Assembly (NCBI GenBank): GCA_012031925.1
Contig: JAAUSE010000004.1
Span: 1-45,396 of the forward strand
Reading direction: 5' to 3'
Source: Candidatus Altimarinota bacterium
GTDB taxonomy: Bacteria; Patescibacteriota; JACMRA01
DNA length: 45,396 nucleotides
Shown: piece after piece, positions 1-45,396 of the stretch
Position numbering within the stretch: position 1 is the stretch's first letter
How the letters are laid out: each line of letters starts with the position of its first letter
Program-made: the position numbers and the translations under genes
Notes under the pieces: generated by a model
What the model was told of the DNA's origin: nothing
The model's database searches: none
What the model saw: only the letters and a program-made list of their open reading frames with translations

Positions 1-1
1 T

Positions 2-343
2 CAAAAGATTGAAGGTGTTGAACAAAAACTCAACTCAAAGATTGAAGGTGTTGAGACAAAACTCACTCAAAAGATTGAAGGTGTTGAGACAAAACTCACT
101 CAAAAGATCGATGGTGTTGAGCAAAGGCTTACAAATAGATTGGATGAACATGATAAGAGGTTTGACAAAATTGAGGCTAGTCTCGATCTCAATAACCCGA
201 ATGGGTCGTTATCCAGACTCAAAACTGATTTGGAGAACCGAATTGATCAAGTCACTCAAACACAAAATCAACAAAACAATCGTTTGATTACTTTAGAAAC
301 AATTGTTGATAGAGAGCTTCCAGCAAGATCTCAAATCCAATAA
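2..343 (+). CDS. C-terminal part of a coiled-coil protein with 11-residue repeats
   Basis: The reading frame is open from the left window edge and ends at TAA 341-343, so the N-terminus is missing. The visible part holds four tandem 33-bp units (5-37, 38-70, 71-103, 104-136), each encoding a KIEGVE-x-KL-type 11-mer. After these comes a heptad-like helical segment (DEHDKRFDKIEASL) and a Q/N-rich tail. An 11-residue hendecad repeat is typical of long parallel coiled coils. No catalytic motif or membrane segment is visible. A terminator hairpin follows directly. The function cannot be told; coiled-coil tail, filament or phage-fibre-like roles are all possible. The perfect repeats could gain or lose copies by slippage. 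Confidence 0.75.
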   Translation, partial: QKIEGVEQKLNSKIEGVETKLTQKIEGVETKLTQKIDGVEQRLTNRLDEHDKRFDKIEASLDLNNPNGSLSRLKTDLENRIDQVTQTQNQQNNRLITLETIVDRELPARSQIQ

Positions 344-349
344 CAATAT

Positions 350-384
350 ATGGTGTCAGTAATATGACACCATTATTTTTTTTA
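350..384 (+). terminator. Rho-independent terminator after the coiled-coil gene
   Basis: A perfect stem ATGGTGTCA / TGACACCAT with a short loop is followed by a T-rich tract at 374-384. It starts 7 bases after the stop codon of the upstream gene. Confidence 0.8.
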
Positions 385-585
385 TTGTTTTCAAAATATA
401 TGATTAACAAATAAAATAATATTGAGTACAAAAGAAAAACCAACCCTTTTTCGAATTGGTCTAATATTGTGCATAGTCGCACCTCCTTTTGCAAGGCTTC
501 TTAGAACCAATATTAAATCTTTTTCAGTAATTAGCTATAGCAATAGCATGGCTAGAATAGTATATTCTATGTAATAGTGATGCTT

Positions 586-616
586 TTGCATCAGTAGTAT
601 ATAAATATGCTATTAT
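586..616 (+). promoter_or_regulatory. Candidate extended -10 promoter for a small RNA
   Basis: TTGCAT (586-591) lies 19 bases ahead of TATTAT (611-616), which is preceded by TG at 608-609. This gives an extended -10 element TGCTATTAT, which tolerates non-ideal -35 spacing. The same TATGCTATTAT string occurs at 21065-21075. Confidence 0.35.
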
Positions 617-621
617 AGTTT

Positions 622-791
622 TGCTAGTGTTGTAGATAAAGTTGATAAAAGAATTAAGATTGGTTCATAATCAGCTTCAAGTCTGAAAAAGAAGTTTCAG
701 GTACATAGTGGATAGGTTCAGCAAGCCACTATGTTCAAGCGAACTATAGCACAAAAAACCGCTTTGGTCAATTACTAAAGCGGTTATTTTT
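622..791 (+). ncRNA. Candidate structured small RNA
   Basis: This stretch of about 170 nt has no open frame worth calling but shows a series of stems. They are CTGAAA/TTTCAG at 683-700, a 9-bp perfect stem ACATAGTGG/CCACTATGT at 703-734, a small GTTC/GAAC hairpin at 733-744, and a terminal terminator hairpin at 758-784 followed by T residues. A candidate promoter sits at the 5' end. It lacks the SRP-RNA apical loop, 6S-like architecture and tmRNA or RNase P core motifs. The RNA and its family are inferred; only the stems are seen. Confidence 0.4.
758..791. terminator. Terminator hairpin, usable on both strands
   Basis: ACCGCTTTGGT pairs with ACTAAAGCGGT (one G-T pair), with T-rich sequence after it and A-rich sequence before it. 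It can end the small RNA on the plus strand and the acyltransferase remnant on the minus strand. Confidence 0.7.
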
Positions 792-1186
792 GTGCCTTTT
801 TCAAAAATCTTACCTCCACAAAATTATAAGTTATTAACGACAGAACAAAAGCAACCACAAGTGAAACAGGTAAAACAACCAAGCTTCCAAACCATCCTCC
901 ACCCAAAACCCTATCCACCAATCTCAACACCTCACCATGAATAAAACTCTTTGATCCCCATCCGATCCAAAGTATACCTCTTGTCCCAAAAAGCCTTACC
1001 AATAAGGTAACCAGACAAAACAAAAAAAATCTTCACCACACTTTACCCATCCCCCAGAATTAGCCAACGAAGATCAAAACCACCCAAATAAAGACCATAG
1101 TCAGGAATCCGAAGATGACTAACAAAAACCAAAGTAGCAGCAAAAGCCCGAAGCACCAATATCTTATCAATCTTATTTTCTAACAT
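784..1186 (-). pseudogene. Acyltransferase-3 family remnant
   Basis: Reading leftwards from ATG 1186, the first segment (MLENKIDKILVLRAFAATL, then VFVSHLRIPDYGLYLGG) matches the start of membrane acyltransferases of the OafA/NodX type, including the conserved R-A-x-A and S-H of the first transmembrane helix. That frame stops near 1045. A second frame (about 1023-784) carries the conserved F-V-L-S-G-like stretch in shifted form and the C-terminal end SLITYNFVEVRFLKKAQK. Known family members have roughly 350 residues and ten or so helices; here under 135 codons remain, so the middle has been deleted as well as frameshifted. The original role would have been acyl transfer to cell-envelope glycans. 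It is probably non-functional. Confidence 0.7.
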
Positions 1187-1222
1187 ACTTCTATTTAATC
1201 AAATTAATCACCCAAATTCTTA

Positions 1223-1273
1223 TTGACAAGGTTGCAAATATGTACTAATAAATCCAAGTCCAGAGTAACTCTG
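1223..1273 (+). promoter_or_regulatory. Promoter and possible operator of the secreted lectin gene
   Basis: TTGACA (1223-1228) and TAATAA (1246-1251) are separated by 17 bases, a good sigma-70-type promoter. Just downstream, CAGAGT-A-ACTCTG (1261-1273) is a perfect 13-bp inverted repeat placed at the expected transcription start, where a repressor would block initiation. An AGAGGT ribosome-binding site (about 1292-1297) precedes the ATG at 1306. Confidence 0.5.
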
Positions 1274-1305
1274 ACAAACTTAATTTATATTTAGAGGTAA
1301 CTCAG

Positions 1306-2889
1306 ATGAAGAAGTTCATCAAAAAACTTTCTGCCCTAGCATTTGTTGGGACAGCTTCTTTTTGTTCGACTTTTCTTTCGACAAGTCAGCAAGCAAAGGC
1401 ATATCCATATCCTATCCCATTCAACAATGGTGATACCGTTAAATTACAGATTGCTAATGGTCAACAAGTGAATATGCCAGACAACCAGTTATTCACTGGA
1501 GGTTGGGTTGGTTCTTATCAGCCTGATAATACCAATGATTGGAAGTTCACTATAGATGGTAATGGTTACGGTGTTACTTTGCATCGTGGTGGTCATAATA
1601 TCACCACCAAAGATCTCAACCCTGCCAATGGTAAAGAATTACATGCATACCCAAGAGGAACTACTCCATATAATGGATATTCCAGCTGGGTATTGCAACC
1701 ACTTGGCAACGATCGTTATCTGGTCAAATGGTATAACAACCAAAATTATTGCATGAACATCCCTGGAGGAATTCAAAACAGAAGACTCACTCTATGGCAA
1801 TGCAACAGTAACGATTCAGATCAAGTATTTACTATAACTAATGTAAATACTACTCCACCAACCAATTATGTATTTCCATATCAAGATGGACAAATTGGAG
1901 CAATCGAAGCTGCTAACGGAATCAGAATTGGTATAGCTGCAAATCAGCAATACAATGGAGGTGCAACTGGGCTATTTAGTTCTAATGATTATACCAATGC
2001 CAGAATGGAAGTAAAAACAAATGGCTACGGGTATGTAATCAAGAAGGCTAATAGCTCCTATGGACTTTCTAGTACTACCAAAACACCTAGCAATGGTACT
2101 CAAACTCATGTATACCAATCAGGTTACAATGGGTATCAATCCTTCCGTTTGGTTGATCTCGGAGGTGGTTATTACCATTGGAAATTCTATGAAGATACAA
2201 GCAAGTGTCTTACAGTACCATTAGGTGGTAGTGTTGCAAGGCCTTATCTTAGTGATTGCAACTCATCAAGTAGTGCACAAAAGTTAAGATTACTACAAGA
2301 TAGCAGTAACAGTAGTGCAAAATATTTTGCAACTCTACTTGCAGGTTACTCTACAAACAGTGATGGTGTCCTTGGTTTAATAACTGGCCATTCATGGGTC
2401 GCAACATCACGTTTCGTTAAGACAGTTAATAGCACAAGTGTTGTTGGAGGTAGTGTAATCAGACAAAGTGTTGAGTGGACCAGAGATGATTCAACAATCA
2501 ATACTTTCTCAACTTGGCCAAACTCATTAACTCCACTAAATCCACTAGATATCGTTGAAAAGGATGTCGCATACGACCTATCTACTTTCAAGAATTACCT
2601 TAATGGAGCAAGAAATTATAATGATGCTACAAGAACAGTTGAAATATCAAAGGCAAAATACGACAATACCACTCTGAATTATGATAGCATAATGGGCTGC
2701 AGTCGATATCTCATACCTTCTGCGAACGCACCTGGTAATTGTGTATGCACAACAGGAGCGTTAAGAATGTGGAAAAATCTTACAAATGAAGATTTTACAT
2801 CACTTCTATATCCCAAAGATGTGAGAAATTCAATAATTTCAACCAATCAATTACAGCAAAAAGATCAATTTGATCTTCCTCCTCTATAA
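1306..2889 (+). CDS. Secreted double R-type lectin protein with C-terminal His/Cys domain
   Basis: The 527-residue protein begins with a Sec signal peptide (KK-rich start, hydrophobic core, likely cut after AKA at residue 32). Two ricin-type beta-trefoil lectin regions follow (about 40-180 and 190-330), with the W-x-C, Q-x-F and Y-x-C-L-type motifs of carbohydrate-binding trefoils. The C-terminal domain (about 335-520) is not a family I can name. It has GHSWVA (His362), a TFSTWPN motif (Trp-Pro near 404), GC at 464-465 and NCVCTTGALRMW (Cys479, Cys481). A histidine before an N-C motif recalls circularly permuted papain-like (NlpC/P60, LRAT-like) enzymes, which is an inference. The two downstream partial copies keep the same residues. 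A glycan-targeted secreted effector or surface hydrolase is the most economical reading. Confidence 0.8.
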   Translation: MKKFIKKLSALAFVGTASFCSTFLSTSQQAKAYPYPIPFNNGDTVKLQIANGQQVNMPDNQLFTGGWVGSYQPDNTNDWKFTIDGNGYGVTLHRGGHNITTKDLNPANGKELHAYPRGTTPYNGYSSWVLQPLGNDRYLVKWYNNQNYCMNIPGGIQNRRLTLWQCNSNDSDQVFTITNVNTTPPTNYVFPYQDGQIGAIEAANGIRIGIAANQQYNGGATGLFSSNDYTNARMEVKTNGYGYVIKKANSSYGLSSTTKTPSNGTQTHVYQSGYNGYQSFRLVDLGGGYYHWKFYEDTSKCLTVPLGGSVARPYLSDCNSSSSAQKLRLLQDSSNSSAKYFATLLAGYSTNSDGVLGLITGHSWVATSRFVKTVNSTSVVGGSVIRQSVEWTRDDSTINTFSTWPNSLTPLNPLDIVEKDVAYDLSTFKNYLNGARNYNDATRTVEISKAKYDNTTLNYDSIMGCSRYLIPSANAPGNCVCTTGALRMWKNLTNEDFTSLLYPKDVRNSIISTNQLQQKDQFDLPPL

Positions 2890-2900
2890 ATAAGTGAGTG

Positions 2901-2932
2901 AATTGGAGCTAATAATATAGCTCCAATTTTTT
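2901..2932. terminator. Terminator between the lectin gene and the convergent membrane gene
   Basis: AATTGGAGCTA / TAGCTCCAATT forms an 11-bp stem followed by a T run. It lies between two convergent genes and overlaps the end of the minus-strand one. Confidence 0.75.
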
Positions 2933-3316
2933 ATATTAATTTTAAAAATACAAGCAGAGAATATGAAAGGAAAAAAAATATTATTGAATCTCCTGCAAGA
3001 AATTGTAGCTTTTTTACTCTCTTTACAATTACATCTCCAACAATATTATACATACTTCTATTAAAAATAGTAATTATAAATAAATTTATCAGAGTGTATA
3101 AATATAAATATGAAACTAGATAAATTCTCATTAATTGACTAAAAAAATTTACGCCACCATCTCCCAATATTATTTCCATAAATAACGCAAATGGATTATA
3201 ATTCAACAAAAAATTAAATCCAAAGATAAAATTCTAAAAATCAATAATACTAAAACAATTAACGAGAATGTAAAAATATGATTGATAAAATATTTTGTAG
3301 CAATGTTAAATAACAT
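2931..3316 (-). CDS. Small multi-pass membrane protein, cassette 1 (frameshifted)
   Basis: Starting at ATG 3316, the protein begins MLFNIATKYF with a hydrophobic helix (FSLIVLVLLIF). It changes frame at an A6 run (3208-3213; one extra base restores it) and continues through LNYNPFALFM, a second helix (LVSYLYLYTLINLFIITIF) and a third near the end (IIFFFLSYSLLVFLKLI). About 128 residues in all, three or four membrane spans, no recognised family. It is encoded tail-to-tail with the lectin gene, and the same arrangement recurs at 4783-5310 and 6308-6625. The recurring pairing suggests a partner, possibly an immunity protein, of the secreted effector. That role is inferred from context only. Confidence 0.55.
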
Positions 3317-3369
3317 AAGTAATAATCAATTTTGATTTTAATTAAATTATATCCAATCACTAAATTCTA

Positions 3370-3509
3370 GTCAACAAAAATCACTAGAATAATCTAGGTG
3401 AGAAGCATATTTTATTTTCCAAACTATTCCGAATCTTCCATATTTAGCACATTACAAAATTTCAATTGGATTCTAGTTTTGTTTAATTGTTGTATTTCCA
3501 AACTTTTGA
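3370..3509. repeat. Cassette boundary repeat with a decayed gene end
   Basis: The sequence GTCAACAAAAATCACTAG, a short hairpin ending TCTAGGTG, and the tract TTTTATTTTCCAA (3370-3422) recur in diverged form at 5343-5393. The hairpin part recurs at 6656-6692. The rest (about 3423-3500) resembles, on the minus strand, the 3' end of the secreted-protein gene at 6695-6790 (compare TTTGTAATGT in both). This marks the join where a cassette was duplicated or inserted. The stop TGA at 3507-3509 closes the frame just before the second lectin copy. Confidence 0.5.
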
Positions 3510-4738
3510 ACTAATGGTCTCAACTTACACGCATACCCAAGAGGAACAACTCCATATAACGGATATTCCAGCTGGGTATTACAGCCACTTGGTAACAATC
3601 GTTATCTGGTCAAATGGTATAACAACCAAAACTATTGCATGAACATCCCTGGAGGAATTCAAAACAGAAGACTCACTCTATGGCAATGCAACAGCAACGA
3701 TCCAGATCAAGTGTTTACTATAACCAATGTAAATACTACTCCACCACCATCCTACAACTATGTATTCCCTTGGCAAAATGGAGATGAAGGTTTTCTACAA
3801 GATGACTACTATCGAAGAGTGGCGATTGATGATAGTCAATTAAGCAATGGAGGAAATGTGGTAACAAGAAATGCTAATAATTTTGATCATGATCAAAAAA
3901 TGAAATTCTTACCAATAGTTATGGGTATATTTTCCAAAGATCAGGAACTAATTATGGAATATCTTCAACATCAAATAATAATGTTGAAATGTTAACCCAT
4001 GTTTATCAATCTGGTTTCAATAGTTATCAAAGCTTCAGAGCAACAAGTATAGGGAACAACAGATACATGTTCAGAAGATATAACGACCCAGAAAGATGCT
4101 TAAGCACTGCTTCCGGAAGTATTACTGTAAATGTTCAGATCAAAACATGCAATCAAAATGATCCTGCACAAAGATTTCAATTCAAAAAAATCATCCAAGA
4201 CGAATATCAAGCTTGGTTAATAGGTAGAAAATATAACGGAAGTCAGAATTTTTCTACTACTAACTTAGGGCACGCGTTCCTAGGAGTAGCAAGAATTCAA
4301 ACCATAACTAACGGATCAGGTAGTGAAACTAGTTGGACAGATTTAAATACGTATAGTAGATGGCCTAATTCAAATGGGCCAAACGTAAACCATACTACCG
4401 ACTATTCTCAAGCGCAAGAATTCATTAATACTGGTAAAATTGGTAATCTAGACATTGGACTCAGAATGGCAAAAATATCAAAATCAAAATCTGATTGGAT
4501 TAAGCAAAACCACACAATTACCGGTTGCCTAAATTACTCCGTTTTAGATTTTAGACCATTCGACAATTGCGTTTGCACTGAACAAGCAGCAAGATTATGG
4601 GACGAAATTACAGGTGAAAACTTTAGTAACCAAATTAATGGGATAAATATTGCACCAAATAACTTTGTTAACCTTATAAATCAATACAACTCAGCGCAAG
4701 GTGGGATTTTAGCAAACAATGGTCAGGTAATAAACTAG
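3510..4738 (+). pseudogene. 5'-truncated lectin/effector copy, cassette 2
   Basis: The open frame begins right after a TGA with no in-frame start codon, no ribosome-binding site and no signal peptide. Homology to the 1306 gene starts in the middle of its first lectin domain (LHAYPRGTTPYNGYSSW). Over about 217 nt the DNA differs at only about a dozen sites. One frame break at A6 3895-3900 is repaired by one added base. Lectin domain 2 is more divergent, and the C-terminal domain is much more divergent yet keeps GHAFLG, TYSRWPN, a GC, and NCVCTEQAARLW plus TGE. It ends at TAG 4736-4738. A silent donor cassette for recombination with the full-length gene is the attractive explanation; simple decay of a tandem duplicate is the alternative. 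Confidence 0.65.
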
Positions 4739-4763
4739 ACTTACTCTAGTTTATTTAATATCA

Positions 4764-4792
4764 AATAGCATCCAAACGGATGCTATTTTTTT
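4764..4792. terminator. Terminator after cassette 2
   Basis: AATAGCATCC / GGATGCTATT is a perfect 10-bp stem with loop AAAC followed by seven T. It sits between cassette 2 and the convergent membrane gene. Confidence 0.85.
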
Positions 4793-5310
4793 ATATTCAA
4801 ATTTAAAATTTTATCATATATATCATATTTATATCCAAAATTAAATTTAATTAATAGGTTAAAAAAAGAGTATGTGAACAAAATTCCAATTAAAATCAAC
4901 ATCCTTGTAATACTCAATCTTGAAAAGTCGCGAACAAATAAAGACCCAAGAACATAAAACATTAAGTAAAACACTATAGAAATAACAGCAGATCTTAGGA
5001 AAGTTTGTAATAATAACTTTAATTTTAAATAATCAACTTCTTCATAAATTTTCCTCAAAATCAAAGAATTAAAAGTGCTATTATTCGTTAAATTTAAAAT
5101 TGAATTTAAAGAAATCAAATATAAAAAAAGAAAAGCACTAATAAATGAGATACCAACAACATCTCCTTCACTCAAGACAATTTGTTGAATTCTTATCAAA
5201 ATTGGCTGAAACAAAAAACCAACTAAATAATAAAATATTGGAAATATAATCATAAATTCCAATATATTTGATATAAAAGACAAAAAATATATTTTAAAAT
5301 AATTAATCAT
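4783..5310 (-). CDS. Multi-pass membrane protein, cassette 2
   Basis: The intact frame of about 175 residues from ATG 5310 (a TTG six bases earlier is also possible) is strongly hydrophobic. Four membrane helices can be picked out: FISNILEFMIIFPIFYYLV, VVGISFISAFLFLYLISL, SAVISIVFYLMFYVLG and MLILIGILFTYSFFNLL. A charged loop (LRKIYEEVDYLKLK) lies between spans 2 and 3, and the tail is basic. No family motif is recognised. It converges on the lectin copy in cassette 2, as its counterparts do in cassettes 1 and 3, but sequence similarity among the three is limited to general character. A matched immunity or anchoring protein is an inference from position. Confidence 0.65.
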   Translation of the reverse strand: MINYFKIYFLSFISNILEFMIIFPIFYYLVGFLFQPILIRIQQIVLSEGDVVGISFISAFLFLYLISLNSILNLTNNSTFNSLILRKIYEEVDYLKLKLLLQTFLRSAVISIVFYLMFYVLGSLFVRDFSRLSITRMLILIGILFTYSFFNLLIKFNFGYKYDIYDKILNLNIKK

Positions 5311-5426
5311 ACTCAAATATTAAAATGTATTTATCATAAACAGTCAAAAATTCACCCAGAAAAGTCTAGGTGAAGTGTAAAAATTATTTTCCAAGTACAC
5401 CCCCGAGCTTACGTTTGGGGTATTAA

Positions 5427-6251
5427 TCTGGAATAAAAACAAACGGTTATGGTTACATAATCAAAAAATTCGGGAGTAATTTTGGATTATCGAGCACAAC
5501 CAAAACACCTAGCAATGGTACTCAAACTCACGTTTATCAATCTGGCTATAATGGCTATCAATCTTTTAGATTGGTTGGTTTAGGAAATGGGTTTTATCAC
5601 TGGAAGTTTTATGAAGATTCTAGCAAATGCCTCACATTACCTGTTGGAGGAAGTATTGCAAGACCCTATTTAGGAAATTGCGATGTAAATAATCTCGCTC
5701 AAAGACTCAGTTTTATCGAGTTTGAATATCAAGCAATTATTTTCGCAAGACCTGTAGGGAACGGATCTCCTATCGATCTATCAAATATAGGTCCCGGTAA
5801 TTGGACTCCTGATGTTGGGCACACTTTGTTTGCAGTTATTGGCAAAGCTGGAAATACTGTTTTTGACTATAAAACGTACAGTGCGTGGCCTGGAGCAAAT
5901 CCTTCAACAAACAAAACTGAAGACAGGAGCACTGTAAGCCAGTTAATCCAACAAGGTTACTTTACAACCTATTCTAATATCAGATTAGCTGGACTTAGAA
6001 AATCAGATATCACTGCTAACACTGCAGATTTGATTAGTTTTGGACCCTCTGCACTATCAGGATGCTCTGGAGCATATGGTCCATCCACCTCTTTAGCTTC
6101 AAATGTCTGTACTTGTGTAGATATGTCTACTAGATTATGGAATTGGCTTACAGGTGAAGATATGAGACCAAACGCCATTTACTTTTCTCCGAATGTTGTC
6201 TGGAATCTTTTACAAGCATATCCTACCGACAAAGCGAATTCTATTCGTTAA
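5427..6251 (+). pseudogene. 5'-truncated lectin/effector copy, cassette 3
   Basis: The frame opens just after a TAA (5424-5426) with no credible start codon. Its first codons align with the beginning of lectin domain 2 of the full-length gene (TNGYGY), and a 29-nt stretch near 5499-5527 is identical to the 1306 gene. The lectin domain keeps YHWKFYEDSSKCLTLPVGG. The C-terminal domain again has VGHTLFAV, TYSAWPG, RLAGLRKSD, a GC and NVCTCVDMSTRLW with TGED, but is otherwise highly divergent from copies 1 and 2. There is no signal peptide. It ends at TAA 6249-6251. It reads as a third, shorter effector-tip cassette. Confidence 0.65.
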
Positions 6252-6281
6252 ATAAGGTCAAAAGAGAATTAAAAATATTAT

Positions 6282-6309
6282 AGGTATTAGTTAAACTAAT
6301 ACCTTTTTT
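6282..6309. terminator. Terminator after cassette 3
   Basis: AGGTATTAGT / ACTAATACCT forms a 10-bp stem with a TAA loop and a six-T tail, between convergent genes. Confidence 0.8.
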
Positions 6310-6625
6310 AGTAAAAAATTAAAAAGTAACTAATCATAATTAATGAAGTGACCATAATTATACTAAAGTAAAAAGTGTTTGGAAGATTTTTATATGTATT
6401 TCTAATAAGCGAATAAATCAAAGTATATGAAACAAATACAAGCATGTATGATAAAATCAGAATACCTAAGAAATATGAAGCTGAATCAATAGATTCTTCT
6501 AAATTATTGAAAACATCTTCATATAAAATCGAGGATAGTGGCAAAAGAAGATAAGATAATGGTATACAAACAATCAATTGTATTGTAGACGCAATAACAC
6601 CATTAAAGAAATTTTTAGTTTTCAT
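6308..6625 (-). CDS. Small multi-pass membrane protein, cassette 3
   Basis: From ATG 6625 the protein starts MKTKNFFNGVIAS and runs about 105 residues. It has three clear membrane helices: TIQLIVCIPLSYLLLPLSS, YFLGILILSYMLVFVSYTLIY and FYFSIIMVTSLIMISYFLIF. An acidic loop (NNLEESIDS) lies between helices 1 and 2. An upstream start at 6670 would only add a Tyr/Asn-rich stretch without a ribosome-binding site. The frame is intact. It is the third example of a small membrane protein facing a lectin/effector gene tail-to-tail. Family unknown. Confidence 0.6.
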   Translation of the reverse strand: MKTKNFFNGVIASTIQLIVCIPLSYLLLPLSSILYEDVFNNLEESIDSASYFLGILILSYMLVFVSYTLIYSLIRNTYKNLPNTFYFSIIMVTSLIMISYFLIFY

Positions 6626-6664
6626 GTCATAATTATATAGTAAATTATTATACAAGTCAACAAA

Positions 6665-6692
6665 AACCACCCAGAATAAACTGGGTGTTTTT
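6665..6692. terminator. Bidirectional terminator at the end of the cassette array
   Basis: CACCCAG / CTGGGTG stem with A-rich sequence on the left and T-rich on the right. On the minus strand it immediately follows the stop of the 6695-7287 gene. Related hairpins sit at 3382-3401 and 5352-5372. Confidence 0.7.
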
Positions 6693-6694
6693 AC

Positions 6695-7287
6695 TTACTT
6701 AAACAAATCAGAGTTCATCATATCTGGAACATTACAAATCTTGTTTGGATCCTTATTTTGCTGTGTGGCAATTGTCCTTGCCTGTATGCAAGTGTTAATT
6801 ACTGAACTCTGGGCACCGAGTTTGACCCTTTTGTCTCTTGTTCTTGAAGCTCTTGATAATTTGAACACTTATGAGTACTAAAGTTGAATTCTACTTTATA
6901 AACATTTTCTAACTCAATATTCCCATTATTCATCTCACCATATAGATTGAGACTACATTGATTATTTCCATTAGTTATAGTCGAAAAAGAGCTTGTAGTC
7001 GTAGTACCAAAAAACTGCTGATTACCACTATTAACAAAACCGTTACCAAATGGTTGAACAGGCTCAGGAGTAGGATCAACAATATTATTCTCAACAACAG
7101 GATTTGAATTAATTGGAACAGATATTGGTGATTGAATTGGGTTCTGAGGCCCAATTGGGTTAGAATTAGCTTGATTAGGATCAACTTGCACAGGACCAAG
7201 TCCAATATCAGGTCCTCCACCAGCCAAAACTCTTGAAGGAATTATTACCACAACTAAAAAAAGCACCAAAGATAATCTCTTGTACAT
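6695..7287 (-). CDS. Secreted Pro/Asn-rich protein of unknown function (frameshifted)
   Basis: A typical signal peptide (MYKRLSLVLFLVVVIIPSRVLA) precedes a Gly/Pro/Asn/Gln-rich linker and a region with paired cysteines (NNQCSLNLYGEMNN and THKCSNYQEL). One apparent base loss at T4 6829-6832 cuts the frame. When repaired, the protein continues KRVKLGAQSSVINTCIQART, then a Cys-containing stretch (KICNVPDMMNSDLFK), to TAA at 6695. The continuation is clearly coding because a related decayed copy of this very 3' end is found before cassette 2. About 197 residues. Function unknown; the location next to the effector array suggests the array expanded into its 3' flank. Confidence 0.6.
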
Positions 7288-7319
7288 TTTTATTTCTCCA
7301 CTAATACACTTTTCTTTTC

Positions 7320-8504
7320 CTAGCTTATAAAATCCTTTCTGTCAACCCCTGTTACCTCTTCTATACTACAATTCAGCTTCTCAAAGAACTCTTTGCTGTC
7401 GAATTTTTTGGCTTGTTCTATGCAAGCTTTTTTCATCTTGAGAGCTCGCCCTGGTGTCATCCACTTCACCCCTTCAACAACATCTTCAACCTTTGGCTGA
7501 GACTTGATCAATATTCCTGTTTTTTTATCCACTACACTCTCTATCAAACCACCTTCTCTAACCCCTACAACTGGTTTGCCAGCTGCCATCAACTCACATT
7601 GAATTATCCCCGCATCTTCTTCGATCGGAATATAAATCCCCGCCAAACATCCCCCAACCAACTCTTCAAGTCTTTCATCAGTCACCAAACCCTCATAGGT
7701 TATATTCTTCAAGCCTCTTTTCTCAATTTCTTCTTGGACCCAACCAGCTAAAGGCCCACTCGAACATAGAACCATCTTCTTCTTCGGCATTTTTTCAAAA
7801 GCATCAATTATCATTGGAATACGTTTAAGATCTTCTAGTCTAGCATAACTAATAAAGTAATCTCCCTGATCTATCCATTGGAATCTTTTGGTATTGATCG
7901 CTGGAAAAATTGGAGTTGAGTCAATCCCTACAAATTTTTTGAGTCTTTTTTGTATGTTTTTGGAATTAGTAATCACCACATCCATTTTTTTCATTTCTTT
8001 GCGATACTCTGCAATAACCCATTTAGCAAAAAGCTTAGCCCATGGTCTCTGCCACGGCGACATCTTTTTCAAACGGCTTTCCAACTGGTCAGTGAAAGGT
8101 CTTGGGGGTGTATGGGTATAAACAATTTTTTTGGTATTTGGATTGGTGATTCTACCAGCAACCCCTGCAATATTCCCGCTAAATATTACCACATCATATT
8201 TATTCAGTTCCTTAATTTTGGGAGAAAATCGAAAGTAAAGTTGGCGCTTAATCTTTTTCCAAAACGGAATCGGAGAGTCCTCATGAAGGTACTCGAATTT
8301 GTATTTTTTATCATAAAGCCTCTTCACAAAAGAATCCGTCTTAGCCTTGGAAGGATCCCAAATATCCTTATCAATTGCACCAGTAAAAAGATCAGCCCCA
8401 TAATAATCTCTGATATCAAATATCAACTTCTCACCACCACCTTTCGGACGAAAAAACGCATGCAAAACCGCAATTTTTATCTCCTTTCTCCAAGGTTTCG
8501 TCAT
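7320..8504 (-). CDS. GT4-family glycosyltransferase
   Basis: This intact protein of 394 residues has a GT-B fold pattern. An N-terminal IKIAVLHAFFRPKGGGEKL substrate loop is followed by YTHTPPRPF mid-domain. The GT4 donor-binding signature comes near residues 290-320, E-D-A-G-I-I-Q-C-E-L-M-A-A-G-K-P-V-V-G, containing the E-x7-E motif for nucleotide-sugar binding. It would transfer a sugar to an envelope glycan or lipid at the cytoplasmic membrane face. The chosen ATG at 8504 gives MTKPWRKE; a strong internal AAGGAG just before the codons for IKIAVLHAF hints that a later, non-ATG start may be used. It stands between a secreted protein gene and a divergent unknown gene, with no glycan cluster around it. 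Confidence 0.88.
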   Translation of the reverse strand: MTKPWRKEIKIAVLHAFFRPKGGGEKLIFDIRDYYGADLFTGAIDKDIWDPSKAKTDSFVKRLYDKKYKFEYLHEDSPIPFWKKIKRQLYFRFSPKIKELNKYDVVIFSGNIAGVAGRITNPNTKKIVYTHTPPRPFTDQLESRLKKMSPWQRPWAKLFAKWVIAEYRKEMKKMDVVITNSKNIQKRLKKFVGIDSTPIFPAINTKRFQWIDQGDYFISYARLEDLKRIPMIIDAFEKMPKKKMVLCSSGPLAGWVQEEIEKRGLKNITYEGLVTDERLEELVGGCLAGIYIPIEEDAGIIQCELMAAGKPVVGVREGGLIESVVDKKTGILIKSQPKVEDVVEGVKWMTPGRALKMKKACIEQAKKFDSKEFFEKLNCSIEEVTGVDRKDFIS

Positions 8505-8594
8505 TTACTTACTTAACATAAATATTTTTATAATGTCAACTTGCAAAAACTTATCTTTTGGCATATAATATTAAACATCTCAATAAACAAAAAT

Positions 8595-9236
8595 ATGATC
8601 AATCAAGAATATTTAGCACAAACAAAAAATCAGCCAAATTCTAAAGAGGTCTTTGTACAATTATTATCACTCTTATCAAAAAAATTTGACCAAATTGAAA
8701 AAGCTTTCAAAACCAACAAAAATGACAAAATCTCTCAAGGGCTAACTGAAATTACAGTAGGTTATATAAAAGGTGATATTTCTGAAGAAGATTTAGTTAC
8801 TGGCTTTGAGTATTTACAAATTCCATCCAAAATACAATTATATCTAGATTTTACCAACAATTCTAATATAGATGAAAGTAGCAAAACCAAATCAATTACT
8901 TTCCTCAATTCAACACTAAAAAACTACAATAATTTAATTCTCCAATTAAATTCTCAAGTTGAAAACAAGAACCAAAAATCCAACCTTCAAGAAATTCAAG
9001 AAATTGCTAATAATATAAGACAGTTAATTGATATAAGTGATATTGAGTTTATAGATTTGATTAGTTTTAATAGAGATATAAGCAAAATTTATCAACAAAA
9101 ACTTGATGGTGAACCTTACCAATCACAATATAACGAATTAATGAATAGGCTTGGAGAATACTTTGAGAATAATCAATCAGACTTTGAAAAAGCTATTACC
9201 CTAATAGATGAACTTAACACTAAATTCACATCTTAA
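8595..9236 (+). CDS. Unknown acidic, helical protein
   Basis: ATG 8595 gives a protein of 213 residues (MINQEYLAQTKNQ...). It is rich in Asn, Gln, Lys and Glu, predicted mainly helical, with no signal peptide, membrane segment or cysteine. Short amphipathic stretches (LLSLLSKKFDQIEKAFKT, SDFEKAITLIDELNTKF) look like helix-bundle elements. An upstream TTG at 8541 is in frame but adds a hydrophobic stretch without ribosome-binding site support. It is divergent from the glycosyltransferase gene. Not recognised. Confidence 0.6.
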   Translation: MINQEYLAQTKNQPNSKEVFVQLLSLLSKKFDQIEKAFKTNKNDKISQGLTEITVGYIKGDISEEDLVTGFEYLQIPSKIQLYLDFTNNSNIDESSKTKSITFLNSTLKNYNNLILQLNSQVENKNQKSNLQEIQEIANNIRQLIDISDIEFIDLISFNRDISKIYQQKLDGEPYQSQYNELMNRLGEYFENNQSDFEKAITLIDELNTKFTS

Positions 9237-9311
9237 AATCTACTCATTATCTTTTATATATACTATAAAAAACTACAATTAATAATATCCTTTTACTAAG
9301 TATTGATTGTT

Positions 9312-11027
9312 TTAAACCACATTTCTTAAGTCAATAACAGAGTTATTTTTAGTTGAATTAGAGATTATTTTTTTATTATCTTTGCTCTCAGTTTTTTTCT
9401 GATCACTAAAGTTACTCTCATCTTGGTTTTTTACTATGGATTTTTGTTGAATTTTTTGTTTATTAAGCTCGTATTTTGGTCTATTTTCAATTTGTTTAGG
9501 ATCATCCAAAGCACCTAATTTATTCTCAATTCCTATTATTTTGGAATTCATAAGGTCAAGCTTTTTTTCAAAAACTTCAGTAGGAGAATATACCCCTGCA
9601 CCCATTGAACTCAACTGGCTTCGCAAATCCTGTATCTGTGATCTATTTTCATCTTTATTTGTTCTAATCTCTCTATAAAGTCTATCTACATCAGATTGTA
9701 CAAAATCAACACTTTCATTGAGTGTAACCACTTTAGATTCAATTGAAGAACGAAATTTTTGATTTTCCTCAGACTGTTTGACCACAACATCATTCATCTT
9801 CAAAAGTTTAGCCGTCATATCCTCTAAGTATTCAGAAACATTCTCAAAAACACTCAAAATCCCAGACATTTTACTAACTAAGTTCTTCAAATCACTAGCT
9901 AATTGAACTGATAATTGAGTTCTTTTAGTAATAGTTTCTTGTTCGAACTGGGTAAGTCTTTGCATTGAATCCTCATAAATTTTTGACAATTCACGTAATT
10001 CTTTTTCAGTTGAAGTCTCCTTTACCTGACCAAAATTAATGTTAGCTTTTGACTCTTGTCTTCTATTTTGCTGAGACTGGTTATTTTGGGGGTAGTTATT
10101 TACTCTTTCATTTTTAAAATTACCCTTATTTTCGTTCTGTCTTTGATTATTATTTTGACTAATTTGACTATTAGGTTTTTCATTGTCTTTTCTATTCTTA
10201 CTCTCAAATTTTCTAGGATCCAAATTATTAGTTTGTTGGCTATTGTTTGAATAATTAGAGTTAGGGTTAGGGTTAGAAATAGGTTTTGATTCTTGAGTTA
10301 CACTAGATTTTTCTACAAATTCAAATTCATTTTTATCAGGCTTAATATCTTTGCTTTGTTCAGTTTGATTAAAATCTTCTTTCTTTTCAGATTCTATTTT
10401 AGTCAATTGAGGTTGAGCTGGTTTTATTTGTTGATTATCCAAATGTTCATTAAATACAAAATCTTTTTTTAGTTCTTCTTGTTTATGACTTGAAACATCT
10501 CTATTTATTTCAACATTAGGAGTAGTGTCTTGGTTAGGTACAGCTTGACTAATAGGTTTGTTATTTTCAGCGCTGGCGGTAATGGTTTTGGGAGTTTGGC
10601 TGTTTTGGGAAACATTTACTTGAGCAGATTGTTTTTGTAAATTACTGGAATTATCTTGCAGTGAAGTAGGTTGATTTGTGACAGGAATTTCATTCTTAGG
10701 TTTAATCTCTTCAGTTGCACCAATAAATCCATTACCCGGAGACGGTGGTTGCAAACTACTAGGAGTACTACTGTTTTGATTATTACTTGAAACCACTTCA
10801 GCATCAATTACATTCTTTTTATTATCAAAACCATCAGGAACAACTTCTTTTTGATTCTCCTCCCAAATTGCATGCAAAGTCTCAACAAGTTCATTTTGTT
10901 GTTCTTCGTTTGCAGTCTTTAACCACTCCATCCACTCAGCCTTTTCAGCATCACTCAAAAAGTATGAAAAATTAATTGCATCTTTAGCTGCAATTGGGAA
11001 TCCATCAGGAAATGTATTTGTCGCCAT
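9312..11027 (-). CDS. Large Asn/Gln-rich protein with a central coiled coil
   Basis: The 571-residue protein has three parts. A short folded N-terminus (residues 1-75) contains AEKAEWMEWLKTANEEQQNE. A disordered tract of about 260 residues follows, dominated by Asn, Gln, Ser, Pro and Lys. The C-terminal half holds a heptad-rich coiled coil (TEKELRELSKIYEDSM through FVQSDVDRLYREIRTNKDEN) and a low-complexity tail ending DLRNVV. There is no signal peptide and no membrane span. Such a layout suits a cytoskeletal, chromosome-organising or scaffold protein, but nothing identifies it. The frame is intact over 1.7 kb despite many A/T runs. Confidence 0.65.
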   Translation of the reverse strand: MATNTFPDGFPIAAKDAINFSYFLSDAEKAEWMEWLKTANEEQQNELVETLHAIWEENQKEVVPDGFDNKKNVIDAEVVSSNNQNSSTPSSLQPPSPGNGFIGATEEIKPKNEIPVTNQPTSLQDNSSNLQKQSAQVNVSQNSQTPKTITASAENNKPISQAVPNQDTTPNVEINRDVSSHKQEELKKDFVFNEHLDNQQIKPAQPQLTKIESEKKEDFNQTEQSKDIKPDKNEFEFVEKSSVTQESKPISNPNPNSNYSNNSQQTNNLDPRKFESKNRKDNEKPNSQISQNNNQRQNENKGNFKNERVNNYPQNNQSQQNRRQESKANINFGQVKETSTEKELRELSKIYEDSMQRLTQFEQETITKRTQLSVQLASDLKNLVSKMSGILSVFENVSEYLEDMTAKLLKMNDVVVKQSEENQKFRSSIESKVVTLNESVDFVQSDVDRLYREIRTNKDENRSQIQDLRSQLSSMGAGVYSPTEVFEKKLDLMNSKIIGIENKLGALDDPKQIENRPKYELNKQKIQQKSIVKNQDESNFSDQKKTESKDNKKIISNSTKNNSVIDLRNVV

Positions 11028-11471
11028 AAATAAATATTTTTGTTTTTTGATTTTCGTTAATTTAATATTATTATACTATAGTATTAAACTTTTGGCTAGC
11101 AAAAATCCAAAATAAAGTAATAATCCAACTGAATTATAAAAAAATGTCAAGACCTAACTAATTACAAAACTCATAATCCATAATTAAATACTTAAAATAT
11201 AGACAATCTCATCCCAGATTATTTACAAACATACTGTCTAATCTTTCAACTTGATATAAATTCTTTAAGGTTCGATAAACTAAACAACATCATATTCTAT
11301 AGAAATCTCTGAATAGCACTATTCAGATAAAAATCTCTTGACAAATCAAGCTTTTTATTTTAATGTTCAACAACGTACTGTTACTCAAGCAGCAACAGTA
11401 AATTTTTTTGACAGTTGGATATTGAGACAAGTCAATTCATAAAAAAGTAATTAATTACGATATTATTTCTT
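11028..11471 (+). other. Intergenic region upstream of 16S rRNA
   Basis: There is no gene in these 444 bases. It is strongly AT-rich. A -35-like TTGACA at 11338-11343 with TAATGT at 11361-11366 (17-base spacing) and a second TTGACA at 11408-11413 are candidate rRNA promoters. No tRNA is present. Confidence 0.5.
11338..11366 (+). promoter_or_regulatory. Candidate 16S rRNA promoter
   Basis: TTGACA and TAATGT are 17 bases apart, about 105 bases before the mature 16S 5' end. The -10 is imperfect, so the call is tentative. Confidence 0.4.
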
Positions 11472-12978
<1,507 letters not shown>

Positions 12979-13407
12979 TAAGGAGAATTGTCTAGAAGTA
13001 TTACTATCTAGATTAACGATTAATACTTTGTTATGTTTATTAATTACTACATACAAAAGGTAAAAATTCTATATAAAATCCAATATCATATTGGTGGAAA
13101 TAGTATTTGTAATTGATTACTTTTTTATATATTGACTTGTCTTCAATACTCAGCCTTACAAAAATTTTTATTGTTTGTTACACAAAAAAATCAAAGTAAT
13201 AAAATCAAATATTTGATAATACCCAAAAACCAGCATAAATCAGGATTTATACTAGTATAGAAAAATAATCTACATTAATATAATAATTTAATCAGAAGAT
13301 TTAATAATAAAGAAAATCATTAGATATTTGATCTACAACCTAAAAGTATTTACAACCATATACATAACTTTTCTCAAAACAATTCAAATTAGCACAAACC
13401 CAACAAT
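12979..13407. other. Intergenic region after 16S rRNA
   Basis: These 429 AT-rich bases hold no gene. TCTAGA at 12991-12996 and 13007-13012, and an overlapping 8-bp stem AAGTATTA/TAATACTT, may form a processing or termination structure just after the 16S. No 23S or 5S sequence is seen. Confidence 0.6.
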
Positions 13408-15041
13408 CTACATTTTAATCAAAAAAATCCCCACCATCCATATAGGAAGCAAAGGTTTTTTAATTTGATCTTCACTCATCCAACCTTTTTCCAAATTAAA
13501 TTTACCTTTACAATCAATAAATTCTTTAATCACCTGACCAGAATACACACCAGAGCTCTCAAAATATGAGTTCACCATCATAACCATATTAACAATATCA
13601 ACCTCACCTACAAATATCATTGGAACAGGATTAGGATTATGTTTGGTATCAAATTCACCATCACCTACTTCACCCACTCTTTCAATATTTCCATGATCAG
13701 AAGTAATCAACATTTTATAATCTTTTTTCTCAATAATTTCAATTAATCTTCCAAGTTGTTTATCTATAATTTCAAGAGTTGAAATCGATGCCTCAAAGTC
13801 ACCAGTATGACCAATCATATCACAATTAGCATAATTCACAATAATAAAATCATATTTACCAAGTCCTTTTTCAATAATATAATCTGTAACTTCAATAGCT
13901 TTCATTTCAGGTTTTTCAGAATGACTTTCAACCTTATTACTATCAATTACAACCCAATCCTCACCTTTTTGTTTTTTATTACTACCCCCATTAAAAAATA
14001 CGTTACATGATTATATTTTCTGTCTCAGCAATATGAAGTTGATTCAAATCATTCAAACTAATATATTCAGCTAAAGTACATTTTACCACACTGTTTTCAA
14101 AAATTGGGTAATATCCTACCCCTGCAAAATCACTATTTATTTCTTTTTCCAAACCAAGCCCATAATTATTATTTCCAAGAACCAAACACTCTAGTTTTTT
14201 ATCAAAATTATACTCACAAAATCTTTTTACAATTTGTTTCATCCTGTCTGTACGAAAATTCAAAAACCAAACAAGCTCACCTTTTTGAATTCCCCGAAAA
14301 CCTATAGGAGTCAACATTTCATCATATACACCTTTTTGATAGGACTCAAAAGTAATATGATCAATCTTATTTAATATTTCTTCAAATCTTACTATATTAG
14401 ATTTTTTAGTAATAACATCCAAATATTTATCAATTCTCTCAAAATTACTATCTCTATCCATTCCAAAAAATCTTCCACCAATACTACCCAAAAAAATTTT
14501 TGATTGAATTTTTTCAAACCTATTTTTGTATTTAGAAATAAAATCATTCCAAGTTTGAGCAAAACTATCTCGAGAAGAATCCCTACCATCACTAATCAAA
14601 TGTAAAAAAAATTGTCATTTTTTTTTGACCAGCTGCTTCAATAGCCCCTATCCAATGTCTCAAATCACTATGAATTGTTCCTTCAGAAAATAAACCAACT
14701 AAGTGAACAACATCATTCATATTCATATAATTTTTTGGATCAAATTTCTGATCAGGTGAATCCAACCCTTTACTATAATAATTTTTACTAGATTCTGTTA
14801 TTTGCAAACTAAGTTGTTTTACCAACTTCAAAGCTCCTATGTTCATATGTCCAACCTCACTATTACCAACTAAACCATCTTCTTGACCGCTACTTTCTCC
14901 ATCAGCATTTAAAGTTATCCAAGGTTTTTTATTAAACAAATTCTTAATATTAGGTATTTTTGCAACTCCAAATGGATTGCCTTTTTTTTCTGGACTCAAA
15001 CCAAAACCATCAAGAATACAGAGAATTTTTGTTTTTTTCAT
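13408..15041 (-). CDS. gpmI: 2,3-bisphosphoglycerate-independent phosphoglycerate mutase (three frame breaks)
   Basis: This glycolytic enzyme interconverts 3- and 2-phosphoglycerate. It begins MKKTKILCILDGFGLSPEKK, and the catalytic serine sits in GLVGNSEVGHMNIGA. The phosphatase half has the metal-binding motifs NYANCDMIGHTGD and ITSDHGNIE, and ISDGRD, FRTDRM and LHIAETE are also typical. Length with repairs is about 544 codons, near the family's 510-550. The frame breaks at A8 14604-14611 (one base too many), T4 14016-14019 (one too few) and A6 13993-13998 (one too few); correcting each restores the consensus, for example EKYNHVTYFLNGG. The far C-terminus (KKPLLPIWMVGIFLIKM) does not match the usual ending. 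Either the assembly has homopolymer errors or this copy is decaying; three hits in one gene keep both open. Confidence 0.85.
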
Positions 15042-15078
15042 ATTATGATTAGAATTATATTATATAAAATCATAATAA

Positions 15079-15747
15079 TCAATTTCCACTAACAACAACT
15101 CCATAAATTTGCAAAAATGGGTATTTTTTCTTCAGTAACTTTGCACATTCCAACAAGGTAGTGCCAGTTGTTGACACATCATCTATTAACCATATTACTT
15201 CTTTCTGAGATAAATTATATTCCTTTTCAGCCAACTCAAAAACACCTTTCAAATTTTTTTCTCTCTTTTCTCTTTCAAGCTTAGATTGCTCTATTGTTGA
15301 AATTTTTTTATTTATTATGTGTATAACTAACTTATCAACTTTTTTTGCCAAACCACTAGCAATTAAGGCACTAACAGAAAAACCTCTTTGAAGAAATCTT
15401 TTTGGATCATTTGGCACAGGTACAATATAATCTGGATCAGGAATAAAATAATAACTATCTACCCAAACTTTTTGGTATAACAACTCCACCAAATCATCAA
15501 CAATTTTATACTCCAAACCAAATTTTAATCTCTCTAATAATTCAGCTATTAAGGCATTATTATACCTACTTGCCAAAAAAACCCCATCTAAATATTTTCT
15601 AGATTTACTATTTAAAACTTTTAACTTTGGACTTTGAATATCAATTTCTTTTTTAGTTAAATATTTATGAATACTACTGTAATTCAGGTTGTTATTTCTA
15701 GGAAAAACAAAGTCCATACAATAATCAAAATTCAATATTTCAAACAT
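15079..15747 (-). CDS. comF: ComF-like phosphoribosyltransferase-domain protein
   Basis: The C-terminal half has the PRPP-binding loop of type I phosphoribosyltransferases (VIWLIDDVSTTGTTLLECAK) and the ComF-typical YIVPVPNDPKRFLQRGFSVSA segment upstream. ComF proteins are needed for DNA uptake and recombination of transforming DNA in competent bacteria. The N-terminal four-cysteine zinc finger of classical ComF is missing: only one cysteine occurs in the first 100 residues. The ATG at 15747 is chosen. A TTG at 15756 overlapping the TGA of the upstream gene would give translational coupling and is a real alternative. It is followed by gpmI on the same strand. Confidence 0.8.
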   Translation of the reverse strand: MFEILNFDYCMDFVFPRNNNLNYSSIHKYLTKKEIDIQSPKLKVLNSKSRKYLDGVFLASRYNNALIAELLERLKFGLEYKIVDDLVELLYQKVWVDSYYFIPDPDYIVPVPNDPKRFLQRGFSVSALIASGLAKKVDKLVIHIINKKISTIEQSKLEREKREKNLKGVFELAEKEYNLSQKEVIWLIDDVSTTGTTLLECAKLLKKKYPFLQIYGVVVSGN

Positions 15748-15752
15748 TATAC

Positions 15753-16715
15753 TCAAAATTTTCTTAATGTTTTTGGATTGTAACCAGCATCAACACCTCG
15801 CTTTTCAATCAAATTTTGATCAGCCCTCAAAAATTTCATAATATTCCAAACATTATATTGAGATGGATAAATATGAGGGGTATAAATATACATTGCACAA
15901 GTAATCCCATTCTTCAAAGTAACTTCATTACTATCAATTCTCACTACATTACCTACTTGAAAAACATTATTTCCACTTTTCCAAGCAAAAGAACCTCCAG
16001 TTTGACAAGTTTTTTCTCTAACTCTTAACAACCTATAAGCCTTATAAATTTGCTGAAAAAAACCTTTAAAATATTTCCACTTTGGATTCTCATCATAACA
16101 AGACTTACTTTTATCTGGATTTTCAAAACAATAATATCCTAAAGCCCTATCCAACAAAAAACGACCATAATCACTATTTGGATCTATTTTAGAATTAGAC
16201 CCATAAACCAACCCTGACTCTTTTTGAATCATTGTCAGTAAAAAAGCTGGATTAATAGGTCTACTAGAATTATCAATACACAAACCTGGCTCTACTCTAT
16301 AAGTATTATAATTAATATAACAACTATTTCCAAAATTTTCTCTAGCAATTTTCCATATAAGATCAGACACTCGCATATTTTTACCCCCAAAAGGAGTTTG
16401 TACTTGATCCCTTGGACGAAACTTACTAGAAACATTACTAAAAACCTCACCTACAATCAAATCATCAGTGTTTGCAGTATTATTAGCACCAAAATCAATA
16501 AAACCAACTATTGGTCTATAATTTGCCAGTACACTTCCTTGAGATTCTAAATAAGATTGAATTTTATCAGCTGAACTATATGCCAAAGGTAAACTATATA
16601 AATCTTGTTCACCAATAACCTGACCTTGATCAAAATTTACAGGCAAAGACAACACTGGAATTGATGTCAAAAAATAAACTATGATTAATCCAATAGTTAA
16701 AAAAATATTTCTCAT
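15753..16715 (-). CDS. Secreted transglycosylase-like protein
   Basis: ATG 16715 starts a signal peptide (MRNIFLTIGLIIVYFLTSI, then a small-residue stretch ending LSLP). The mature protein has about 295 residues. PAFLLTMIQKESGLVYG resembles the catalytic-glutamate region of lysozyme-like lytic transglycosylases, in which the Glu of the E-S motif cleaves peptidoglycan. FAWKSGNNVFQVGN and TPHIYPSQYNVW come later, with several cysteines that could form disulfides. The fold assignment is an inference. An in-frame ATG further upstream would read through the DnaA-box repeats and was rejected. It ends at a TGA overlapping the possible comF start, so the two probably form an operon. Confidence 0.6.
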   Translation of the reverse strand: MRNIFLTIGLIIVYFLTSIPVLSLPVNFDQGQVIGEQDLYSLPLAYSSADKIQSYLESQGSVLANYRPIVGFIDFGANNTANTDDLIVGEVFSNVSSKFRPRDQVQTPFGGKNMRVSDLIWKIARENFGNSCYINYNTYRVEPGLCIDNSSRPINPAFLLTMIQKESGLVYGSNSKIDPNSDYGRFLLDRALGYYCFENPDKSKSCYDENPKWKYFKGFFQQIYKAYRLLRVREKTCQTGGSFAWKSGNNVFQVGNVVRIDSNEVTLKNGITCAMYIYTPHIYPSQYNVWNIMKFLRADQNLIEKRGVDAGYNPKTLRKF

Positions 16716-16736
16716 ATAATTGGTAAAATTAAGGGG

Positions 16737-16934
16737 TGTGCAAAACCTGTGCAAAACCTGTGCAAAAGTGGTGTGCAAAACCTGTGCAAAACTTTTTAGG
16801 GTGTGCAAAACTTTAGTTATGCACAGAAGTTATGCACAGGTTTTGCACAGGTTTTGCACAGGTAAAATACTATATAAATCAAAAAAAGTCGAGTTATGCA
16901 CAGGTTTTTGATATACCTACTACTACCACTACCT
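16737..16934 (+). other. oriC: Candidate replication origin (DnaA-box array with DnaA-trio-like triplets)
   Basis: Eleven 9-mers match the DnaA-box consensus TTWTNCACA. Six read TGTGCAAAA (the reverse form), starting at 16737, 16748, 16759, 16772, 16783 and 16802. Five are in the forward form: TTATGCACA at 16817, 16830 and 16894, and TTTTGCACA at 16841 and 16852. Most neighbours are 11 bp apart, about one helical turn, and the two orientations face each other. Fourteen bases after the last box, the triplets CTA-CTA-CTA-CCA-CTA run 16917-16931, like the DnaA-trio element of bacterial origins, then an AT-rich tract (TTTTTATATATAATA). dnaA itself is not in the window, and the origin function is inferred from these motifs. 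Confidence 0.6.
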
Positions 16935-17121
16935 TTTTATATATAATAGAGAACAATAAAAGACAAATAAAGTCAAATCAAAAATAATTTGTGCTAATTT
17001 TTTATTTTGACAATCTTAACATTTTATGCTAAGAAAACTTAACAATCACTTATATGGCTAAGAAAAAACAATCACCAAAAATATAGCACCATCTATTTCT
17101 CATCAAAAAGAGAAAAAAAAG

Positions 17122-18198
17122 ATGGCTGACCTAATAGTATCTCAAATCAAATCAACCTTTGGTCAAGGTTCTATTATGAAAATGAATGAGATAACTGATC
17201 AAGATATTGAGGTAGTTTCAACAGGTTCACTTGCTCTAGACCTTGCAACTGGTGTAGGAGGTTTTCCAAAAGGTAGAATTATAGAAATTTATGGGCCAGA
17301 GTCTTCAGGTAAAACTTCTATTGCTCTATCTGCAATCGCTCAATCACAACAAGAAGGAGGAATTGCCGCTTTTATTGACGCTGAGCACGCACTAGATCCA
17401 GACTGGAGCGTCAAACTTGGAGTTAACCTAGATGATCTTTATGTTTCCCAACCAAGTAATGGTGAAGAGGCTTTAGAAATTGTTGACAACCTTGTGAGAA
17501 GTAATGCTTTTGATATAATTGTTGTAGACTCAGTTGCTGCTTTAGTACCAAAATCTGAAATTGAAGGAAATATGGGAGACTCTCAAATGGGAGTTCAAGC
17601 ACGTTTAATGTCACAAGCTCTCAGAAAGCTCACAGGAGCTATTTCCAAGTCCAAAACTACAGTTGTGTTCATCAACCAAATTAGGCTCAAAATTGGTGTC
17701 ATGTTTGGCTCACCAGAGACTACTACAGGAGGTCAAGCACTCAAGTTTTTCTCTTCTCAAAGATTTGATATTCGCAAGATTGGAACCCTTAAATCTGGTA
17801 CTGAGAATGTTGGAACAAGAGTCAAAGTCAAGGTTGTGAAGAACAAAATGGCTGCACCTTTCAAGGTGGTAGAGTTTGATATGATGTTTGAAGAGCCTGG
17901 TGTAATATCACTTGCAGGTGAAATCATTGACATTGGAATTAATTATAATACTATTGAAAAAACTGGAAATACCTACACTCTCAAATTAGATGGTGAAAAT
18001 CCAATCAAGCTAGGAGTTGGAAGAGATAATGCCAAAAAAGTTCTGTATGAGAATAAAGATAAAATGAAACAAGCTAAAAAAGAAATCCTTGAAGCATTCA
18101 AACAAAGTGTAATTGAAGGTAAACTCAAATCAGGATCCTCAGTTACTGAAAACAACAAGCAAGATGAGATTGAAGAAAAGGTAGAAGATACTGAATAG
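17122..18198 (+). CDS. recA: RecA recombinase
   Basis: This ATP-dependent strand-exchange protein is the core of homologous recombination and of LexA-type SOS induction. Visible motifs: GSIMKMN at the start of the core, Walker [10 protein letters not shown], the Walker B-type [19 protein letters not shown], the L1/L2 loops ([30 protein letters not shown]) and a C-terminal acidic tail. ATG 17122 gives 358 residues but leaves a shorter N-terminus than usual. An ATG at 17054 (MAKKKQSPK) would join in frame if A5 17077-17081 had one more base, giving a normal RecA N-terminal helix, so that is probably the true start. The gene sits between two groups of DnaA boxes. Confidence 0.97.
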
Positions 18199-18228
18199 TC
18201 TTAAAAATAAGCCAATAGTTTAAAATAT

Positions 18229-18251
18229 TGTGTATAACTAATTTATCCACA
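18229..18251. promoter_or_regulatory. Two consensus DnaA boxes after recA
   Basis: TTATACACA on the minus strand (18229-18237) and TTATCCACA on the plus strand (18243-18251) face outward six bases apart. Both match TTATNCACA exactly. With the array at 16.7 kb they bracket recA. Confidence 0.6.
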
Positions 18252-18319
18252 ATTTAACTTCTTCCTACTATTTTAATACTCAAATAAATAAGTGAAAGAT
18301 AATTAGTGTAAGAAGTATA

Positions 18320-19795
18320 TTATGGTAAATAAGATAGTGGGTCAACTTGAGCTCCGTTATTACGTACCTCAAAGTGAAGGTGGGTTCCAGTACATAATCC
18401 AGTACATCCCATTTTACCAATAGATTGGCCTTGCGATACAGATTGGCCTTGCGATACATAAATATTTGATAAGTGAGCGTACAATGTCTGTAATCCATTA
18501 CCATGGTCAATAACCACTGCAAGACCATAACCATAGACTGTGTAGTAATAAACAGCTGATACTGTTCCACCTTGAACAGCCACAATATCTGGAGCAGCTC
18601 TGTTGGAGATATCACAAGCACGATGACCTGAGCTATAACATCTTGATATAGACCCAGTAGTTGGCCAAGTAAATCCTGCATTATTAAAACTTAACGCTGT
18701 AGTAGTTGTATAAGATACAGATTGTTCAGCTAACTTAGCAATCCTCTGAGCTTCAACCTTGTTTTTTTTATCAGCAACAATTTTATTATTAACTTCAGTA
18801 ACTTTAACAAAATCAGTAGTAGCAACCAACACAAGAGTTCCAGAATCAAAAGTATCATTCTCTGGATTCATTACAGCTCTATTATTTTTCTTCAACTCTC
18901 CTGCATCAACTCCATATCTACTAGCAATATCATCAGCTTTCTCTACCCCATCGGTATTATAAATATACCCGTCAATCCATGGAAGGTAAATTTTAGATCC
19001 AACCTGAAGATCATTATCAGTATTATTATTGTACTTAATAGTCTCTTTACTAATACCAAACCTATCAGATAATTTTACTAAAGAGTCACCTTCTTGAACC
19101 TCGTACTCAAGAATCATTTTTACTGGTGAAGCTTGACTTATATTTATAGCTCCTTGGTTTAACACACCAAATCTATCTACTTTAGAAGTCCCAGCAGCAT
19201 CAGTCTTAATAGAATTATTATTAATAAAACTACCCACAAAACTTGCTGAATTTGAGCTAATGTTAGCTACAAGGCCGTAATTCAATAAACTAATACATAA
19301 AACGACAACTGTACTTAAGTAAAATTTTTTAGTTACTTGAAAAGCAAGGTTAAAATATCTTTGAATTTTCTTAAAAAATCTTTTAGAATCAAGTTTAAAC
19401 TCTATCCACCATAACTCTCTAGTATCCGCCAAAATAATTGAAGACAAAAAATCCCTAAATTCTCTATTAATATCACCAAAACTATCTTGGGTAATGCTAA
19501 TTTGATTCCAAGTAGTAGTAACAAACAAATAAGTTTGGTAAACTACACTATTAACTATTTGATAAAAAAGACTTAAAACAGCTGTTACAAAACTACTAGA
19601 AGCAAAAATAAAAGAGCTTAATCCCTCTTTAGATGCTATAATTACATTATCTATTTCAGAATATACTGAAGGAAGAAAATCATTTAAAAAAACTGATTTT
19701 GTGTTGTTTGGCATTCCATTACCTCTTATTAAAATGAAGTTAGGTTTGGATTTGTTTGATTCTGCTGATATTACAGTAGGTTTACGTAAGAGCAT
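18320..19795 (-). CDS. Membrane-anchored LysM/M23 metallopeptidase
   Basis: The 491-residue protein has a cytoplasmic N-terminal region, one membrane helix near residues 155-175 (FYLSTVVVLCISLLNYGLVA), and a LysM peptidoglycan-binding domain (YEVQEGDSLVKLSDRFGIS). A second, weaker LysM-like part precedes the C-terminal M23 domain. Zinc ligands are GHRACD and HLHFE, with YAHLS between. It would cut peptidoglycan cross-bridges outside the membrane, in cell separation or wall remodelling. An 18-bp perfect tandem duplication at about 18424-18459 encodes SVSQGQ twice in the turn before SIGKMG. The frame is intact. An alternative start at the internal Met-28 (GMPNNTKS) cannot be excluded. Confidence 0.9.
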   Translation of the reverse strand: MLLRKPTVISAESNKSKPNFILIRGNGMPNNTKSVFLNDFLPSVYSEIDNVIIASKEGLSSFIFASSSFVTAVLSLFYQIVNSVVYQTYLFVTTTWNQISITQDSFGDINREFRDFLSSIILADTRELWWIEFKLDSKRFFKKIQRYFNLAFQVTKKFYLSTVVVLCISLLNYGLVANISSNSASFVGSFINNNSIKTDAAGTSKVDRFGVLNQGAINISQASPVKMILEYEVQEGDSLVKLSDRFGISKETIKYNNNTDNDLQVGSKIYLPWIDGYIYNTDGVEKADDIASRYGVDAGELKKNNRAVMNPENDTFDSGTLVLVATTDFVKVTEVNNKIVADKKNKVEAQRIAKLAEQSVSYTTTTALSFNNAGFTWPTTGSISRCYSSGHRACDISNRAAPDIVAVQGGTVSAVYYYTVYGYGLAVVIDHGNGLQTLYAHLSNIYVSQGQSVSQGQSIGKMGCTGLCTGTHLHFEVRNNGAQVDPLSYLP

Positions 19796-20067
19796 ATAAA
19801 TGCAGACATATGTGGCAATTTACCACAAATATCTTTGTAAGATCGACTGGTTTTTTCGAAACTAAGTCGAACTTAAAAAATAATTAGAGATTTGTCAAGT
19901 TACTAACAAATTACACTAAGAATTTCAAACAAATTAGGAATATATAGTTTACTAATTATCCCAAATTTCTTACATTATAGCATACATATTAAGTATTTGC
20001 AAGTATTTTTTATATATGTTATACTATATACAAATACCTGTTTTTAAGGTATTAATATATAATAAAT
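19796..20067. other. Divergent intergenic region between M23 peptidase and tatA
   Basis: There is no gene in 272 bases. It is AT-rich and must hold both divergent promoters. TATACTATATAC at 20019-20030 is a likely -10 region for tatA. No riboswitch core is recognised. Confidence 0.4.
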
Positions 20068-20250
20068 ATGCCAAGAATTGGATTAGGTGAATTAATTGTA
20101 ATAGCAGCTTTAGCAATCTTGTTTTTTGGAAAAGATAAATTACCAGATCTTGCCAAAAGTATTGGAAAATCAGTAACAGAGTTTAACAAAGCTATAAAAG
20201 GTGAAAGTACTCCAACAAAAAAAACAATTAAAAAAACCACTAAAAAATAA
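20068..20250 (+). CDS. tatA: Twin-arginine translocase subunit TatA/E
   Basis: The 60 residues have the standard TatA design: a short N-terminus (MPRIGLGELIVI), one hydrophobic helix (AALAILFFGKDKLPDLA) with the F-G hinge, an amphipathic helix (KSIGKSVTEFNKAIKG), and a basic tail (TKKTIKKTTKK). TatA oligomers form the passage for folded proteins carrying an S/T-R-R-x-F-L-K signal. The start at ATG 20068 matches the family. tatC follows 45 bases later, and a putative Tat substrate is encoded 1.1 kb downstream. Confidence 0.95.
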   Translation: MPRIGLGELIVIAALAILFFGKDKLPDLAKSIGKSVTEFNKAIKGESTPTKKTIKKTTKK

Positions 20251-20295
20251 TTTCTACCAAAATAGAAAATACATACATAAATACAAAAATATTTG

Positions 20296-20995
20296 ATGAA
20301 TATGATAACTAAGGAGACTAAACCCTTCTTTGATCACTTTATTGATCTTAAAAGCTTTTTATTAAAGGTTGTACTTAGTGTTGGAGTTGGAAGTATTATT
20401 TCTCTCATTTATTCAAATTATTTTATTAGCTTAATCACTAACCCACTCAAAGGACGACTTCTACACTTTCTTTCTCCTACTGATTCTTTGTTTTTTTTTA
20501 ATCAAAATACATCTTTTCTTTGGGGTATTATTATCATCTCCAGCTCTGCTTTATTTTCTTTGGAATTATTTTAAACCAATTCTAAAAATCAAAGAAAGAA
20601 TTTTTATTCATAATTATATTTTTAGTGGAGTTATACTCAGTGTAATTGGTTTAATTTATGCATATTTTTCACTCCTTCCAGCATCTTTAGATATTTTACT
20701 TAATCTTAGTCCACAAGGAACAGAAATTATTCTTACAGCTAATAATTACATAGATTTTGTAATCTCAAATCTACTAATTGTAATATTAGTCTTTCAAACT
20801 CCTATTGTTGTTTACAGTCTAATTCAATCCAAATTAGTAAATAAAAAAATCATTCAATCTAAAAGAAAAGTTATTTATTTCTCTATTATTGTATTATTAG
20901 CAGCTCTCACTCCCACACCAGATATAATTAGTCTTATTTTAATAATTATTCCAATTCTTACTTTATTTGAAATAGCTCTATTCTTTGCTAATTAA
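20296..20995 (+). CDS. tatC: Twin-arginine translocase subunit TatC (frameshifted)
   Basis: TatC recognises the twin-arginine signal and recruits TatA. The first part (MNMITKETKPFFDHFIDLKSFLLKVVLS) matches TatC helix 1, where family members usually have an E-L-R motif; here it reads D-L-K. The frame breaks in T9 20491-20499; with one T fewer the sequence becomes PTDSLFFLIKIHLFFGVLLSSPALLYFLWNYFKP, the P-T-E-x-F and P-x-x-x-Y-x-x-W-x-F signature of TatC helices 2-3. Helices 4-6 follow (VILSVIGLIYAYFSLLP; NYIDFVISNLLIVILVFQTPIVVY; LAALTPTPDIISLILIIIPI), and it ends LFFAN. A natural tatC mutant is unlikely beside an intact tatA. Confidence 0.88.
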
Positions 20996-21025
20996 GAGGA
21001 TTAGTTTAGCTAAAAATTAACAATA

Positions 21026-21275
21026 GAACCTATCTAGTAAATCCATTAACCTAATCAGATATAGTATGCTATTATTCGAAAAGTATTTACTTTTTTGACT
21101 AATAACCTGTCTAAATTCTTTTTCAATCTTTAGGTACATTAGCAGTGTAGATGAATTTGACCAAAGTTTTAGGGGTAGGTTCTAAAACACCATAGCATTT
21201 TTGGCAACAAACATAAATTCTTTGCAGGCAATATTATGGTGTATATGAAAATTAACTAGTTTATTAGACAGGTTC
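21026..21275. mobile_element. MITE-like element A with inverted termini, or a structured RNA
   Basis: The left end GAACCTATCTAGTAA (21026-21040) and right end TTATTAGACAGGTTC (21261-21275) are inverted copies with two differences. A related element at 28236-28447 shares the same asymmetric ends. Inside, AACCTGTCTAA (21104-21114) pairs perfectly with TTAGACAGGTT (21264-21274), with further stems GTTTTAG/CTAAAAC (21166-21188) and ACCATA/TATGGT (21189-21240). An extended -10 TGCTATTAT at 21067-21075 could start a transcript. It encodes no protein. The element is either a non-autonomous transposable element or an RNA gene; no target-site duplication is obvious. Confidence 0.4.
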
Positions 21276-21337
21276 ATATAATTATTTGTCAATATAGCAT
21301 TATTAAGATATAATTACTACAAATACAAAACAAAAAT

Positions 21338-21520
21338 ATGAACAAAAAAATTACCCAGAATCAAAAAGTTAATCGCCGTGATTTTTTAAAAATTATTAGC
21401 TTAATTATTTTATCTATATCTTTTGGGTCTTTTACTAGCTTTTCACAATCTTCCCTAACTTCAACAAAAAAAATCATTCTGGTTATGGAAATAGTCGTTA
21501 TGGTTACTAATTTTGATTAA
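21338..21520 (+). CDS. Tiny Tat-signal protein next to tatAC
   Basis: The protein starts MNKKITQNQKVNRRDFLKII, in which N-R-R-D-F-L-K is a near-perfect twin-arginine motif, followed by a hydrophobic helix (SLIILSISFGSFTSF). As read, it ends at 21520 after 60 residues. If A8 21466-21473 had one more base, it would end instead with a Gly/Tyr-rich tail (KKNHSGYGNSRYGY) at TAA 21508-21510, which looks more natural. Either way the mature part is only some 20-25 residues. Its proximity to tatA and tatC suggests it is a dedicated substrate or a membrane-held Tat peptide. Function unknown. Confidence 0.6.
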   Translation: MNKKITQNQKVNRRDFLKIISLIILSISFGSFTSFSQSSLTSTKKIILVMEIVVMVTNFD

Positions 21521-21533
21521 AGTATGAGAAATA

Positions 21534-24162
21534 TTAAACATCCTAAAAACAAAAAAAACAGGCCTTCTCACTTTTTCAGGCTTTTAAAAAAAGTTTTGGT
21601 TCTAGGTTGTTCTTATTAGTTCTTTTATTTGGGATCTTCTTAATATCTTTTATAATATCCAACAATTATCTCACAAATGTGATTGAAAATCTACGTGCAG
21701 CTGTAGGTTATGGGTGTGGACAATATGGAACCTCAAGTACTTACGGAAATGATTGTCCCGATGAGCTACTTCAGTCTGACTTACCTACTCTTAATATGTT
21801 TGTAGGAGGAATAAATTGCTCTCCAAATCCAATTGATGCTCTCGATACAACTACTTGCACAGGTACAATTCCAGTCACTCACATTCCTCCTTCTGGAAAC
21901 CTTAATATGAAAGTTGCAGGTGAGTCTCCAGTAATTTGTACATTTATTGGTAACACCTTCACTTGTGCTAATATGGTAGGAGCATCTATATTTGGACCAA
22001 CTGTAAACATCCAAGCTTCAATTGACTCTAATCCATTTGTTAACACTGGTAAAACTATTCAAGTAAACCAAATTAATTTATTACAAAGTGATTTACCCAA
22101 TCTTAATTCAATAGTTGGAGGAATCAATTGTACTCCTGAACCAGCTGAAGTAAATCCAAAAACTACTAACTGTAGTGGAAACCTTCCATCTTATTACAAT
22201 ACTTTTTCTGGTACTTTGAAAATGAGAATAGCTAGTGAATCATTCTCAACATGTACTTTTTCTGGAAATACTTTTAATTGTATTAATCTTGTAACAGGAA
22301 CAAGTACTGGTTTAAAAAGCATCCAAGCTTCAATTGACTCTAATCCATTTGTTAACACTGGTAAAGCTATTCAAGTAAACTTAATTGAATTAAAAGCTTC
22401 TGATTTACCCACTCTTAACTCCCTTGTTAGTATTATTAATTGCTCACCAGATCCAGTGTTAGCATTATCAAACACTGTTTGCTCAGGTACTCTTCCACCA
22501 AACTATACACCACCAACTTTAAGTCTACAACTAAGGATTCAAAATCAAACCCCTTCTGTTTGTACTTTTTCTGGAAACACATTTACGTGTAATTCTTTAG
22601 CCTCAGGAACACTTATAGGTTCAAACAATATTCAAGCTGCTATTGGACCTTCTACTTATGTTAATACAGGTAAATCAATCATAGTTAATCCAATCATCTT
22701 ATCTCAAACAAACATTCCTTCTCTAAGCACAATCACAGGAGGAATCAATTGCACACCCAATCCTACACTTGTATTAGCATCTTCAACTTGCTCAGGTACT
22801 CTTCCAAGTTATTATATACCACCAATTACTAATCTCAAATTAAGAATTAACAACCAACCAAATTCAACCTGTACTTTTTCTAATAATACCTTTACTTGTT
22901 CTAATCTAAATACTGGAACTAACCCAGGAAATTTTCCTATTCAAGGATCTATAGGAAGTGGGGCATTTCAAAACACTGGATCACTTATTCAAGTTAATCC
23001 TATCATATTATCACAATCCCTATTACCAACTCTAAATAACCTTGTTAGTGGAATTAATTGTATTTTAGATCCAGTAGTAGTCAACCAAACTATTAATTGC
23101 AGTGGAACTCTCCCATCCACACACACTCAACCTAATGGAATACTTTATCTTAATGTTATTAACCAACCATCTATCAACTGTTCTTTTATTGGTCAATCTT
23201 TCAATTGTAATAATTTACTAGTTGGTTCGACTCCAGCTATCAAAAACATACAAGCAAAAATTGGTGGATCATCACCTACTAATACAGGCAAATCAATCAA
23301 TGTTGTACCTATTGTTCTTAGTCAATCAGACATTCAATCATTGAACGATATTGTTGGAGAAATATCATGTAACCCAGAACTTACTCAAATCAACTCCACA
23401 ATTACTTGCACAGGAACACTACCCACCCAATACACCTCTCCATCATCACCACTTACGATGAGTATTGAGGGTAGTACACCAGTAAATTGTATTTTTTCTA
23501 GCAACACCTTCACTTGTTCAAATATACCAACTGGTTCAACTTTTGGAATTCGTAATCTCCAAGCTTCTATTGCAACTAATAGCCAAACTAACACAGGAAA
23601 GTTAATAATTGTTCAATCTTCATCTAGCGGAGATCAATTTCTCACAGATAATGATATTATTAATATTGGAACCTTGAGTATTAATGACCCTTTTAATGAT
23701 ATTGTTTGTGGGGATGGAGGTATAGTTAGTGGTGGCTTCGCTACTACTTGCTTAGCAAGTATTAAACCTGGATTTATACTTCCATTAGATTTTCAGATGG
23801 GAATCAGTACAACTCCTGGTGGTGATTGTTTACAAGAAAATGAAAAAATAACTTGTACAAATGTGCCTGTTATTAACAAGGAAGGTATAGCAATATTAAA
23901 CATACGCATTGCTCAAGGAGATATTTTTAACACTAATTATATTGTCACAGTTCAGGGTACCAATCCAAATGCAGGTGAAGATAGTACAACAGATAGTAGT
24001 AATATTGATAACCAAGGAACCCCAATTACAGATGCTATTGAAGATCTCTCTAGAACAGGTGCAGGAATAACAATTATTATTCTAACACTAATTTCTATTA
24101 TTTCAGTAACTTTCATTTATCTACCACAGCTTAGAAAAAAAATAAGAATTAGACTAAAGTAA
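21534..24162 (+). CDS. Cell-surface protein with six or seven Cys-rich repeats
   Basis: From ATG 21534 the start (MRNIKHPKNKKNRPSHFFRL) joins the long frame if A7 21586-21592 gains one base; otherwise translation begins at TTG 21607. A signal anchor (LFLLVLLFGIFLISFIIS) precedes about 95-residue repeats, each with four cysteines: S-D-L-P-T-L-N, G-G-I-N-C, C-x-G-T-L-P, C-T-F-S-G-N-T-F-T-C and N-T-G-K-x-I-x-V-N-P. Six copies are clear and a seventh (LTDNDIINIGTL...) is divergent. A C-terminal membrane helix (AGITIIILTLISIISVTFIYL) with a basic tail anchors it. Repeats 1 and 2 share an almost identical DNA stretch near 22009 and 22320, a sign of recent duplication or conversion. An extracellular disulfide-stabilised stalk or adhesin is inferred. 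Confidence 0.8.
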
Positions 24163-24298
24163 ACTTAGACTTTATAGCTATATTATCTTTTCATAATAAA
24201 AGTAAACAAATAATTAGGTAGTTATTTGCTAATTTTTCCAGATTTGTTTGATTGACAAAAACCAATACTGGTGACATATTCAATTCCACATATCTAAT

Positions 24299-24375
24299 GC
24301 AACCGTAGCTCAGTTGGATAGAGCAAAGGACTTCTAATCCTTAGGTCGCAGGTTCGAATCCTGCCGGTTGCACCA
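24299..24375 (+). tRNA. tRNA-Arg (UCU)
   Basis: The cloverleaf is complete: acceptor GCAACCG/CGGTTGC, D-arm with AGCTCAGTTGGATAGAGC, anticodon stem AAGGA/TCCTT around loop CTTCTAA (anticodon TCT), T-arm GGTTCGAATCC, and an encoded CCA at 24373-24375. Confidence 0.97.
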
Positions 24376-24415
24376 CCTACAAAATTATTTCATTATTTTT
24401 TAACCATATTATTCA

Positions 24416-25314
24416 ATGACTACAAAACATATACCAGTTTTGATTGATTCTATAATGAATATTCTTATCCAAGAAATTTCTCCACTAAAAGGTAAAACTG
24501 TTTTTGATGGTACTTTCGGAGCTGGTGGTTATTCAAAAAGGTTTTTGGAAAAAGGTATGTCTGTTACTGCTTGTGATAGAGATCCAGAAGTAATTAAAAA
24601 TAATTCAATTAAAGACAGTAAGCTTAAGCTTTTTGAGGGAAGTTATGCCGATATAATTAAGCAAACTAAAAAAAAAATGATTTTATAATCCTTGATCTTG
24701 GTTTCTCCAGTACTCAACTAAACAATAGTGGAAAAGGTTTTAGTTATCTTATTGATGAGCCTTTAGATCTTCGCTACAACAATACAGTTGGTGTCTCAGC
24801 TGTACAGTTAATAAAACAAAAAACAGCTGAAGATTTATCACGAATTATTTTTAATTATTCTGGTGAAAAAATGTCTAAAAAAATTGCCTTTTCTCTCAAG
24901 TATTTTATTTCTTCAAATCATAATCCAACAACTCTCCAAATAGCCGAGGTAATTAAAAAAATTATCCCTTTATCTCAAAAAAAGCACACCAACAAAACCT
25001 TATCCCGAGTATGGCAAGCTCTTCGAATTGAAGTTAATAATGAGTTTTCTCATATCGAAAAATTTCTTCCAATTGCATTAACAAAACTTAATAAAAATGG
25101 ACTTCTAGGAGTTGTTAGTTTTCATAGTTTAGAGGATAAAATTGTAACTAAATGGATGAGAAAAATCGTAAAACCACATGAAGTTGATAGTTTTGGTAAT
25201 AAGCATAAAGATTTTCAACTATTAACCAAAAAAGCTATAACACCTTCTCAAGAAGAAATTAATCAAAATCCTCGATCTAGGAGTTCTCTTCTTAGAGTCT
25301 TAAAAAAACTTTAA
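24416..25314 (+). CDS. rsmH: 16S rRNA m4C1402 methyltransferase (frameshifted)
   Basis: RsmH (MraW) methylates N4 of C1402 in the ribosomal P site using S-adenosylmethionine. The start (MTTKHIPVLIDSIMNIL) corresponds to H-x-P-V-L, then the SAM motif FDGTFGAGGYSKRFLE. The frame breaks in A10 24668-24677; one more A gives KKNDFIILDLGFSSTQLNN, the family's D-L-G-x-S-S motif. Downstream are the typical PLDLRYNN, NKTLSRVWQALRIEVNNEF, LGVVSFHSLEDKIVTKWM and NPRSRSSLLRVLKKL. The total of about 300 codons equals the family norm. The usual mraZ-ftsL-ftsI cell-division neighbours are absent; the 3' end overlaps the convergent transporter gene by 23 bases. Confidence 0.95.
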
Positions 25315-26577
25315 ATAACACTAGTGTTTTTGTGTAATTGAGACTCATTTTTAAAAAAGGTAAATTCCATGCACATATTGAAACCAGTAATGCTCCAAAA
25401 GCAAACCAACCAAATGGTAAAGCTGGGTTAAGTTCTCCAAGTATACCAAAAACTATTGGGTTAATCACAGCCACAACTCCAGCAAACCCCTGAACCATTC
25501 CAACAATCCTTCCCCTTCTATGGACTGGACTAAGATGACCAATTTGACCTTGAATCAAACCTGTTATTGGTGATACTGAAATAACATCCAATACTACTAA
25601 TAAATATAATAACCAAATCACTCTAGTCACTCCATACCCAGCCATCAAAATAACAGCCATAACGGAACAAAAAACCAAAGTTTGTTTTATTGGTAATTTC
25701 TTAAGTAACACTAAGAAAAAAATAAACTGAGAACTAACAATAACAAAGCCTGCGTACAGTAAAAATATATTAATATCTTTAGTTCCAAAATTAAAAATCT
25801 TGGTCAAATATATTATATAATAATGATAATATCCTTGCACAATCACCATCAAAACTTCCATCAAAACCAACAACCCAAGAGTTCTATTATTTTTCCAGAG
25901 CTTAACAAAATCACCAATCAAGTTTTTGTAGTGAAAATTTTCCGTAACCTCCAATCCCACTTCAAAATTGTCAGTGGTACTAAGTAAGTGCTCTTCACCA
26001 CCTTGTGCTAAAGGTTTTCTTTGAGTCTCTTTGAATAATAATGATAAAACAAAATTAACTAATCCCAGAATCAATGCTAAAAATATTATTGAAATAGTTG
26101 GATTAATATTTTGACCCAAAACTCCAGAAAATATTATCAAACTTCCTAATAAAGGTCCAACAACTACACCTATTGCACCCAAAGCTCCCAAAATACCCAA
26201 CCTAGAATTCAAATTTTCCCTGTTACTCATATCAGTAATTGCGCTTCTAACTGCCACATAAAACCATTTGTTGATCCATCTATTGAACGATTAGCAAATA
26301 AAGACCAAGCCTTAGTTGGTAACATTACCAAAAAAGATAAAATTGTACCCATTGCAGCAAAAATAAAAACAATTTTGCGACTATATTTATCAGCAATATA
26401 ACCAAACAAAGGTGAAACAACTAATTGCATAAACCGAAAGAGTGCAAGTGCCATTGAGAACCAAAATGTACTATGAGGAATATCTTTGACTAAATCAGGA
26501 AAAATTGGATAAGCAATAACTTGAATAGCTGTATCCAAAACCACCATAGCATAGACAATCAATAAGTTCCAAGGCAC
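25292..26577 (-). CDS. Major facilitator superfamily transporter (frameshifted)
   Basis: Reading from GTG 26577 (the frame is closed upstream), the N-terminus (LLIVYAMVVLDTAIQVIAYPIFP) and the loop GYIADKYSRKIVFIFAA match the MFS helix-2/3 signature G-x-x-x-D-R/K. The frame breaks at A4 26260-26263; one extra base changes NGFMWQLEA into NGFYVAVRSAITDMSNREN, like the helix-4/5 loop of drug-efflux MFS proteins (x-x-x-A-I-x-D). The remainder has about eight membrane helices, giving about 428 residues and twelve spans. It probably exports small molecules or takes up nutrients by proton coupling; the substrate cannot be told. Confidence 0.85.
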
Positions 26578-26739
26578 AAGTCTTTATTTATTCAAACAAA
26601 ATAAGTTAATCTTTTAGTGCAGTCAAGTTAGGTAAATTTCTAAAAACTTCTAAAAATATTACATGATAAAAAAAGCCTATACAGCTTAAAACTGTGCATA
26701 ACCTGTGCATAACCTGTGCAAAACTTTTTATCCACAAAA
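26578..26739. promoter_or_regulatory. Second DnaA-box group between the transporter and htrA
   Basis: Within this gene-free gap are TGTGCATAA (26693-26701), TGTGCATAA (26704-26712), TGTGCAAAA (26715-26723) and TTATCCACA (26728-26736). All fit TTWTNCACA in one or other orientation. The first three are spaced 11 bp and share the extended CCTGTGCA context seen in the 16.7 kb array. Possible roles are a DnaA-titrating site or a further origin part. Confidence 0.55.
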
Positions 26740-28159
26740 TTAAAGAATAACTTTGTTAGAATCAAGGTCAACACTTACTCCTCCTAGTTTCAATTTAACC
26801 TCAGTTGAATCATTTCCATACTCAAAAACACCATCTTTCAGACCTGTTGTCTTAAGAACCTCAAGCTTAACAGTGTCGTCTTTTTGATATCCCAAAACAA
26901 ACCTTTTTAATGGAGTTGGGTTAGAGTTAGATGTTTTGATTATTTGATCATCCAGTTTAAGAATAATATCTCCTTCTTTCAAACCAGCTTCATCAGCTGC
27001 AGAACCTTTTTCAATAGCGCCTGACCCATCTGGTGCAATTATAAGTTCACCATAATCAACAGGAAGCCAATTATATTGTTTGCGATCCAAAGAAGTTATA
27101 GATCTGGAAAAATCCCAATTCTTGGTCTAATAATCTTATTATTAAGTTTGTAGCTATCCAAAGCACTTTTTATTCTAGATGCTGGAATAGCCAAACCAAT
27201 ATTTTGAGCATCAGGTGCCCCATATGTGTTCATTCCAACTAACAATCCACTACTTTCAAACAATGGACCACCTGAATTACCTCGATTAATAGCAGCATCT
27301 GTCTGAATAAGACTTTCTGGAGCAAAACTTAAACCAGTACACTCATCCTGAACCCTAGTATTCAAAGTTCTATCTAGCCCAGAAACAATTCCCTTAGTAA
27401 CAGTGTTTTGTAACTCACCAAGAACATTTCCAACAGCAATTACTCCAGTTCCAAGTTTTAGTTTGGAGCTATCAAATAATTGCACTGGCTCAAAATTCTC
27501 CTCACCACCTATAACTTTTAATATAGCTAAATCTTCAATAGGATCAACAGTTAAAAGCTCTAAATCATAAGCAATTTGTTTATTATCAAGAGCAGTAATC
27601 TTGACTTGAGAGTTTTTAATTTCTGAACATTTAGGAGCAATTACATGTTTGTTAGTGATGATAAGGCCTTCTTTGCTCACAAAAAAACCTGTTCCACTAG
27701 AAGAAGTCTGAAAGCCAGAATTTGGTGTTGAAACACTTATTGAAATAACAGAAGGAAGAATTTCTTCAACAACTTCCACAACAGTCAAAGGTTGGCCCGC
27801 ATCGCTAAAATCAAAACTGGTAGAATTTCCTTCAGGATTAAGTCCTAATAATTCGTTAGCAATTCTATTATTTAATTCATCATCTACCTGGTCATCAAGA
27901 TTTTCTGATAACCTTAAAAAATTATTTAAACTAGTGTTCTCTACTACCCATCGGCTAAATTTACTATCTTTTTCAATCAAAATATATGCAAAAATACCAG
28001 TTACTATGACAAAAGCAACTATAATTAAAATACCAAAAACCGTAAAAAATTTTCAAACCCACCTTTATCTCTTCTTAACTGATTAGCATGAAAAGTAGAT
28101 CTATTCTTTAAATTCTTATTCTTTATAAAATCTTCTTCAATAATCTTTTTAATAGGCAT
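26740..28159 (-). CDS. htrA: HtrA/DegP-type membrane serine protease with PDZ domain (two frame breaks)
   Basis: HtrA proteases degrade misfolded envelope proteins. From ATG 28159 come about 60 cytoplasmic residues (MPIKKIIEEDFIKNK...) and a membrane helix (FFGILIIVAFVIVTGIFAYIL), joined if A5 28035-28039 gains a base. The trypsin-like domain has the triad His in ITNKHVIAP, Asp in DPIEDLAILKV and Ser in INRGNSGGPLF. A second break at A5 27108-27112, again one base short, separates it from the PDZ domain (RKQYNWLPVDYGELI; AADEAGLKEGDIILKLDDQ). Repair gives RPRIGIFSRSITSLDRKQYN, matching the usual R-P-x-x-G link. Total about 473 codons, normal for a one-PDZ HtrA. Confidence 0.92.
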
Positions 28160-28235
28160 AAATACAAAATTACTAACAGATCTATATCAATCCATAATTG
28201 TTACATACTGTATCCAAAAATGTCAATTCTAATTT

Positions 28236-28447
28236 GAACCTATCCAATTAATAATATTATTTTTAATTATATATATAGTGTGCTTGAATATTGCAAAATA
28301 AGAAATAAAACAATCTATTTTTTGGTGTACCATTTTAATTTTTGAACATATAGCCATAGCTATGGTTAAAAATTAAAATCAATAGTCAAGTATGCTAGAT
28401 GTATAAGTAAAGGTGATAAATGTCTATGTGTATTAATTGGACAGGTT
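28236..28447. mobile_element. MITE-like element B with inverted termini
   Basis: The left end GAACCTATCCAATTAAT (28236-28252) and right end ATTAATTGGACAGGTTC (28431-28447) are inverted copies with one mismatch. They carry the same left/right asymmetry (ATC versus GTC) as element A at 21026-21275. Inside is a large palindrome: ATTTTAATTTTT (28332-28343) pairs perfectly with AAAAATTAAAAT (28368-28379). There is no coding capacity. It fills most of the gap between htrA and uvrC and ends 51 bases before uvrC. Confidence 0.45.
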
Positions 28448-28498
28448 CTTCTAGCACTAGACAATCCAAATTTTTTTGATTTATACTCAAATAATATA

Positions 28499-30406
28499 AT
28501 GAACAATACAAAAGATTTTAAACCTACTATTAAAAATATTCCACACAAACCTGGGATATATAGATATTACTCCAAAGGTAACGAAATACTCTATATTGGC
28601 AAAGCAAAAGATCTAAAAAATCGAGTTAGTTCCTATTTTCAAGAAGGGCGTCCAAAAAATCAACGATTAACTTTGATGATTTCTCAGATTGATCGAATTG
28701 AATATACTATAGTTGATTCTGAAAAAGAATCTTTAATCTTAGAAGCGAATTTGATAAATAGTTTGCAACCAAGATATAATATCCAACTCAAAGATGACAG
28801 AAGTTATGTTTACGTCAGATTTACCAACGATCCAATCCCAGGAATCTTTTTAACACGAAACAAATTTGATCCTAATAGTGAATATTTTGGACCTTACACA
28901 AAAAAATCTGGAATTTATAACACTCTTCAAACAATTCGAAATATATTTCCGTTTTGTCAAACAAAAATCCCCACCAAAAGGCCTTGCAATTACTACAGTA
29001 TCAAACAATGTGAAGGAATCTGTGGAGGTTTAGAAGATAAAAATCAATATCAACAAAAACTTAATCAAATTAAAAATGTTCTTCAAGGTCGTACTGAAGA
29101 AGTCCAAGAATATATTCTTTTTAAGATTAATCAAGCAATAAAAAATAATAATTTTGAACTAGCTAGTCTCTATAGGGATAAGCTAAAAACACTAAATGAA
29201 ACAATAGCTGATCAAAAAATTGTTTTACCTATTCCACAAGACTTAGATTTGGTAACTTTAATAATAGAAAAAGATATAGAAAATAGTATTGGTTCTGTTT
29301 TTGTTCAAAATATTAGAAGTGGTAGGATTATTAACGTTAATAACTTTTTACTTAGTGGCTCCGAAGAGAATGGTATTGAGTACAAATATCTTCAGAGGTT
29401 TTTATCAGGTTATTTTCACAAAAAAGTTGATTTTGTTGAGGTTCTCGTACAAATATTTAATAAAGAATCAGATAAATACAACAAATTTGAACTATCATCA
29501 AATAATATTAAACCCCTCAAAGACTTATTAGGTATAAAAATTAGTCAACGTAACCATCAACCAAATAACCGCACCAAAATAAAAGAATTACTTGAACTCT
29601 CCAAACAAAATGCAATTATTTATCTAGAAAGAAACCATCTTGGCCAAAGATTAACAATTTTTGAAGAGAATAACTTGTTTAAAGCAGTTATAGATATTCA
29701 AAAAAAACTCAACTTAGCCAAAATTCCAAGAAGAATTGAATGCTATGATATTTCTCATCTTTCTGGAAAATTTGTTTACGGTTCAATGGTTGTGTTTATT
29801 GACGGTAGAGCAAGTAAAAAAAACTATAAATTATTCAAAACAACAGAGAGAAACAATGATTTTGCTAATCATCAAGAAGTTCTTTATAGAAGGTTTGAAA
29901 GGTGTTTTCAATGGTTGTTAGCACACCCAGCAGAAGAAAATAATCCCTGGGAGCTTCCTGATCTGATTATTGTGGATGGTGGTAAAGGACAGCTCTCAAG
30001 CGACTTAGTAGTCATTAATAAGTACTGCAATAAATTTAAGCAAGCTAAATTAGCTTTTGACATTCAAATAGTAGCTATAGCCAAAAAAGATGAGGAAATT
30101 TTTCTACCCAACGCATCACAACCCTATATTCTTGAAGGTGAATCTCTATTTTTAGTTCAACGTATTAGAGATGAGGCTCATCGTTTTGCAATCACAAATA
30201 ACCGCAAAGCTAGACTGAAGACTGCTTCTCAATCTGAAATTGATAATATTCAAGGTGTTGGTCCTATTACCAAAACCAAACTTCTTAGCACTTTTGGTTC
30301 CAAAGAAAAAATACTTGATGCATTATATAAAAACCCACAATTAATTATTGAGTTGGTTGGAGAATCAATCTATAATAAGATAAAAAAACACTACAATATT
30401 GTTTAA
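28499..30406 (+). CDS. uvrC: Excinuclease ABC subunit C
   Basis: UvrC makes both incisions in nucleotide excision repair. The 635-residue frame is intact and full length. The N-terminal GIY-YIG nuclease is clear (KPGIYRYYSKGNEILYIGKA, catalytic Arg in KNRVSSYF, Glu in EANLINSLQPRYN). A cysteine-containing segment follows (CNYYSIKQCEGICGG), then the UVR motif binding UvrB (NNFELASLYRDKLKTLNE), the RNase H-like C-terminal nuclease (ECYDISHLSG and IVDGGKGQLS) and a terminal helix-hairpin-helix (IDNIQGVGPITKTKLL). uvrA and uvrB are not in this window. Confidence 0.98.
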   Translation: MNNTKDFKPTIKNIPHKPGIYRYYSKGNEILYIGKAKDLKNRVSSYFQEGRPKNQRLTLMISQIDRIEYTIVDSEKESLILEANLINSLQPRYNIQLKDDRSYVYVRFTNDPIPGIFLTRNKFDPNSEYFGPYTKKSGIYNTLQTIRNIFPFCQTKIPTKRPCNYYSIKQCEGICGGLEDKNQYQQKLNQIKNVLQGRTEEVQEYILFKINQAIKNNNFELASLYRDKLKTLNETIADQKIVLPIPQDLDLVTLIIEKDIENSIGSVFVQNIRSGRIINVNNFLLSGSEENGIEYKYLQRFLSGYFHKKVDFVEVLVQIFNKESDKYNKFELSSNNIKPLKDLLGIKISQRNHQPNNRTKIKELLELSKQNAIIYLERNHLGQRLTIFEENNLFKAVIDIQKKLNLAKIPRRIECYDISHLSGKFVYGSMVVFIDGRASKKNYKLFKTTERNNDFANHQEVLYRRFERCFQWLLAHPAEENNPWELPDLIIVDGGKGQLSSDLVVINKYCNKFKQAKLAFDIQIVAIAKKDEEIFLPNASQPYILEGESLFLVQRIRDEAHRFAITNNRKARLKTASQSEIDNIQGVGPITKTKLLSTFGSKEKILDALYKNPQLIIELVGESIYNKIKKHYNIV

Positions 30407-30497
30407 GAAGGATTCTTATCATACAAGGCTAAATTCTCATATCACTCAAAAGCAAATCTTCAAATATTTAAAAAAAACAAAATATAATGATCTTTAA

Positions 30498-30560
30498 TAA
30501 AAAAACTAAAAAATTTCACTATATCTTTATTTAATCAAAAAAAAACTAAAAAATTTCACT
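30498..30560. repeat. Short direct repeat after uvrC
   Basis: A run of A residues followed by CTAAAAAATTTCACT occurs twice, ending at 30520 and 30560. The surrounding 270 bases (30407-30676) hold no gene and are extremely AT-rich; a TTGACA at 30591-30596 may be part of the promoter of the next gene. Confidence 0.6.
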
Positions 30561-30676
30561 CAAATTTGTACTAATTAACAACAATACCACTTGACAAAAA
30601 CAAAAATTATTCACAAAAGCAAACAATGTAACTGATTAACTCAGTCTACAACTAAATAACTTGAGGACTAAAAAGA

Positions 30677-31102
30677 ATGAAAGGATTATTAATTGGATCT
30701 GCTGCAATTTTAGCGTTTCTTGCCTCACCAGCTCTTGCTGGAGGACAAACTGTTATTCAAGGCGCAAGTAATAGTGCAACTAATAGCAACTTAACTTTGA
30801 ATAAAATTAATGTTTATTCTGCTCCAACTCTGAACCAAAATTCTTCTGCCACCGCATTAGGATATCAAAATTCAAATGCAGAAGCAAAAGGACTTGGGTT
30901 AGGTTTTAGTAGTGCTAAGTTTGGTAAAAGTGCAGGTGTTGGTGTTGGCCTAGGTCTTGCAAGTTCTAGCAACAAGCAAGTTCAAGTTCCTGTTTCTGTT
31001 AATTCTGGGACGATCGTTGCTCCTGTCAAAACAGTCACAGTAAATACTTCTGTCATTTCCAACCACCAAAGCAATTCTAATGTTGCTGTTGTTAAGGACT
31101 AA
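30677..31102 (+). CDS. Small secreted Gly/Ser/Asn-rich protein
   Basis: A textbook signal peptide (MKGLLIGSAAILAFLASPALA, cut after ALA) leads to about 120 residues. First comes an Asn/Ser-rich part (QGASNSATNSNLTLNKINVY), then a glycine-rich part (KGLGLGFSSAKFGKSAGVG) and a Val/Thr-rich tail. There are no cysteines in the mature part. GAGGA about ten bases before the ATG is the ribosome-binding site. Its alternating Ser/Asn/Gly pattern would suit a fibre- or sheath-forming protein. The next gene encodes another secreted Asn/Ser-rich protein, so they may act together. Not recognised. Confidence 0.7.
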   Translation: MKGLLIGSAAILAFLASPALAGGQTVIQGASNSATNSNLTLNKINVYSAPTLNQNSSATALGYQNSNAEAKGLGLGFSSAKFGKSAGVGVGLGLASSSNKQVQVPVSVNSGTIVAPVKTVTVNTSVISNHQSNSNVAVVKD

Positions 31103-31172
31103 AAATCAAGTTACAACTAACTCATATATTACTTTATGAATAGTTGGCACTTGTAAGTATTCTTTCTGATAA

Positions 31173-31244
31173 CTCAGTGTTTTAATTATACTAATAGTTT
31201 AAAACACTTGAGTCAAATATTGGAGCGGTCTAATCCGCTCCAAT
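31173..31244 (+). terminator. Two hairpins after the 30677 gene
   Basis: The first hairpin (31173-31213) pairs CTCAGTGTTTTAA with TTTAAAACACTTGAG around one bulge. The second (31219-31244) is a perfect 10-bp stem ATTGGAGCGG/CCGCTCCAAT followed by a moderately T-rich stretch. They separate the two secreted-protein genes and may end transcription or let part of it through. Confidence 0.65.
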
Positions 31245-31276
31245 TCTTATAACTTTACTTTTGTAGGAGTATTTCG

Positions 31277-32134
31277 ATGAACTCAAGATCTGTTACAAGT
31301 TTGCTTTTGACTTCTATTTTTTCACTAGGAATTGGAATTGTATCTGCATCTGCAGATACTGGTCAATTAGGTGCTAATGGTGCTGATAATTCAAACAGTA
31401 CTGGCACAGTTATTAATAATAAAGGTGGTCATGTTGATGTTGATAACAATAGTGTTATTAACAATAATCAAAAGAACATCAACAACAATATTCGAAAAAA
31501 TTCGGATGATATTAATAACACATCCAACTCAGCATCCAAAGCAGGATCTCAGTCAGAATCAGGTGCCGTTTCTGGAAGTGGATCTCAAGTTGACTTCAAT
31601 GACAACTCAGAATCACACACCAAGCAATTAACCTACTTTCAACCATCTTCTCAATCAGGACCAGTTGGGATTTATCAAGTCCAAATGCAACTTCCTAATG
31701 GTGAACAATTTATAGTGGCTTGTCCCACAAAGAACACCAATTTTAATGTTGGCTCAGTTTTTGTAGGTCTCGGTTATGGTAGTTCTAGTGATAAGCTTCC
31801 CAAAGATTGTGTTAAGCTAGTGCAGCGTTCTCAACAACGCTACTCTATGTATGATGCAATGCGAGCAGCATGTCATCTAGGCCCTGGTTCTTTCCAAAGC
31901 TTCAACAAGCATTTATTTGCATCCTCAATGGCAGAAATCAAAGGCACAACTCTAGCCGATGAGCTTCGTCTTATGCGTACTGCAGATGTCAATGTTCAGA
32001 AAGTCTCAGCATTAGACACTTACAATGCTTTTTGCAAAGTTAACATGTCTGAACAAAAAGAATTTATGCCTGTTCAGCCTCCAGAACCACCTTATATACC
32101 TTCAACCCCAACTCCCACCAAAGTAAATCACTAA
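31277..32134 (+). CDS. Secreted Asn-rich protein with a conserved-looking C-terminal domain
   Basis: The signal peptide (MNSRSVTSLLLTSIFSLGIGIVSASA) precedes an Asn/Ser repeat-like region (residues 30-110: NNKGGHVDVDNN, NNNQKNINNNI, SQSESGAVSGSGSQVDF). A globular part with three cysteines follows: FIVACPTKN, LPKDCVKLV, MRAACHLGPG and a later AFCKVNM. The end is Pro/Thr-rich. GGAG lies seven bases before ATG. The N-terminal half resembles beta-helix or adhesin-like passenger sequence. No known enzyme motif. Paired with the preceding gene, likely an envelope or appendage component; this is inference. Confidence 0.7.
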   Translation: MNSRSVTSLLLTSIFSLGIGIVSASADTGQLGANGADNSNSTGTVINNKGGHVDVDNNSVINNNQKNINNNIRKNSDDINNTSNSASKAGSQSESGAVSGSGSQVDFNDNSESHTKQLTYFQPSSQSGPVGIYQVQMQLPNGEQFIVACPTKNTNFNVGSVFVGLGYGSSSDKLPKDCVKLVQRSQQRYSMYDAMRAACHLGPGSFQSFNKHLFASSMAEIKGTTLADELRLMRTADVNVQKVSALDTYNAFCKVNMSEQKEFMPVQPPEPPYIPSTPTPTKVNH

Positions 32135-32180
32135 TTTATTATTGATTTACTTACAAAGAGTTAGTAATTAAGTTTTACTA

Positions 32181-32213
32181 ATACCTATAATAAATATTAT
32201 AGGTATTTTTTTT
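32181..32213 (+). terminator. Strong terminator after the 31277 gene
   Basis: ATACCTATAAT / ATTATAGGTAT, an 11-bp perfect stem with loop AAAT and nine T. Confidence 0.9.
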
Positions 32214-32338
32214 ATTTAAGTTAAACTTTGAACTCAATAATTTCAAAAAATATCTCCAAAATGAATATTATTGACAGTATTTCAATTTTTTTTTATTTTA
32301 AAATTAACTAAATTAGTTAATTTTTTGAGGTAAAAAAA

Positions 32339-32575
32339 ATGAGACCTAACATCACTAACCAATCAAAAGAAAATAACAATCAAGTTAATTCACTTCCTGG
32401 TTTTAAATACATTTACTTACAAAGTGGTACAAAACTACCACAAGAGATAGATGGGATTATTTGTTCAGATTTTTTTGAAGACGGCTCGTCCTCTGTATTA
32501 TGTTTTTCAGTAAAACATTCTGATGAGCAAATCCTTGATATTTTAAGCATTAAACCCTTTCCTAATAAACACTAA
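32339..32575 (+). CDS. Small hypothetical protein
   Basis: 78 residues with a GAGGT ribosome-binding site ten bases before ATG and a clear terminator 80 bases after. The sequence has a flexible Asn/Gln start, then a compact part (GFKYIYLQSGTKLPQEIDG, IICSDFFEDG, VLCFSVKHSDEQ) with two cysteines. No signal peptide or membrane span. It is its own transcription unit between a secreted-protein gene and the helicase. Not recognised. Confidence 0.6.
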   Translation: MRPNITNQSKENNNQVNSLPGFKYIYLQSGTKLPQEIDGIICSDFFEDGSSSVLCFSVKHSDEQILDILSIKPFPNKH

Positions 32576-32654
32576 ATGGTGAGGTTTTGAGTTAATTTGT
32601 TAAGAAAAGAATCTATTAACAAAAACTTAGTATGAAATAATCAGTTAAAAACAC

Positions 32655-32682
32655 TACAGACTAACCACAGTCTGTATTTTTT
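32655..32682 (+). terminator. Terminator before the helicase gene
   Basis: TACAGACT / AGTCTGTA perfect 8-bp stem, loop AACCAC, followed by six T. Confidence 0.85.
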
Positions 32683-32716
32683 GGACAAAATATTTTTATT
32701 ATGTTTGGATAAAAAC

Positions 32717-35700
32717 ATGAGCAATCAGAAAGAATTTATCAAAAGATATAATAATCTCAACCCCGAACAAAAAAAAGCTGTAGATACTATTGATGGACCA
32801 GTAATGGTAGTGGCTGGACCAGGAATGGGCAAAACCGAACTTTTATCACTAAGAGTAGCTAATATTCTTAAACAAACTGATACTCCCCCTGAGTCCATAC
32901 TTTGTCTTACATTCACAGATTCAGCGGCTCAAAATATGCTTGAAAGACTCAAATCACTAATTGGTAAAGAAGCTTACAATATTGCAATTCACACATTTCA
33001 TAGCTTTGCCACAGAAATCATCAATCACAATCCTGAATTTTTCTTTGATGGTGCTAAATTCCAACCAGCTGATGATCTTCAACAGATAAAAATTCTTTCA
33101 AAAATTATTGATAATCTTCTACCTTCATCACCTCTTTCAATACCCAATAAAGATTTCAAACACAATCACATTCGAAATATCAAACAAGCAATTTCTAATA
33201 TAAAAAAAGAAGGCTTTTTAGCAACAGAATTTCAAATAATACTCCAAGAGAATGAAGAGATTTTAACTCGTCTCAACCCCATTCTAAATGAATTTTTTAA
33301 CATTAACTGGCGGTCAAATTCTGAAAAACAAAATACCTTTGATAAATTCCCTAAACTAGTGAAGACAATAAACCAAATGGATCAATTATTTCCAGAGTCC
33401 AAATTTCAATCAAGAGGAATAAAAAAAATATCAACAAACATCCTAAATAGTCTTGAAAAAATAAGTTCCCAATTAAAAACCCAACAAAAATTAGATGCTA
33501 AGCCTTTTTATGAGTTTCGAAATAACTATCTCAAAAAAAATTCTCAAGGAGAGTATGTCCTTATTGATTTGAAGAATCTAAAAAATAATTATGAATTAGC
33601 CAAAATTTACGACGATTATAAAAAAGCTCTATATAAAGAAGGCTTATTTGATTTTGATGATATGCTCATTGAGGTAAATAAAAGTCTTCAAGAAAATCCT
33701 GAACTTAGTTATAATTACAAAGAAAAATATCTATATATATTAGTTGATGAGTTTCAAGACACCAACTTATCCCAAAGCCAGCTCCTTGATAATCTAATAG
33801 ATCTTGAAGTAACTAACAACTACCCTAATATAATGGTTGTAGGAGATGATGATCAAGCAATTTACAAATTTCAAGGTGCTAATATCGAAAATATTCTGAA
33901 TTTTCAAGAAAAATACATCAACACCAAGTTTATTACCCTACATCGGAATTACAGATCCCATCAAAAAATCCTTGATCTTGCTAAGAATATAATTGAAGAC
34001 TGTCAAATTAGACTCACAGACAAAACATTTATTAATAAAGATCTCAAATCTGAGATCAACCAAAAATCATCTCCTGTACCAATAATTTATGAATCCAACA
34101 CCAGACTTCAACAATTAAATCATTTAGCTAAAACAATCCAAAATGATATTCATAATGGCGTTGATCCTACTGATATTGTTGTTCTTGTAAAAAAACATAA
34201 ACAATTTAATGATTTTATTAATATTCTTAATTATTACAAAATCCCAATCAGGTATGAAAGATCTAATAACATACTAACTCAAAAATATATTCAAGAAATC
34301 ATCATCATTCTAAAGTTTATTAATTCTATTCTTTCCAAAGACTTGCCAACTCAAGATGAGTATCTTAATCAAATATTATCTTTTGAGATGTTCAAAATTA
34401 AACCCCTTTGTCTTTACAAACTCTCTCAAAGAGCCTATCTGGATAAACTTTCTTGGTTAGATGTACTCAATATCTATAGTCAAGAAAACCACAAAGATAG
34501 CCAATACATAGGACAAATTCATCAATTTTTACTAAATCTTGCAAATGAATCTCAACACACACCAGTTGAGATTATCTTGGACAAAATTCTAGGTCTAGAG
34601 AGTGAAAACACCCCAACAGATGAACATCAAGATATTGAAGAAAATAAAGCTGAGAATATATATCAACCACTTTTTTCACTCAAAAAAATAGTACAAAACA
34701 AACCAGATTATTTAATATTTTTATCAGCTCTAAAAACTTTTATTGACTCTCTTCGTAAATACAAACCCAAACAAGTAATATTTGTTCATGATGTAATAGA
34801 TTATATAAATCTTCTTCAAGAAAATGAAATTCCAATCAATGATAATTCCCCATATAATCAAGAAGAAAAAGCTGTTCAACTGATGACAGTATTCAAATCT
34901 AAAGGTTTGGAATTTGAAAAAGTGTATATTTTAGATTGTAATAATAGTTACTGGAATTCAAAAAAAGTAAAAATTCAATTACTTTACCCAAAAACACACC
35001 ATTCACACCAGAATCTGACAATAAAGATGACTTTATTAGAGCCTTTTTTGTTGCTATAACTCGTGCTAAAAATGATCTCAAACTCTTCTCGTTTGTATTG
35101 GATGACAAAGACAAAAAGTCCAAAGAATTAGAGTTTTTGGTAGATAAAAAGACTATTAACAAAGAGTTTATAATTGTAGAAAACAAAGAAGATTTAATTA
35201 GTGAGTTACTAATATGGCTCCAAGGCGATCTTATTAGCAGAACACTAACAATCAATCAAAAAGAATGGTTAAGGCCGTTTTTTGAAACTTACAAATTATC
35301 AGCTACCAACCTATTTAATTATCTTGATGTAACCAAAGGAGGGCCTCAGTTCTTTTGGAGCGTAATATTTTAAGATTTCCACAATCCAAAAACCCTTACG
35401 CCTCATATGGTACAGCTATCCATGAAGCAATTGCAAGAAGTTATATCAATTTTATCCAAACCAATATTCTCCCATCTTCAGATTATTTGATTCAAATATT
35501 TAATGAAGTTCTTATCTCTCAAAGACTCTCAAAGGCAGATTACAAAAAAATGCTTCACAAAGGATCTGAGGCCTTACCTTTGTTTCATGAAAAAATTTTC
35601 CAATTTTATCCAAACAATATGAAAGTAGAAGTTAATTTTCGCAAGCAAAACGTTGTTATAAATAATGTACCAATAACTGGAACTATTGACCAAATGATTA

Positions 35701-36098
35701 TTGATAAAGAACAAAAACTCATCAAAGTAATTGACCTCAAAACCGGAAACTCTCAAGAAAAGTGGGATAAAGGTAATCAATACATGAAGAAAAAACTCAT
35801 AAACTACAAATTGCAATTAAATTTTTACAAGCTTTTAATTGAAAATTCCAGAGATTTTAATGGATACAAAGTGATTGAAGGCTCACTTCTATTTGTCGAA
35901 CCCAATGACAAACTTAATAACAAAATAATAGAACTATCCACTCCAATTACCAAAGAAGATACTGATAAAACTAGTGAATTAATCAAAATTGTGTATAATA
36001 AAATCCTAAATTTTGATTTTCCAGATACTAGTAAGTATGAATCGAATAGTGATGGGATTAAAGACTTTATCAAAGACATTCTTGACAAAAAGATATAA
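32717..36098 (+). CDS. UvrD/PcrA-family helicase fused to a PD-(D/E)xK nuclease (two frame breaks)
   Basis: ATG 32717 is preferred over an upstream TTG at 32681. SF1 helicase motifs: Q-motif LNPEQKKAVDTI, Walker A VAGPGMGKTELL, Ia FTDSAAQNMLERL, II VDEFQDTN, III GDDDQAIYKFQGA, IV LHRNYRSHQKIL, V VFKSKGLEFEKVYI, VI AITRAKND. The frame breaks at A7 34960-34966 and T4 35353-35356; one added base at each restores FVAITRAK and QFFLERNILRFPQ. The C-terminal domain has AIHEAIA, GTIDQMII and VIDLKTG, the RecB/AddB-type nuclease core. At about 1127 codons it resembles AddA/AdnB-like recombination helicase-nucleases, which process DNA ends for the nearby RecA. The specific subfamily is not assignable by eye. 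Confidence 0.9.
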
Positions 36099-36160
36099 AA
36101 TTAATTTCTCCAGATTTAGTTAGGGTATACTTTACATTAAGTGCTAATTTGAGTATAATT

Positions 36161-36619
36161 ATGTATAATAATTATAAAAACATGCAAGAAGTTTACACTC
36201 CAAAAATTGAAACAAAACCAAAAATTGAAATAAATATTATTGATCGATCTTTTCTAAGTGATATCAGGTTCAAAATCAAACACTTTGAAGACTTAATAAA
36301 ACCAGTCATAATTAGAGCTGATACAGACAAAAACATACCACCAAAATCAGAATATTTAGGCCAAGCGCATCTAAATGCAGTAATGAATGGTGAAGAGTTT
36401 AACTATCTATTCTATCAAGAATTAGCTAATGATGTTGGGGTTATTAATTATCTAGATTTTATTAATGAAGATAAAGCCCCTTATTATCTGAAAAAATATA
36501 CCCAGTTGAAAAAAAACCTACAACACGCTCTTGAAAAAAATTCATCCAAAGAAAAAGAAGATCTTATAAACAGTATAGAGTTAATAATTAGCAAAATAAA
36601 ATCTTTTCAATCAATTTAA
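36161..36619 (+). CDS. Hypothetical helical protein
   Basis: ATG 36161 (MYNNYKNMQEVYTPKIET) gives 152 residues; a TTG at 36149 is also in frame. The middle (FKIKHFEDLIKPVIIRAD, YLGQAHLNAVMNGEEFNYLFYQ) and the end (KKNLQHALEKNSSKEKEDLI) look mostly helical, with no membrane segment or cysteine. The gene ends five bases before the end of the convergent SDR gene. Not recognised. Confidence 0.6.
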   Translation: MYNNYKNMQEVYTPKIETKPKIEINIIDRSFLSDIRFKIKHFEDLIKPVIIRADTDKNIPPKSEYLGQAHLNAVMNGEEFNYLFYQELANDVGVINYLDFINEDKAPYYLKKYTQLKKNLQHALEKNSSKEKEDLINSIELIISKIKSFQSI

Positions 36620-36624
36620 TAGGT

Positions 36625-37446
36625 TTACTTTACCTGACTCAAAACAATTCTATCAAACATCCTATCACTCAAATACTTCCGTGCCAAAATCAATGGTCTT
36701 GCCAAATAACCAACAACATATCTAGTTCTAGGTCTATCAGATTTGATAATTTTCAAAATAGTTTTATAAACCTCCTCTGGGTTACTTCCTTTTCCATCAG
36801 ATCTATAACTTTTGTTTACTGAGTTTGCCATTGCCTTAGCCATATTTTTGTAAGGACCTTTTCCAGAATTATCTAATATAGGTTGCCCAGCTACTTTTCC
36901 AAAAGCAGTTTTAATAATTCCAGGCTCAACAATCACTACATTTATTCCAAATTGTTTCAATTCCAATCTAAGACAATCCGACCACCCTTCCATTGCATAC
37001 TTTGTTGAGTGATACCAAGCTCCAAGTGGTGTAAACATCTTGCCTCCCATAGAACTTATATTGATTATAGTTCCAGATCTTTGTTTGCGCATTATTGGCA
37101 AAACTGCTTTTGTAAGAGCAGCTACACCAAAAAGATTTACCTCAAATTGATATCTAGCGTCATTCAAATCAATATCCTCAACCGCTCCATAAAGTCCAAA
37201 TCCCGCATTGTTTACAAGAACATCGATCTTTTGGTTTTCTTTGTTGATTTGCGCAATAACCCTCTCAATACTTTTTTGATCCGTAACATCCAAAGTAACA
37301 ACTTTACCACCTTTTTTCTTCAAATCATTCATTTCCTCAACTCTTCTTGCGCCGCAATAAACTACATAACCATCATCAATCAACCTGCTAGCAGTTACTT
37401 TGCCTATTCCAGAAGAAGCTCCAGTTATTAAAATCACTTTTGACAT
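36625..37446 (-). CDS. Short-chain dehydrogenase/reductase
   Basis: A classical SDR of 273 residues: cofactor loop TGASSGIGKVTA near the N-terminus, D-V-T for the adenine pocket, NNAGFG after strand 4, catalytic Ser in INISSMGG, and Y-H-S-T-K (Tyr/Lys) near residue 143. The PG motif (VVIVEPGIIKTAF) follows. It reduces a carbonyl or oxidises an alcohol with NAD(P)(H); the substrate is unknown. Arg after the second strand (GARRVEE) suggests NADPH preference. Intact frame, single gene between convergent 36161 and codirectional topoisomerase IB. Confidence 0.93.
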   Translation of the reverse strand: MSKVILITGASSGIGKVTASRLIDDGYVVYCGARRVEEMNDLKKKGGKVVTLDVTDQKSIERVIAQINKENQKIDVLVNNAGFGLYGAVEDIDLNDARYQFEVNLFGVAALTKAVLPIMRKQRSGTIINISSMGGKMFTPLGAWYHSTKYAMEGWSDCLRLELKQFGINVVIVEPGIIKTAFGKVAGQPILDNSGKGPYKNMAKAMANSVNKSYRSDGKGSNPEEVYKTILKIIKSDRPRTRYVVGYLARPLILARKYLSDRMFDRIVLSQVK

Positions 37447-37477
37447 ATTTTTAATCTGTTAGATACAGATGAGTTCA

Positions 37478-38530
37478 CTATAATTTTTTCTTTAAGAATT
37501 GTAAAGTCCACCACTCCTCATGGCTAAGTTCCTCATTTGGTTTTTCGTTTTTGAATTCTTGAATAATTTCTGACAACTTTCCCTCTTCAAAACTTTCCAA
37601 TATCCCTGGATATATGTAGAACTTACGACAAACTGATGGAGTATTATGAAGTTTTTTTGAAGTAAATCTTATTGCTTTTAAAACAGATTGTTTTACTTCT
37701 TTTTTTGAACTCCCAGGTCCAAATTTTTCTAAGGCAATTAGAGTAAATACAGTCCCCCACCAAGTTCGAAAATCTTTTGCTGAAAATTGTCCCCCACTTA
37801 TTTCTTCAAGATAATTATTAACATCATCTGAGGTAATATCATGAATCTTTTCATGATGATCTAAAAACTGAAATAATTCATATCCCCCAAGCTCCATACA
37901 GTTTTGAATTATCTGATAAAGTTTTTTATTCCGAATCTTAATATTATTGTACTTATGACTCTTTCCAAAAAATTCAAAATTAAAAACCCCACTTTTTTTA
38001 TTCTCAACATGCACATGATTTTTCTGAATAGTAGTTAATCCATAAGAACCATTCTCCTTAGCATATTTTTCATTACCAACCCTTATCAAAGTCATATCCA
38101 AAACTCTAACAATTGCGGCCAATACTTTTTTCTTTGAAAGACCTTCACTTTTTATATCTTTATCAACTATTCTTCTAATCAAACCCAAAGTCTGGCCAAA
38201 ATCAATCATTCTTTGGTAATTTATTTCCTGCCTATACTCCCTCCATTTTGGGTGATATTGGTATTGTTTACGTTGTTTTTTATCATATCCTATAGCCTGA
38301 ATATGGCCATTTTCAAAAGTACAAACCCACACATTATCATAAGCTGGTGGGATTCTCAAATTTTTAATTCTTTTTTTAGTAGGAGTGTCCTTAACCAATT
38401 TTCCATTAGGCCAATAATAAGCAAACCCTTTACCACATTTTTTACGAAAAATACCAGGTAAAAAATCATGAACATAAATCAGACCACCCCTTTTAACAAC
38501 TTTTTTGTAATCTTTTTCAGTCTGACTCAT
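37478..38530 (-). CDS. Type IB DNA topoisomerase
   Basis: It relaxes supercoils by nicking one strand through a 3'-phosphotyrosine. From ATG 38530 it has 350 residues. The N-terminal domain includes GKGFAYYWPNGK and RIKNLRIPPAYDNVWVC. The catalytic domain has LIRVGNEKYAKENGSYGLTT (first active-site Arg region), FQFLDHH, SAKDFRTWWGT (second Arg region) and the tyrosine in TPSVCRKFYIYPG; known family members read S-Y-I-H-P there, so His is replaced by Tyr. The poxvirus/bacterial topoisomerase IB family is patchy in bacteria, suggesting acquisition by transfer. The frame is intact. Confidence 0.93.
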   Translation of the reverse strand: MSQTEKDYKKVVKRGGLIYVHDFLPGIFRKKCGKGFAYYWPNGKLVKDTPTKKRIKNLRIPPAYDNVWVCTFENGHIQAIGYDKKQRKQYQYHPKWREYRQEINYQRMIDFGQTLGLIRRIVDKDIKSEGLSKKKVLAAIVRVLDMTLIRVGNEKYAKENGSYGLTTIQKNHVHVENKKSGVFNFEFFGKSHKYNNIKIRNKKLYQIIQNCMELGGYELFQFLDHHEKIHDITSDDVNNYLEEISGGQFSAKDFRTWWGTVFTLIALEKFGPGSSKKEVKQSVLKAIRFTSKKLHNTPSVCRKFYIYPGILESFEEGKLSEIIQEFKNEKPNEELSHEEWWTLQFLKKKL

Positions 38531-38649
38531 TTTAATATGATTAATCAAAAATAATATAAACTATTTAGCACTTTTGGACAAGCAACCCATGGAGACCATT
38601 CAATACAACTTTATTGACAACAAAATCATAAAAAACTAAACTCCAAAAC

Positions 38650-39177
38650 ATGCCAAAAAAATCTTCTACCAAAAAACCAACCACTAAAACTATTAAAACA
38701 CCCAACAGTGTAATTAACAAAAACCCAAAAAAAAAGCCCAAATTAAAAATAAAAACTACTAAAACACCAGCTAAAAAAACCAACAAATTTTGGTTATGGG
38801 TACTTGCTGCTATAATTCTTTTTGCTATTACAGCTCCTTTAATTTCTAACCAAGTTAACCCAAAAAGTTCAGACAAGAACTCTCAAAAATCTGAAGAAAA
38901 GTACGATTTGGAGATAGTAATGAAAAATTTTGAATTCTCCCAAACTACAATCAATACAAAAAGAGGAGAATCAGTATTTGTGAAAATTACAAACGAACAA
39001 GGAGCTCATAATTTTGCTGTGCCACAACTTGAGATAAACTCAGGAGTCCTAAAAGAAGGTGAATCAATGGTAATTGAAATCCAAATCCCCGAAGATGCAC
39101 CACAAAGCTATGAGTTTGCTAGCACTTTTGACAATAATAATGAGCTTGGAATGGTTGGAACAATTCTGATTGATTAG
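38650..39177 (+). CDS. Membrane-anchored cupredoxin-like protein lacking copper ligands
   Basis: An N-terminal stretch of about 45 residues is mostly Lys/Thr/Pro and precedes one membrane helix (FWLWVLAAIILFAITAPL). The outside domain (residues 85-175) follows the cupredoxin pattern: IVMKNFEFSQTTINTKRGE, then GAHNFAVPQL with the first His, and a C-terminal stretch FASTFDNNNELGMVGTILID. In copper proteins of this type the last stretch reads C-x3-H or similar before G-M-x-G. Here the Cys is Ser or Thr and the second His is Asn, so a type 1 copper site is unlikely. It may act as a binding or structural domain. It lies between topoisomerase IB (divergent) and polA. Confidence 0.75.
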   Translation: MPKKSSTKKPTTKTIKTPNSVINKNPKKKPKLKIKTTKTPAKKTNKFWLWVLAAIILFAITAPLISNQVNPKSSDKNSQKSEEKYDLEIVMKNFEFSQTTINTKRGESVFVKITNEQGAHNFAVPQLEINSGVLKEGESMVIEIQIPEDAPQSYEFASTFDNNNELGMVGTILID

Positions 39178-39248
39178 TTTTTTCAAAAATGATTCACATG
39201 AAAAAGATCCAGATAAGTTATTAGACATGTTCACATTATACAGGATAC

Positions 39249-39342
39249 ACATTAAACCTTTACATTACACGTCCGCGAAACCTGTCAACATAGGTAACTC
39301 TGTTGCCTATTTGATAGGTACAGCAGTGTAATGGTTTAATGT
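39249..39342 (+). ncRNA. Long imperfect hairpin ahead of polA
   Basis: Almost all of these 94 nt pair. The outer stem is ACATTAAACC/GGTTTAATGT (39249-39258 with 39333-39342), then after a bulge ATTACAC/GTGTAAT. Beyond an internal loop come ACCTGTCAA/TTGATAGGT and ATAGGTAAC/GTTGCCTAT around a TCT loop. G-T pairs occur in the inner stems, favouring an RNA rather than a DNA palindrome. TATACA at 39236-39241 could be the -10. It lacks the SRP-RNA GGAA loop. It is either a small RNA or a polA leader structure. Confidence 0.4.
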
Positions 39343-39395
39343 AGTTCGACTATATCTTTGACATTTTTTGACTTTTCAAAAAGTCTACCCAATAG

Positions 39396-41973
39396 ATGTC
39401 TAACAAAAAATCATCCTTGTTGATGGAACCAATCTTGCTTTTCGAATGTACTTTGCTTTATCAAGAGCTGGGTTGACAGCCAAAGATGGTCGGCCGTCTG
39501 GTGCAGTTTATGGATTTGTTAAACTCATTATTGAAACAATCTTTAAGGAAAAACCAGATAATATTATAATTGCCTGGGATCCAAAAGGTGGAACTTTTCG
39601 AGATAAAAAATTTGCTTTTTACAAAGCAACCAGACCTACCGAAATACCTGAAGATCTCCTAGAGCAATTTCCGCAGATTCAAAGAGGAATGGATTCATTA
39701 GGTATACCCCAACTCACAATAAAACTAATTGAAGCAGATGATATAATTGGCACTATTGCAACTCAATTAAAACCTAAAAACTACGATATTAAAATCCTCA
39801 GTGGTGACAAAGATCTTTTTCAATTGGTGGGAGGAAATATTAAGTCTCTTTATCCATCAGCCAGAAAAGGAACTGAAGTTTTGGATTCTACAGGGATCAA
39901 AGCTAAACTTGGAGTTTTACCCGAGCAAGTTGTTGATTACAAAGCACTTGCAGGAGATAGTTCTGACAATATTCCAGGAGTTAAAGGAATTGGAACCAAA
40001 GGTGCAATTAACCTACTAGAAGAATATAGTTCATTAGATGGGGTTTATAAAAACATTAACAAAATAAAATCTATTTCAGTCCAAAAAAAGCTTCAAGAAG
40101 GTTTTCAATCAGCTCAAGACTCAAAGTGGCTAGCAACAATCAAAACCGACGTAGATCTTAATTATGACCTCAATCAACCACTTTATAATCCTAATCTAAA
40201 AGCACTCGAAGAGTTTTTTAATGAGTATAATTTTACAACCATTCGTGAGATTTTTAACAAACTCCAAAAAGAGAATAATTCTCAAATAGTAGACGAATTA
40301 CCACAAGAGGTTCTTAAAACCAGTATAATTCAAGAAGAAGAAATCGAATTTAATAATAAACTCCTCAAAGATTTACCTGATGAGTTAGCATATTACATAT
40401 CTCCAAACATTGATGGAGAAGTTGAAATAGCCTGGAAAACACCAAAAGGATATGCTAAGTCCAACCTAAAGATGAACTCTAACGAATTCAAAACAATATT
40501 ATCCTCTAACAAAATTTTTTATACTCTCGACTATAAAAATGCTGTCAAAAAATTTATTGAGCTTGATTTGGAGTTACCCAAAAAGTGTTATGATATTTTA
40601 TTGGCTTCCAAATTAGAAAATGTTTTATCCAAAGTTGACCTTAACTCACTGATGCTTAATAACAAAATCTCAACCAACACTAGCTCAAGTGTAGCTATTC
40701 TCTCAATTACCAACCAATACGAAAAAAATCTTTCTAAAGGAACCTTAAAAATTTGGAAAAACTTAGAATCACCTTTAAGTCCTGTTGTTGCACGCATGGA
40801 AATAAATGGTATTTATATTGACAAGACCAAACTCAAAACAATTTCCAAAGAACTTCATTTAGAGACAACCAAACTTCAAAAAGCTATTCTCCAAGAATTT
40901 GAAGACAAAGAAATCAATATTAACTCAACCCAACAAATCTCCCAAGCATTAAATGAAAAAGGTTTTGATCTTGGTAAAAAAACAAAAAAGGAATCTATTC
41001 AACCAAAAAAGAAATTCTTGAAAATCTAACTACAACAGATGAAACTGGTTTAATCCAAAAAATTCTCGACTATAGGATTGTAACCAAACTAGCCTCAACC
41101 TTTACTGATGCATTTCTCAAATATATCCAAGATGATGGTCGCATACACGGAGTTTATAATCAAATTGGAGCAAACACAGGAAGGTTTTCTTCCACGGAGC
41201 CTAATCTGCAAAATATCCCAATCAGACACCCCAAATATGGTCCTCTGATACGTTCTTGTATAGCATCAGATGAAGGGAAAAAAATAATTAGTGCAGACTA
41301 TTCACAAATCGAACTAAGAGTTCTAGCTCATATCTCTAAAGATCCAACTCTTATTCAAGCTTTTAAAAAAGATCAAGATATTCATGCTATAACGGCAAGC
41401 GAAATCTATGAAATTCCACTAGAAAAAGTAACAAACCATCAACGTAGTTTAGGTAAAACACTCAACTTTGCCTTAATATATATGCAAGGCCCATTTGCCA
41501 CAGCAAGGCAGCTTGGAATTAGTATGAAAGAAGCCAAGGAGTATATTACCAAGTATTTTGCACAATTCCCTAAAATCAAACCCCTAATTGATAAAACTCT
41601 TGAAAAAGCTAAAAAAGATGGATATGTAGAAACAATTTATGGTAGAAGGATTTATTTCCCTGATATTAATTCCAAAAATTTTATCCTCAAAGCAGCCTCT
41701 CAAAGAGCAGCTTTCAACGCTACACTTCAAGGAACAGGAACAGGCGATATAATCAAACTAGCAATGCTTAGACTAGATGAAAGAATAAATAAAGAATCTC
41801 TTCCAATCAAAATCATAATGCAAATCCATGACGAATTAATATTTGAAGTGGATGAAAAATTTGCCGATAAAGCTGTGAAAATAATTAATGAAGAGATGTC
41901 CCTTGACCAACCATTAGATGTACCACTCAAAGTTGAGGCCACAATTGGAAATAACTGGGCAGAAACAAAATAG
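39396..41973 (+). CDS. polA: DNA polymerase I (two frame breaks)
   Basis: PolA fills repair gaps and removes Okazaki primers. ATG 39396 leads, after one extra A in A6 39405-39410, to IILVDGTNLAFRMYFALS, the expected 5'-nuclease start. This domain has EADDIIGTIA, LSGDKDLFQLV and LAGDSSDNIPGVKGIGTKGA. The middle 3'-5' exonuclease domain lacks recognisable acidic catalytic residues, as in several Gram-positive PolA. A second break at A6 40984-40989 is repaired by one base (KKTKKGIYSTKKEILENL). Polymerase motifs: A DYSQIELRVLAH, B RSLGKTLNFALIYMQG, C IMQIHDELIFEV. Motif B keeps Arg, Lys, Phe and Tyr at four-residue spacing, but the usual N-F-G and Y-G read N-F-A and Y-M. Confidence 0.96.
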
Positions 41974-42078
41974 TCACAATTACTATTAAATAAATAATTT
42001 TCAGTTAATAAATCCAAAATAAAAGATTTTTCTTGATTTGACTAAACATAGTCCTTGTGTGACCATAAAAAGGATTCA

Positions 42079-42165
42079 GGAGGTATCACATAGAGGCCTA
42101 TTGTACACGCTTGGAAAGCGTGCGGGAGTAATCCCACGAGAGTTCGAATCTCTCTACCTCCGCCA
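42079..42165 (+). tRNA. tRNA-Ser (GGA)
   Basis: Acceptor GGAGGTA/TACCTCC, anticodon stem CACGC/GCGTG around TTGGAAA (anticodon GGA), long variable arm (CGGGAGTAATCCCACG), T-arm with GTTCGAATC and encoded CCA at 42163-42165. The long variable arm fits the class II tRNA-Ser. Confidence 0.96.
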
Positions 42166-42503
42166 GAAATTGGACAACAAATTGTCGAATTACTGAAATA
42201 TTAGTTAAATCTATGATTTGAAGTTAAGAAACTTCTATATAATTCTATCGTTGAAAATTTCCTTTACGACATCTAGTGTGTAGATTTACAAAGATTTTAG
42301 TAAAATTTAGAATTTTTCGTTAAGAAATAATGAGTCAGTTTTAAGATCTTGAAAAGCAATATTTCAACACTATTCCCAAACAGACTCGATTTTTCCGGAC
42401 TCCATCAACCTTAAAGTTTTTCCACCATTCAAATATATTGATTCAAAATATTCAATAGAGTTTGAAACATATTCTCTTCGATTCCTACAATAAACTAATT
42501 TAC
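42166..42503. other. Intergenic region after tRNA-Ser
   Basis: No gene, tRNA or convincing hairpin is seen in these 338 AT-rich bases. Confidence 0.5.
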
Positions 42504-42537
42504 AAAAAAAGTGAAGGTTGTTATACCCTCACACTTT
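42504..42537 (-). terminator. Terminator of the 42547 gene
   Basis: Read on the minus strand, AAAGTGTGAGGG pairs imperfectly with the GGTT-adjacent CCTTCACTTT and is followed by seven T. It begins ten bases after the stop codon. Confidence 0.6.
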
Positions 42538-42546
42538 TTGCATACA

Positions 42547-42885
42547 TCATGCAACTATTTTTAATTCTCCTTCTCCTTGCCCAACAACTTCACTCAATCC
42601 AGAAAATAATTTTACATCATCACTTATTCGCTGATTCAAATATTTTTCAAGACTATTCATTTTTTTAAGCAACACATTATCATATCCATGAACAACAAAC
42701 CTTTCAAAAGCAATATTTGAAAAATCACCCCACTCAGTAGCTTTGATCTTGGTCACATTTTGACTATTAACTTCAAGCACCTTTGCTACAACTGGTATAT
42801 TAATATTATCAATTGAAACAATCACAAAATCTCCTTTTTCAAAAACCAAAGGTCTGGAAATCTCTCTATCATTGAGGTGAATCAT
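42547..42885 (-). CDS. Small hypothetical protein with strong ribosome-binding site
   Basis: GGAGGA six bases before ATG 42885 decides the start; an upstream frame start at 42906 is inside it. The 112 residues begin MIHLNDREISRPLVFEKGD and have a beta-rich first half (FVIVSIDNINIPVVAKVLEV) resembling a small SH3-like or OB-like barrel, then a helical part (NVLLKKMNSLEKYLNQRI) and the ending GEGELKIVA. The stop is TGA. The barrel-like start may mean RNA or DNA binding, but no family is recognised. Confidence 0.7.
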   Translation of the reverse strand: MIHLNDREISRPLVFEKGDFVIVSIDNINIPVVAKVLEVNSQNVTKIKATEWGDFSNIAFERFVVHGYDNVLLKKMNSLEKYLNQRISDDVKLFSGLSEVVGQGEGELKIVA

Positions 42886-42978
42886 AATTTTCCTCCAAGT
42901 TAACAAACAGTATATAGATATTCAAAAGTATTTTGTCAATTTTATTGACTACAATTCAATCCTTAGGAAAGAGGTCTT

Positions 42979-43056
42979 ATGAGGAATACAGAAAAGGTAT
43001 TCACCAAGGCTATCTCATCTGCCCCAGGAATAGCCACAGTTCCAACTGTATGTTAA
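42979..43056 (+). CDS. Candidate 25-residue peptide gene
   Basis: AAAGAGGT (42968-42975) lies four bases before ATG. The peptide begins MRNTEKVFTKAISSAPGIAT and ends VPTVC before TAA 43054-43056. A -35-like TTGTCA (42933) and TTCAAT (42955) are 16 bases apart upstream. GGCTAT/ATAGCC (43008-43034) could fold inside the coding sequence. A short charged start, a small-residue core and a C-terminal cysteine resemble precursors of modified or signalling peptides, and a nitroreductase-family gene lies 590 bases downstream. There is no further support, and chance cannot be excluded. Confidence 0.35.
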   Translation: MRNTEKVFTKAISSAPGIATVPTVC

Positions 43057-43138
43057 GAATGTTTTGACTAAATACTTTTTTGTAACCAGTGTCTTGATCT
43101 GTTTGAGCTTTAAACTTGCTTTTTGCAGGTAATTTTTA

Positions 43139-43582
43139 CAAAAAATACCAGCATACTCGAAAATATGCTGGAAAGTTTTAGTTTTACAAGTTTTAGTCTT
43201 ATGAGACTTAGTCCATCAACGATCTTTTGGCGGAGATCTAAGAACAACACTCACTGATTCACATCAAATTTCTTCAATGCTACTCGGGATTAACAGCTAG
43301 TATCCTTTCACCAGATGTCCAGATTCCATATCGCTGTCCCACAACCCCAAACAATATTCCGTTTGGTTTAGACTCTTACCCTCTCTGTACATGCCAGAGA
43401 ATTCATCTCAATAGGAGGCCAATCCTATTGACGTGCTTACCTAGATAGCTTGCATTGATCTGGTACAAACCAACCTAATAGTAAACAACCACAAACCTTT
43501 GGTCTGCGACTTATTCTAAGGTTTATTTCCTCCTGAGGTAATCACTTTCGTTTTCTTACTTAGTAAAACTAGAAAACTTCTA
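43139..43582 (-). ncRNA. Large structured non-coding RNA of unknown class
   Basis: On the minus strand TTGACA (43617-43612) and TTTATT (43594-43589) form a promoter that would start transcription near 43582. Right there AAGTTTT-CT-AGTTTTAC (43579-43563) pairs with GTAAAACTAAAACTT (43187-43173): a 15-bp terminal helix with a two-base bulge. It closes about 400 nt that contain CAATAGGA/TCCTATTG, CCAAAC/GTTTGG, GGGACAGC/GCTGT..TCCC and AGTCT/AGACT stems. A strong terminator follows (CCAGCATA/TATGCTGG then seven T, 43171-43139). GC content is higher than in the flanks and no frame is open. The conserved cores of RNase P RNA, tmRNA and SRP RNA are not found. A local likeness to 23S rRNA domain I exists at 43336-43377. 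Confidence 0.6.
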
Positions 43583-43645
43583 ATTACCAATAAAAAATAA
43601 TATCATATCTTTGTCAAGAATAAAAAATCCAATTACAATAAATAT

Positions 43646-44248
43646 ATGAACCCATCCAGAAAGTCAGATTACTCAATTCAGCCAATAATTCTCAACCGTG
43701 TCTCCAACAGAGCAATGTCAGGCGAAGTTTTGACTCAAGAAGAGCTGATGCCACTTTTTGAAGCTGCGAGGTGGGCTCCATCAAGTAGTAATAATCAACT
43801 AACAAGATTTGTTTATGCTAATCGTGGTAGTGAGTTTTGGGATCCTTTCTTCAATCTATTAGATACTGGAAATCAAACTTGGTGCCAAAAAGCTTCTGCA
43901 CTTATTATTATCCTTTCTAGAAAGATTTCTTATTACAAGAATAGACCTCAACGAACACACTCGTTTGAAGCAGGAGCCGCTTTTGAAAACCTAGCTATTG
44001 AAGGTGTAAGTAAAGGTCTAGTAGTTCATCCAATGGGTGGTTTTGATATTGAAGCTACCAAAAAAATGTTAAATTTAGAAGATATTTGGAATATTGAATG
44101 TATGGTAGCTATAGGTAAACCAGGAAATATCAAAGATTTACCAGAAGAATTTCAAAATAGAGAAACTACCCACTCAGATAGATTACCACTTAGTAGCATA
44201 GTTTTCGAAGGCAAAATTAATACCAAACCCATCTCTTTAATAAATTAA
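43646..44248 (+). CDS. Nitroreductase-family FMN protein
   Basis: The 200 residues match the FMN-dependent nitroreductase fold: an N-terminal R-V-S-N-R-A start, E-A-A-R-W-A-P-S-S-S-N-N-Q with the FMN-phosphate-binding Arg/Ser, the middle ALIIILSRK strand, F-E-A-G-A-A-F-E-N-L-A dimer helix, KGLVVHPMGGFD and AIGKPG near the end. Such enzymes reduce nitro compounds, quinones or flavins with NAD(P)H; some act in peptide modification. The substrate here is unknown. Intact frame. It converges with a MarR regulator, a common pairing in redox-stress responses. Confidence 0.92.
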   Translation: MNPSRKSDYSIQPIILNRVSNRAMSGEVLTQEELMPLFEAARWAPSSSNNQLTRFVYANRGSEFWDPFFNLLDTGNQTWCQKASALIIILSRKISYYKNRPQRTHSFEAGAAFENLAIEGVSKGLVVHPMGGFDIEATKKMLNLEDIWNIECMVAIGKPGNIKDLPEEFQNRETTHSDRLPLSSIVFEGKINTKPISLIN

Positions 44249-44314
44249 AACTTAACACCTAACCCATTAATATTTCACTAATTTCTTAATATTCTCTATT
44301 CTTTTATCTTAGAA

Positions 44315-44749
44315 TTAGCTTATAAACAACTTCAAATTATCCATAAAACTATCAATATCTCTTAATTTTACTTCTAGATAAACCCTATCTTTTAAATCCA
44401 TCAAATTATTAGTCATTTGGATCTTATTGTCGCCAAGTTCGGTTAAAAAGACAAGTTTGGATCTTGTGTCATTTTTATCAGTTTTTCTTCTAACAAATTT
44501 TTTTAGCTCAAGCCTTCTAATTACTTGTGAGATAATATTTTTATCTTCATCCATAATCTCCACAATATCTTTTTGAGAAACATATTTTTTTTGTTTGAGT
44601 AAATAATCTAAATTTATCAATACCAAAAATTGAATATAAGTAAGGTCAAATGAAGACAACAGAGAATCTAACTGGCGGTGCCAGTCTTTTCCTGCTTGCC
44701 AAATCAAATATCCAGGAAAATCTTTTGGATTGTCTAATCTATCAATCAT
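44315..44749 (-). CDS. MarR-family transcriptional regulator
   Basis: The 144 residues have the winged helix-turn-helix of MarR. A dimerisation helix (WQAGKDWHRQLDSLLSSFDL) leads into the T-Y-I-Q-F segment, then the recognition helices (SQKDIVEIMDEDKNIISQVIRRLELK), the wing (FVRRKTDKNDTRSKLVFLTELG, with the family D-x-R-S-K) and a C-terminal helix. MarR dimers bind palindromes and are released by small ligands. Two near-identical palindromes lie upstream of its own start, indicating autoregulation. The convergent nitroreductase gene may be a target but has no matching palindrome at its start. Confidence 0.93.
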   Translation of the reverse strand: MIDRLDNPKDFPGYLIWQAGKDWHRQLDSLLSSFDLTYIQFLVLINLDYLLKQKKYVSQKDIVEIMDEDKNIISQVIRRLELKKFVRRKTDKNDTRSKLVFLTELGDNKIQMTNNLMDLKDRVYLEVKLRDIDSFMDNLKLFIS

Positions 44750-44776
44750 TTAATCTTTAATTAATAGTATAAGCTG

Positions 44777-44948
44777 TGACAGTATAAGTAAATACTATCT
44801 ATAAATAAGATATAAATAAGTCAAAATAATATTTATATCAAAAAATATCTTGCAAAATAATAAAAAAATGTCAAGAATATTCTAATTATATTTAAAATAA
44901 TATAGATAAATATAGTATATACTAAGATAGTATAAGTAAATACTATCT
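44777..44948. promoter_or_regulatory. Two MarR-type operator palindromes
   Basis: AGATAGTAT-AAGTAA-ATACTATCT (44925-44948) is perfect over 9-bp arms. The copy at 44777-44800 has one arm mismatch and the same central six bases. A further palindrome TAGTATATACTA lies at 44913-44924, and a half-site ATAGTAT at 44764-44770. The first copy starts 28 bases upstream of the MarR ATG, overlapping where its promoter should be. Confidence 0.75.
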
Positions 44949-45358
44949 ATTCAAAGCATAAAATAGGAAAAAATAATTGTAAACACGTGTTTTTCAAAAA
45001 CATGAATTTACTCAAAATATAATTATAAAAAAGTTTACCAAGCTTTAAACTAGTACAATAAATAAATAATCAAACCACTAAACCAATCCTCTCCTATGTA
45101 TTTTGTATACACCTTGAGTTGTAACTCATGTATGTTTCCACAGAAATATACTGTACCAATAAAACTACCATTATAACTAGTCACCAAAAAAGATTAAGAT
45201 CATCTCTTAAGTATTTTTATTATTACATTAATCTGCTAATCAAAAATTTAAAAACCAAAGATTCTGTAAATTTAACTATACAAAAAAAGCTACCTTCAAA
45301 ACCCAAATAGCGAAATCCACCAACCACACCAATTCTCTTGATAAAATAGTCACAAAAG
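44949..45358. other. AT-rich region without a recognisable gene
   Basis: Apart from a 60-codon chance frame at 45128-45310 without a ribosome-binding site, nothing supported is seen. GTATTTTGTATAC at 45098-45110 is a small palindrome of unknown meaning. Confidence 0.4.
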
Positions 45359-45396
45359 TACAGGGTATATGTACTATGAACATACAACACCCTGTA
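45359..45396. repeat. Hairpin at the right window edge
   Basis: TACAGGGT (45359-45366) pairs with ACCCTGTA (45389-45396), and inside them TATGT pairs with ACATA. The right arm ends on the last base, so the structure may extend further. It could be a terminator, the end of a mobile element or a protein-binding palindrome. Confidence 0.4.

Follow-up and report, generated by a model that had tools for sequence, protein, structure and literature searches.

A probable BUS-type chromosome origin between recA and a conserved divergent gene in a Patescibacteria lineage, and its anomalous GC skew

Among the described bacterial origins with which the present locus is most readily compared are those containing a basal unwinding system (BUS) for DnaA, for which explicit sequence rules have been published: a DnaA box should be separated by no more than 16 bp (most commonly 13) from a run of at least three trios, each with its central adenine on the strand that is opened and most often reading 3'-GAT-5' (PMC8287927). 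The BUS in the oriC of Bacillus subtilis comprises an anchor box, a short spacer, 3'-GAT-5' trios and an AT-rich tract, all of which recur, in the same order and with the same polarity, at the site described here (PMC6669920, PMC8287927). The origins of uncultured Patescibacteria have hardly been described, and no published prediction of a DnaA-box/trio origin for any such lineage came up in a literature search.

The DNA analysed (the window) is a 45,396-nt contig stretch from a draft Patescibacteria MAG (genome G000; 51 contigs, 1,068,472 bases, 80.6% complete), which was scanned contig by contig. With a probability of roughly 0.78, region 16737-17050 is the DnaA-dependent, BUS-type oriC of this lineage, with recA on one side of it and a conserved divergent gene on the other. 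The preliminary description had already read the site as a probable origin, and that reading is supported by the anatomy of boxes, trios and spacer, by a significant intergenic box cluster that is unique within the genome, by its recurrence at the corresponding place in genomes G002 and G003, each from a sister genus, by a complete DnaA gene and by the lack of any rival cluster at dnaA; what speaks against it is mainly that the turn in skew is missing from this contig. Also against it are the direction of the 16S rRNA gene, the three family genomes that do not have the arrangement beside recA, and a second box cluster near the skew plateau of G003. The features referred to below are listed here, the eleven boxes having been located from the sequence and by a scan for the strict DnaA box, TTWTNCACA.

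15753-16715, minus strand: protein of unassigned type conserved in the family, its gene divergent from recA and also the left neighbour of the site in G002 and G003
16737-16745, minus strand: reverse DnaA box 1, TTTTGCACA
16748-16756, minus strand: reverse DnaA box 2, TTTTGCACA
16759-16767, minus strand: reverse DnaA box 3, TTTTGCACA
16772-16780, minus strand: reverse DnaA box 4, TTTTGCACA
16783-16791, minus strand: reverse DnaA box 5, TTTTGCACA
16802-16810, minus strand: reverse DnaA box 6, TTTTGCACA
16817-16825, plus strand: forward DnaA box 1, TTATGCACA
16830-16838, plus strand: forward DnaA box 2, TTATGCACA
16841-16849, plus strand: forward DnaA box 3, TTTTGCACA
16852-16860, plus strand: forward DnaA box 4, TTTTGCACA
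16894-16902, plus strand: forward DnaA box next to the trios, TTATGCACA, the BUS anchor box
16903-16916, plus strand: 14-nt spacer, GGTTTTTGATATAC
16917-16931, plus strand: DnaA-trios CTA CTA CTA CCA CTA (3'-GAT-5' repeats on the other strand)
16932-17050, no strand assigned: AT-rich tract (seen in the sequence), probable DNA unwinding element
17122-18198, plus strand: recA
26693-26736, no strand assigned: smaller second cluster of boxes without trios, made up of TTATCCACA and three reverse TTWTGCACA at 11-bp intervals

All eleven strict boxes, six reverse and five forward as originally counted, lie at 16737-16902 in two arrays that face each other. The 347-bp divergent intergenic region that carries them would, when shuffled, contain a mean of 0.15 such boxes and a maximum of 2 (500 shuffles), while across the whole window there are 22 strict boxes as against 8.3 +/- 2.9 in shuffled sequence, a total that none of 100 shuffles reaches. 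Start-to-start spacings are 11, 11, 13, 11, 19, 15, 13, 11, 11 and 42 bp, so that the 11-bp spacing that had been said to prevail is indeed present, but accounts for half of the intervals rather than most. The trio run (CTACTACTACCACTA) begins at 16917, 14 nt past the end of the last box at 16902, and is followed directly by the AT-rich tract, just as had been described.

The BUS rules were applied in the form of a box with no more than two mismatches to the consensus, a spacer of 0-16 bp and at least three consecutive 3'-NAN-5' trios. The anchor box at 16894 (TTATGCACA) has one mismatch to TTATCCACA; the spacer is 14 bp long in the window, 14 bp in G002 and 4 bp in G003; and three CTA trios at 16917-16925 are succeeded by CCA and CTA. 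Judged by its letters, then, the site conforms to the published rules, and its polarity is correct. The spacer may in addition contain a degenerate second box, TTTTTGATA, the four mismatches of which to TTATCCACA are within the tolerance of the BUS rule.

Nowhere else in the 1,068,472 assembled bases do a box cluster and a trio run occur together. The only other clusters of at least three strict boxes in this genome are the one at 26693-26736 in the window and a loose one on contig C19, neither of which has trios; a better origin could of course be absent from an assembly that is in 51 contigs and 80.6% complete. The cluster at 26693-26736 lies 8.5 kb downstream of recA, repeats the 11-bp unit of the main array (TTWTGCACAGG), and perhaps has a role in DnaA titration or regulation. 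Just past recA, at 18229-18273, there is an inverted pair of boxes (TTATACACA on the minus strand, TTATCCACA on the plus strand) followed after 13 nt by CTACTATTT, possibly a small second BUS-like site; downstream of recA, G002 showed no cluster comparable to it. Box-like units of 11 bp (TGTGTATAACC, TGTGCAAAACC) are also arrayed on a viral contig (L300:815-875; IMGVR_UViG_3300035698_013031) in a manner reminiscent of the reverse half of the window array, and viral contigs with the same 22-bp double box were set aside as unrelated.

The dnaA gene, beside which a better box cluster had been envisaged as the rival to this site, is on a different contig (C38, 6.8 kb), where it adjoins a gene for a VirB4-like ATPase. 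The protein is complete, having DnaA_N, AAA+ and C-terminal DNA-binding (PF08299) domains (TIGR00362, 473 bits). No strict box cluster was found in the dnaA neighbourhoods of six family genomes, and an origin there was accordingly rejected; the TTATCCACAAGTTATCCACT seen on C38 belongs to the coding sequence of dnaA itself. As a separate observation, contigs C2 and C38 have two stretches in common (C2:1385-1680 and C38:6506-6801); their order and orientation agree but the DNA separating them differs, which may reflect strain variation or a misjoin near dnaA.

As to the flanking genes, recA is confirmed as the right-hand neighbour, but the label "transglycosylase-like" given earlier to the left-hand one is weak: the gene is conserved in the family, and no Pfam or NCBIfam model names its product. 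The outward reading of genes on either side likewise holds for a majority (about 10 of 16 ORFs to the left of the site read left, and about 15 of 24 to the right read right), but the bias is mild, and the 16S rRNA gene (11472-12977, plus strand), which is left of the site, reads towards it. Several genes in the window are apparently split by frameshifts (phosphoglycerate mutase, rsmH, an MFS transporter, a trypsin-like protease, a UvrD-type helicase and the start of recA; positions 13408-15041, 24416-25314, 25292-26577, 26740-27980, 32681-36098 and 17056-17122), which suggests sequencing errors in the draft.

Comparison was made within a set of six family genomes from one class (G000, the source of the window, to G005), of which G002 and G003 represent sister genera with RecA about 80% identical. 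In both of these the gene order is collinear with the window on both flanks of the site (the recA contig of G002 being CALITC010000003.1), on which ground a misjoin at the box array was rejected, and a box cluster with trios is kept between the same divergent gene and recA even though the individual boxes have diverged. The intergenic region of G002 has five strict boxes, plus TTATCCACA followed after 14 nt by TTACTACTACTACT, the 14-nt spacer being preserved exactly; in that of G003 two boxes are strict and seven are near (shuffle P = 0.002), and the sequence reads TTTTGCACA-CCCC-TTATTACTATTATT, with a 4-bp spacer. When the BUS rules, with the CCA present in the window disallowed, were applied to 2.28 Mb from the six genomes (the whole of G000, much of G002 and parts of the others), three matches resulted, namely the G002 locus, the G003 locus and a lone box-trio without a cluster. 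In the other three family genomes (G001, G004 and G005) recA has different neighbours and no box-trio element was found beside it; alternative candidates in G001 and G005 were rejected, being inside a gene or without correctly oriented trios. A general association of box clusters with recA can also be dismissed, since a survey of 80 recA loci in named genomes turned up four or more clustered strict boxes at the G002 locus alone. A phylum-wide search for TAGTAG-N3-18-TGTGNAWAA proved to carry little signal alone, matching 69 of 287 genomes with a similar result for the reversed control.

If region 16737-17050 does act as the origin, DnaA, encoded elsewhere with all its domains, would fill both of the facing box arrays and be passed from the forward anchor box at 16894 across the 14-nt spacer to the trios at 16917-16931, where a filament would form on the single strand bearing the 3'-GAT-5' repeats. 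The AT-rich tract would then be opened towards recA and helicases loaded there. Binding, strand opening, firing and the direction of firing are all predicted here from the arrangement of the site.

A change in the sign of GC skew at an origin is a correlate of two-way replication rather than a requirement of the origin sequence. The preliminary description expected such a turn at about 16.9 kb, and in this it fails, as skew in the window is negative on both sides; the expectation is approximately borne out at the G003 locus and partly at that of G002. At third codon positions the window values are -0.41 to the left (867 G/C sites) and -0.34 to the right (1291; P = 0.07 for the difference), as compared with -0.09/-0.13 and +0.14/+0.14 on the 97-kb contig of G003, where genes on the two strands agree closely and the cumulative minimum, which borders a plateau, falls 4-5 kb from the recA site. 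On the 62-kb contig of G002 a distance of 2 kb separates the minimum from the recA site, the right arm being strongly positive and the short left arm near zero. (Elsewhere in G002, contigs C1, C2, C5, C7 and C10 form about 300 kb almost without GC3 skew, its other contigs having strong skew.) The pattern in the window is neither a gene-strand effect, because plus- and minus-strand genes agree in sign, nor a rearrangement of the neighbourhood, because gene order is kept; other contigs of G000 have strong, strand-consistent skew, and C40, the probable left neighbour of the window, is negative too. Averaged over recent evolution, this DNA appears to have been copied leftward throughout. The simplest alternative is that the turn may be hidden in an assembly gap, about a fifth of the genome being missing.

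It might be supposed from this leftward skew, uniform as it is over the whole contig, that the site is an ancestral oriC now mostly retired in G000, its array serving for DnaA titration or regulation while the active origin lies in a gap or beyond the right end of the contig. Many gene blocks have indeed changed replication strand between G000 and G002, and there is just one minimum-type turn inside a contig, other than on C49, at about 7.2 kb on C2. However, this turn falls exactly on a repeated element of ~165 bp and has no box cluster, on which grounds it was rejected as a true origin, and it may be a rearrangement or misjoin; moreover, a relic would not be expected to have perfect trios and a perfect anchor box within the richest array in the family, and on balance we consider such a retirement unlikely. 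The repeated element itself is MITE-like, with imperfect inverted ends (TAGACTTCTTGC...GCAAGAAGTCTA), and is found at C2:7230-7393, C38:1649-1812, the 3' end of C16 and the 5' ends of C23 and C44. Similarly, a maximum-type turn on C24 is at a repeat with an inverted copy at the contig end, and because the C2 and C24 turns both coincide with repeats they may be inversions or misjoins. That these clearest in-contig reversals are on repeats, and that most neighbours by end overlap keep the same sign, would also fit an active origin firing leftward only or almost so, its flanks being copied in one direction and having no skew turn; so would an intact origin in a collinear neighbourhood with one sign of skew on either flank, and the skew of some complete bacterial genomes suggests rolling-circle replication (PMC7111523). 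Against it, G003 shows two-sided skew around the same site, C49 has reversals without a large repeat, and with about 20% of the genome missing and its contigs unordered both minimum and maximum may sit in gaps, so that we regard leftward-only firing as very improbable. (Contig ends C4/C28 and C35/C47 were rejected as skew turns, as they share a prefix without overlapping and so are not neighbours.) Such leftward firing would mean that the chromosome is copied one way from a recA-side origin here and both ways in a sister genus with the same locus, to which we would give scarcely any credence; if true, it would mean a one-way chromosome on an ordinary DnaA/BUS origin.

A further suggestion, that the boxes are no origin at all but a promoter region through which DnaA controls recA and the divergent gene, draws on the position of the site between two divergent genes and on box groups that also occur upstream of uvrD in the sister genera, about 10 kb from the recA site in G003 (where the group is likewise near the skew plateau) and 23 kb from it in G002. 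Promoter control, however, has no need of trios near a box, and trios conserved in three genera together with two facing arrays exceed what regulation would require; we think it most unlikely. An oriC at 16737-17050 remains the preferred reading. An intact origin set against a missing skew turn provides a clear test case as to whether skew or sequence is the better marker of where replication starts.

How the locus relates to known systems can be set out briefly. DoriC reportedly catalogues predicted oriCs away from dnaA; with these the site shares an intergenic box cluster, an AT-rich element and the lack of linkage to dnaA, but it lies next to recA and lacks the local turn in skew on which such predictions draw. 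Like the oriC of Helicobacter pylori, it has a box cluster whose last box is closely followed by CTA repeats (complementary to the trios), but H. pylori opens its DNA 3 nt past the last box (ts2), whereas in the window 14 nt separate the trios from the nearest strict box, and the H. pylori boxes are in tandem, fused or overlapping, unlike those of the window (PMC8235120). With respect to Bacillus subtilis, the differences are that the site is not beside dnaA, that it has facing arrays of six and five near-identical boxes, that its spacer is without a clear GC-rich block, and that it is predicted from sequence. The element nonetheless belongs to the BUS class already described, the skew mismatch being its one real anomaly, and a BUS that three genera share at a single locus apart from dnaA, its box letters drifting and its plan constant, supports the view that in bacterial origins the BUS is the core on which selection acts.
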